Positions 1 through 64,000 of a stretch of 64,000 nucleotides of DNA are shown here, piece after piece. The notes beneath the pieces were generated by a model. The model was not told where the DNA came from. It made no database searches and was given only the letters and a program-made list of their open reading frames with translations. Every line of letters starts with the position of its first letter. The first letter of the stretch is position 1. Source of the DNA: Caenorhabditis elegans (Eukaryota > Nematoda > Chromadorea > Rhabditida > Rhabditidae); NCBI RefSeq assembly GCF_000002985.6, contig NC_003279.8, positions 10,106,001-10,170,000 on the forward strand, read 5' to 3'. A program made the position numbers and the translations under genes.

Positions 1-1804
1 AGTTAACGAAAATATGCCAATTTTAATGAGAGCATATAACAATATTTTCAGAAACGACCGGATTAATGTTCGAAAATTATTTGAAAAGCTCAATTTTTCG
101 AAAACAATGGACAATTTTCGCTTTAGGATATGAAAAATACATCGAAAAACGGAGCACGCTTAAAAGAAATCCTAATTTTTATCGAGGAACAGTGAAAAAT
201 GAAAACTATTGAAAATGAAAAGAAAATAAAAAGAAAAAAACTGAAAAATTGAAAAAGAACGACAAAATATTCAAAAGTGTGCGGAGTTCTCCATGGGGCG
301 CAACTGCAGTGGCCACACGGAAACGAAGATTTATGGAAACCAAAACGTCGAAATTTCAAGTTTTACATTAATAAAAATCGCACAGCCAGAAATAAAAAAG
401 AGCCAATGGTCATAGTAATTGTGACGTATGAAAGCAAGTATACTGAACAATAAAAATGATTGACATGAACAAGGAGATTTAAAAAACGAGATTTCCGAAG
501 TGGATAAATAAAAATGCAATAAAAATGTAGAAAAATTGTTCAAAATTAAAATCTCTAGAGAATTCTTTATTCTTCTTTTGGCTACCACCCTCACAAACAA
601 ATTTTCTCAGCCTTTCAGTTTTTGTCGACGCTAAATGGATAAGTGATAGAAAAAGTCTGAAAAAAAACGAGGAAATGTTCGACGTTTTTCGACGCAGTTG
701 TTTTCTTTGGTTTTTGTGTGGTATTTCAGCAGATGGCTGACACACTTAAGAGAAATAGATGAGAAGAGCTTCTTCTTGAAAAAGAAGAAGGCAACTTATT
801 ACGCATTCCATGCACAAACTATCACACATTCATCATTCGGAAATTGCGTATTGATATTTCATTATTACACATTATTAGGCAATCCAATAATCTAATTATA
901 GACCCGATTAAAAATGCAAACTTTGAGAAAGTAGTGTAATTTTTTCTAACGATTTTCCTTATAATATGGCTCAATTCCCGTCATAATTCAAAATTTGGAG
1001 ACGTATGACGCAAAAATACGGTCTGGACACGATCGAAATATTTTCAATGGAGAGCTGCGAAAACAATATGCACCTTTGAAGAGTACAGTAGCCTCGAAGC
1101 CTTGTCCGTATTTTTCTCATTTTTGAACCTTCATTCATTGTTGAACTAAAAAATGCATCTAAAAATGTGTTGAAAACAAAAAATAAATTCGAAGAACATT
1201 GCACAACATCGAGAATTACAAGATACAGTACTCATTCATAAAAATCGTCGGTCGCTTCGAGACCAGGTACCGTATTCTTGTGTAATTAATAAACTTATTT
1301 ACATGATCAGTCCTCACAAACCTATTTCTGTAACTAAACGAAAAATAAAAAGTAAAAGATTCATTATTTCAACTTGATAAAACACAGAAACAAGAAAAAA
1401 TATATTTAATGCATTGATAAGAAGATAAAATTTATGAGAAAAATTAAAAAGTAGAAGTTAGGCTCAAGACTCACATTCACATGGGTTTATCGTTCCTGTC
1501 ACCAGGCATCCGAGTTATTCGTTGGTAGAGCTTATGATGAACTCTTTGGTTCAAAGATTTCATGATATACCTCCACTCTAACTCATGGACGTTGCTGGCA
1601 GGGAACGAGAAATTGGTGGATGGAAATTGAGAGTTTACAAAAAAGTTACAAGACTCAAATTTTGAATGAGGGAAAAGGAAGAGAAGCAATAGAGATTTTT
1701 TTGAGTTTTTGGATTTTTTAATTTTTTTTGTTAGGTTTTTTGTTTGAAGAATTGTTATAATTTTTGAAACTCCTGCACCGTACACCTTCTTGCTGCTCCA
1801 GCAA
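1..1804. other. Intergenic stretch, no gene supported
   Basis: AT-rich sequence. The short open frames are low-complexity Phe/Ser/Lys strings that do not join through splice sites. It holds one interrupted inverted repeat (1011-1280, listed separately). The last few hundred bases are the 3' flank of the minus-strand gene that ends at 1805. Confidence 0.5.
1011..1280. repeat. Interrupted inverted repeat
   Basis: The left arm at 1011-1032 (CAAAAATACGGTCTGGACAC) is matched in reverse complement by 1255-1280, with a second weaker match inside around the GTACAGTA motifs at about 1080 and 1225. The combination of a 'cgagacc' arm, 'acggtat' and 'tacagta' recurs at several places in this window (for example 63.0-63.2 kb), so this looks like a dispersed non-autonomous repeat. 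Confidence 0.5.
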
Positions 1805-2748
1805 TCAAATCTTCATTTTTCCAAGCATATCGTTTACGGTGTCATCTTCAGTTTGTTTCTTTTTGGCGATTGAATGGAGAAATCCTTTTTGGGTGAGCAT
1901 CTCATCTTTCAATTCTTGCAGAAGTTTGCATTCCTGAAAATTAATTTTATTAAATTAATTTTTTAAAAAGTGCAGTTTCAGGGGAGACGCATTTGTTTAA
2001 AAAGGAGGTTTTTTGTTTGTGCGCCTTTAAGATTACTGTAGAGAATTTGCGTATAGATCCCAATGTTTTTTGTTCTACAATAGTCTTAAAGGTGCGTGCA
2101 CAAAATCGTTTCTAATAAATGTTTGGCACAGAAAAATGTTAACAGTAGCGTGCTCACCTCCATGTAATTGATCAGTTTCGTATTAATCGATTTTCTTGAT
2201 TCGTAGAAATTGTTCTCCAAAGTATCCAGTTTCAATGTCATTTTGAACAACTCTTTCAATGCTGGCTGCTGCTCTGGAAGTGTTGTTTCCATCATCATTC
2301 TTCTCAATGAGAAATTTTCATTTTGATAGAACTTGATTTCCATCTCCATCTTCTTCATCTCTTTTTCTACTTCCTGGAGTTGCAACCTATGCTTGTTTTC
2401 TGCTCTCAGACAAATCGTTTCTTTGTGAATTGATTCAGCCTTTCGTCCTTCCAGTTCAGTCTCTAGCCAACTGATGTTAACAATGAGTTCTTCAATTGTT
2501 TCATCTCCTGGAGTCAACAAGTTCTCTGATTCTTTTTCCATTTCATTGATCTTCTTGATCAGGCTCAACTTTTCTGCATCGTCGTTTGATTGAACTCCCA
2601 TTGTTTTTCTCAATGATGCAACTTCTTTCGTGAGATTGTCTCGAGCAATCCTCGCATTATACGTCTCGCTCTTCAAGATTGCTTTCTTACTGTTTCCAGA
2701 TTTCATTCCTGAGATAGCCTCAACTCTATCGGATCCGTTTGAACTCAT
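1805..2748 (-). CDS. Coiled-coil protein, function unknown (239 aa)
   Basis: I do not recognise this family. Two exons, 2158-2748 and 1805-1933, join in phase 0 (donor GTGAGC, acceptor TTTTCAG) to give 239 residues. A TTTTTTTCAG acceptor lies about 27 nt upstream of the ATG, which fits either trans-splicing to a leader or an unseen 5' exon. The protein is rich in Glu, Lys and Leu, with heptad-like spacing over most of its length (about residues 35-235), few aromatics, no signal peptide and no membrane segment, so it should be a soluble, mostly helical protein. The gene stands divergently to another coiled-coil gene of nearly the same size (5005-5851) that also has two exons and a phase-0 intron near the C-terminus, so the two may be old paralogues. 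Confidence 0.7.
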
Positions 2749-5004
2749 TTTTGGAGCTTTGAGCCTTGAGATTCCTGAAAAAAAAGTAAAAATTATTTAG
2801 TTTTAAAAAATTGAGTTTTTAAAAGAAATAAGAGAGAGAGAGAGAGAGAGACAAAGAATAGTTGGAAATAAAATCAATTCTCAGCCAAACAGACGTAATG
2901 CAGGTGTATCGTCTGATGGTTCTTAACATTTTGTCGTGGTCTACATTGTCACACTACAGACACCTGGACCATAAAATAATGAACAGGTGTGAGTGTACAT
3001 ATTTTGATGTATCCAAAATATTGATTAGTGCCTAGTGGGAAATCAAAATTATTTCGGCGTTTAATTATCTTATCTTTCAAAAAGTCTTATCATATCTGAA
3101 ATAGAACTACTGAGGAACTTGGAAGATGTTTCCTCTTAGGAGATCTTATAGGTTTAAAATATTTGCCTTCAAAAACAAGAGCGACGGTTAAGTAACGTGT
3201 TAGAACAAACATAAACTAAAATCAGAATAAATCAGAAAATTCTCAGAAATGTTACAGATGCTAATAATCATGTACTAGAAGTGGTACAATACACAACCAT
3301 TAACAACTCAACTGTATGATACATGTGTTAATGTATTATGCTCGAGCTCTAACAAGATGGTGTGCACGGGAAGAGTTCTGACATTTGACCTGAGTTTTCC
3401 TACAAAAAAGCGCTCAAGACCACATCGTACAGATGGGAAATTGGTCAATGCTGAGGAACCAAAGAAAACTACAAACCGAATTGTAAATCGATCGATTGTT
3501 CATAAAATACGTTCCAAGTCGTGTGGAGAGTTTCTTGGAGAAAACCTGCATAAAACTCAATTTTAAAAAGTGTTAATAAAGAAGTGAGACCCAGAGTTTG
3601 TGCTGAGAAAATCTTATATAAAACATTTGAAAACCCCTATCGATATTGAATATTTCTGATTGGATTGAACAATTTATAAATGCAAAACAATTTTCAGTAC
3701 ATTTTCAGAAGTTACTCAAAGGTGGTGTGCTATTGAAATCAGTTTAAAAAAATTACATTTTAGAAAATTTACACGAATATAACCTAAATATAGTCCATTT
3801 AATAAAAAAACAATAAATGAGATATTCGAAGACTACACGTAAAATAGCAAAAGAAGACAACTGCCACATATGTTCTAGACTTACGTCTAAAATTGATTTC
3901 AGAGACTGACCTCGATCTTCCTGGAAGATAACAGGTGCACACAGAGAATGAGCACACCATTGTTCACAACAAGAAGATACAGTAAAAGAGATATATAGAG
4001 CCCAGCCTTTTCCCAGTTTTCGGTGAAGAGCATAAGAAAAGGTAGTGCGAAATTACAGACACGTAAAGGGGTAAAGAGACTGAAAGAAAGAAAACTGACA
4101 TTGACAGTGAACTTAATAGTGTTCTTGTGGGGAAACCAAATCTCATCTGACCCAAATCTACAAGATTTATTAAATATATTGAGCAGGTTCGAAACTCCAA
4201 ATCATCAAATTTTCGGAAGTTTCTAGTCCTTATGGCTGAGAATTTAAATTTATATTCAGGTTCTTTTCCATACAGTTACTTATTTAAATGACGTAAAAGA
4301 TTTCCAATTTATCTAAAACGATTATTACTGGCTTGCCTAAAAAGGCAACTCTCTATTATTGCCATACAGCAAGTTAGAAATATTTAAAAAGACAATGGTA
4401 CTTATTTTATTAATCTCAAAAATTGGCCAATTTTGGCAGATCATTGGTCTTATCAAAAAACTATAAACCTACAAAACATGTATTCCGCATCTATCTATTG
4501 TTTGAAAACACTATAGTTTGAATGAGCGGGATATGAGCTATCAAAATAGAATAGAATAGATCTGCAAAACTAATTAGTAAAAAGTATAAATAATCGTTCA
4601 AATATGGGCATTCTCTCGGTAGAATTTTGATTTGAACTTATTAGAAAAAAAACAATTGAACTCCCGCAACAATTAAATTTCCAAAAACAACTCTGACTGG
4701 TATCGATTGAATTTACTTGATTCTTTCCTAATTGTCGCACCCATCGATAGATTAATCTGGAAGAACGCTAGGTCAACTACTGGAAGAACGCTAGGTCAAC
4801 TACTGGAAGAACACATCTGTTTGCCACGTCATCATCATCAATTCTTCTATTTGCAGAACAACAATCCATTCATTCATTCATGTTGAGTTCGGCTTGGAAC
4901 AACCTTTTTTACTTTTTATTGTATTTTTGTTTTTCTTTTTCTGAGATCCTTTCCCAATTACACCCATTGTTTTTTTTTCAGATTCATTGCCATCAATTAA
5001 AAAA
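2749..5004. other. Intergenic region between divergent coiled-coil genes
   Basis: About 2.2 kb without a gene I can support. It contains a GA microsatellite (about 2831-2850) and a 23-bp tandem repeat of about 2.5 copies at 4757-4814 (core GGAAGAACGCTAGGTCAACT). A 69-codon open frame at 3357-3566 starts with ATG, but it has no splice partners or recognisable domain. The T-rich run ending in TTTTTTTTCAG at 4980 is the acceptor for the gene at 5005. Confidence 0.45.
4757..4814. repeat. Short 23-bp tandem repeat, about 2.5 copies
   Basis: The segment starting CTGGAAGAACGCTAGG is repeated at 4757, 4780 and 4803, the first two copies being essentially identical. It lies about 190 bp upstream of the start codon at 5005. 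Confidence 0.8.
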
Positions 5005-5851
5005 ATGGTTGTCAAAAGAATTGATAATTCCGATTCAATTTTTTTCCTGGAGAGTCCTGAAAGAGATATCCGCATTGAAAAGTATTTCAGTGATAAATGC
5101 TCAAAGTTGAAGAAAAGAAATGAGGATATGAATGAAGAAATTAAATGGAGAAAAACGAGAATTTCTGATTATGGAGAGCATTTGAATATGAGTTTGGATG
5201 AGTTGAAAGATAAATTCAAGGCTGTGACACGGAAAAGAGATACGATTCGATTTACGGAACATTTGAAGAAAAAACAAGAAAAATTGTATAAAGATTTGGA
5301 AAGTATTAAAGAAGATTCCAAAAATAATACGATTCATGGAAATGTTCTTCGGTTTAGAAGAGAATATGAAAATGAAGATTCGAAAAGAAAACTTGATGAA
5401 ATGAAGAATACATTGGATCAATTGAAATCTGAAAATAAAGCATGGAAGATTCTGTCGGAGGATGTTCAATGTGAATCTGATCTATGGAATTTAGTTACAG
5501 AGAAACGAAAATCTAGTTGGTTAACTGAAAAGAAAATCAACGAATACATGAGTAACATGCAGAAAAATCTTAGCTCTGCTGTCAATGTAAGTTCAAAATT
5601 ATTTTTTGCTAGGTAGTCCTCCGCCTCTCGCCCTAAAAATGCCTTCTAGGAGGCCAGGGTTTCATATCTGTATTTTAAAATTTCAGGAATTCAACACACT
5701 CCGTGGTCAAATCAGAAATGAGCTGAATCCTGAAGATAATGATGAAGAAGAAGCAAAGATTCGAAAACAAAATATGATGAAAAAACAGATGGAAAGGAAA
5801 TTGGAAAAACTGAAAATTGATAATGCTGATCTACTGAAATCTAATTGTTGA
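5005..5851 (+). CDS. Coiled-coil protein, function unknown (248 aa)
   Basis: The family is not recognised. Exons 5005-5586 and 5687-5851 join in phase 0 to give 248 residues. The ATG follows a strong acceptor (T8CAG at 4980) by 24 nt, which is why this start is preferred over in-frame TTG further up. The sequence is highly charged (many Lys, Glu, Asp, Arg) with heptad-like Leu/Met/Ile spacing from about residue 30 to the end, and an acidic patch NPEDNDEEEAK just after the exon junction. There is no signal peptide or membrane segment. It is divergent from the coiled-coil gene at 1805-2748, which shares its size and intron placement, but residue-level similarity is weak by eye. A structural or cytoskeletal role is possible but not shown. 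Confidence 0.7.
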
Positions 5852-6181
5852 ATTCTTTGGTTTTTTCAATTACCTGTTGTTGTATAAAATGTTTATAAAA
5901 TAAATGATTCAACTTTAATATTATTAAAATAAAAGGATTAGAGAAGTAAGGCAAGATGTTTGGTGTAGAAGCATACGCCCGCCCGCCTCACACCCATTAA
6001 ACGCCTTTAAAATAGCAAGTAACCATATTTCTACGTACATTTATACGCTAGATTTTTTTGTAAAGAAAACATAAAAACTGGAACAACTTGTAGATTTTAT
6101 TCGGATTCTGAATCAGTTGAGCTTGTTTCATAACAATAGGAGACAGTGAAGAAAGAAGGATTTTGTAGAAATTCGTTGAAT

Positions 6182-8198
6182 CTATCGATTCGACTTGTTT
6201 CTATGACTTCCAACAGATTTCTTTGAAGAACTGTTTGACAATGCACGTGATTTTTGCTCTTTCTTTGACGATTTCTTTGAAGATTTCTTTGATGATGGGG
6301 CCTTCGAATGTTTTGAAGAATGTTTCGATGACGTTTTTGTGACTTCGCGTTGCTGAATTCCAGATCTTGATGACTGAAAATATGACATATAGATATCGAG
6401 GAGTCGAACATTTTAATTAAACCTTGATTGATTTTTTCGATGCCTTTTTCTCCAAGTTTTTCTCCGACTTTCTCTCCGAAGGAGTTTTCGTAGACTTCTG
6501 TGGAGTTACAGAATATGCCTTAGGAGCAGAAACTGGATCCGCTAAGTAAACGGATCTTGCATTATTTCCCGAAGTCTTCGACGCTTCTCCATATGTCGAT
6601 TTCCCAGTTTCAATGTAGATTGATCGAGGCTCTTGTGTTGGTGTTCTCATGGTGTCAACGGGTGGCGTTGTTGTGGATGAAACTTTAGGTGTCTGAAAAA
6701 TGTGGGTTTTATAGTTCCCTGAAGAACTCTATGGGAATGTGCGTGTAAATACTAACTGTAACGCAGAAAATAGGTGGTAGGCAGGCACGTACACCTGAAA
6801 CCATGCATGCCTTCCACGGAAACTCAGCAATCACAATAGTCTCACCTTTGCCGACCCATCCTTCAATTTGTTCTCCTTTGGCGCTCTCAATGATTTTTGA
6901 GAAGCAGAGCGTCTGACATTTTGAGCATAACGTGCTTCACTCGAACATTGACCCTTTTGACAACCTTTCTCATTGCACTGGAAACGGTCTGAATTTGCAT
7001 TTGGAGACTGAAATAATCTGATTCAATTGAAACTTTATTACTAGAATTTGGCTTACCACCAATAGCTTAGGCTCCATTCTCTTGAGTGCATCTGCTCTCA
7101 ATTTGCTCATTCCACGACTTGAGTCAATTTTCTGCGATGTTACACTTGAACGAGAGCTTTTTGGTTCACTGTCTTTCAGGATTCGGCTACTTTTTGCTGT
7201 TTCCAAATTCTCATCAGTCGATCTTTTGCTTCTCTTACTCATCTTACTTGACTTCTTACTCGGCACTTCTTCATTCTTTTTGACTTTCTTGTCTTTCGAG
7301 CTTTCACGTTTTGATCCTCTTTTGCTCTCCTTCTTCTTCTCCAATTCTCTAACTTTCTCATCTGTTGATCTTTTCTTTCTATTGCTCTTCGAACTATTAA
7401 CCGGGGCTTCAGCTTCGCGATCATCCTCAGGATCAGAACGATTGTCTTGCTCAGCACTCTTCTTCTTTTCAGACTTTTGCTGCTTCTTGCTCTTTCTGGA
7501 ACTATCCTTCTTGCTTTGCTGCGATTTTTCTTTCATATCTTTTGATTTATCTCTTGAGCTAGAACGTCTTGATCCTTCTTCATTATTGTCTCTAACACTC
7601 TTCTTCTTTTTCAGTGACCGATCTCTATCATCATAATCAACTGGCGGAATGAAAAGTGGTTCAGAGTACTTATGACTTTTCTCTTGAGAACTACGACGAC
7701 TATTTTTATCTTTTGAAATCTTTCGTTTAGAATCATCTCTATTACTCTTCTCCAAATTCCTTTTAGATCCACTTTTCTTGATTCTTGAGCTGTCACTGTC
7801 CCTCTCTCGATCCCTTTTAATCGATTTTTTAGATCTTGCAATTCTCTTCGACCGTTCCTTTTTACGTCGTTCACTCTCACGCTTCTTTCTTTTACTTCTC
7901 TGACTTTTTCTGCTCTTTTCCTTTCTCAACTTCTTCTTCCGTCTCGAACTCGACTTCTTCCGTTGAGCACTTCGACGCTTGCTTCGTTGCGATCTTTTCG
8001 ACTTGTTCGATCTCGAGCTTTTTCTGCTGTTTCTTGAGTTGGATCGTTGCCCAGTTGTGCATCCCATTGATATCATTGCTCCAGCGACGGTAGCCGTGGC
8101 AGCAAGACACACTGAAAGAGTCATGTTATGTCAGACAACTACACGTTTAACTTACAGCAGTTTATTGCATTATGAATTTGCTCCGGATGCAAACTCAT
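6182..8198 (-). CDS. Lys/Ser/Arg-rich protein with a hydrophobic N-terminal segment (573 aa)
   Basis: Five exons (8156-8198, 7057-8111, 6846-7007, 6423-6692, 6182-6373) join in consistent phase to give 573 residues. The start is set by a 44-nt intron: the first exon encodes MSLHPEQIHNAINC, and after splicing the protein runs into a hydrophobic stretch (LCLAATATVAGAMISMGC, about residues 15-32) that could be a signal anchor. The in-frame ATG inside that intron is therefore probably not used. The remainder is extremely rich in Lys, Ser and Arg (runs such as KKSSKKSSKK), with a short less-biased insert carrying cysteines (CNEKGCQKGQC) in exon 3. No enzyme domain is visible. Proteins with a short hydrophobic head and a basic Ser-rich tail are common among nematode spermatogenesis genes; that link is inference. 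It is divergent from the kinase at 8792, about 590 bp apart. Confidence 0.75.
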
Positions 8199-8791
8199 GT
8201 TATTAAAATTTGAAATAAATTTTTTATTGAACAGGGAGGAGGGGGGGATAAATAATAAATCGCGTAAATTCTAGTTCACGAAGTTAAAAAATAATTTCAT
8301 AATTAAAAAAAACAACTTGATCCATATTGCAAGATTTCATATGTACAAAAATGCCTGCCTGCTTGCCTGGAAGGCGCGCTTAGTTCATCACAGTGTCGCC
8401 TTATTTATCACTAAAAGTTATCAATCGGCTCGTTCGCTTTTCAGGCAATTTGCGGATGCCTTAAAAGCATTTTGGTTTTGTACCTACGGATGTTCACAGC
8501 TTATAATATTTGTAGTATTTGTAGTTTTAGTAAAAATCATTAAGAAACCTTTGGGCAAATCATAAATAATGTCAGTCTAGAGTAACTACCTGTTTACTGT
8601 AGTCAAACTAAAGAAGTACGGTAGGAAAAGGTATGGAATTTTTAAAAATTGCTCGAATTCTGTATAGTAGGAAAACACTGAAAAATTCAACGTGAAATTT
8701 CTTTAAAAATAATACGTCAAAATAATCCGAAGAGAGAAAAAAGTTCAGATTTGAATTTATTTTGGATAATCGTTTGGAAATAATAAGAAAA

Positions 8792-10557
8792 ATGAACGAG
8801 GATGAAAATAAAGGAATTGTATTTCAAGTGAGTTTATTCTACCATAAAAAAGTTTCAGCTTTCACTGAAATTTTCAGATTGCATATGAACTTCCCTCTCA
8901 ACAGCGTGTAGGCATGCAAATGGCGAATCTAAGACTTCATGCGAGGGGAGTTTTCAGTAATGTGTACAGGTATTTGACTGTGAATCTGAGGCTATTTCAA
9001 TCGCTTATTTTCAGAGGAACAATTTTATCTCCCGGGACAGAACAGGAAATTGCAATAAAGAAGACTTGGCCAAGTAATGAGTTAAAATGTCTGAAAAAAT
9101 TTTTACCACAATCTATTTTTAGAAACTCCGTACCGAAACTTCGAGCTACTTTTCTTATCTGGATTACGCAGGAAACCGCATAAAAATATAGTTCAGATGC
9201 TGTTTGCATTCTCACGGAACACCACAAGTGGAGAGGGATTGGAGATGAAACACTCGGTTTGTAATTGAATTTTTTAACTAATTTCAAAATTTAGAAATTT
9301 AGTTTTGCGAGTCGTATGTCTTCGGGTTCATGCCGTACACATTGCAAAATATTCTGAAGAAGACCCGTCTCGCGGAAGTTGATATGAAACTTTACACGTG
9401 GCAGTTGTTTGAAGGGATACGGTACTTGCAAGCGGTAAGTTGCAATCGGTAAGGCGGGACGGGGCGCCTCCTATTCGCCTCTTCACCTGCCCTCGCCATA
9501 TCGGCAGTCTTTTGTGCAATTTTCCGTCTGCACAACAATCTTTTATAACTTTCTTTCCATTTCAGCATATGATAGTTCATCGTGACATCAAACCAGTCAA
9601 TATACTTGTTGATGTTGACAAAGGAACTCTGAAAATTGCCGATTTTGGAAGTGCGAAGGTTGTGCTACGTGGCAGTAGTTCGACATCGTATCAAGTGACA
9701 CGATTCTACAGACCGCCTGAGTTGCTTCTGGACGCTAAAGAATACTATTGGATGGTTGATGTTTGGAGTGCTGGATGTTGTGTTGGAGAAATGATGAAAG
9801 GGAAAGTCTTATTTCCTGGAGCGTCCATAAAAATTATGCTGAAACTAATTGTTCAAGCTATCGGACTTCCATCGGCCAGAGATCTGGACTACATGAAAGT
9901 TTCGAGTATGATTGACCAACAATCAGCTGTTAAAGTTATTGGATTGAAAGAGGTAAGCAAACATTTTTTAATTCTAGTTCCAAACCAATTATTTCAGGTT
10001 CTTGGAACTGAGAACCAAGAATGGGCTGACTTCCTCGGTGCAATACTTCGTTATCGTCCACGCGAGAGGCTTCATGGTCCAAAACTTCTTTCTCATCCAT
10101 TTTTCGATCTCATTTTCACGTGAGTTAATCCTAAGGTATCCATTGATTATTTTCATAATTTCAGGCCAAAATGCACACTTTCCAATGGGCTTCTCGTCTC
10201 ACAAGTGATCACTCTCGACGATTACAAAACTGCTCAGTTTGTTTGAAATTTCTGAATAATTGATTTAGAGTGTGTTTCAGGAAAAATGATAGTACTTCTG
10301 GTAAACAGTATGCTGCCGCAATTCTACGGCATGAGATCAGATTTTCGTTGAAAGCGCCAATTGTTCACCCTCCAGCTCCGCCTGCTCCACCAGTTGTGCC
10401 CAGTAAGGAATCAAAGGAGTCGAAGGAAACAAAAGAAGTCAAGGTTTCCAAAGAACCATCGAAACTTGAACTGACAAAGCTTCCGAGTGCGGAGAATCAA
10501 ACGAACGTCACATCCCCGACAGCTGTCATGTCGCTCAAAAGAACTTTGAATGTTTGA
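8792..10557 (+). CDS. GSK3-like serine/threonine kinase (436 aa)
   Basis: Nine exons (8792-8827, 8878-8969, 9015-9073, 9123-9256, 9303-9434, 9566-9952, 9998-10119, 10165-10236, 10281-10557) join in frame to give 436 residues. Visible kinase landmarks are the catalytic lysine in IAIKK (K58), the helix-C glutamate (E70), HRDIKPVN (156-163), DFGSAK (177-182), an activation-loop tyrosine (Y193) followed by RFYRPPEL, and DVWSAGC. The DFGSAK and S-Y-x-x-x-R-x-Y-R pattern is that of glycogen synthase kinase 3. Differences from canonical GSK3: the glycine loop is degenerate (ARGVFSNVY), and the position of GSK3-beta Arg96, which binds primed phosphate, appears to be Phe69. The C-terminal tail is Pro-rich then Lys/Glu/Ser-rich. 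An AATAAA lies at about 10776. C. elegans has several such divergent GSK3 relatives; I cannot say which one this is. Confidence 0.88.
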
Positions 10558-11166
10558 AGTATCAATTCATATGAACTCTTTTGAATTTTTTCGTTGGTTT
10601 TTGAAAAGAGCACAAAACTGTCACGATATACAATCGGAATGTTGTGTTACTATTGTTATGAATATTTAGCTATCTTGTTTTCAGAGCCGCTAAACCAATC
10701 TGAACCGAATTTAAATAGCTTGACTATGATCAAGTTCACAATGTGCAGTTTCAATAGAATTTTTGAGTTGCAAAGTAAATAAAACGACGCATCTCGAGAG
10801 GTTTTTTCTCTCTCAATTTGAAAAGTAAACGGAACTATTTTCAACTTGAACATTCCCTTTTCACGAGTGAATTTAATCAATCAATTATCTTCAAATAGAC
10901 TATTTAAGTGATACATACGATCTCTGAACTTTCTGAGATTTGCCCTTGAACACCGTTTCTTTCCTTCACTATATTTCCCTTTCGCTTCGAGACCCAGACT
11001 AGTAGACACAGTAATTTTCTCGTTTCTCTGTGTATCATGTTCCCTCGGTTTATCACTTTTGTGTTGTGTCAAGTGGTTATGAATCACTGGCATTCACCGT
11101 TTCTCCCATTCATTTTACAATAAATACATTTAAAAATTTTATTCATTTACATTTGCAGTGATTGAT
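10558..11166. other. Intergenic region
   Basis: It contains the 3' untranslated region of the kinase gene (poly-A signal near 10776) and then the 5' flank of the small secreted-protein gene at 11167. No further gene is seen. Confidence 0.5.
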
Positions 11167-12078
11167 ATGATTTCCTGTCGTTTCCTGATATTTCTGTCGT
11201 TGCTGGTTACTGTATTTTCATTGGAATGCTATACAGGATTCACTTATTTGAAAGCTCAATCAGTTGGTATGATTTTTTTTAAAATTTTTATTATGAAATT
11301 GAATTGGTGCTATTGAACAAAATCTGGGTTTCCCTAGTATTTCGAAGCAAATGAAGAAAACAGTGTTTTTTTGAGTATTGACTGAAAACTTCCACAGAAA
11401 ATAATAGAAAGTGAAGTGAGAAAGCTAAAAATTTATTGCTGAATTTAACTATTATCCGCTTGCAAAAAATTGAAATTTTTGGTGCAAAGTACGATAAGCT
11501 AAATACCGTACCCGGAAGCACTGGGGCAATTTATTTTTTTTTAAATATTTTGCTCATATTTAGCTTTTACGAGAAATACTTGTGTCAAAAACGGTTACCG
11601 TAAATTTGTGTTCAAAATAGGCCACACCTCACCCGAATGGACTGTCTAGTCGCTACTCAGCCAAATCAATCTAAACTCAATTCATTTCATGAGTCACTTC
11701 CAGGAACTTCAAAAGAAACATGTCCGTCACCAAATGATTACTGCTATAATATGACAGCTGACTTAACATCTCTGAATAATGTGAAAAAAGGTGGATGCTC
11801 ATCGACCAGGTGTATTGTGAGTAATCTTGTTCAATCACAAGTAACATCAAAAAACTTTCAGTTGGCTCGTAACAAATGCATGACCCAGTCGATTGGCGGA
11901 ACTCAAATTCAATTTTGTTGCTGTAATACTGGAGATTTATGTAACTCCAAATTGACAGTAAGTCTTTTTCAAGTCTTTTATATATCGACTCTCAAAAAAT
12001 TTCCATTTTCAGAACATGAGTTTCTTCGAGAAAACGAAGCAGAGAGCAAAGGACTTTTTGGATATGCTCAGAGGATGA
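11167..12078 (+). CDS. Secreted Ly6/uPAR-like cysteine-rich protein (copy A)
   Basis: Four exons (11167-11266, 11704-11816, 11862-11957, 12013-12078) join in phases 1, 0, 0. A signal peptide (ISCRFLIFLSLLVTVFS) is followed by ECYTG, then further cysteine pairs (ETCPSPNDYCY, KGGCSSTRC, NKCM) and the closing motif FCCCNTGDLCN. This cysteine order ending in CCxxDxCN is the three-finger Ly6/uPAR pattern common in nematode secreted or surface proteins. The short tail after the domain (SFFEKTKQRAKDFLDMLRG) is amphipathic rather than a clear GPI signal. Intron 1 (437 bp) is much longer than the others. A paralogue with the same exon sizes and phases lies in opposite orientation 63 bp beyond the stop. 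The ligand or partner is unknown. Confidence 0.83.
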
Positions 12079-12141
12079 ATGAAGAAAATCAATTTATTCG
12101 TGTTTGTGTCGTGTAAATAAAATGGGTTTCAAGGGTTGTTC

Positions 12142-13311
12142 TTATTTCTTTCCAGCAGATACAAGTCCTTTCAGAACTGATAATCCACGATCGAATAGAG
12201 ATCCAGAATCCTGAAATAAAACATATCTTCCAACTAGAATTGGAAATACAATATTCGATTTTGATAATTTCACATTACATCATCAATTAAAAAAACATGA
12301 TCTTACCGTAACAGCTCCACCATTGCACAAATCATCTGTATTACAACAGCAAAAAGTTAGCAACTGTCCAGAAACATTTTGCTCGAAACATTTATTTGCG
12401 TGAAACTGTAATTTTAAGATTAGGCATTTCAGGTAGGTTTCAGACAATTTTCTACATTTTTTTTTGAATTAGATCCCGTTGAAAAAAACTAATTTTCAAA
12501 TGATTGCTTAACGTTTTGGAAGAACCTATTACCCAGGTGCTCAATTCTACTTCGTTTCAATAAAAGTACTGTAATATGTCCTACCACGAGCAAAATATTT
12601 TCAGATCGACGTCGCGCAAAATCATGTGCACCTTTAAGAATTACAGTAACCCATTTCGAATTTTTCCTGGTTTTCCAGGTATTTTTCTCTCGATTATATA
12701 TTTTTTGGTTGAGAAACTAAATTGAAACTACAATTCAATTTAAAAAATAATACATCGAAATCTCGGTGACCGATGATAAAAACTGGAGGGGTGGGTTACT
12801 GTACTTTTTTAAAGGTGCATAAATACATTCTCGCGCAGATAAAATTTTAATATGTTTCATTCGTGGCGAGACCGGATACGGAAATTTGGCTGAAAAATCA
12901 GGAAATTTCGCGATTGGGTGATATCTATTCTAAAACATATCGAGTTATGAAACCGGAAGCCTCAAGTAAGAAGCCTAAGAAACCGAAATCACCTTCTAAA
13001 AATTCTGTAATTTTCTTTTTCATGATTTTTCTACTTTACCTGACAAATAACTGTATTACACCCAGCTTTTTGAAATTTGCTGAAACTGGAGATATCGGCA
13101 GTTCCATTATAACAAAAGTCAGTTTCTTTACCACATTCTTTTGTTTCAGTACCAATTGTGCTTCCTAAACTGTAGTATATTAAAAATTACTTCCAAAATT
13201 ATATTTATTACCTTTCATAATTGAATAACCTGTATAGCATTTTAAAACAGCTTGGGATATGGAAAATGTCGAAAAAATACAATAGAAAATAAGAACAATA
13301 CGGTGATTCAT
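12142..13311 (-). CDS. Secreted Ly6/uPAR-like cysteine-rich protein (copy B)
   Basis: Minus-strand exons 13212-13311, 13040-13164, 12307-12405 and 12142-12210 join in frame. They encode a signal peptide (HRIVLIFYCIFSTFSIS), KCYTGYSIMKG, KECGKETDFCY, AGCNTVICQ, NKCF and the closing FCCCNTDDLCN, followed by a short tail ending SAGKK. The cysteine layout and the exon phases match copy A at 11167-12078; exon 1 is exactly 100 nt in both. The second intron (12406-13039) is expanded and holds an inverted repeat. The start codon is the first ATG giving a signal peptide. This gene was not obvious as a long open frame because no exon exceeds 125 nt. Its role is unknown; by family it is extracellular or membrane-associated. 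Confidence 0.82.
12578..12873. repeat. Intronic inverted repeat
   Basis: The left part (about 12578-12653) contains CCACGAGCAAAATATTTTCA, CGCGCAAAA, GCACCTTTAA and TACAGTAACCCA. The right part (about 12790-12873) carries the reverse complements GGGTTACTGTA, TTAAAGGTGC, TCGCGCAG and TCGTGGCGAGACC. The repeat lies inside intron 2 of the minus-strand Ly6-like gene, and relatives occur at 28.7, 52.5, 53.4 and 63.0 kb. Confidence 0.7.
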
Positions 13312-13562
13312 GTCAAAAAAGGAAATCGACGGAAACAAAACTTTGCCAAAATTGGCCCTTTTTGTTTGTCTTGTTATCAGATTCTATCTTCTTCTCTCCT
13401 ACTTATTTCTCAAATTCAGTATCAATTTGTTTCATAAAATATCAAGACGCTAATCAATTTTAGATCAAAAACATAAAAATATGAAATCAATAATAGTTAC
13501 ATGAAGTGAATATCCGTTAGAAACTGAATACTATCATCTAAAAACCTAAGCTCAACCAAAAA

Positions 13563-16078
13563 TCAAAATTTATCCGATCTTGGTAGAGCAGCTTCCTCAA
13601 GATCGTTGAAGGTTTCGAGAATTGACGGTCCGAAGATGACTTTTTCCGATTGAAGGTGTCTGAAAATATGTATTCATTAGTTCCAGAAATATTCAAGAAA
13701 ACCCATACTTGTAGAGTTTTAAAAGATGTTTATTTCCTTTCATCATTCGTCCATTTCCAATCAAAACAAATTGTCTTCTTGCTCGAGTAACTGCAACATT
13801 CAATCGGCGAGTTTCATTCAAGAATCCAATTTGGCCTGAAAATTTCAAGTAACTAGATCGTCACAATTTTTCTTCCCACCTTCATCATTATCTCTGACAA
13901 GACAGAAAATGACCACTTGACGTTCGTGACCTTGGAATGCGTCAACTGTATTGACATCGACTCGGAAGGGGATAGATCGTCGTAGTTTTTCGATCTAAAA
14001 CACTGTAAATACTTGAATATTAGAAGATTAGTTGATACCTGAGCATAATACGGTGAAATTACAGCGATTGCCTTTGGATTAATTCCCAAGTCAACTACCA
14101 ATCGATTGACATATTCTGTTACCAAATTCAATTCGTCAGTGTTTGTGAATGAATGTGATTCGAATTCTTCGTGGGATCTATCTTTAACATTTTCCATATT
14201 AATCATCATAATCGGATTATTTAATACGTGATCTTCCGGAAGATTTGGACAAATATCTCGTAGAGTGATGTCAGAAACGGTTGAATGTGCTGTCAGTTGA
14301 TTTTCATAAAATACTTCGTTCGACCAATTCATAATCTTTTTGTTCATGCGGTATTGCTCATTGAGTAGAATATTGATATTATTAGAAGAAAACTCTTCGG
14401 CAAGCTTCTCCATCAGGGAAAGCTTGAAGTTGCCTTTCATCGCTCTGAAATAATTTTTGGATATCCTCAAACTCAACTAGACATTTTTGAAAACTCACTT
14501 GTCTGATAAAACAACGGCAGGCAACTGTTTCTGATCTCCAACAAGAATGAGTTTCTTACAAGATGGTGTGGTTAATACTGGCACCCAAGTCGCAGGTTCC
14601 GTACATTGTGCAGCTTCATCAACAATCATGACATCTGCATTCCAATGATACTCCGGTAGTTTTTGAATTGAAGATGTTCCCAATGTTGAGAAAACAGCAA
14701 GTTTTGGATAGAAGATACTTCGAAAAATAGAATTTCGAATTAAATAGTATTCATATGACATCTTTTTATAGAGAGGATCGGATGTACTCATTGTTGACTG
14801 AAAATTAAAATTATTGAGGATAGGGATGATTAACACTCACTTACAAGTTGCTTTTTGATTTCTTCTAACTTTGAAGCGGATTTGTGGTTTTGAAACTCAT
14901 CTTTCGTGTTTGCGAGGAGGCACAGTTCTGAAACAACATACAATTAAATATTGGCTTTACAGAAGTTAAATTTAACTTTTTCAAGGATATTCTTGTGAAA
15001 GTATAGATATTTGAAAAAAAAAATTACAAATTCTTACGCTGTTCGGCTTTCTCTTCAGGCATTTCTTCAATCATTCTTCCCGTGGTTGCATCCATTGCAT
15101 TCCGTACAGCAACGTGTGTTGGGGCACAAACCAAAACTTTCTTTTTCTTTTTCATCAGTTGATGAACAATTTCAGCAATCACACGAGTTTTTCCAGTTCC
15201 TGGTGGTCCTTGAATACATAATAGATTTCTTTGTGTGTTCATTGCTGCTGAAACTGCTGCTACCTGACTTGGATTGAGTGTTTCCGGAAGATTTCCAATT
15301 TTTCTGTCTGAAAACTTTTAATTGAGGAGAATTCAACTTCTTTGAAAATACCATGAATAGAGGGCATTGGAATTGATCGATAGGCGAGATTGACTAAATG
15401 GACACTATCACTGGATAATGATGATGGATTCCTGAAAAATTGAATACATATTTTCAAGTCTGGTATACGGTAGCCACCATACTTAATTACACTTTGAAGA
15501 AATTTTAGAGCTCCGCTGTTTGTTGATGGAGTGAGAATGTAATTGAGTGTTGAGAAATCCACATTTTTATCGTCGTAAGCGCATACTTTCACGATTCCAG
15601 CAGTACAATCAACGACATGCCCATCGGACACTTTTTGCAAATGACCATCTTCATTCAGTTTGTTCAACAATACTGGAGTTCCTGCTTTAAGCCATCTCGT
15701 TCTTAAAATTGCGTCACCAGATAGGGTAATTACCTCTCCACAATATGAATCGTAATATTTTGAAGTCACGATCAGATTCCCAACGCAGAGCCCACGTTCT
15801 TCGATCACTCTCCATCCTACTTTGTTCCGGATCATCTCATCAAGCTGAAAATATAATATATTTTTGATCCCGATTCAGATTTTTACTTTTTCAAATTGCG
15901 CTTCGATTTCTGCTTCAAAGATCTTCGGCCATTCTCTAACATTGTCCAAAAATTTTGGTGTCAGAGAGATCTTATTCTTCGGTTGCTTTTTGAGAAGTCG
16001 GGAAGATTTTTTCAAGGATTGCGCTGAAGTCGATAGTTTGCATAGAGTTCCATAATTGAGTGATCGCAATAATTTCAT
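13563..16078 (-). CDS. SF1 helicase of the IGHMBP2/SMUBP-2 type (676 aa)
   Basis: Ten exons (15887-16078, 15483-15844, 15352-15431, 15038-15307, 14845-14927, 14499-14797, 14039-14444, 13880-13994, 13709-13835, 13563-13659) join in frame to give 676 residues. Visible motifs in order are Walker A GPPGTGKT (245-252), motif Ia CAPTHVAV, Walker B VDEAAQ (D389), motif III GDQKQLPAV, motif IV NEQYRMN, motif V VDAFQGHERQVV and motif VI LNVAVTRARRQFVLIG. This is the UPF1-like SF1B helicase group; the N-terminal layout without a zinc-binding CH domain points to SMUBP-2/IGHMBP2, an ATP-dependent 5'-3' RNA/DNA helicase linked to ribosomes and tRNA. Human IGHMBP2 has C-terminal R3H and AN1 zinc-finger domains; this protein ends about 45 residues after motif VI, so both are absent. 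It is divergent from the RBM12-like gene, 440 bp apart. Confidence 0.88.
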
Positions 16079-16518
16079 CGTTCATTTCATTTAGATTTCC
16101 ACCTGAAAAATCCATTAAAAATTGCAATTAATTGCATAATTTGCCATTTTCTGTTTTTAAATTCGCAGTGGAGCGAATTTACTGACACGCGACGCGCACG
16201 CAACGCTTTGCGTAGCAGCTTTTTTTCTTGTCGATTTTTGCTCTCGTTAGTCAATATTTTCGGTTTTTACACGTTTTCAGCGAATTTTTAATAGTTTCAG
16301 TTAGGTTTTTTGTTTTCTAAAGATTTGTTTCTGAAGGTATATCTATTTTCAAGGTGAAAATATGCAAAAAATGGTCACCTGCCGTCGTCTCTCTGAATTT
16401 TATTGTCATTCTATATTTCTGCAATTTAGTTCATTGTCTCATGCTGATATTTCATTCCAGATTTGAAGCGAACTAATTAAAGTTAGGAGTTTGATATATC
16501 CTCCATTTTTTGACGAGG
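16079..16518. promoter_or_regulatory. Probable shared divergent promoter
   Basis: This 440-bp interval separates two genes transcribed away from each other (SF1 helicase and RBM12-like). It includes a GC-rich island at about 16175-16215 (ACACGCGACGCGCACGCAAC) that stands out from the AT-rich surroundings, followed by T-rich tracts. The assignment rests on position and base composition only. Confidence 0.45.
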
Positions 16519-19500
16519 ATGTCGGTGATAATCCGTCTGAAAAATTTGCCGATGACGGCAGGCGCTTCGGATGTCCGTACATTTTTCACCGGTTTGAAAA
16601 TTCCTGATGGGGCTGTGCATATTATTGGCGGAGACGAGGGAGAAGTTTTCGTCGGATTTTCTTCCGATGATGATGCGAGGCTTGCAATGACAAAAGATCG
16701 GTTGATGATTCACGGGGCTGAGGTTTGTGTTGGGGTATTCAGAAAATCGATCCACGTCTTCCTGAACTGATCCACTCTGTATAGTTTCTTCTACAAGTAT
16801 ATAGTTGTTTTGTTAGTGAACCAGTGTATGATATACGCTTAAGATTGCAGTCTGGTCTTACAATAATCAAAATATTTCTGTGCTTGCACGTGTTATATGT
16901 TTCTCTAGTGAATGCAAAGCGGCCACCTAGTTTTTTGAACGCTCTTAATAGCAGAAAAGTGTTGCCAATTAAGCGAAGAACATTTAAAAATGTTTTGTGT
17001 TTAATTTAGCTATATGATGGACATTATTATTTCCGACTCTGAACTTTCCTGGTTATTATTAAATTTGTGTAATGGAATATTAGGAAAATAATTTAAACCA
17101 CGCGGACGCAGCGGGAATGACTCCGATTCTGATTGCTGATCATTGTCGTCACACATAACATCTCTCCATATGTATCTAAAATACAGTTAAACAGGGTACA
17201 CTAATTCCAACAGAAGAAGTACATACTAAAGTTGAAAATCCGAATTTTCATCAAAAAGCAGATAATGGAGTAATGCACTTTTTCGGACTATATGCCGGTT
17301 TCTGAAAAAGAAAACATTTTCCACAGAACACAAGAGAATAGTTAAATGGATTTAATAAAACAAATTTAGATTGACAATTTTCTGGCTTGCTGTTAATCAT
17401 GAAAGATTGTAAGGGGTATTTTGTGGCTGACCTTTTTCGGTGAACGAGAAAACAGCAATCTTTTTTAAAACTGTATTTGTAGCTTTTGTAATCACGCGAA
17501 ATGCTGAAAATTGAACATTGTGGATACGATTTTTCAGAAACAGACCCAGTTTTTTGATTGTCAGAAATGAATGCCTATTGGCATTCAGTACTGTTCAACA
17601 ATTGTTAACAATAGTATTTTAAAATTTTGGTAGATTGGAAACTATTCGGTATCGAAAAACTAATTCATCCTTTGTTCTTCCCATTTTTAGCGATCGTACA
17701 ATAGGCCTCTAAAAAATGTCGACTTTCCGGATGAAAAATTTCAATACTGATAAGGAAAATATACACTTCCAAACCTTTTCAACATTTACGTTGAAAATGA
17801 ACAGTGTTTCGTCAAATCTGCATATAACATTTTATATCACAAAAAATGAAAAATGATTTTAGTTAATTCTAATAGTTGGATAACATCACAAACTACTTCA
17901 AAGTAAAACAACAATTATATCAACCTTGAAACGGAAAATTCATATAGCATTTTCGTGTTCTTTGCTAGATTCGAAATTGAATAACAGTTTTAACTTCAAA
18001 ACTAGCGAAAAACTTTTATTTTTTCCTCCTGAATCACAGACAAATATCTCGCGATACACTCGACATATGAACCTCACAACAAGGAGAAAATAACAATCTC
18101 AAAAGCGGCATCAAGTTCAAACTTTTCGAATCCATCCTAAACAACAACATTTTAGGTGCATGTAACTTTTATGGGTTGCAGCGAATGTAATGTTGAACCT
18201 CTATTTTGAATTACCACATCGAAAAATGAAAGTGTGCAGAATATTTGACTCAATAAATATCTCGTAGCGAAGTCTACAGTAACTGTAAATTACTGCCGTA
18301 ACGTCAAAAATAGACGCTGAGGTTACGGTAGCATTTCCAAAGTTACTGTAGACTTCGTAACGAGATAACCAAACTGAATTTGTATAAAATATGTTCCAAT
18401 CACCTTTCAACACCAGAAAAATTAGGAATTATATGATATTTATAGGCTTTGATCTTCTTTTCCACCGCATTTGCTCTCCACTCTGAACTGGGTTATGCGA
18501 ACTTAAAAATCACAGATGATCTGTGAACAACTAGGCGTCAGAATACTGCATTATTTTCAATCTCTGCATATATCCTAATTTTTATTACACTAGTTATTGA
18601 CGCTTCAAAAAATTTATTTAAGTTCTGAAAATCAAACAATTTTCAGCGTTTTATAAAAACTTGTTGTTTTCTGGTTGAAATACTTCGAAGTAATTTTTCA
18701 AAAAGTTATTTTCTGAACATAATAAGTATTATTTACTGAAAGCACATTTTCATCAGAATGGATTAGGCAGCTTATTGAACTTTCATTGTGACTAGTTTTA
18801 AAAAAAATGTCATTGGGAAAATATTCAAGTTTTTGATGCATGAATCCACATTTGAAGGTCTCAGCACGATTGAAACATCGTTCATATCAAACATCACACA
18901 AGAGGGTGTGTGCCTTTAAGGGGTACTGTAGAAATCACTTCCCAGTTTTTTTTTCAATTTTATTTGATTTTTCCTCTTCTCCTCACTTTCCACCGCGCTA
19001 AAAAATAATCAAGTCATAACATTCCTCGAAAAGGTGCACGCTCTTCTGCCCTCACTTCATCTAAAATTATTTCGATCGTGCCGAAACCTGGAATCGTCAT
19101 TTTACAAAAAACATTGCCAAACGTACTGAATAAATGGGAGAAATCCAAAATTATCACTAGGCTTTCTTCTCCCCGAAGCAGTTAATTTTTGAACTCAAAT
19201 TGAAAATTTTAAATCGTCATGTCTGGCAAAATTTTCGTTTAATTTTGAATATGTACCTCTCAAGTTGACAGTCAGTTGGGGTTAAAAAAAAAATGTAAAA
19301 ATGGATCAGTATCAGGAACGACTATGCTCGAGTCATTCTTATATGGAAATAATTATAACGTTTTCCCAACAAAATATTTTCAGGTTCGATTATTTCTCTC
19401 CTCCAAATCAGAACAGAACTCTGTAATCGCGGCGCGAAAAAATAACACATATACTTCTCCAGTATACAAAGAATATGTTCCGCCGGTTCCATCACAACCA

Positions 19501-22500
19501 ACGCCGGCGCAAGAACAAAATTGGAATTCTCAAACGGCTGGAAATCCCTATGCAGCAAAAGCAGGATATGAAGCATCGTATCCACCACAAAACTCGAATG
19601 CCACACGCACAAGTTTCAATAATCAGAATAGTTACAGTAACCGTCAAGAAATTTCACAGGTACTAGTTTTCAAAAAAAAAAAAGCACGGGAGTTTTAAAA
19701 ATTAATGTTCAGAACCATCAGGAAAATTCTGTAAAATTGAAAGATCCATTCGGAGGTGATTACGGTGGTTACAAGTTCCAACAGCAACCACCTCCACAAA
19801 TCAATCGATATGGATCAGGTCCTCCACCATCAAAACCAGCAGATCTATCCAACACGAGATCACTCCCGCCTGTCAATAATCCTCCACCACCTCACCCGAT
19901 TCCACAATTTCCACCCGAAAAACAATTCGGAAACAAATTGGGAAATAATAACGATGTTTCATCTAGGGAAAATCACATTCAAGGATCTGGAAATGAAAGA
20001 GTTCAGGGTGGAGATTCATGGAGAGACACGTCATTCAATCAGTAAGGATAAAAATTTATTTGAAAAGTTTCCTGTGAAGTGATTGAAACTATCAAAATTT
20101 AATTTTAGAGTTCCCAAAACTTAAAAAAAATTAAATCTTCATTTATTTCTGAACAAAATTAGAAATAATAATATTTGAATGTGGAGTATGGTAAATGAGG
20201 ATCTTTATTTATAGTATTCTAGTTTATTCAAATACCAAAACTAGAAAACAAAAATCGTGTCTTTCACTATTCCTTTCTTTAGTTTTATTTTGGTATATTA
20301 GCCTATATGAAGTATTTTAAATAATAATCCCAATTGACCGTATTCCACATTCTAAACAAATTACAAAAAATACTGCAAAAATTTGCACAGCCCTGATCCG
20401 CACAGTTATTGAATTGTTTGAAAAAAACATGTACAATATGATTTTAAAAATATATTAACTAAAGTCAAAATTGGAACAATTTTCAGGCCGCCGAGAAACG
20501 ACTTCAAGGGAAATTATAATAATGCATACTCTTCAAATAAATACAAAAATAACTACAAAGCACCTGAATTCAACAATGATTTCAACGGAGGCAACAAATT
20601 CAATCAATTTCCACCTCGTAATGCTCAATCAACTGATTTGTCCGAAAACCGTGCAGCACCACCACAAACTGGCCGGAAAACTCTGATGCCAACTCCACAA
20701 GCACCATTTCAAAATGCTCCTGCACCATTCACAAATGGACCATCAGATGATGTTAATAGGCCATTTCAAACTGGACCCCCAGGGAATCTAGGAAGAAATG
20801 GACCACCACCGTTCCAGGCAGGAGTTCCTCCACCAGTAATTCAGAATAACATGGGACGTCCGATTGCACCGCCGGCAGCTATGGTCAGACCTCCACCACA
20901 AAATTTTCCAGGAGGAGCTGGTGGAGCACTTCCAGTTTTTCAAGCTCCAGTCATGACACCGATTGTACCTCCAGTTAACAAGCCAATGGGTGCAGCAGCT
21001 GTTGAAAAGTTCTATATCGAATTGACTCGTCTTCCAACTGATTTACTCCGTCCAGCTGCTCTCGAAGCATTTATTCATCCAACTGCTCCGCTCACTTTAT
21101 CTTCTGTAAAAACTGTATTTGGACCAGGAGGAATTCATATGCATACTATTATTCGATTGGATTCAATTGCTGATTATGCAACAATGATGAGGCGGAATGG
21201 TGAACAAGGAATCAAAATCCAACAATCTGATAAAAAATCATTTGATACGGCAATTGATGGAATTCCGATTCCATCAGTATCAATGGTTCCTTCAAAAGAA
21301 CAAAGAAGTCATGAAGATGATGATAAGAAGTCGAGAAGAAGCCGTTGGGAGAATACAAGTCCGATAAGAAGTCCCCGAAGGAGCCCACTGAGAAGAGATA
21401 ATCGAGATAGATCAAGAAGTAGAAGTCCACCGAGAAGAAGAAGAAGATCAAGAAGTCCACGTAGACGGGAAGAACATACTGATCCAACTAGATGGTGTGT
21501 TCAAGTCACTAATGTTCCATTTCGAATGAAAGATGAAGAACTTCTTGAGTAAGTTTATTTTTTCCAAAAATATAATTTTTTTTGCCGAAAAACTAGAATG
21601 TTCGAAGAAAAATTTCTAATTGAAAAATTCTTACAAACTGATTCTAATTGTTTTTTATGACCAAATTATATATGAAAACTTTAACAAAAATTTATGATCA
21701 AAACACCTAATTTTGGAAGTCATCAAAACAAATTTTCTACGAATTTTATGATCCAATTTGAAAATCGAATAATTTTTGTAGTTTTTCTTATAGTATTCAT
21801 ATACAACTTTAAAATCTTATCTTCAAAAATCTGTTTTTTTAGATGAATAAAATGAAATGATTGATAAAATTACAGATGGTTTTCTGAAAAGGTTCGCCCT
21901 GCCAAACTAACCAGAACATTCTACTCGGATGGAAATGCTTCAGATCGATGGGTTGCAGAGTTTTCAAGTGAAAGTTTAATGAAAAGATCATTCGGTATTC
22001 GTACTCTTTGTACCGGGAGAACTCTTCGATTGCGTTATATTGACAATGCAAAGGCCGATGAGATTTTGAAAATAGAAGATGTTTATGGAGAAGGAAAACG
22101 TCAAATGAACGAAGAAGCAAGAGTAAGTTGAATTTATTATGGAATACTAAATTCTAAAAATGCGTATTGCGCAACATATCTGACGCACAAAATATCTCGT
22201 AGCGGAAACTACAGTAATCCTTTAAATTATTACTGTAGCACTGGTCCGATGTAACGTTGTTTTAGTCATTTATTGAAATCGAAAAATTGGAGGAAAATTA
22301 AATATCATTGTCACAATTCGTAAATCGAAATCAATTATACAGTATTAATTTTAAGAATTACTGTAGTTTTCGCCACGAGATATGCTACGCATTCTCAAAA
22401 TTTAATCTTCCTAGTCCTAGTTCTAAAATAAATTAAAACTAAAATTTAAAAAAAATTAAGAAAACGATTTACTAGAAAACGAAAAAATGTGTTCAATTAA

Positions 22501-23870
22501 TTTCAGCTCCAACATGAAGTAGCTGAAAAAGCCAATCCCCCATCTTTCTTCAATGCTCCAGCTGCAACTCGTGGTTCTGGACCAATGCCTCCTCTAAATG
22601 GTACTGCACCTCTTCCATCAGGCCAACAAAATGGAATGAATGTACCTCCACCAAATGGATTCAATGGAGCTCCGATGCGAGGTGGATTTGTGCCACGTGG
22701 AGGAAATAATTTCTCACAATCGAGAGGTGGAATGATGGGAAGAGGAGGTCATGGAGGAGGAGGAGGACCTCAAAATTTCTATCAAAATGGTCCCAACAAC
22801 TTTAACAATGGTCCGCCAGAGCAACAAGGGCAATTCAGAGGAAATCAGGGAAATGATGGTGGATTCCGTGGAGGATTTAGAGGAGGATATCGTGGACGCG
22901 GTGGAGGTCGAGGTGGATTCCAAGGAGGTTCACGTGGTGATGATTCTCAACCATCACAATCTGAACTTATGGAACTGATCAAATCAATTGGTCCACGTGG
23001 AACTGTATTATCGTGTAATGGGTTCCCGAAAGATGTTACGTTAGAAGATGTGGTTGGTTTTTTGTTAATAAATGAGATTTTAATTTAAAAATAATATTTC
23101 CAGGTTGAGTTTTTCAATGATTATGAACCGGATCGTAATTCCATTCGGATACGACGAGGAGATGATGGTGTAATGACTGGAGAATGTATGCTGGCGTGTC
23201 AAAATCAGGAGGTAAGAATATTTAAATGTTCAAATAAAAAATTGTCGGAAAGGCGATATTATATTATACTCTTGTAAAAATCTTCAAAAGGATCTGGACT
23301 TCGGTCAATACAGATTTCACTTTTAAAAATATTAAAAAATTATCCCAGCCAGGCCTGGTTCCCAAATTTATTTTTTGAAAGCAACAAAAAAACGAAAAAT
23401 TTTGTAATATTAGAGCGTTAATTTGAACATTTAAAAATAAATTCGAGTTAATTTTTGGAAAAACTATTGGAAAATTAATCCCCGATCCTCACTGAGCTAC
23501 TACAGAAGAAAAATGATAATAATTCTCAAATTAGAAAAAATTCAACTTTTTTGCAAATTTAAGGTCTTGTCAATACATTTTTGTAACCTAATAAGGTACA
23601 AGAGCCTGGATGTTTTTTTTCTCAATTTCTTTGAAGTAAAAATATAGCCCTTAATATAAAGTTCTATCAACAATCAAAATTTTTCGATTACGAAAAGGAT
23701 TTTTATTTGTAGTTTGGAATAAAAAATATTAAAATGGAAATCCCCATTGATAGTTCCTTTAGGTGAGGTATTTCTTAAAGTTCTATTTTTTTCAGAACGC
23801 TCGCCGTGCCTCAATGGATCTCGATGGTCAGAAACTTCGTAATTCGGTCATATCTGTTCGAATTATCTAG
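16519..23870 (+). CDS. RBM12-like multi-RRM RNA-binding protein (948 aa)
   Basis: Eight exons (16519-16722, 19384-19659, 19713-20041, 20487-21548, 21876-22122, 22507-23052, 23104-23211, 23796-23870) join in frame to give 948 residues. The N-terminal RRM (about 1-90: VIIRLKNLPMTAG, FFTGLKIPDGAVHIIGG, then VRLFLSS after the first intron) closely follows the first RRM of human RBM12/SWAN. After a Pro/Asn/Gln-rich linker come a degenerate RRM (about 443-530), an RS-rich segment (about 560-600, RSRSRSPPRRRRRSRSPRR), a third RRM (about 610-690), a Gly/Arg-rich RGG-type region, and a C-terminal RRM (870-948, GTVLSCNGFPKDVTLEDV). It is probably nuclear and involved in mRNA processing. The first intron is 2.66 kb and interrupts RRM1 before its last strand. 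The ATG follows GACGAGG. The 3' flank is duplicated downstream beyond a satellite array. Confidence 0.88.
16723..19383 (+). other. Long first intron of the RBM12-like gene
   Basis: This 2.66-kb intron is exceptional for the window, where most introns are 44-60 nt. I see no coding exons in it. It contains an inverted repeat (18258-18367) and a tract with GTGTGTGCCTTTAAGGGG and TACTGTAGAAATC near 18905 resembling half of the dispersed inverted-repeat family. It may hold regulatory elements or a nested non-coding RNA, but nothing specific is visible. Confidence 0.5.
18258..18367. repeat. Inverted repeat (hairpin-forming)
   Basis: The left arm 18258-18290 includes ATCTCGTAGCGAAGTCTACA and the right arm 18341-18367 includes its near reverse complement (TACTGTAGACTTCGTAACGA). 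A similar hairpin lies in another intron of the same gene at 22191-22383. Confidence 0.75.
22191..22383. repeat. Inverted repeat (hairpin-forming)
   Basis: Arms at 22191-22218 (ATATCTCGTAGCGGAAACTA, then CAGTAAT) and 22356-22383 (ATTACTGTAGTTTTCGCCAC, then GAGATAT) are reverse complements with a few mismatches. They lie in intron 5 of the RBM12-like gene and belong to the same family as the hairpin at 18258-18367. Confidence 0.75.
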
Positions 23871-24045
23871 ACAACTGAATTCTTCTGTTTATTGTTTATT
23901 CCACATTCCTTTCCTCATTCAATTCCCTTTTGTGTTTTATTGCAAAAAACTCTCAACCCCTTATTTGATTCGTTCAATAATTGCCAGTTACATCTGATAT
24001 CAGAGTTTCCCCAAAACAAGCAAAAAATGGAATCACAACTTTACG

Positions 24046-24585
24046 AGTCGATCTCCCAATTTTCCCGCTGTTATATATTTTATTTCGTATCCTGAAGATT
24101 ATAACAAAAAAGTATCAATGTTTAGCAATAGTTTTTCTATAACCACTAAATAGCTTTAAAATATTTGTTTTTCTTGTGTTCCATTCTTTTTCTCATATAA
24201 ATTTTTACATTTATTATTTTTCCCCCAAGAGAATGCCTCATGTCAGTGGAGATGGAAATCGGCTGGATTATGCATTGAGTTCCGTAAATTTGCCTCTCAC
24301 GGAATTGTTAGGATCCACGAGACTTTTAAACAATTACGGGGTGGTTTGTGTGTGTGTGTACCACTAGACCATTCGGCCGTGATTTTTATAAGTAGATCTG
24401 GCGTTTGACTGATAGTGATTCCTGAAAAGATTCTTATCAACTTTCATAAATTTCTAATGCTTCTCGGTTCAAATAGATGAAGCCAAGATGAGAATGATCT
24501 ATATTTAGATTGTTTTATTTCGCTTCGGCTTACTGTTCATATCTACGTGCTCGCGTGTCTCAACTTGCAGCGAACGGAACTGTTT
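24046..24585 (+). repeat. Left copy of a duplicated 3' gene flank
   Basis: This segment, starting AGTCGATCTCCCAATTTTCC, lies just past the stop codon of the RBM12-like gene and probably carries its poly-A region. It is repeated, with substitutions and indels, at 27121-27900. Relative to the right copy it lacks roughly 280 bp, including most of the tRNA-like sequence; only the first ~20 nt of the tRNA remain here (TACCACTAGACCATTCGGCC near 24359-24378, reading the complementary strand). The satellite array starts immediately after it. Confidence 0.85.
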
Positions 24586-27120
24586 TCTAATGTTCTGCCA
24601 ATATATTTACTCTAATGTTCTGCCAATTTATTTACTCTAATTTTCTGCCAATTTATTTACTCTAATGTTCTGCCAATTTATTTACTCTAATGTTCTGCCA
24701 ATTTATTTACTCTAATTTTCTGCCAATATATTTACTCTAATTTTCTGCCAATTTATTTACTCTAATGTTCTGCCAATATATTTACTCTAATGTTCTGCCA
24801 ATATATTTACTCTAATGTTCTGCCAATTTATTTACTCTAATTTTCTGCCAATTTATTTACTCTAATGTTCTGCCAATTTATTTACTCTAATGTTCTGCCA
24901 ATATATTTACTCTAATTTTCTGCCAATATATTTACTCTAATTTTCTGCCAATTTATTTACTCTAATGTTCTGCCAATTTATATACTCTAATTTTCTGCCA
25001 ATTTATTTACTCTAATTTTCTGCCAATTTATTTACTCTAATGTTCTGCCAATTTATTTACTCTAATGTTCTGCCAGTTTATTTACTCTAATGTTCTGCCA
25101 ATTTATTTACTCTAATGTTCTGCCAATATATTTACTCTAATGTTCTGCCAATATATTTACTCTAATGTTCTGCCAATTTATTTACTCTAATGTTCTGCCA
25201 ATTTATTTACTCTAATGTTCTGCCAATATATTTACTCTAATGTTCTGCCAATTTATTTACTCTAATGTTCTGCCAATATATTTACTCTAATGTTCTGCCA
25301 ATTTATTTACTCTAATGTTCTGCCAATTTATTTACTCTAATTTTCTGCCAATATATTTACTCTAATGTTCTGCCAATTTATTTACTCTAATTTTCTGCCA
25401 ATATATTTACTCTAATGTTCTGCCAATATATTTACTCTAATGTTCTGCCAATATATTTACTCTAATGTTCTGCCAATTTATTTACTCTAATTTTCTGCCA
25501 ATATATTTACTCTAATGTTCTGCCAATTTATTTACTCTAATTTTCTGCCAATATATTTACTCTAATGTTCTGCCAATATATTTACTCTAATTTTCTGCCA
25601 ATATATTTACTCTAATGTTCTGCCAATTTATTTACTCTAATGTTCTGCCAATTTATTTACTCTAATGTTCTGCCAGTTTATTTACTCTAATGTTCTGCCA
25701 ATTTATTTACTCTAATGTTCTGCCAATATATTTACTCTAATGTTCTGCCAATTTATTTACTCTAATGTTCTGCCAGTTTATTTACTCTAATGTTCTGCCA
25801 ATTTATTTACTCTAATGTTCTGCCAATATATTTACTCTAATGTTCTGCCAATTTATTTACTCTAATGTTCTGCCAATTTATTTACTCTAATGTTCTGCCA
25901 ATATATTTACTCTAATGTTCTGCCAATATATTTACTCTAATGTTCTGCCAATATATTTACTCTAATGTTCTGCCAATATATTTACTCTAATGTTCTGCCA
26001 ATATATTTACTCTAATGTTCTGCCAATATATTTACTCTAATGTTCTGCCAATTTATTTACTCTAATGTTCTGCCAATATATTTACTCTAATGTTCTGCCA
26101 ATATATTTACTCTAATGTTCTGCCAATTTATTTACTCTAATTTTCTGCCAATTTATTTACTCTAATGTTCTGCCAATTTATTTACTCTAATGTTCTGCCA
26201 ATATATTTACTCTAATTTTCTGCCAATATATTTACTCTAATGTTCTGCCAATTTATTTACTCTAATGTTCTGCCAATTTATTTACTCTAATGTTCTGCCA
26301 ATTTATTTACTCTAATTTTCTGCCAGTTTATTTACTCTAATGTTCTGCCAATTTATTTACTCTAATGTTCTGCCAATATATTTACTCTAATGTTCTGCCA
26401 ATTTATTTACTCTAATGTTCTGCCAGTTTATTTACTCTAATGTTCTGCCAATTTATTTACTCTAATGTTCTGCCAATATATTTACTCTAATGTTCTGCCA
26501 ATATATTTACTCTAATGTTCTGCCAATTTATTTACTCTAATTTTCTGCCAATTTATTTACTCTAATTTTCTGCCAATTTATTTACTCTAATTTTCTGCCA
26601 ATTTATTTACTCTAATTTTCTGCCAATTTATTTACTCTAATGTTCTGCCAATTTATTTACTCTAATGTTCTGCCAATATATTTACTCTAATGTTCTGCCA
26701 ATATATTTACTCTAATGTTCTGCCAATATATTTACTCTAATGTTCTGCCAATTTATTTACTCTAATGTTCTGCCAATATATTTACTCTAATGTTCTGCCA
26801 ATATATTTACTCTAATGTTCTGCCAATATATTTACTCTAATGTTCTGCCAATATATTTACTCTAATGTTCTGCCAATATATTTACTCTAATGTTCTGCCA
26901 ATATATTTACTCTAATGTTCTGCCAATATATTTACTCTAATGTTCTGCCAATATATTTACTCTAATGTTCTGCCAATTTATTTACTCTAATGTTCTGCCA
27001 ATTTATTTACTCTAATGTTCTGCCAATTTATTTACTCTAATGTTCTGCCAATATATTTACTCTAATTTTCTGCCAATATATTTACTCTAATGTTCTGCCA
27101 ATTTATTTACTCTAATGTTC
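24586..27120. repeat. 25-bp satellite array, about 101 copies
   Basis: The unit is 25 bp: TGTTCTGCCA followed by an AT-rich half ending TTTACTCTAA. The period is exact: bases at 24601, 24901 and 27001 fall in the same register, so I see no insertion or deletion over more than 2.4 kb. Variation is nearly confined to three positions (TGTT/TTTT, CCAAT/CCAGT, ATTTAT/ATATAT). The array is bounded on both sides by copies of the same ~0.5-0.8 kb flank. There is no open reading frame through it. Confidence 0.97.
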
Positions 27121-27900
27121 AGTCGATCTACCAATTTTCCCGCTGTTATATATTTTATTTCGTATCCTGAAGATTATAAAAAAAAGTATCAATGCTTAGC
27201 AATCGTTTTTTTGAAACCACTAGCTTTAATTTTTTTCTTGTGTTCCTTTATTTTTCTCATATAAATTTATACATTTATTCTTTTTTCCCCACAAGAATGC
27301 CTCAGTGGATATGGAAATCGGATGGATTATGCATTGAGTTCCGTAAATTTGCCTCTCACGGAATTCGTTAGGATCCGCGAGACTTTTGAGCAATTACGGG
27401 GCGGCTCGTGTGTGTGGGTGCTCACTTTTGCTCGTCGAGCAGCAGCTTTTTATCGCCACCTTCGTCATTTTCGTTTCGACGTCACCTTTTTCGGAACTAG
27501 AAGTTTTTGTTTTGTTTACCATTATTAGTAAATTTAATGCTTTCCCATGATGTTTGATACAAATAAAAAAGTTTTTTCATTCACCCCCCGAAAAAAGAAT
27601 GGGCCGAACCGGAGATTGAACCCGGGACCTCTCGCACCCAAAGCGAGAATCATACCACTAGCTAGTCATACCACTAGCTAGGGTCTAGACCATTCGGCCT
27701 TGATTTTTATAAGTTTGTCTGGCGGTTGAATCATAGTGAATACTGACAAGGATCTTATCAACTTTTATAAATTTATAATGCTTTTCGGTTCAAATAGATG
27801 AAGCCAAGATAAGGATGGCTTATATTTAGATCATGTTATTTGGCTTCAACTTACTATTCATATCTACGTGTTCGCGTGTCTCAACTTGCAGCGGACAAAA
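27121..27900 (+). repeat. Right copy of the duplicated 3' gene flank
   Basis: It begins AGTCGATCTACCAATTTTCC directly after the last satellite unit and follows the left copy (24046-24585) through the T-rich tract, the segment GGATTATGCATTGAGTTCCG, a 'ctcacttttgctcgtcg' section missing from the left copy, a tRNA-like sequence, and the common tail ending CTCAACTTGCAGCGGACA. A third, partial copy of the tail lies at 30033-30240. Confidence 0.85.
27601..27699 (-). pseudogene. tRNA-Pro(UGG) pseudogene with a D-arm insertion
   Basis: Read on the minus strand, the sequence begins GGCCGAATGGTCTAG and ends GGTTCGGCC, with an anticodon arm CTCGCTTTGGGTGCGAG (loop TTTGGGT, anticodon TGG) and a T arm CCGGGTTCAATCTCCGG. 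It is 99 nt long instead of about 72 because a duplicated TCATACCACTAGCTAG block sits in the D-arm region. A tRNA intron would lie next to the anticodon, not here, so the insertion should break the D arm and the internal A-box promoter. Nearby truncated copies lie at 24359-24378, 30034-30048 and 51713-51769. Confidence 0.8.
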
Positions 27901-30032
27901 ATGTTTTCAAATTGAGTTTCAAAACTACAGTAACCCATTCCTATATTTTCCACATGTTTTTCTCTCAATAATTGCTCATTTGACCACAAAAAATCGGCAA
28001 AAACAGGACGTGGTTTACTGTCATATTTGAAGGCACATGCCTTTTTGCGGTTAAAAATTATTCGTTCGTGTATTCATACCTTTTTCGTACCTTTTTCAGT
28101 GAAAACCTCCAAAGCACAGTTACAAAATATAAAATTACAATTGCATAGTATAAAAATGAAGTAAATCGTGGTGGGACTAGAAAAGTGCAACATTTAGTTC
28201 CATTGGGAGACTAATGTTGTCGGGAAACTCATAAATCAAATTCCAATCATTTTTCTCTCTCAAAATATCTCCGAAACATTATTTTTTCTGTCATTCCACC
28301 CCCTTCCATAAATGTTGCCAAGTGGTTTTTATCCTCATTCTTTTTAGTTTTTGTTCCCTTTTTCTCTCTTTTTTTCCGCATTTATCTCCCCCAATTCTCT
28401 TTTACTCCGGATGACCAATTCAATTGAGATGAAGACCAAAAAAGAGTATTTTTGTGCACGCTTTTGGAGCACTGCTTTGTCCGAAAAAAATGGTAGACAT
28501 GAGCCTTGACGAGAATAAAATAGAGACAACGAATATTTCTTGTCGTTGCTTTTGTTTGTATTTTACTTTACTTGTTTTTGTGCTCTTTGCTCCTCGATTT
28601 AATTTTTTGGTCAATTGATATTTGTTGGAATAATTTATTATACTCAATCTTTCATGTTCTATAATTTTACAATTTTCCTACAAAAATACTGTACCTGCTC
28701 ATGCCGAATCATTTTTATTTAGAGAAAGTTCGAAGAGGTGTGCGCCTTTAACAAGTACAGTAATCATTTCCCCATTTTTTCCGTTTTTTCCATATTTTCT
28801 AACTATACTTAAAAAAATTATTTTCATTTTTCATATGATCCATGTTGTATCAAATTTCCACAAAATAATCATCCGAAAAAGTGGAAAATTGAAGAAAGTT
28901 GTGAGAACGGGGTACTGTACTTTTAAAGGTGCAATCACAGCTTTCATTTTAAAAATTGCTCGAGACTCTGTTTTATTCATGATCGGGTTGCACATGATTT
29001 CTGGAATTTTTGAAAACCCAATTTTAAATTATTGACTTCAAAAACAGGTTTGTTCAATGGCCAGTAGGTTTTAATACGATGAGTGTTCCTTAACCCTAAT
29101 TCCTCTTAGAATCGTCATTTTAAACTTAAAAAAAACATACATCATTTCTTTACGTTCATTTTCATCTTTCTACATATTTCCATTTCCGATTAAATCTTTA
29201 TCATTTTCCGAAAGTGTTTATTTTTTCCCTCAAATCCCATCCTAATCTCCTTCGTAATTTTTCCAAAAGCTATTCTGAAAAAATGAAACAAAAAAAGAAA
29301 TGTTTGCAGGGAAGATCAAAAATACATTGATAACCCACTTTATGTTTCACAACGAAGTTTACGTCCTTCATTTCCAATATCTTTAAGAAATCAGTTTTGA
29401 AAAAACATATTTTTGAGCTATTTGGTTTTTCAAATTTCGCGGGTACGGTAGCTGATAAATTATTCTCCAGTAATTTTCCGCAAAGTTCATTCATTGTTTT
29501 CCAAAACTTGAAAATTCCCAACCCTCAATGCTCCAAGGGCCTCAAAAATGCCAAGAAAATTGTCTTGTTTTTCCCCATTTTGTTTCCATTGTTTGACGTT
29601 CGGTTCAATTTCCCCCTAGACGAGATTAATTTGTCAAAAACTTTTTTCAAAATGTGCGTCAAGGAAATAAAGTTTTTTTATTTATACGAAAATATTTATT
29701 TCTTAAAGTCCGAGAATTTATATTTCAAATTTATTGGCAGTTTTTCTTTGCTTTGATTTGTTCTTAGAATACATTTTCTTCTAGGAAAAAAACAACCAAT
29801 AAATAAATAGGTCATGAATTGGAGGCAAAAAAAACAGATGCATAAATTGAAATCTACATAGAGGAAGTTAATAGTCTCTCGAGGGAACTGCCTATTCTTG
29901 TTGTCTATGATTTCTATTTTCAATTCTGCAAACTAGAAGTGAACTATCTACCATGTCATACAGAATAAGGAATTACATACTTAAGAACATATTCTCTACA
30001 AAGTGTAGGTCCTTTTTCTGACAAAATGTAAA
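27901..30032. other. Non-coding stretch with a dispersed inverted repeat
   Basis: No gene is supported. An inverted repeat with arms near 28738-28765 (GCGCCTTTAACAAGTACAGT) and 28905-28938 (GGGGTACTGTACTTTTAAAG) belongs to the family seen in introns elsewhere in the window. The short open frames are T-rich or A-rich strings without splice partners. Confidence 0.5.
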
Positions 30033-30240
30033 AGAATGGGCCGAACGGATGGTGAATCCTGAAAGGATGTTATCAACTTTTATAAATTTCTAATGCTTTT
30101 TGGTTCAAATAGATGAAGCCAAGATAAGGATAGTCTATATTTAGATCCTGTTATTTTTTGGCTTCTGTTTACTTTTTCTATCTCGGTGTCCGCGTGTCTG
30201 TGCGCTCAACTTGGATGAAATTGCAGCGAACAAAAACATT
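30033..30240 (+). repeat. Third, partial copy of the tRNA-flank repeat
   Basis: It begins AATGGGCCGAAC (the 3' end of the tRNA-Pro-like sequence, minus-strand sense), skips the rest of the tRNA, and continues with the same tail as the copies at 24.4 and 27.7 kb: TTATCAACTTTTATAAATTT, GGTTCAAATAGATGAAGCCA, then TATTTAGATC and GCAGCGAAC. Confidence 0.8.
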
Positions 30241-31129
30241 GTCAAATTGGGTGGGTTACTGTACAACTGAAAGACGCTCACATTTTTGCGCAGCCTGTTA
30301 AACATATTTTGTTCGTGATGAGACCATGATTTCCGTTAGAAAACACCAAAAACTCGTTAAATTGGTACCAAACTAGACAAGGTCAAGTGTTCGTCCGATT
30401 TTAGAAATTTCCTATTTTTTCTGACAGAGTTAGTCAGTGCCCCTTTTTCGAATGATTCAATCAACTCTTCGGAATCTCTTCTTCCTTTTCCCTCATCGTC
30501 TTCTCTTTTTTTCTTGCTCCACACAACACAATCATCTGACTTGAGAATCTTTTTTTCTTTCAAGAAAATGCGCAACTTCATTCGTCTGTTTTTTTTTGTA
30601 ATATTTTACAGAGATTTATCTTTTGTCGGTTTTCACAGCTAAGCGGATAAAGCTTGCATTTTTCAGTCAACTTTATGGAAAATGCCCGAGGGCTGAAGTT
30701 TTCGGAATTGTTAGTTTTTGACCTTCTTCATTTTTTGTTTATTAATTCGTCATTGTGAATAATTCAGACAATCTCATACAGTTTATCCACTTTTGGGTGA
30801 AATTTTATACTTTTCATTAAAAGTTACTTTTCTCTCATTCAGTTTTCCGACATTTTAATTTTTTAAATTTACGACAGCTTCTAAAAACCTTAAAAACAAA
30901 ACCTAACAAATGCAGAAATTTTTCGACGACAGCCCTGGTCACAGAGTCAGTAGCCTGCTACAAAAATCAGAAATAAAATGAACGTTTAAAAGTCACTCCT
31001 GGGTGGAATATCTAACTCGAAGAGTGCCTAACTCTAGAAAATGTTAACTCTAGAAAAACTCTTGCAATCATTTACTATATATAAAGCGCGTGTCCTTCCG
31101 TCCGTTTGTAGTTTGTAGTTTGATCTTTG

Positions 31130-31700
31130 ATCTTTCAACTCTCTTTTCTGTAGTTGGAAGAGATATTGGGTTAAGAGTTGGTGAGGGATAATGTCAAGGT
31201 ACTGTAGTAGTACTGTAGGAGTACTGTAGGTATACGGTAGGGTTACTGTAGTTTGGGAAAAATTGGGTTTTTGTCTACAGAAGAGGTATTGGGTTGGGAG
31301 TGGGTGGGGGGAGAATGTCAAGGTACTGTAGTAGTATTGTAGGAGAACTGTAGGCATACGGTAGGGTTACTGTAGTTTGGGAAAAATTGAGTTTTTGTCT
31401 ACAGAAGAGGTTTTGGGTTGGGAGTTGCTGGGGGATAATGTCAAGGTACTGTAGTAGTACTGTAGGAGTACTGTAGATACACGGTAGGGTTACTGTAGTT
31501 TAGGAAATTTTGAGTTTAAAACGTTTTCAAGAAGTGCTGGCTCGGGAGTTGGTAGGGAATAGTGTCAAGGTACTGTAGTGGTACTGTTGGGGTGCTGTAG
31601 GATTATTGTAGGATTATTGGAGTTTGGTGGAAAATTGCGTTTTAAGTTTTTGAAAATGTATTGGCTTGGGAATTGGTGAGGATAATGTCAAGATATTTTG
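31130..31700. repeat. ~124-bp minisatellite, about 4.5 copies
   Basis: The landmark AATGTCAAGGTACTGTAG recurs at about 31190, 31314, 31437, 31560 and 31684, giving a 123-124 bp period. Each unit carries several TACTGTAG-type words and a tail (GGGAAAAATTGGGTTTTTGT, then CTACAGAAGAGG). The first three copies are close to one another and the last two are diverged. Confidence 0.9.
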
Positions 31701-34700
31701 ATAGTTTCTTGCTTAGAGTCGGGAACATTTGGGAAGATGTGAAAGTTTCATTATTTTTTCATAAGACATTTTTTAATGATTGTGTCAAACATTTCAAATG
31801 TTGCCAGTCGTTGGCCGCGCCGTAGGCGCGGTCAGCGGCTGGTTTACTATATTTTAATAATCAACTATCATAATTCCTATACAACTTCCTTTACTACTAC
31901 TACTCCCTTCGCCCGTCCTATTGGCAGCCCGTAGCATTCAAGTGCAAAAGTTCAAAAAAGGTAGAAACGCAGTGTACATTTTGATCTTGTAATAAGAACA
32001 GAACATCCCCTTAACTCAAAGTGACGTAGTCTCAAATTGCCGGAGGCCCTAGCTTGTTTATTTATTTTTTCTTTGTAAATCAGATTTTGAGGAACTCCCG
32101 ATAAAAAAGGGACGAACTGATGGGGGAAAAAGGCGTGGTAATTAGTTTAGTTAGTACGCGGAAGAGCTTTGCCGCCTTCTGCAAATCTCAAGGGCATTCT
32201 CGGCTTCTTCGTGCTTTATTGACAGCAACTGAAAAAAATGAAGAAAAAGTGACGAATAAGGAACGTGACATATATCTCGGTTTCCTGTTTTTTTGGAAAT
32301 AAAAATGTATATTTTGTTAGGATGAGTGATTGTGTAGCTTTATAGTCAATGTTGTGGGATTCTACAAAAATAATCAATCTTCGGAATGTACAGCATTTCA
32401 ATTCCTCCAAGAAGCTCGTCCGCCTTCCCTTCCTTCGCCCTGTAAACGCCTCCGAAAAGGAGAGAGGGGTAATAAAAATATGCATATCGAAGACTAAATA
32501 CCAGTATGGCACGAGAAAGGCGTGTGTAGAGGCAGAATAGAGGCGCCCCGAGACACTTGAATATAGGTGGTGGAGAATTTTCTACGTGGGATTTCTACCA
32601 TAACTCCCGGGTAAAGTCTCAGAAGGGCCTGAGAAAGGCGATTGAGAGGCGCCCCGCAACCAACTGTTTTCAAATCTTAGTGGTATTTTTGTATCTGGCA
32701 CAATGTTGAAAATATTGAACAAACAAAGTTTACATCAAATTTCCTCTCAGTTTCCAACCAAAATCTACAGAATGATTGCGTCTTCTCAGAAATATTAGTG
32801 ACCCCCTTAAACCCAATATAATCTGTGTCAGTAAGTGTGTGCTTCTTTAATAATTCGTTATTTTTCTTTCACTTATTGTTTCTTCTCTTTTCTCTATTCA
32901 TCTCTTCTTTTTCTTCTTCAACTCACATATATATTTTTTACAATTAGATTTATGGCCTTGTGTATGTAAGTGTGGTACTCGTCATTTTCACCGCCCATTG
33001 GCTCTTCAGTTCTTCCCTTTTTTTGAGTACAATGCCCCCTCGAAAATTTTTAAAAAATTGGTCTTGAGGTGTTTCCAGAAAATAAAGCTCAACTTGAACT
33101 TTCACTATGGCGATTTTTGTACCCTTAAAGTCCGTGAAAACACCTCGCTTAAAAGAATTTCCTCGTTTCCTTTTGCAAGAAAATAAAAGTTCCGTTTTTC
33201 TTTTTCGGAGAATGCAAAATTTCTATACTTTTCTCATTAAATTAAAAGGAGTCGAAACGTTTTTTTCTGCTGATCATGAGCTGAGAAACAGCAAAGGCCA
33301 AATTTACTTGAGAAGTTCCAAAGAAATTTGCCTTCCAACTTATGAGATTTCAATATTTATATTTCCTGCTTTTTGAATTAGTAGAGATTTGAGAACTTAA
33401 AAATGCAAAAAATTCACCTCAAAAACTAGTTTGACACCATGCGTTTTTGTTGGTGTCGATCTGAAAATGATTTCAGAAAGTTTTAACATTTCAAAAATAT
33501 CTGAAGTTTTTGATCGGTTACAGTTTAGAAAAAAATCATCCTAAAAACTTTTCCAATGTTTGTAAAACGCTTGGAAAAAAATTACGAGCCCCGAAAGAGT
33601 GGAAAGTAAGGTGATGCATTTTCAGATTGATTTTTCCAGTTAAAACATATCCTCTGTCGTTACATTTTTGTAGAAACCTATTTACACGCTCTTCTACTAA
33701 ATAAATTAGGTTTCACTTTAAAACAAAAAATGAGCTTAACCTCCTTTTTTGTTAGATTTCCCTTGAATTTTTTGGATGGACAAGATAATTTATTTCACAA
33801 ATGGTAAGTAATACGAAAATGTCTAGAAAAAAATTTTTCTATTCTACTCTTTTTCTTCTGTAATATTAAACGTTCAATGTTCCCAAAAAACATTTTTAGT
33901 TTTATATTCTTTCAGATTTATTTTATCGAATCATCTCCGAACTCCAAAGAAACTAGGGAAAAACAAATTGTCGTCTTTAAATTCGTTGTTATTTCCTCTT
34001 TTTTTTCGAGACACCCAGTTTGTCGGAAAAGAGTTCATTTTAATCCTTTTCCTCTTATCTGATTTTTCTAGATGTTTTATGCAGTTTTATTGGATTCACT
34101 CAAGATTTCAGAATTCAAAAATGAAAGGAAAACGTGGATTGACTAATAATACCTTTGTCTTCTTGTTTAACAACACACATATCCGATTTCATTTGTTTTT
34201 ACACCAAAAATCTCTGGAAACATCGAAGATTATGAAAAAGAGAAGGTTTCTATTTTGAAATTCGACATTTTTGCAATAAAACACGCTGTAGAGTAGTATT
34301 AAAAATTGTTCAATTTCAAAAGTAGTCACTCAGGGTTTAATATCTGACAATGCATTCGCTTAGGACAAGTTATAACTTTTTCACCTCAATGTAGGTACCT
34401 TCCAAAGCAATTTTTTTGCATACCTGCAGGCAGGCGGTTAGATAGTTGTATGCCTACATGAATGCCCTACAATTATCTTCTCACTCGGTTTTCCAAAAGA
34501 TTTCTGATTCTTTTTTTCTTAAAACTTAGTTTCAAGTTGTTTTTGTCTTTTTCTAGAAATTCGAGTATTTGCTTTGAAATTAAGTTGAAAATGAAAAAAA
34601 AAACACCTAGATGCTTCAGAGAATGACAACTCAAAACTCTAACTGTAATCCAATTGATAGTATAGAATACGTAGAAAACAAGGAGTAATCACGAATAGAA

Positions 34701-34917
34701 TCTTAGGCTGAAAACATACTAGGAAAAGCAACAAACGGCGAAGTCTATTTTTATATACAGACTTCTAAATTTGCTCAGAGTCTTTGTCAGATTTGAAAAT
34801 GATGCGAAACTTCCCAGTACCCGGGAAAATGTTTCTATTGCCTTTGAAATCGATGTAACTATGCAAAAGGGAAGAAAGCCAATGGATTTTTTAATGAAGG
34901 AAAATACCGTTTTCAAA
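31701..34917. other. Non-coding stretch, no gene supported
   Basis: T-rich on the plus strand. A GC-richer patch at about 32150-32230 (AGAGCTTTGCCGCCTTCTGC) and two related words GAGGCGCCCCG at about 32541 and 32648 stand out, but I cannot tie them to a gene. Short open frames of 60-99 codons lack domains and splice partners. Confidence 0.45.
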
Positions 34918-36156
34918 TTAAAGGGGGAGTAGAGTTTGTGGGGAAATATACGTTTCTGACTCTAATTGTGCTCCTGATACCGAATATCGATGTGAAAAAA
35001 ATTTAAAAAATTTCCCTGATTTTATATTAATTTTTAAAATCCGCAAATCCATTGGATGCCTATATGTGAGATTTCAAACGCAAGATTTTCCCGCCAGAGA
35101 CGCCCCGCCCACGAAACCGTGCCGCACGTGTGGGTTTACGAGATTAATTTTTTCCTTCTATTTTTATTTAATTTTATGCCGATTTTTTCCATTTTTTCGC
35201 TGTTTTATATCGAAAATGTTGTTATTTAGCGTTAATTTATGCTTTTTTATTGATAAAAATCAACAATATTTCATGTAAAGTTCCATTTTCAGCACAAAAT
35301 CGACGGAAAACAAGGAAAATTACGGCGACACGACGTTTCTAGGAAAAGTGAGCATTTCATTTAAAAAACATTTTCAAAAAACAATTTAAAAGTGAAAAGC
35401 ATTCTGTTCGCTAAAAAATTAGGCCTAAAACATCTTTAAAAAATCAACAGTTTGTCGATTTAGTCGGTAAATTCCAATTTTCATCCAAATACTCATCATA
35501 TTTCCTTTACAAATCACAATAACGAAAGTTCTCCACATTAATACAAACATTTAACATTCCAGATATCCGGAATACGTTGATTCGTAGTGCACCCAAGGAC
35601 AAACTTCAATTTTTGTTTTTTTTTGTTATTGTTTTTTTCCAGAAATGTGATTTTTTATAAATTTTATTAAAAATAAATAGTTTTATAATATATTTATTGG
35701 GTTTTTATGAAAAACAATAGTATTACACACGGAATAATGATAAATTTATTGTCCATGGTTGCTTCCACCTCGTTTCGCGTCGATTTTGTGCTGAAAATGG
35801 AACTTTACATGGAATATTGTTGATTTTTATCAATAAAAAGGCATAAATTAACGCTAAATAACAACATTTTCGATATAAAACAGCGAAAAAATCGGCATAA
35901 AATTAAATAAAAATAGAAGGAAAAAATTAATCTCGTAAACCCACACGTGCGGCACGGTTTCGTGGGCGGGGCGTCTCTGGCGGGAAAATCTTGCGTTTGA
36001 AATCTCACATATAGGCATCCAATGGATTTGCGGATTTTAAAAATTAATATAAAATCAGGGAAATTTTTTAAATTTTTTTCACATCGATATTCGGTATCAG
36101 GAGCACAATTAGAGTCAGAAACATATATTTCCCCACAAACTCTACTCCCCCTTTAA
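34917..36156. mobile_element. Palindromic DNA transposon-like element bounded by TTAA
   Basis: Two arms of about 375-385 bp (34921-35305 and 35778-36152) are near-perfect inverted copies separated by about 470 bp. The outer ends are AGGGGGAGTAGAGTTTGTGG and its reverse complement, each immediately bordered by TTAA (34917-34920 and 36153-36156), which fits a TTAA target-site duplication of the piggyBac type. No transposase is encoded; the two identical-looking 67-70 codon frames in opposite arms are mirror images of the arm. From memory it resembles the PALTTAA class of non-autonomous palindromes described in C. elegans. Confidence 0.82.
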
Positions 36157-39100
36157 CGACTGATATGTTTTTGTAAATTAAAGTTAGGTTTTAAAATTAA
36201 AATCGATTCATTTGACTTTACAATGTGTTTCCACATCTTTAGTTCATTTTATTAAATAGGCTAAATTTTTAATTCAAAAATAGTTCAGAAATTTGAAATT
36301 GTGACAAAGTTAAAATGAAATTTAGAGAACATAAAAATGCCAATTTTCGATCATATTAGAAAGTTTCATTTCATTCAGAACAGATCACCCAACTCCACAT
36401 TTAATTTAAATTTATAAAAATAAACAACAAAATATTGTGATCCAAATATCAATTTTTGAAAGAAAAAATAATTAAGAAAAAACTGCTTCCGCCTACATGG
36501 AAACTTAGTTTAGTTAATTTGACTAACTAAGTTGAGCAAGACACAGAAATAGGTCTATTGCATTTGAAATTTGAGTTTTTTTTTTCGAAAGAACAACTTC
36601 CGGTTGAACTATTCCACTGATGAGATGGAAATACACCAGACAAGCTCTTTCACGGATAGAACTTCATTTAAATTTTCCAATGTTTTATCTTTGTTTTTCG
36701 ATCTCTTCAATTTCAGTGGAAAAAGTGTCAGTTTCTTCTCAATCTTTCTCTCTCGTCTTGTGCACTTCACTCCCCGTTAATTATGAGAAAAACGCTTTTC
36801 TTTGTTTTTTCTACTTAAGTTCAAATTTTTGAGGTTAAAAAAATAAAACCGGTTCAGTACAAGAAAACAGTTGAACATTCTTCAGATCTTTAGACTTTCT
36901 TCAATTTTCTTTTTTTCTTCCTTCAGGTGTCAAATTACACACATTTTGCGTAGTTGTCGTCGAGTTTTAACACATATACTATGTCTAGATAGCATTTTGA
37001 ACCCAACTCAGTTTTTAGTTTAATATGTTTATTTTAGACAATATATTGATATTATATTTTGGACTTGGTTTCCTTTCTTTCTGTGAAGTTTGAATTGTCA
37101 TATAACCTTTTTAGAAATTGAAATATTTAATTATTAGCCGCGACTTACCAAGTAATATGTGAGATATACAAATGTGCACAGGGAAACGGCTATAAGATTT
37201 TTCAACAAAAAAAATTACAAAGTAATATGAAAAATAAGTGGAAAATGAGATGAAAACAGAATTTTTTAAATTTTCAAACCAAATGTAGAATTAAAAAAAA
37301 AAAGTCCTCAGCCTAAGCCTAAGCCGCCTTCAATTCGTTATTCTTCTCCTCTAATTTTAAAATTAGAAATCAAAAACCAACTATTTTCATATTCACTACA
37401 CATTTCCTCTAGGGACTATTAACATCTTACTTTTTGTCGCATTCTAAGTTTTTTTTTTGGATACAGCAAATTTGTTTTCTGTAAACAGCAAACTGCAGTT
37501 TTTCTCAATACAGTAGTGAGCAACTTCAACAAGATTTCTATTAAAAACTTTCACAAACAGAAAATACACCGCATTTTTGTTGTTTTTACGAATGTGACAC
37601 GTACGGGACTTTTTTTTTGACAAATTGAGCTCATCTGGGGAAATGGACGAAGATACTAGAGAGAACGGGAAGAATATGGAAAAACAAGACGATTTATGAC
37701 ACAATTTTGCTTTTTTCTAGTTCAGAAAGCGGGCAGCGATAACTTTTTGGAAATAGTTACTTTACAGGGATACCTTTTTTTGAAGGTTTTGAAGGAGTCT
37801 TAACATTTTCTGAAAACATAGTTTTAGCTCAGATAGTTTTACTTTATTCCTTTGATTTTGTAAACTTTACATTTGAATTTGAGAAATTACCCTTTCACAG
37901 AACAATTTCTAAGTTCCGGTTAGGATCTACCAAAATCTCTAGTATTTTCTTGGCTTAATATTGATTGCTTCCCATATTTAATTCCTTGACAAAGAAAATC
38001 AATAATTAACATTTGTTTTGATCTTTTATATTTTTCGAACAACATCGAAAATTATTGGAAGCCAGTTGTTCGTCAAAACCAACCGATTCCCCCATTCCAT
38101 CAAAATGTGTTGTCAAGTTAACTCAGTTTCTCGACGTTTTTTAATGTTTTTTAGAACGCAGTTAAATACTTTTCATAATTTATAGGACTTTTCTTTTACT
38201 GATGAAAAGAGTCTTGTAAATCTGGTATTTGAAAGTATAAATATTTAAAATCTCAGACAGGGAGTAGTGCCTTTGGGGTAACTATCTAGATGAAGTTCAT
38301 TTTGCTAATACTCAACCAACTTTGCCAGTATATCAGTTTCATTGATTTTCTCAACTACCCATTTTTCAAGACAATATACTATATAGATTAAAATATTTTT
38401 TAACTTTCTTCAAATTTCTAATTTTGAAGTTCCTACTTTTGTCCAACCAAATAATATGTTGCCTCGTATTTACAATCAATTAATTGTTGCTTTTACGTGC
38501 ATTTTGTTGTTTTCTTCCCATAAAAATATTTGAACTTTCCATCCGTGTTTTGACTTCCTCTTCATCATCTTTTCCAACTTCCATTTTCTCTGTACCAGGC
38601 GTTCTCGGAACAAATTATGTGTCTATAAAAATTGCATTTACATTGATCTTCTTGTTAGAATACTTTTCAAACTTTTATATTTTAACATTTTGCGGGTTTA
38701 TGAAGCTGATTTCTTTAGGAATGTCTATTGTTGATTTCTACTATTTGAACTGTAATTTTCATGTTGGGTTTTTTCCAATATGAGGGCAATTTTCGGAACT
38801 TGAGAACTTCTGTTCTTTTAAAAGAGTAGAGGATACGGGAAAATCATTGAAGCTGAAAGTTTGGACTCCCAATATAATAAGTATAACAAAGAAAAAAGGG
38901 AAAATTGTTGATTAATTGGAAGAAAAACCATTTCAAAATCATAAAAAAGAAATTAAAGAGCCTGCAATTCAAACTCGCGCGCAAATTATTTTATACAGAA
39001 ATTCAAATTTTGAAGATTCTTCCAAAATTTTAATGGAATTTTTATTTCACATAACTACCCCACATCCACTACTCTTTCCTTTTAGTAAAATTAAACATTT

Positions 39101-41331
39101 TCATCATTTTCATCGTTTGCTTAAATTTTTTTATTGTTGAGCCAAGGAATTCTCCTCATTTCTTCTATCTTGCTCCAATGTTTTTATGATCAGTTGACCC
39201 ATCTAAATTGCAACATTCCGTTTATTTTTTTTCTTCCTCCAATTCTCACTCTTGTATTCGAGCGGGACCAGTTGTCCTCACTTTTCCGACTTCTCCATCA
39301 ATCCGTCCATCTTTTCTCTCGATTCTCTTGGAACTCTTCTTCTATTTTTCAGTCTCTAAAAGTGTCCGCACATTTATTTCGGGGGTCCCTTTCTTTTCTC
39401 TTATCCCTCTTTATATCCCGCCCACTTTTCTCTTACTTTTTTATCCCTCTTTCATTTTTTTTTGTGCTTCTATTGCTCTCTCGGGGGATGAGTTGACAAT
39501 TGGGGAGAAGGGAAGGAGTGAATTGAATAGGTACGTACTTTTAGCACGATGAATTCAATTTGACTACATTTACTTATTTATTTATGACGTGGCAAGATTA
39601 CTGTAGTGTTCCTTTGTGCTTTTAGATAATTGTCTGATACTCTTGGAGCGGCAACCTTCATACTTTCACTAGAAGTTTGAAAGCAATTTTTCAGTTATTT
39701 TTTTGGCGATTGGGGTATTCCAAAAATATTTCAGAAATTTTGAATTTCAAGCTGATACTATTTTGCAATTTTTGCCAAATCTCAACTTAAATTCCTTCTT
39801 CAGAGAACACGGAGAATCAGGTTTTCACTCATTTTAATTGATTTTCTGATCACTTTCTGATAAGTTTGAATTATATTTTTTAAGTAACCTAAGAAAACAC
39901 AAGAAAACACCTTGAAACTCAATTTAAAAAAGTAAAAACTGAGAATTAGAATGCATTTTGGATGCAAGATCGATCCATTGTACCAAGCTCTAACAAAAGC
40001 GTGGGAATTAGGAAAAAACGGAAAAATTTAGATTTTTAACAGAATAATTTCTTTTTATTCGAGGCTTTTTACAGTTTTTCTGAAGAAACTCGTCTTGAAA
40101 AAAAACATAACATTGTAAAAAGTCTCAAGCTAAAAAATTTCTCATGTCTCTTGTCTTATGATGTCATAGAGCTAGTGCTCTTATATCTTATGCTGTTTCA
40201 AAGATTTACAAGATTCAAAGGTCAGTGACTACTTTGCAAAAACTGAAAGTTTAACCTAGAACCCTTTAACTTTGACCAACCTAATTAATATCATTAGATT
40301 TTGGAGGCTACTTAGTTGTCCCTTTCATCCAAAATCTTCATGGCCTTTTTGACTCATCTCTTTTTCTTCTTCTATCCCAGAAAAAATCTAAAAATAACCT
40401 CTCTTTTTCCATTTGAAGCTTCATCAAACTGTCATTTCAAATGTATTTCTTTGGGTTTTATGCTTTTTTCGTTTTCGTGTTTTTTGCCAAAGTGTTGCTT
40501 TTGAAGACCACTATATCGAACTATAGCTACTTGGATATCGTGTTTTTGTTTAATTTTTTGAATTCATAACGGAAAAATCATGTTGTCTGAAATTATTTCT
40601 CTCGTCAGGTTATTTTTTAATTTCTATAATTGAACCAAATCGAATAGTTACGTTTTGCAGTTATTTTTTTATTTATTGTTCCAAAAATGTTAAAAAATCA
40701 CTATACTAATCTATAATTTTTCGGTTTTCCGGTACATTTTGTCCAATTTTCCGAGATTATTATTAAAAATTTTTAATCGAAAATGTCCTTCATTCAAATT
40801 TAAATTTCTCCATTTTCCTTGAGAAATATTGAAAAATAAAATTTTTATACACATTGGCATTGGAATCCGGAGTTTAAAAAAACATTCTCCTAGTTTTGTA
40901 GAAATATTTCACTAGTCAATGAACTTGTAATATTTCAACAACTAGTACATTTAGATCATTGAACTTTAAACACATCATTCCTTGAGATTTCTTGTCCTTA
41001 ACAAATCCTCCCAGGAGAACTCCCCTCAAAAGACCCCAGTTTTCGGTGTTTACACGTCTTTCAAACATTTTCCACTTCACTACATATTTGAATCGGTCAG
41101 AGTGTCGGCACGGCTTTTTAGTTGCCGTTTTTGGTCTTCTGGAGAGAGCTTTTCCGTCTCTTCTCTCACTCACTTCAGCTTTTTATTGTTCAAAAACATG
41201 TATTTCTCTGCATAGGTTCGATGATCTAAATTATTTGGTTTAAAATTCTAATGAATTTTGAAATTTACTTACAGTCCGTTTTTTTTCATTTTTAGTTTTG
41301 ACAGTAATCTGTAAAAATTTTCAGAAATTGA
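36157..41331. other. Non-coding, T-rich stretch upstream of the GPCR gene
   Basis: No gene is supported. The plus strand is strikingly T-rich over several kilobases (about 36.6-41.2 kb), as expected for a transcribed intron or long 5' flank of the GPCR gene. The open frames here are Phe/Ser/Leu-rich consequences of that composition. An acceptor-like TTTTCAG stands directly before the GPCR start, so a distant non-coding first exon or leader trans-splicing is possible. Confidence 0.45.
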
Positions 41332-44099
41332 ATGGAATTAAACTCGACATTTGTTGAAGAAGATGATTCAACATTTATGTCAATTGCAGTAATTCTTGAA
41401 TCAATTCAAGGTTCAAGTTCATTTGAATGGATTCGAACTAATTTGAGGCATTTATTGCCTATATTTTGTTTTATTGGAATTCTTGGAAATTCTATGGCAT
41501 TGATTCTGATCAGGTGGGTTTTGGCTTTTGAAATGTGGTAAGATTCTTAAGGCCAAGGGGAAAAATGGAACAAAATTTGGGTTTAGAATTATAAAATTAA
41601 AATGGTTTTGAAATTTACTGTAAATATTTTCTGAAAATTTTAGTTTTTCGAATTTCAACTTTTGCATTCTTGAAAACAAACATAAAAGTCTAGTGGATTT
41701 CTCACCTTTTTTGTAGAGAATTTTTTCCCATAAATTTTCTCTATATTTTTCATAGAGTTATATTTTTGGAAATTATTTGCTCTAGAAATTCAGTATTTTT
41801 TTCTAGCCAAGATTTAGAAACAGTACACTTATTTGCACGAGCTTTCAAACTCTTTTACATTCGAAAAAATCGAATGGCCGTTGAAGCATGAACTTTACCC
41901 ATGTGCCAATTTATTGTTTGAATTATCAACACACACATTGAAGTGAAATTTTATGCGGAAAATTTCAGTTTTGCTTTTGAAATATTTTTCAGTTTTTAAT
42001 TTGAAAATTGAGCACGAAACATGTATATTTTGTAACAAGTGATTAATTTTTCAGGACAAATTTCTGGTTGAGAAGGCTAACATCAAACATCTACCTCTGC
42101 ACTTTATCAGTATCATCATGTTTTTTTCTACTTACGGTTATCATTTCATGGGCAGATACATATATGGGATTACCACTTTATTCAGAATCTGAACTTGGTT
42201 GCAAGTTCTTCTCATTTCTTGCTCATTTTAGTGATTTTATCTGTGTTTGGATGATTTCATTGATCTCTTGTGATCGAATGATCGTACTTTATAGACCTAG
42301 TAAGTATTTATTACTCTTCAAATCAAATGTTTCTATTTCCAGGAATCAGAAAATGGGTTTGCACGAAGAAATTCTCTCGAAACATGACAATTGGCTTTGT
42401 GTTATCATCAGTTGTCCTCTACAGCTGGCTATTTCTACTTGCTGGTCTTCAAATTTATAGATTAAAAGATGGAACTGAAAACACGTTTTGTGGATTGAGT
42501 CAGGATGTCAATTTATTTGGGTTAGTTAAGAATTTGAAAAAACAAGTTCAAACTAGATATTTTCAAACTTTTCAAGAATTTTAAGACCGCCTGTTTCACG
42601 TTTGAATATTATGTTTCGACTTGTAGCAATACTCGACGTTTATCAAAAATGACAATTTTCAAATTTTTCAGATTCCAAGTGGACCAACATTACTTCATGT
42701 TCACCCTCATGGATACAGCTCTTTGCACACTTCTTCCAGCAATTCTCATCATCATTGTCAACTCATTCTCCACATATCGGTATCGTCAATGCATGAAAAT
42801 CTACTCGTCTGGCGTGCTCCGTGTTCGATTTGTGCGTGCTCCAACAACTCAACAACAGCAGCAACAACTCAACAATGATACCATTCAATTTGTAAGTCTT
42901 CTGTTTCTTGTTTCTTTCGGCTTTTTTTGTTTGGTCGGGGTTTCTTTGAAAATACAAAGCAACAAGGAAAAACAAAGAAATATCCATAAAAAACAAGAGA
43001 TGAGTTGGATAAATGATGCCTTCTTCTCACTGATTTATTAGTTTTCTTTTTTTATTGTTTTTCTGGTTTCTGAAGAGTTTGAGGCCAAATGGACCAGGGA
43101 GTATCTCAATAAAACATCGGAAATTGATTTTTTTTTTGAAAAATGTTAACAACTGTAAAAGATGTTTTGATCTCGTCGAAGATTAACGATTTTGCACTTT
43201 TTGCAAAATGGAAGTAGTTTTGGAATATTTTTTAAAAATTGTGAAAGACTTTGGGGAAACTACAGAAAAAGTTGCTTTAAAGAAATTGGCCTCTCAAAAA
43301 TCTTGGCACTAACACCGTACTAACTTAACATATTTTAGAATAAAAAAATCAAACACCTGATAAATATTATTTTTCAGGAAGAGACAACAGTGAAAAAATA
43401 TCTTCTGAGCACAGACAATACACATTCAAATCTTCCCACGAGTTCAACTCAATCCAGAAATTGCGGAAAACTTCGAAGTTCTGATTTACAATTGAGCAGA
43501 ACACTTATCATTGTCACTAGGTAAGATGAATAAGAATATCATACTTTTATTTTATTATTTTTCAGCACATTTGTTCTTCTGAATGTACCAAGTTATGCAA
43601 TGCGTATTCTTCAATCAATAATCAGTTCAGCTGGACCATTATTCAATTTTGTATATTATGTTACTTTGCTCATCTATTATTTACATCATGCTGTTTTATT
43701 CTATATGTACATTTTCTGGAGGTAAGTAACTCTTATAATTAAAAGGTTTTTGAATTTAAATTTTCAGTCCTCAAATGAAAAAACAACTGAAACCGACGGC
43801 GATGCGACTTTTGGAATGCTATTGCCTGAAGACTGTTCCAGATTTTGGACATCGATCTACTTCAACACAAGGTAAAGAACTTGGATAATGAAATGAAATA
43901 TGGAAAGTGAAATTTCCAGATTTCATCTGAAAGTCTTAAAATGATCTTAAATTACTACAGGATAATCAGGATAAACACACACACACACACCCACTTCATA
44001 CAAACGGGTTTTCACTTCTCATTTGATTGCTTTTTTGAACCGGTAAATTGCATAATTTGTTGTTTTCTTTATTTTATTTCAGATTTCATTAATGAATAA
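41332..44099 (+). CDS. Class A (rhodopsin-like) G-protein-coupled receptor, orphan (414 aa)
   Basis: Eight exons (41332-41513, 42055-42299, 42343-42520, 42672-42891, 43378-43520, 43566-43721, 43768-43871, 44083-44099) join in frame to give 414 residues. The protein shows an extracellular N-terminus with an NST glycosylation site, TM1 with the GNS motif (FIGILGNSMALILIR), TM2, TM3 with an ionic-lock variant (SCDRMIVLYRP instead of DRY), a TM3-adjacent cysteine (GCKFF), TM4, a second-loop cysteine (NTFCGLS), TM5, a long third loop with a poly-Gln run, TM6 (TLIIVTSTFVLLNVPSYAMR) and TM7 ending YMYIFWSPQMKK. The layout suggests a neuropeptide or biogenic ligand receptor of a nematode-expanded group, signalling through G proteins at the plasma membrane. 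I cannot name the ligand. It is convergent with the gene ending at 44401. Confidence 0.88.
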
Positions 44100-44400
44100 A
44101 ATAATAATCATTTCAATTTTTGTTTTTGTGTAGTTTGTACGTAATGTGGCTAGAGCAACTATTCATATAGAATCTGTATGGCAGGCATTTTACAAAGAGC
44201 ATTCCACGGGATTTTGCACAACGGGAGAGCAAGACGTGCGCGAAGAACTTGGTTGGACTGTATTAGTCTTGAATGGGATATTAGGCAAGAGTTTATTATA
44301 CAATCGTTTTGGTTTCAAAGTCAGAAACCCGTCAATTCGAATCAATATGCAAATTTCAACAAATTCAACACTTTTAAAGTATAAAATATGAAACATATAT

Positions 44401-47236
44401 CTACAGTTTTTCACAAAATGGGTGACTTGGATATCCGAATGTTTCGAAATCAAGTTGAAGACGAATCGATCTCTCAGAAGCCAAGTATCCAACTGAAAGA
44501 GTTGTGTTTAGAGCACGGGCGGTCTGGACACCACACACGGTAACCAATTGCTCGAGAAGACATAGACGCATCTGAAAATTGATTGTTACTTTCTGCTCCA
44601 TGTTTTCAAACAATAATTTGGAAAATACGTATCCAAAAATACTACACAATTTAAATTACTTTTATATGACTCTTTTTTGAGTGATTTTGAAGGCAACTTT
44701 CAGTCAGCAACTTGACAACTTTATTATAAAGTAACTGGCAGTTAGCTGCCAAAGTTTAGCAGAAGTAACAAACTTTTAGTAGAAAGTTGCAAAAGATTGG
44801 CTAAAAGTTGGTAAAAGTTGGACACAAAGCTGACAAAAATCGGCAACATTGCCAGAGCTGGGCAGAAAGTTACAAAAGTCTTGCAGAATGTTACAAAATG
44901 TACAATTTTTTTATAAGAAAGTTTTGACAGAAAGTTGCACCCAATTTCCTAGATAACTGTAGAGTTATGGCATTGTTCTATTTTAAAAACAACTGCTACA
45001 TCATCTAAAACTAACCTTTTTAAAAGCAAGACACTTTGATCCTTCTGCATAATTGATAAACTTCATTGTGTCTGTGAATACTTGTTCTCTTCTCTCTTTT
45101 AAAGATTTCACAGTTTGAATTGCTGAATTATATACTGAATTGATCTTGTTATTCACTTTTTCTCGAAGAACTGAATACTCGGAGATTTCCTGAAAAAAAC
45201 AATTGAACTTATTATTTCCTGGAGACCAAAATAACAAAATAGTATACTCCAATATAATCTTTTGAAACATGTAAACCCAATTTGTACTTGAAAGAAAATA
45301 AATAAAAACCTTTTCACAAGAACCCATCCATTGCTGAGTCTGTCCAAGACATGGATAAACTCTTGTCGCATAATCCTCTTCGACACATTCGTGCTCGAAC
45401 ATTTGTCTAAAAGGTTTAAAAATTCATACTTTCGAATTGTATTGATAATACCTATTAGCTCCATCTTGCATTAATTCAGCAATTCTTTGATTAGTTTTTT
45501 CTTCTCCTTCATAATAAAGACCACATTCAAGTTGCTGCTCGTGTTTCGCACACGCCTGAATTTTTTTTTTGAATTACAAAATCCAGATTTTTTTCAGAGG
45601 TCATAAAATGTATCAAACAAGCCTTCAAGTTTTCTATAATTATAAAACTCTACAATAAAAAAATACATACAAAGTTCACAACTTTCTTCATATCAACGGG
45701 CGGTAAAGTGACAAAAGCTGCGAAGAATTTGTTAAGCCCGATGGTTCTCAGAGCAGTGGCATCCGATTTTCGATAGCTTCTGAAATTTTACGTATGTATG
45801 AGGGGGGGGGGGGCTCAGAATTGTTTTAAAATAATTTATACAAAGATTATGTAAAAATTAATAAGGAGAAAATGTATCAATCAAAAAATTTTAAGAGGTT
45901 TTTAAAAAATTTATTGTTCCCGAGTACCTTTTAAAAAATTCAGAAGTAGGAGCCTTTAAACGTGTAGGTAAAACATGCCCCATTGTAATATCTTTAGGTG
46001 TCTATTCAACAAATGTCCTTAAAATTTGAAAAATCCAATTGACCACAAACCTTTTTACAACATTCTTTTCTATATCGGCTATCAATTCGTCATCAATTGA
46101 ATTGCATTTTTGTAGTCCATCAAGACATAGCAAATGTCTGGAAAATGAAATATTTATTAGAAATTCTCATCAACCCGCAAGATCAGACATCCACAAAATC
46201 ATCATTTTAGAATATACTTCCGGAAGCTTTTGATTCGAATGAGCTGGTTTTTTTTTTGAGAGAGAGAGCTCATCAAAACATAAATAACTAAAGTGAAGAA
46301 ACTACAAACTACATCACGGATGGGATAGTTGTTAAAACTTGTGACTTTCATAACTTAAAACGAGTATTTTCAAAGCAAAAAAAAAAAAGTTTTATTAATT
46401 TTTTTTTTTGGAATTTCTCTGATAAAAAATTGTTTTCTTTAAAACTTTACTGTGAGAACGAATTTTTTGAAGATTATATATTGCTTTAAAAAATCAACAT
46501 GTTTTTTTTAAATAAATGTGTATTGTTTCTTGGATTTGTTTCTAAATTAAATAAAAAAATTTTGCGAATTTCAAACGTTCAATTTTATTTTTTTCGATTT
46601 TTGATTTTCTCTGAAAAATTTCAAAAACTCTATTATTTTTACCGTGCTTAATCATAAATTCTGTGATTGTCTAGTGATCTCAGTGAACTTAATCGTCACA
46701 GTCAGCAGACAAAAACTGTAAGAAGTTTATGGAAACTTATTGTTTCTCCTCTGTTCCCCCTATACAACTAGATTTCCCCTCTATCATAACTACAACCTCT
46801 TGTGGTCATTATCATCGTTCCCTCAACGGAAGTGTAAAATCTTCACACTTTCCATTATTCCCCCTATTACTTTTTTGACGACAAAAGAAAGGTGAAAAGA
46901 TGATAACGTCATGAGATACGAGTGTACTATTTTTGGAAGATAAGGATTACTAAAATAGAAAATGCCTACCGATCTTTTGCCGAGAGACTGTCCAATTTGA
47001 TGGCTTGAGAATAGACATGACGAGCTGAAAACATTTGAAATTTTGGAAAACTGGTTTGAGATATCAAAACACAAATTTCAATGTCTCGCAAGTAGATTGA
47101 ACATTAATGAAGAACATCATTTTTTGGTTTGAACCAAAAATTTTACAAGTACAGTAATGATCAGATTTGAGTAAAACATTAAAAGGAAACTTATACTGAT
47201 ATGCCTGTTTTTGGCTCTTTTCTTGATTTTTTGCAT
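44401..47236 (-). CDS. Cysteine-rich protein resembling nematode DUF19/T20D4.11-type (278 aa)
   Basis: Eight minus-strand exons (47197-47236, 46970-47024, 46051-46137, 45671-45779, 45452-45555, 45310-45406, 45016-45189, 44401-44571) join in consistent phase to give 278 residues. Eleven cysteines occur in spaced pairs (LCLDGLQKC, ACAKHEQQLEC, HECVEED, YPCLGQ, GSCEK, SKCLAFKKMRLCLLEQLVTVC, PFC), a layout that reminds me of the secreted DUF19 family found in nematodes. The family call is moderate. The first exon is uncertain: the only in-frame ATG I found gives a basic start (MQKIKKRAKNRH) with no signal peptide, so an upstream exon encoding one may be missing. A run of 12 G lies in the intron at 45780-46050. 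Function unknown. Confidence 0.62.
45802..45813 (+). repeat. Poly-G tract (G12)
   Basis: Twelve consecutive guanines follow GTATGA in an intron of the minus-strand cysteine-rich gene. Long mono-G tracts can form G-quadruplexes and are known deletion-prone sites in C. elegans lacking the DOG-1/FANCJ helicase. Confidence 0.95.
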
Positions 47237-49013
47237 AAGGCTCAATTTCTGCAAACAATTTGAAAGCCTATTAAATCTGTCAAAGTTTAGCAGAAAGTAT
47301 CCAAAGTTTGTCGGAAAGTTTCAAGGGTTTGCCAAAAAATTGACAAACTTTGGCAGAAAGTTAGACAAGTCTGACAACGAGTATTAAAGTTTCCCAGGGT
47401 ATTACTAACTTTTTGTGTTGGAAAACGTTGTTTGTTGCCATTAGACTCCAAGAAGAAGAATATCAAAAAGATCGGAAAATTCTTTTTTTTTTAATTTCTA
47501 ATGTGATTTGAAAACGGCAAACAATTAAAAACTAGGTGGTCTATTTTGAGTCTATTTTGGGCCAGATTTTATTTAATTATGATATTTTAAAATTGTTTTA
47601 ATATGGACAATGTTGAGTATATGCATGGTATAAACAATCTGAAGAAAAAATACCAAACACAGTTTTTGGAGTAAAATTTTCAAAGTAAAATTTTCCATTT
47701 TCCAGGCACAAATTCTATTTATTTTGCTGGTCTTCAATATAATGAGATTTAGTTCATTGGTTTCAGTAGCTCAATAGCTCCTTCAGGATTTTTTCAATTC
47801 AAAATTATTTTCCTTCAATTTATCAACATTCAGTAAGTGCTCAAAGAAAGATGAATGATGAGCCATTAGTAATTTCTTCATTCATTTCTATATCTTCATC
47901 TCCTCGACTAAAAATATATGGCTTGATATGTCAATATCTCACGTAGAGTGTTTCTCTGGCTCTTCCCAAAAAATTTCATATTTTCTATATTTCTCTAATG
48001 CATTTATCACCCTCTCTCTCTCAACTACTATCTTTTTTCCATCCACATCATCATAAGTGTCAACCACCATTTTAGCTCCTTTTCCGCTTTTTTTTTCTTT
48101 TTTTGCATCAATTTCAACTCAATTCATTTTGATAAAAGTTCAGCGAGGCTTTTCTTTCTCAATTTCTCTTATAAAGATAATTAAGAAAAAGATTGGAACA
48201 AAAAAGTTAAAGGCCAATGACGTGCCAAGTGTAGTTACCAAATTTTGAAATGCAGTTTCTTACATAGAATAATATTGAAAAACTGATAAATTGTAAACAG
48301 CTTATTGAACTTCAAAATAATCAAAAAAAATTTCAAAAATTTCAAAATTGGTCATTTAAAAAATTTTCAATTTTAATTTTAATTCACAATTTTTTGGTTT
48401 CCAGATTTTTGGTCGAATCGAAAATTTTAGAATTTTCATTTTAATAACTTTTTAAATATTTTAAAAGTTAACGTTTGCGTTTTTTTTTCGATTTTTCGAT
48501 ATTCAAAAATAAACTTTAAAAACGTATAACATTTTTATAATTATAGACAATTAATTTTTAAACTTTTAGTTTTTAAATTTTCTGGTTTTAAATATTCTAA
48601 AAAATCTACTTTTTTTATTTTCCGATTTATCTGTTTTCTATTCATCTATCACACTTTTTTGAATATAAGGATATCCTTTATTTTTACTTTAATTGTACCA
48701 ACTGCCAGACTTTTTCATATCTTAATTTGACTTTAATGGATTTGGTTAGAAAAAATTTTAAGAAAGAATTTGAATCACGAGAAAGGTAGGTAGGCACGTA
48801 GGTAGACAAAAAAAGGAAAAGGAATACACGACAAAGCGTCTTATTTCTCAAAAACTATGAGCATCTCTTTTAGAAAAGTGCAATTAATCTAATTTTTCAA
48901 ATTCAAGCCAACCTTGTATTCCAATGATTTTTGCTGCTTCAATTTGCTGACTACTTGCTTTATGCCATGCTAGAAAAGAAGACGCCGATAGGGAATATTC
49001 AACAAAATAGAAG
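47237..49013. other. Intergenic region between divergent genes
   Basis: No gene is supported. It is very AT-rich, with long A/T homopolymer runs at 48.3-48.6 kb. It separates the minus-strand cysteine-rich gene from the plus-strand RSPH3-like gene and must contain both promoters, together with any missed 5' exon of the former. Confidence 0.5.
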
Positions 49014-52000
49014 ATGAGAAGAAGACGAACTGACCAAAAAGATAACATTGAAGAAGAAAACGATCGAATTATTGTTCTTCCTTACCAATCGTCTTCGTCT
49101 TCTTCGTCTTCACACACTGATAGTCGTATCTGTCGAAGAGGCGGCCGGGCGGCCCAATGCCCGCCTCTTGTTGTTGCGCCCGCTCATGGAACACTTCAAC
49201 TTGTACCTCTTAGACACACTTCGGCTCCGCCCATTCGTTGCGTTGCGCAGAGCTCGGCGAGCAGCAACTCCTCGAGCCGTGAAATGCGTCGTCCATCTTC
49301 GAATGCAACAATTAGTTCCGATTTTTTAAGAAAACCTGTTCAAATTACTGCCGATCCACGGGTATATAAAGGTTCAGTGTTTGCAAATAGAAGATTGGCT
49401 CATGATAAGGTTAGTTTTTATGGACTTTTTTTGAACTTTGTTTTATGAACTACTTTTATTTAAAAGTTTATGAGTAGTCTAGAAATCTATGTCGTGCCTG
49501 CCTAGAGCCTTAGCACTAGGAATGTGAATTGAAAGCTGATTTTTGTTAAATGTTTTGCTCGCAAAAATGTTTTAAAAATCTTTTCTGTTTCAGTTTTGCT
49601 ACATGCATAAATAGGATACAAATATTAGTTGAAAACTATTTTTTGAAATATTTGAAATCACATGAAAAACCCCATAATAATCTAGGCTTGTAATTCAACT
49701 TCCAAAATATTTCAGGCCCGTCAAGCGGAGCAAATCGAATCAAAAGAAAAACGATATCGTGTTGGTGTGATTCGAGAACAACTTGGTACTCTTTTGCCAC
49801 GTGTCCCAGTTCCTAGAAAAATCCATCAAACCTCTTCACTTCTTCCGCCGGTGTCCACTAAAACGTATGTCTTTCAATTTTATTTTTACAAGACCTACAC
49901 TTGAAGATGAAGTTTTCAATGTTTTTCATCCGTGAAATTTCCGGAAAAATGAGATCTTCAAGTTAGTGTACAGCTAGATTTATAAATTGATATACACAGG
50001 AAATCACAATTTCTGAGTCAGAATTTAGGAAAATAAAAACAAATGGAATTTATAATTTGGGAAATTCCCAAAAAAAAACAACCACACATTTACATAATCG
50101 AGGATTTTGAAAACTTTCATTCATTGTTCCAAAAAATCAAATGTTTCAGAAGATCAACATATCTACCTGAAATTGCTTCTGGTCGAACACTTCCATCTTT
50201 AAATGTTTCAATTGATAAAGCTCGAGGATCTAAATCGTTTGCCGCCGCCAGATTTATGCCGGTTTCTAATCAAAAAGTTTCAAATGGTTTGTACTTTTTA
50301 AAAATATTTTTGAGCACATTTGGTGCTAAAATTATCAAATTTCATTGTGAAAGTTTTCACGACAACCTCAGAATTTTTCAGTTCAAGTTAAAAATCAGAG
50401 AATTTTCAGCTTTAACCAGCATCTATTTTTAACTCCCTTGAGCTTAAGCTGAATTTATCGTTGTTTGGGTGCTAGCACACAAATTTAAATTTTCATATTA
50501 AACCAAAATGCGGGAACTCAAATTGTAATTTTTCGAAAACTTGAACTTTTCAATGTTTAACCTGAGATATCAAGTATTTTGGTTTTTTTTTGAAAAGTTT
50601 TAATATGATACTCGATCATTTTTTGTACAATTTTTTGCAAATTTTAATTTTAAACAAAAAATTTTTTTCAGGTGATATATTAGGAAATCCCCAATCTCCA
50701 GTAAAAGAGCCTTCTTCGTTTCCTGTAAAAGTCGTTGTAAACTTTGAACAAGCTCAAGGATCGGATGTCTATGGTGGTGCCACGTCATCGATTCGAAGAC
50801 ATAGTCGCCACGTGGCAATGTCACAGACTGCTACACCTCCTCCATCTTCACGAACAGTTTACCCAAATGTTGATAGTGGAGTTCAAACTGACGATGTACA
50901 TATTTCTGAATAGATACGAGCTTTTGAAATTAATATTTATTTTTCAGAACTTTGATCAAAAATTTGAAGGATTGGTCAAAGAGTTAGCAAATTCTGCAAT
51001 TGAAATGGCTGTAATAAATTTGGAAGTTAGTTTTTAAAATGTATATAATTTTTCCTATGTAAGTTAGATTTTCTATGCTGATCAAAATTCCAAGTGAAAT
51101 GTTACTTTAATTCCACTGGTATTTGTTCTATCGCTTTCAGTCGTACCTGCCTACTGCCGGGTTTCTAAATTTTCCTGTAAACTCAGTGTAGATTTACGTT
51201 CTTCTTCCTTGTTTCTTTAACAAATTTGTTGAAAATTTTTTCACGTGTATTCTGTAATATTTCTCTTAACTCCATCCGTCCCAATGAATTGTGGCTATTC
51301 ATTTTAACAAAAATCTTCTTTTCAGGCTGAGAACACAATCCGCGCGGTACGGAAGACAGCGGAAGCAACAGAGCATGAACTTCGTGCGGTCACGCGGAAA
51401 CAGAATATTGAGTCGGCGGATTGGAGGAGAAAAATGATGGAAAAGGTATATTAATATAGTTGGAGGTATTGGACATCTTTCATTGAAATCAGTACGTCAT
51501 GAACCACGTGATTTTGATTTGAACTGAACCTATAAAATAGATCACATGATGGTTTAGCGAATTTTCTTTCAAAAAACGTGGTATCATGATCAAAAAGTAG
51601 TATATCAGAAGTTTGATTTATTGAGAAGTCAATTATTTGAAACATATGTTAAGTTTAACAAAAGATTGAATGAGATTATTTTTATCATTTTGATACAAAA
51701 ATTTCAAAATAATGGGCCGAATCGGAGATTCCACCGGGGACCTCTCGTACCCACTGGACCATTCGGCTGGGATTTTTAACTTCTTTAATTTAATTTACTA
51801 GGTTTTTTTTGGGCGCACTGAACGATGTTCAGTTTTAACTTTTAAAGTTAAAATAACAATTAATTTCAGAATAATGAATTAGAAACATGGAAAGAACAAG
51901 AAGCGAATGCTCGAGAAGCACAGAAATTGGCTCAAATGACTTGCGAAGAAGTGACCAAAAATACTCTGGAAAATTTGAGAATATTTGAGAGAAACTCGAA

Positions 52001-52497
52001 AAAATCAATTGGATTAGACACAAGAGATATGGTTTTATTGAATAAGAAAATGACTTTAGTGACTGCAGGTACAATGGGATTACTGTATTGGAAAATATTA
52101 ATTTTTTAAATTTCAGAGCTTGAAAAAGACTTCTTTCCTTGGATATTTCATCGAGCCGAGAGGCTTTTCAAAAATCGATTGGCTCGGAGTCAATTAGATC
52201 ATAGTAAGCAATTCTTTGATTATAAAAACTATTGGAAATTTTTATATGTTACTGACCTCAGAAATGCGAGAAGTAAAGGCACATACTCTTTTAGATAGCC
52301 TCATTTCATAAAATAACGGTCGTGTCGAGACCGATTACCGTATTCCAGTCTCATGGCAATCGCATAATATTTCACAAAATAATTTGACTTTAATAAAAAA
52401 TGTCATACTTTAAATTTCAGGCATGATGAACGAGATTCGGCATCGGAGAGAACTTGCAAAACGAAGATTAATTAGTATGAATTCTAATGCTTTTTAG
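49014..52497 (+). CDS. Radial spoke protein 3 (RSPH3)-like protein (488 aa)
   Basis: Nine exons (49014-49409, 49716-49864, 50150-50286, 50672-50895, 50948-51025, 51326-51445, 51870-52068, 52117-52203, 52421-52497) join in frame to give 488 residues. Three blocks match, in order, what I know of RSPH3: DPRVYKGSVFANRR (114-127) like the DRRVVRGNTYA box; SGVQTDD then FDQKFEGLVKELANSAIEMA (about 296-323) like the segment containing the amphipathic PKA-RII-binding helix; and ELEKDFFPWIFHRAERLF (about 435-452) like the E-x-x-FLPWL box near the C-terminus. Between them is a Lys/Glu-rich helical stretch. The N-terminal 110 residues are Arg/Ser-rich and unconserved. RSPH3 scaffolds radial spokes in motile axonemes and anchors PKA. 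Nematodes have no motile cilia, so a retained scaffold role elsewhere is likely. A tRNA-Pro remnant lies in intron 6. Confidence 0.72.
51713..51769 (-). pseudogene. tRNA-Pro-like remnant
   Basis: In the plus-strand reading, AATGGGCCGAATCGGAGATT, GGGGACCTCTCGTACCCA and CTGGACCATTCGGC follow the ends and T arm of tRNA-Pro in minus-strand sense, but the 3' side of the anticodon arm and the D arm are missing. It sits in intron 6 of the RSPH3-like gene and cannot be functional. Confidence 0.75.
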
Positions 52498-52544
52498 TTT
52501 TTTTTTCCACTTTTTAAAATAATCTCCATGTCGCAATTTTCTGA

Positions 52545-52788
52545 GGCGCGTACTTAAAGGCGCACAGATTCATAGGGTCTTGCCACGAAAAAGTTTATGG
52601 TAGAAATGTCAATTGTATTTTTATTCTAAAAATTTTGAAAATCTCCACGAAATCAAGAAAAATCGATAAAAACCACGAAATTTGCTCACGGAAATCCATA
52701 ATAAAAGACACAAAACATTTCAAAATTGATACAATAAACTTTTTCCCGTGGCGAAACCAATCCGAACAAATCCGTGCTCCTTTAGGAA
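52545..52788. repeat. Inverted repeat between two genes
   Basis: The left arm (about 52545-52593: GCGCGTACTTAAAGGCGCAC, GGTCTTGCCACGAAAAAG) and the right arm (about 52740-52788: TTTTTCCCGTGGCGAAACCA, then GTGCTCCTTTAGG) are diverged inverted copies of the dispersed family also seen at 12.6, 28.7, 53.4 and 63.0 kb. Confidence 0.65.
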
Positions 52789-52975
52789 CGGTTTTCAGAA
52801 AACGTGACTAACTATAATATTTTTAGTTTCTATTTCCGCTAGGATTTTAAGTAATTATATTCAATTAATAAATTTGTCACATTATTTTTTATCCTCTTCA
52901 AAAACGTGAATCACAGATTCAATGCATAGATAACATTTTTTTCAAAATTCGAAACATTTCTCAACTTTACAATTT

Positions 52976-53959
52976 ATGCTCCACAAAACATTTGAAGAAT
53001 TGAAAATGTTCAGTAAGTTTTGGAAAGATTGCTTTATGAATAACAATGGTGTTTCCAGGTAATTTCATCTTCAGCTTTTTCATTGCTTTATTCGTTTCAT
53101 CTCTTCTATTCTTGTGTGGAAAAAGTAGAATTACTGTAGGTTCAGGATATTTTCAATAGCTTATATATTTCATATGTTTTTAAGTCGCGATATGATAAAA
53201 AATCAAGATCCAAGAAGCAATCCAAGAAACGCTCGAACTCCTTCTCGAAAAAGTTTAACAAACCAAAGGTCGTCGGTTGTCAGCCGACAAGAGAAGATGA
53301 AGGAATCGAACCAGAGACTCGGACCAAGACGAACACTGCTAGTGATGAAAATGTTCAGAAAGATCCAAGTTTGAAGAAACGTAAGGAATTTAGACAGTTT
53401 CGGATTTTTCAACTCTCGCTACGAACAAGGCGTGTGCCGTTAAAAAGTACAGTAACCCACTTCCCAACTTTCTTCGATGTTTCCATTTGGGAAGTGGGTT
53501 ACTGTACATTTTAAAGGCGCAAACCTTTTTGCGCGGTCTTGATTTCAAACAATTTTGTTCGTGGCGAGACCCTGAAAAATCTTGAAACTATATATATTTC
53601 TTTTCCCATTTAGGCGGAAGTTCTCGATCTCTGAAGCAGCCACCAAAAGTTCTGGCACCGCCGGTTCGTTATTCCCTGTTTTTGAGATTATAATTTAAAT
53701 TTCATGTTGTAGCTTTGCCTTACGAAGCAATGCAATTCGGAGACTAAGAAAATGCGTGTTGTTCGTGAAAGATCTCCGCCGAAGACCTCAAGCACTGATG
53801 AATCGGATAAGGAATCGTTTGACACTTCGAACAGAGTTGCCAAGGTAGGAAAGAGAGAATAGTTGCATATTTAAAAGTTAACATTTTCAGAAGAAGAAGG
53901 AGTACCTTCCTCCGCTCGATACTACTCAAACAGAAGAGGATGACGATATCAAATCTTGA
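52976..53959 (+). CDS. Small single-pass protein with Lys/Ser-rich tail (186 aa)
   Basis: The family is not recognised. Six exons (52976-53012, 53059-53135, 53185-53380, 53614-53663, 53713-53844, 53891-53959) join in frame to give 186 residues; two introns are 46 and 49 nt, typical for this genome. A short N-terminus (MLHKTFEELKMFSN) leads into one hydrophobic segment (FIFSFFIALFVSSLLFLCG, about residues 15-33) followed by a strongly basic Ser/Lys tail (SRYDKKSRSKKQSKKRSNSF) and an acidic C-terminus (TQTEEDDDIKS). A second ATG (MFSN) could also serve as start. The acceptor of exon 3 is TTTTTAAG rather than TTTTCAG, the weakest point of this model. Topology would be a signal anchor. The head-plus-basic-tail plan recalls the gene at 6182-8198. 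It is convergent with the cap methyltransferase, 139 bp away. Confidence 0.62.
53417..53576. repeat. Intronic near-perfect palindrome
   Basis: GTACAGTAACCCACTTCCCA (53448-53467) is followed about 20 bp later by its exact reverse complement (TGGGAAGTGGGTTACTGTAC), extended outward by weaker matches (ACGAACAAGGCGTGTGCC versus GGCGCAAACC...TTCGTGGCGAGACC). It lies inside the third intron of the small Lys/Ser-rich gene. Confidence 0.88.
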
Positions 53960-54098
53960 ACTTTTGAACTAGAATTTGAATATGACAATGTATTTTTTTA
54001 ATGAACTTTTGAGATGAACAATAAATAGCAAAATGAATGATAGAACATAATGATAAAATAATATTAAAATTGAAATATTGAGATCAACTGAAATATTC

Positions 54099-55876
54099 CT
54101 AATTTGTCTGAGCTTCTTGATGCTCACAATCTTCCTGATCTTCTTTCTCTTCGCTTTCAGTAACTTCTTTCTGCTCTGATTCTGATTCAGCAACTGGCTT
54201 CGTGGTAGCTGGTTCTTCTTCTGTTTTCTCAGCTTCAGACTTCTTCTTTCGGAAACCAAACACCAAATACATACAGATAGCTTCCCATTCAGATTTTGAA
54301 AGTGTTCCCATCGTCTTGATTCTCTCATCTTCTGGAAATGCGTCGAGTTTAGCTTTTGCCTCCAGGTACTCGTCGTCGGATTTTCCACTGAGCTTCTCAT
54401 TTGGATACGTTTCAAGACCTGTCATTGATTCGAGAAGTCGGCGTCCTGGTTCCAACCATTTGTTGATTGCTTCAGCGAAATTATGCACGAAAAGAAGCTC
54501 CATGTCAAGCTCTTCGAGCAGGCTGAAATTTTGAATTATATGAATTCATTAATATAGCTTCTGATCAGAGGATTTTGAGATATGCGGCCTGTGACGTTCT
54601 GTACTTTTAAAAAATTTTCTCTGATCTCATCGTTGTGTCGAAGCTTTTTTTGGAAATTCATATAGAAAAATAGCCGATCGGCATTTTCACCCGCCATATT
54701 TCGACGTTCGTGGTAGCTTTTGAGCAAATGTTTTATTTTTTAATTAAAAGTAAAGTTACCGTCAGAAAGTACAGATATTTCTCTATTTTTTTATATAAAA
54801 TTCCAAAAAACATTCCGACAATGTGCCAAAATTATTATAAGTGAAGAAAACTTACTGTTTGACAAGTGGAAAATATGCCAGAAACTCAGGACAGTTGACT
54901 TGCTCATCGAGTGAAAAATGGAACTTGGCTCCGAATAGTGGAACTTTTCCTTCAGCCAACTCTTCCACGTTTTCATATGTGATTTTACACACCTCGTTTG
55001 CAAATTGACCATTTTCTCCGTTACGCATCGACCAACTGAAAAATAGTGGATAAATAAACGTTTCTATTCGAAATAATTACGATGGTTTTTAAGAAAAATT
55101 TGTATAAATTTTGCTTACACAATTCTATCAGCATCTGGAAGTGTTCCGATAAAAACTCCTCCGGGTTTCAACATTCCTACGGCGTTTTTTAGAAATATTC
55201 TGGCAGAAGCTTCATCTACAAACGAGTAATGCAAGGCGAACTGACAGCTGACCAAATCAAATGGATCTTTGTTTTCAATACGATCCTCCAGATTCTCCTG
55301 AAATTTTTGCGCTTTTTATTGCTATTTCTCAGTTTTTACTGCTAAATTCAGGATGAAAACTCACTTTTGTGCAATCAGCGACAATGAATTGAACAGTGAA
55401 AATGTTGTTCTTTTTATATCCGAACATTTGTTTATATCGTTCTTCTGCTTGTTGGATAGAAACATCGGCGACATCTGAACCGTAGCATTATATATTTTTA
55501 AAAGATTCCAGCTGTTCATACCTGCCATTACAACATCTTTTGCTCCAGCTATGTCCCATTTTTTGAGATCTCCTCCTTTTCCACATGCTAAATCTAAGAC
55601 TCTTGGATTATTAACGCCGTTATCGTTAACACGCTGTTTCGCATCATCTGGAAAAAACAACAGTTTTTTTCTCTAACTCAATTTTCGCAAAATAACTTTT
55701 TTATTTCAAACAGTAGAATATTTACAATTATTTTATAAATTTAATATCTTACTGATAAGTTGGCTCTTCACCCAGTTATTCATATTTCTCATAAAGAAAA
55801 TACGACTTTCTTTCCTGCCTTCGATGCCAACCTGTAGAACTTTGTTGTAGTGACTGGCCACTTCTGATGAGCTCAT
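54099..55876 (-). CDS. tag-72: mRNA cap guanine-N7 methyltransferase (380 aa)
   Basis: Six minus-strand exons (55753-55876, 55522-55647, 55365-55474, 55119-55297, 54856-55035, 54099-54522) join in frame to give 380 residues. The enzyme transfers a methyl group from S-adenosylmethionine to N7 of the cap guanine of nascent mRNA in the nucleus. Visible features are the SAM-binding motif VLDLACGKGGDL (58-69), FDLVSCQFALHYSF, GGVFIGTLPDADRIV, and the conserved C-terminal box LSKSEWEAICMYLVFGF shared with human RNMT. The N-terminus is short (NYNKV-type VASHYNKV begins at residue 6), so the long N-terminal activating region of human RNMT is absent. The C-terminus adds an acidic Glu-rich tail. The start is the first ATG in frame. 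It is divergent from the FAM192A-like gene, 512 bp apart. The symbol is from memory of this neighbourhood. Confidence 0.9.
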
Positions 55877-56388
55877 TTTGTTGCTGAAAAATTGGATTTG
55901 AAAATAATAACTTTATGTGCTTTTTTAACAAGGAAATTAAAATTACAGCGCTGAGTAAATATCAAAAAAATATATTCGAATTCGAACATTTTTCGCTAGT
56001 GGCCGTGGCCGAACGCGCTGTCAAACTTAGTCCTTCATGTATGTACTCCTCGTGGACTAATCCATTATTTATAAATTTTAATATATTTTTTGCAGTGTAA
56101 AACTGATATTTATTAGTCAATCTTGGCACAATTTTTTTTGTTTTATAAGACAATCGATTTTTGAATGTGCGCTAACATCCAAAGAGCAATACATCGCTCC
56201 AACTGAACGCTGTAATGGTCCAATCGATATTGAGAACGCTGCAAATGTCTAGGTCGGCTCTCCCGCGTGCCCGTCTATATTTTTATTCGTCATTTTCTTT
56301 CTTAAACATTCTGTTGTATTCTTGTTCTCTTTCTCCTCTCTATTAACTCTTCCTTCCTTTTCATCTGTTAATTTTTTCAGTTGTAATA
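55877..56388. promoter_or_regulatory. Probable shared divergent promoter
   Basis: This 512-bp interval separates the cap methyltransferase (minus) from the FAM192A-like gene (plus). It has a GC-richer core at about 56165-56275 (TCGGCTCTCCCGCGTGCCCG) and a pyrimidine tract ending TTTTTTCAG at 56380, nine nt before the plus-strand ATG, fitting a trans-splice acceptor. Confidence 0.45.
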
Positions 56389-57185
56389 ATGTCTAGTGGA
56401 TTCGTCAGCACTTCGGAGCTCGATGAAGAGAAAAAAGCCCGTCAAGAAGCTTGGGAAAAGATTAGAAAACCGACTGACGCTACTTGTAAGATTTTTTTAT
56501 TTTTTGTACAGGCAACGCAATTGATTTTCAGTGGTTCCAGAACCGGAGTACTGCAATAAGACATTGTTCGAGCAATTAAAAAATAATAAAGATGCAAAAC
56601 AATTGGAAATCGACGAAGCTAAGAAGCTCAGTGAGTTTTATAAAAATAATATTATTTTTAAAGAAGTTTTTTCCAGAGAATATGGTCCGAGGTATCGATG
56701 AGGATGAAAGCGTTTTTCTGTCGGAACTAGATTCCACAAAGCGTGTGGTTAAAATGCGGATGAAAAGAGAAGAGCAAGAACTTATTAAAGAGCTTGCCGT
56801 CACTCAACATCTTGCCGCAAATCAGCCATCCTCGTCTCGTTTCATTCTTAAACCGTCGACATCAAAAGTTCTCGGACCCCCGAAATCAAAGCAAGCCGCA
56901 TTTTTGAGCACTGCGATCAAGAGAAAGTCAACGTAAGTATTCAAAGCGAATTTCCTCATTTAATTATGATATTTTAGAAGCACTGAAGAGAAAAAACAGG
57001 AAGATGTTGTGTCTTCAAAAGTTTCAAAACCTGAACCTGTGATCAAGCAAATTGGAGCACTGCAGGCTTTGTGTGAATATGATCCATCGAGTGATTCAGA
57101 AAGCGATGCCTCATCTGATGATGAGCCTGAAACTCTGTCACTTCTTCAAACATCGAAGTCGGCGGCACAAGGAGGCTGCGAATGA
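56389..57185 (+). CDS. FAM192A/PSME3IP1 (NIP30) family protein (219 aa)
   Basis: Four exons (56389-56485, 56532-56630, 56677-56932, 56978-57185) join in frame to give 219 residues. The N-terminal block SGFVSTSELDEEKKARQEAW, EKIRKPTDA, LFEQLKNNKDAKQLE and KNMVRGIDEDESVFL matches the conserved NIP30 domain (human FAM192A, also called PSME3IP1), a nuclear protein that binds the PA28-gamma proteasome activator. The rest is low complexity, Ser/Lys-rich, with an acidic Ser patch near the C-terminus (DPSSDSESDASSDDEPE) typical of casein kinase 2 sites in this family. The ATG lies 9 nt after a TTTTTTCAG acceptor. Whether the proteasome link holds in nematodes is not shown by the sequence. Confidence 0.88.
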
Positions 57186-57742
57186 TTTAATTCTTGTTTT
57201 ATCCGAATATATTTTACTGTCCGAATCCCTCAGCTTCACCGCTTTTCCTGAATGCATCCAATACCTCTTTCATCATGTTCAATTTTTCTTTTTAAAATTC
57301 AAATTTTATTAATTACTTTTATTTTTCTCCCGCGCCTAATCCCACTAAGCTTTGCGCTCCCTTCTTTTTGTACAATACCTGAAAATCCTGCGTTTTCCTA
57401 CTCATTTCTTCGCCGCATTGGCGTAGAAATGTAAAAAATACGGCATTGAACCCCCTGAATTTCCTCTCACAACCTTTAACTTTCAATGTTTATTCCCGTC
57501 AAGTTGTTATGTTAGTGGATAAATTATTGAAATAATGAACAGGGAAAATCTGTGTGCAGATGCTTGCACTTCAGAAAACAGGAAATTTGGAAATTGGCTG
57601 CATGGGAGAAAGAGAACAGAAGGGCCCGTAGGAATTGGAGAGACAGGGGGAGAATAGTTAATTGGAGGGTAACAGGAAACGGAAGAAACAATTAATTTAA
57701 CAATTGAGCTTCAAGTTTTAGGAGATCCACGTGGAATTCTTT

Positions 57743-59122
57743 CTAGTGATGCTCCAGGATTGCTTCAATAGTGAACGATTTGATCGGAGCTCTCGGAGCA
57801 CAATTGAAATTCCATAAAGCTGTTGGAAAGATGGGAGGTGATGGATCAGAACCTGGTGAACCTTCCTCATCTGATGAATCTCCGTCCTCAACCTGCAGCC
57901 CCATATGACGGCGAACTTTTCGTTGTGCACGACGACGTCTGAAGTCTCCACGTTCGAAATCTTTGACACATGCAGGATGGACTGCCCAGTAATGACCCTG
58001 AAACATTTGAATTTTTAAACAACTGATGAAAAGGTTCTTGGCGAGACCCATGCGCGAAAATTCTCATATTTAGATGACTACATAATAACTGATGAGTAAT
58101 CAGAGTGTCCTTATTTTTACTTAACCTCTGAAAGCCGTGAAAATACTTGGTCTTCAAAAATCGACATCAACAGTAGTATACTTCCTATAGAAAATACTGA
58201 AACAAACCTTCCCATTTGCAGCTCTACCGGCTTTTACAAAACAATCATTCAATGATAAATTGTGTCTGATTGAATTCCTCCAGCCAGCTCCACGACTTCT
58301 GAAGTACGGATATTCATTCATTATCCACTCGTATACCTGAAAATTAGAATTTCTATCGATCTAAAGACAAGCATCCTCTTTATATTAAAAAAAAATTATC
58401 ATAATTGCATCTATATTTGCAAAAACTCAAAAAAACCAAGATATGAACGGTTTCTGTTTTTATTTCGAAAGTTTTATCAAAAAGGGTTTTACCAAGCGGA
58501 AAAAATCATAATAAAGCTCCGCCCATACATTGGTTGTCCTTTTTTGCATAAAACTTTTGCAAATATTTATTTATTCGAACTTTTCCATATATTTTTAATA
58601 TTCACACCAATATCATCATGAATATATTTTTTCATAGATTCGTAGTCTTTGGAGTTATAAATATACTTTTTGGTTAATTAGGTTCTTGTTGTGGTACTGT
58701 TGGGGTACTGTACGAGTACTGTAGCTAAATTTCCAAATTATTTAATGGCGTCATAGGAGAACTTAATTTGAGCTGATTTGGGAATTCCACATATTCACGG
58801 AATAAAATTTATGATTTCTACAATTTTCTTGGCTAGTGAATCTTCTAATTAATTCAGCTACAAAAACATGAAACTTCTCCTGAGCTACTACATTTTTCCC
58901 TATTTCCAAACTGTATTTTACCTCTGCTAGAACCATTTTCTTTTGTGGTGATGAAAGAATTGCCATTGCAATAAGTCCAATATATGAATGTTGTGGTTTT
59001 GGCTGTTGACATTCTGTTGGGCTCATAATTGAAGTATCAAAAGACAAAGGAATCATTGGAAATGGTGAATCTTTGAGTGAATGATTTGAGGATGATAGAA
59101 ACTGACGTAGAATTTCCTCCAT
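57743..59122 (-). CDS. fkh-10: Forkhead transcription factor (194 aa)
   Basis: Three minus-strand exons (58922-59122, 58208-58336, 57743-57997) give 194 residues. The forkhead winged-helix domain runs from about residue 42 ([15 protein letters not shown]) through the recognition helix [20 protein letters not shown] (85-104) to [12 protein letters not shown] (about 110-121), followed by a basic [12 protein letters not shown] segment that can act as wing 2 and nuclear localisation signal. The protein is short for the family, with a 41-residue N-terminus and an acidic Ser/Pro-rich tail ending in TIEAILEHH. It binds DNA in the nucleus; its targets are not evident. The domain opening KPQHSYIGL differs from the usual KPPYSYIAL. 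The symbol relies on remembered synteny with the two preceding genes. Confidence 0.88.
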
Positions 59123-60699
59123 TCTTCTGAAATTATTTATAATAGACTGAGAAAAAGCAAGCGTAATAATGAAATCAAGAAAAAATAACTACAGTTGAAA
59201 TGTGAATGGAAGAATGTGAAGGCTCGAATGCAAACAAATTGTTTTACCGTTTTGACACAAATATACTTTATGAATGTAATATTTTGAATGACTCATTGTT
59301 TTATTTTTCTATTTTTTTTTCTGTCTCATATTGTGTTACACTTAGTTTGAAAAAACGAATATTGAAGGGGTAGGACTTAAAGCTGTCTGAATTATCATAA
59401 TAACGATTAGAAATTTAGAAAAAAATCTACAAACTGCCCATTTCGGTGCGATAATTCGGCATATAATTCTTATTTTGTTTTAAAAAAGTCAAAAAACAGT
59501 TTCAAAAACTGGTTGAAAACATTTCGACAGCAGCCGTACCAATTGTCTGCCAAATTTTCTGTATTGAATTCCAGGTCGTACAACCAAAAATTAATTTAGA
59601 AATTTAGAAAAATACTTCATAAATTCTCTAAACATTTCCACCTCTGGCTGATTTTTTTTTGGCTGAAAACATTTTCCCAGCAGTTTATAATTTTTCTTCC
59701 AGAATTTCGGTTGTCAAATCCAACTTTTACAGCTAAAAATTAATGTAGAAGTTTAAAAAAAACTTGGTAAATTCGATAAGAATTTTCATTTTTTGAAAAA
59801 GTTTAAAAAGGACCACAAATACTGTCTGAAAGTTTGAAAAAGTCTTTTGTCAGTTTTTGATGCCCTGAAAAGGTTTTCAATTCAAGAAAATATTAGTCTA
59901 TTTTTCTAAATTAATTTTTCAAAGCTGAATTATCGTATTTACCAAAATGGACAGTTTTGTAGACATCAATTTAGCTTGATTCAGCTCAAAACTTTTTGTA
60001 ATAAAAAGTGAAATTTATCTAGGCCTCGTTATAACCCAAAAAATGAAAAAGTTGAAAGGTTCACAGACGAACCGAAAAAACAAAAAAATTGGAGAAAACG
60101 AGAGGTGCTCCGGAACATACACACCTATCATTGGGGTGGTGAACGAACAACTTCATATATCGAGAGCCAACGGGAAACAATTGGGACAGAGGAAGAACGT
60201 TGTTGAATGAAGGAAGAAATCGTTATTTGGTAAGGAGCTATTTTTGTAAACAGGATATTAAAAATATATTTAGAAAGAGCCAGGAGTTTATTGAATGTAC
60301 AATTTTTAAACATTCGTGAAACTTTCACATTCTACCTGGTTGAGGCCTGAGGGGCCTCCTATTCGCCTTTTCTCGCTCCCGCCTCGTTTGTTGTGTTTTT
60401 TTTTCCGAAAAACACTACCAAAAATTTTGATGAAAACAAAATAATGAAAATTACTGAACAACATTTTAAACACCATAACGACAAATGGAATCCGTTTTGA
60501 GCATTTTTGGGATTTGACAGATCTTGAACTCGCAACAAAATTCTTGGATCTGTGCCAGCCAAAATTTTGAAACTAAAAATGAAAATTAATAGCCCCTCTG
60601 ATAACCTTCCTATCACGTTTAAAATCACAGTTTGAATTATTTAATTTGATAGAGTTTAGTTAATAAAATTACACGGTTTTCGAATATGCTGCCAACATG

Positions 60700-60780
60700 T
60701 AGTTATGATCGAACGGTCATTTTCTGAGCATCTCAATTTTGAGATGCTTGGTAGTTATGATCGAACGGTCATTTTCTGAC
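60700..60780. repeat. 52-bp direct repeat enclosing a short palindrome
   Basis: TAGTTATGATCGAACGGTCA followed by TTTTCTGA occurs at 60700 and again at 60752. Between the copies is GCATCTCAATTTTGAGATGC, a 9-bp perfect inverted repeat with a 2-nt centre. A third, diverged copy lies at about 61043-61090 (TTTTGAGATGCTTGGAAGTT, then GAACGGTCATTTTCT). Confidence 0.85.
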
Positions 60781-63004
60781 TAGGGAACCGTCAGAAGGTG
60801 TCCATCTAGCTTGCATATGAGACCTATGCCATTCGATAGCCCATGTCTTAAAACGGTTACTCGTGAATTTTTAGCGGCAAAACTCCAGAACCAAGCTCAC
60901 GGCGGGCTTTCAAATATCCTTTAAAAAAAAGAAAATTCGATAATTTTCGCTGAAAACTCATGTTTGTTTGTTTTTTCTGGACCTTTTTTTTTCCTTTTTT
61001 TTGGGATGAAAAAATTCGCAAAAAATTGTCCCGTGGTGGAGAGTTGAATTTTGAGATGCTTGGAAGTTATGGCTGAACGGTCATTTTCTAAGAAACTCAT
61101 TTTCTGAAAGCAATAAAAACATAAAATGGGAAAAGATATCAGTATCACTTTGAAATATTTTCCTCACCCTCTTTCTTTCTGACAGGATTATCCAAAAAAA
61201 AGTTTTTGCGATTAAGAGTCTGTTGGCTACAAAATCGAATAAAAACCATGCCAAGGAAATGATGTGGATTTTCTTTTTATACTTAACTGTTCAATATGTT
61301 CTAGAAAAAAAAAATTCAAAGTGACATGTTGTCCAAGTTTGGAAAAATTTTGTATTTAAAGAAAAACCCAGAAATCTCCAGCAACTCCCACGCTAACAAA
61401 TGTTTTGAATATTTTTTGAAACTTCTGAAATAATTTCAGAAAATTGTTTGTTTTGCAAAAAAGTAAAACTTGAATTTAGAAACGTAGAGACACCTTAATG
61501 GGATTTGCATTTTTTCCAAATTTTCTCCCACGATTTTCATTATGTGAAAAGTTGGAAACTTGGACTAGACTATGCATTAGTTGATATGTGCATGAGCAAA
61601 GAGCGTGCATGATTACGAAATGTTTATTCTGAGAAAAGAAATACCTTTGGGATTTTTTAAAAATTAGATAGAGAGAGATAAAGAAGAAAAGAGTAATTTG
61701 CACTTTTCATGACGCATTAGATCAAATCATTGAGGAATCGCATAAATGAACTTTTATGTTAAAATAATTTAAAATTAACTTTTGGCTGGCGAAAACCCAA
61801 ATAAGAAAAATAAAAAGTAAATATTTTAATAAATGTTCAGAGAACTATACTTTGGTTCAAGACATAAAAACGTTTAAATGGGTCTATGGGCTCTATATCC
61901 TACAATCAAAAAGTAAGGATTCCAGGTTTAAAACGAGATATGGAAACTAAACGGGAGTTCTTTTATTTACAAACTATATATATATTATGCAATATCAAAA
62001 AAATTAGTTTGAAAAAATGTCTGATGAGCGGAAATTCTCACAGCTCGGTCACACTCAATTGGCTCCGCCCATTGTTCCAAAAGAAGCCCGCCCACAAAGA
62101 GCAGATGCATCCCGAATAAAAAACTGTGAATTCTTCTCATTATTTGAATTTCACAAAAGGACAGATGTACTTTATGAGCCATGAGTCGAGAGACTCATTT
62201 GGTGACTGTAAAGTGATCAGATTTGAAAGTACAATGATCTCATTATGGAGTATTTTTGGATGTTTATTGAGATGATAATGTGCACAATTGAGAACATTTT
62301 CGAATGAAGTTTAATAGGGATTTTTTGAATTTTTGAACAACTAAATTTTTTTTTAGAAATTATGTAACTTTCATTTTCACCTTTTTTTGAGTTCACAATG
62401 CACCTTTACACTCAATGTTTTGTAGTAATCCATTTATGAAAACTTGATTTAACTGAAATAAGTCTGGAAGTCCAACAGTAAGCTCAATCTCTTTTCATGT
62501 TAGACCCATTTTCAACTCTGAAAACTCCAAAAAACAAAAAATTTCAAATCAAATTGTCCAAAAGTAAAAGAAGTCACTGTAGCAGAAGTCGTATTAGTTG
62601 TGTGAACAGAAAGATATCAATAAAGTATAATGTTTTCATAAAATCCAAAAACATTTGGAAGAGGAGATTATGTGTGTGACGTGGCAATTCAAATCTAAAA
62701 ACTACAAACTAAACTTTTTTTTGGGGGTGAAACAGTTGAAATCTATGGCAACTGATACTTTAATTGAAGATTTGAAATTGGATACGGTAGATGTGAACAC
62801 ATTTGCAATAAGTTGCGCAATTCGAATTGACATGGGAACCTTCGTGATTTTTATTTGAAAAAAAAATTTGTTGTTACATTTGAAGCAGGGAGTTTCCATG
62901 TTTTCGCAATCGAACCACGGTTTGTTTGGAAGTTTCGCCACGTGGCAAAAATTGAAGATATTGTTACGGATGTTACGTTGGAAACTATTTAAAATGCGAT
63001 TTTT

Positions 63005-63205
63005 ACGCCAAAAATACTGTACCCGGTCTCGACACGATAATTTTTGTAAATTACAAACGGGCGCGCGCCTTTAAGTGAGTACTGTTTTAACGGATATATC
63101 TAAAATTTTGAAACTACAGTACTCTTTGAGGCGCACACCCGTTTGTATTTAACAAAAAATTGTCGTGACGAGACCAGGAACGGTATTTTTGGTGCCAAAA
63201 TTTTT
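63005..63205. repeat. Inverted repeat of the 'cgagacc/tacagta' family
   Basis: The left arm (about 63005-63085) contains CAAAAATACTGTACCCGGTC, TCGACACGATAATTTTTGT and GCGCCTTTAAGTGAGTACTG. The right arm (about 63114-63205) carries the matching reverse complements TACAGTACTCTTTGAGGCGC, ACAAAAAATTGTCGTGACGA and GACCAGGAACGGTATTTTTG. This is the clearest two-armed copy of the family in the window. Confidence 0.8.
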
Positions 63206-63873
63206 TATTGCCGGTTTTGAAATAAAAACAATTAATTTTTAAAAAAATTGATATAACAGTACTCGTTATAAAGCAGAATTCAGAATCCTTCTCCAAAAGC
63301 CTCAAGGTACCGTAATCCAGAGAAAGGCGTCAAAAATGAAAACATAGACAAACGAAAGAAAGTTGTGAGCATACAAATAGACACACACAATGCTCATCAT
63401 CGTTTTCTCAGCAACAAAGGATTCTTCATGGGCGTGACTATCTTTTGCTCATGAAGGAGAGAGACGTCTTCAAAACGCAATTAAGGGCATACGGTAAAAC
63501 GTTTGAGCAGCAGTTGTCGCGCGCAAATCAGATTGCGTGAAGCTCTTGTTTGATGCGGGACACACATGCTAAATTGTCTTCTGAATAGCACCTCAAATTG
63601 TGCGGCGCTCATCTGAAGACACACTTGTCACGTCATTTATTATTAAAACTTTTATTTGTCACCATCCTGCCAGAGGAAAATATGAGAAATAGTTTTAGAG
63701 TGATGAAAATGAGGAAGATGTTTTAAATTATTGAGATTCCGTTGACAAGGAAGCCTTTTTAAAGGGATAAGGAAGGATAGAGATGGAGAAAAAACGGATA
63801 AAATAAAGATAATAGATGATGATTCAAGAGAAACGTGAGAAGTTTCAAATACAAATATAACAGGGGGAATGAA

Positions 63874-64000
63874 TTAGGCGTAGTCAACGCTGATCATGCG
63901 GCCTTCGACAGTGGATCCATAGAGGGCAGCACGAGCACGTTCAGCGTCTTGGAAAGTTGCAAAACGAATGCGAGCAGCTCCTGGCGCCATCATATCAACA
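63874..64000 (-). CDS. C-terminal end of an RRM RNA-binding protein (partial)
   Basis: Only the last 42 codons are in the window; the gene continues past 64000. On the minus strand the frame reads from VDMMAPGAARIRFATF through AERARAALYGSTVEGRMISV to the stop, which is the second half of an RNA recognition motif: RNP1-like ARIRFATF, then the helix and last strand. The RRM ends the protein with only DYA after it. Third codon positions are strongly biased to C (GCC, CGC, GAC, CTC), unlike most neighbours, which suggests high expression. The precise family cannot be set from this fragment. Confidence 0.8.
   Translation of the reverse strand, partial: VDMMAPGAARIRFATFQDAERARAALYGSTVEGRMISVDYA

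Follow-up and report, generated by a model that had tools for sequence, protein, structure and literature searches.

Radial spokes are known to transduce signals to dynein. The cilia of Caenorhabditis elegans have no spokes, no dynein arms and no central pair, and nematode sperm have no axoneme. In spoke-bearing axonemes, spoke proteins are described as assembling around RSPH3 via RIIa and DPY30 domains (PMC11779644). RSP7 and RSP11 are reported to sit on a helix of RSP3, RSP11 being the orthologue of ROPN1L and RSP7 resembling SPA17 (PMC8339350), and the part of RSP3 that contains the block NIM-x-DRRV-x-RGNTYA is said to anchor the protein at the axoneme (PMC4901443). A comparable ecdysozoan case, by description, is the Drosophila RSPH3 homologue CG32392. 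Its expression is reported from chordotonal neurons, where the cilia are 9+0 and have no spokes, and a spoke-independent role is proposed for it there (PMC6367277). A literature search of titles and abstracts on RSP3 in nematodes found no report.

The gene described here lies in a 64-kb window (the whole stretch of DNA analysed; contig 1, positions 10,106,001-10,170,000), at window positions 49014-52497 on the + strand, the strand of all features given below. Its nine exons splice to a frame of 488 aa that ends with the stop at 52497, and every one of the eight introns has a GT donor and an AG acceptor. Start, end, strand and length are as the original prediction had placed them, and the blocks that it quoted are all present in the translation in the order that it gave. 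As read from the translation, they comprise DPRVYKGSVFANRR (residues 114-127), LVKELANSAIEMAV (residues 311-324) and ELEKDFFPWIFHRAERLF (residues 435-452). Exon 1 (49014..49409; residues 1-132) is an open frame closed by a GT donor and includes the N-terminal block ITADPRVYKGSVFAN (residues 111-125; 49344..49388), the counterpart of the RSP3 block NIM-x-DRRV-x-RGNTYA, given as IMYDRRVYRGNTYAS. Exons 2 (49716..49864) and 3 (50150..50286) continue the spliced frame, with no RSP3 match seen in exon 3, and exon 4 (50672..50895) ends with SGVQTDD (residues 296-302; 50875..50895), a single QTD motif of the QTD/QTE kind carried by RSP3 chains. The helix encoded by exon 5 (50948..51025; residues 303-328) is aligned by HMM with the amphipathic, RII-binding helix of RSP3. 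Exons 6 (51326..51445) and 7 (51870..52068) each encode a charged helix that falls within the Radial_spoke_3 match and, judged by eye, is probably a coiled coil. Most of the C-terminal block ELEKDFFPWIFHRAERLF is encoded by exon 8 (52117..52203), its counterpart in RSP3 being EVELDFFPWLMTEVDREL, and exon 9 (52421..52497) includes the stop codon.

The 488-aa protein was compared with the 24736 families of Pfam. Radial_spoke_3 matched with an E-value of 3e-5 and was the sole family with an E-value below 1, the next being DUF501 at 1.4. The match is collinear and extends over residues 303-474 of the worm protein and positions 65-224 of the 229 of the profile, which is most of the domain; its score, 24.0 bits, falls short of the curated gathering cut-off of 26.4. 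Residues 303-488 by themselves gave Radial_spoke_3 at 5.7e-5, with UDPGT as the runner-up at 0.14, and exons 7-9 by themselves gave it at 0.0048. Exons 5-6 by themselves had no Pfam match, and residues 1-302 had none up to an E-value of 10. The relationship to RSP3 that the original prediction proposed was thus recovered by the profile search, and no coiled-coil family matched better. Since the score is slightly below the curated cut-off, automatic annotation could easily overlook such a gene.

We further analyzed the protein with RSP3 profiles built from solved chains of the PDB, which were retrieved with a bait sequence, the worm protein being left out (8j07_E, 9fqr_Hf, 8wzb_D, 7jtk_E, 9y6s_8u and 9e5c_2i). 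An HMM of five chains scored the worm protein at 10.5 bits, and one of all six at 12.5 bits with a nominal p of 3e-6, the latter reporting the N-terminal block as a separate first domain (residues 111-165) and the remainder at residues 303-466. The six-chain score was reached by one of 5000 full shuffles, by 6 of 5000 shuffles within 20-aa windows and by 14 of 5000 within 10-aa windows, so the nominal p is optimistic. For the five-chain score the corresponding counts were 0, 17 and 34 of 5000, and none of 2000 shuffles of residues 303-474 that preserve the heptad register reached it. Other comparisons were negative: hhalign on the five-chain alignment returned a probability of 16.7% with an E-value of 0.0015, its global mode giving a meaningless alignment, and phmmer with the whole worm protein found no RSP3 chain in the PDB up to an E-value of 10. 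The genome was searched over 100,286,401 bases in 7 contigs. A search with PF06098 at an E-value of 0.001 found nothing, the RSP3-like gene included, because exons were scored singly, and a search with 159 aa of the RSPH3 chain of 8j07 did not find the gene either. The sole match of the latter search, on chromosome IV (E-value 0.42), was set aside as chance, since by eye the frame is rich in lysine and lies next to a RING-like sequence.

The individual blocks were scored with position-averaged BLOSUM scores from five RSP3 chains against the six-frame translation of the window, with 20000 shuffles. The C-terminal block (DFFPW; DFFPWLMTEV in RSP3) is the top match of the window, and its score was reached by no shuffle; the N-terminal block ITADPRVYKGSVFAN is likewise the top match, its score being reached by 18 shuffles. 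For the helix block, 3674 of the 20000 shuffles reached the score and other places in the window outscored it, so it is not significant alone. With strict mini-HMMs, the C-terminal block was reached by none of 5000 full shuffles, and its exon ranks first among 2128 short frames of the window; the N-terminal block (474 of 5000) and the helix (452 of 5000) were not significant, and each was outscored by at least 4 of these 2128 frames. With the RSP3 HMM, exon 8 ranks first among the 1168 window frames of at least 30 aa. The homology is therefore carried by two blocks, the C-terminal DFFPW and the N-terminal DPRVYKG, which lie in the same gene in the order of RSP3; of the three blocks, the helix shows the least conservation.

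An unrelated nematode coiled-coil protein that resembles RSP3 by chance would account for the sub-threshold Pfam score, the low hhalign probability, the N-terminal and helix mini-HMMs, the unmatched residues 1-302, and the PDB and genome searches that missed RSP3 or the gene. We consider this quite improbable in view of a match that stands apart among 24736 families, of heptad-register shuffles that never reach the score, and of two blocks that are each the top match of the window and follow the order of RSP3. The worm gene is very probably an RSP3 homologue, and the profile comparisons support its assignment as a nematode homologue of radial spoke protein 3 that has diverged strongly.

The organization of the protein corresponds in several respects to that of RSP3/RSPH3 (PF06098). 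The N-terminal block reads D-x-RV-x-[RK]G in both and takes the same position in the order of features; it is followed by a hydrophobic helix after an FD motif, a long charged helical stretch and a C-terminal helix with F-x-PW. The C-terminal helix block E-x-x-F-x-PW of the worm protein is taken as the DPY-30-docking helix AH-D, which is reportedly found at this position in RSP3. By contrast, some 170 aa between the N-terminal block and SGVQTDD show little resemblance, and the conserved linker of RSP3 chains, with several QTD/TQT motifs and the segments YLEEL/YLEEI, DRPxTP and GxDxxTQI (GxD), is by eye reduced to the one QTD. The worm protein would have kept both ends of the scaffold: at one end the N-terminal block, at the other the C-terminal helix, on which DPY-30 domains dock in RSP3. 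A hydrophobic helix would also remain where RIIa proteins dock, and most of the conserved linker would have been lost.

Proteins with the domains that dock on RSP3 were searched genome-wide, exon by exon. The RIIa search gave three matches, two of them over the cut-off, both on X, at 5.98 Mb and 0.84 Mb; the former gene is presumably kin-2. The Dpy-30 search gave four, of which two exceeded the cut-off: one lies on V, in a gene that we take to be dpy-30, and the other at 7.51 Mb on IV. An ankyrin gene on III with a weak Dpy-30 resemblance was set aside as a partner. The gene at 0.84 Mb on X splices to a protein of 210 aa with an N-terminal RIIa domain (2.5e-15) and three IQ motifs. Its two best solved relatives are the Sp17 chains of 9fqr (3.1e-8) and 8j07 (5.9e-8), and lower among the 25 matches listed are RSP23 (in the IQ part), the SPA17 chain of 7my4, RSP7 (7.9e-4) and RSP11 (0.018). 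The combination of RIIa and IQ is shared with R2D2 proteins of the SPA17/ROPN1L type, from which the worm protein differs in having three IQ motifs.

The gene on IV is R05G6.5, which appears as C. elegans Nme5 in a published table whose coordinates differ from ours by 16 bases at both ends (PMC2978717). The protein consists of an NDK domain followed by a Dpy-30 domain, as in NME5/RSP23. Its nearest solved relatives are NME5 chains, those of 9fqr, 8wzb and 8j07, and the best E-value is 5.7e-12, to NME5 of 9fqr over residues 16-183. Unlike in NME5/RSP23, the NDK part is decayed, at 13.1 bits versus the Pfam cut-off of 27, and the alignment of R05G6.5 does not conserve the HGS stretch of NME5, which we take to be the catalytic motif. 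The Dpy-30 part is well kept (2.6e-18, 65.9 bits), as if docking was what mattered. SPA17-like and NME5-like proteins belong to the classes of partner that are docked by RSP3 in spokes, and the solved entries 8j07 and 9fqr each include RSPH3, Sp17 and NME5 among their chains. What the present analysis adds is that a SPA17-like and an NME5-like protein co-occur with an RSP3-like protein in one genome.

The original prediction emphasized the anchoring of PKA by the middle helix, and this emphasis rests on the weakest part of the protein, because the helix is not significant alone. If the protein were an A-kinase anchoring protein for KIN-2/KIN-1, the helix would bind the PKA regulatory subunit, and kin-2 does have an RIIa domain over the cut-off. 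Two overlapping matches to the RII-binding pattern, ANSAIEMAVINL and VKELANSAIEMA, are found in exon 5, and 1.7% of shuffles of the whole protein have a match in the same 28-aa window. A motif match also overlaps the helix in Chlamydomonas RSP3. Of five RSP3 chains scanned, four have no match at the helix, and the pattern is therefore not diagnostic. The hydrophobic moment was dropped as a test of the helix, since it is uninformative: genuine RSP3 helices score low too. RSP3 is presented in one paper as a dock for RSP7 and RSP11, rather than for PKA, which according to its authors never turned up in spoke proteomics (PMC8339350), and a study of the mammalian axoneme places the PKA holoenzyme in the head of spoke RS3, away from RSPH3 (PMC11779644). 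Another paper continues to argue for a role of RSP3 that involves PKA (PMC12760996), and PKA subunit levels are reported to change in the Tetrahymena mutants RSP3B and RSP3C (PMC12399478). The Chlamydomonas mutant 388 is described as a change of VL to AA at 169-170 (PMC12760996); in our alignment the corresponding worm residues are A319-I320, and the site has thus stayed non-polar. With a helix that is not significantly RSP3-like, and with a SPA17-like competitor in the genome, PKA anchoring is not supported here and seems improbable to us as the explanation of this gene. The client of the middle helix would more likely be the SPA17-like protein than PKA, and the SPA17-like RIIa protein and NME5 would be more natural ligands of the RSP3-like protein than PKA is.

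A genuine RSP3 homologue could also act in the male germ line or in another non-ciliary place, for instance as part of a SPA17-NME5-RSP3 scaffold in amoeboid sperm, which would have to work in cells that have no axoneme. No X-box-like site with up to one mismatch was found at the RSP3-like gene between 46883 and 49808, a stretch that begins more than 2 kb before the ATG; this agrees with such a role and counts against a ciliary one. The scan of both partner genes gave one site with one mismatch in the stretches scanned, about the chance rate. Control by DAF-19 via the X-box was set aside, since the stretches scanned contained no convincing site at the RSP3-like gene or at either partner gene. 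In the table of the Drosophila study most spoke genes are testis-only, NME5 and ROPN1L included, and RSPH3 is listed for testis as well as chordotonal neurons (PMC6367277). This pattern favors the male germ line, whereas R05G6.5 is called neuron-enriched, with mention of BAG, in one infection transcriptome paper (PMC5684781). On balance we regard a function in sperm or at another non-ciliary site as unlikely.

The distribution in Drosophila suggests in addition that RSP3 alone, not the trio, may persist, as NME5 and ROPN1L are testis-only there and RSPH3 is also found in chordotonal neurons. According to the text of the same study, knockdown of CG32392 affects these neurons, in conflict with its phenotype table, which gives the result as not determined (PMC6367277). 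Compared by description only, CG32392 resembles the worm protein as an ecdysozoan RSP3 relative thought to be active where spokes are absent; it differs in its setting, since chordotonal cilia, unlike the sensory cilia of C. elegans, are motile and still have dynein arms (PMC6367277). The occurrence of RSPH3 in fly sensory cilia that lack spokes is a precedent for the module proposed below.

Other spoke components were searched exon-wise in the genome. The Radial_spoke heads (RSP4/6) and CFAP91 had no match, and GAS had two matches, both below the cut-off. These results prove no absence, because the exon-wise search missed the RSP3-like gene too. DM10, a domain known from EFHC1-type proteins, was found once in the genome.

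The reading that we prefer, and hold tentatively, is that C. elegans has a reduced RSP3-SPA17-NME5 stalk module that does not serve motility and acts as a calmodulin-responsive scaffold in sensory cilia. The RSP3-like protein would dimerize via its helical part. Its middle helix would receive the SPA17-like RIIa/IQ protein, and its C-terminal helix would be the dock of the NME5-like Dpy-30 protein. The three proteins together may form a minimal spoke-stalk module, presumably a headless one, on the doublet microtubules of sensory cilia, where it would serve as a scaffold rather than in the control of dynein. A response to calmodulin is suggested because the SPA17-like protein has IQ motifs. The retention of both RSP3 ends and of the docking domain of NME5 is the pattern expected if the docking interface, and not enzyme activity or motility, was selected. 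In the narrower form, in which immotile sensory cilia have kept a headless radial-spoke stalk with its SPA17-like and NME5-like clients as a scaffold that responds to calcium, the proposal is a possible one that we advance with still more reserve.

If this is correct, the spoke stalk has a function independent of motility that is old enough to outlive motility, which would fit the expression of RSPH3 in the spokeless sensory cilia of the fly. If the core of the spoke persists in an animal that has neither dynein arms nor a central pair and no motility, its scaffold must have another task, and C. elegans would lend itself well to finding out what that is.

A genome-wide search for RIIa domains, followed by splicing and by domain and relative searches, identified a 210-amino-acid protein with an RIIa domain and three IQ motifs, encoded on chromosome X (contig 6, 838306–841490, minus strand). 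Its nearest relative by sequence comparison is SPA17, and it is proposed to be a partner of the RSP3-like protein. Domain searches and alignment with NME5 showed that R05G6.5 (Nme5) on chromosome IV (contig 4, 7508583–7509475, plus strand), also a proposed partner, has a decayed NDK domain and a retained Dpy-30 domain, with the HGS stretch of NME5 lost in the alignment of the two. The Dpy-30-like match of an ankyrin-repeat gene on chromosome III (contig 3, near 3747634–3748331, minus strand) is weak, split and under the cut-off.

Downstream of the RSP3-like gene, its neighbour encodes the terminal part of an mRNA cap (guanine-N7) methyltransferase (window 54099–54545, minus strand), and a 16-residue motif of forkhead type at window 58276 (minus strand) marks what is probably a forkhead gene. 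Elsewhere in the window, an exon at 9413–10123 (plus strand) carries a protein kinase domain (Pkinase, E 4.9e-32), and a 386-amino-acid open frame at 6970–8130 (minus strand), with a very high K/R/S/E content, matched no family in a Pfam search to E 0.01.

A single DM10-domain match (74 bits) lies on chromosome X (contig 6, 10358949–10359290, plus strand), and is possibly a further relic of axonemal protein families.
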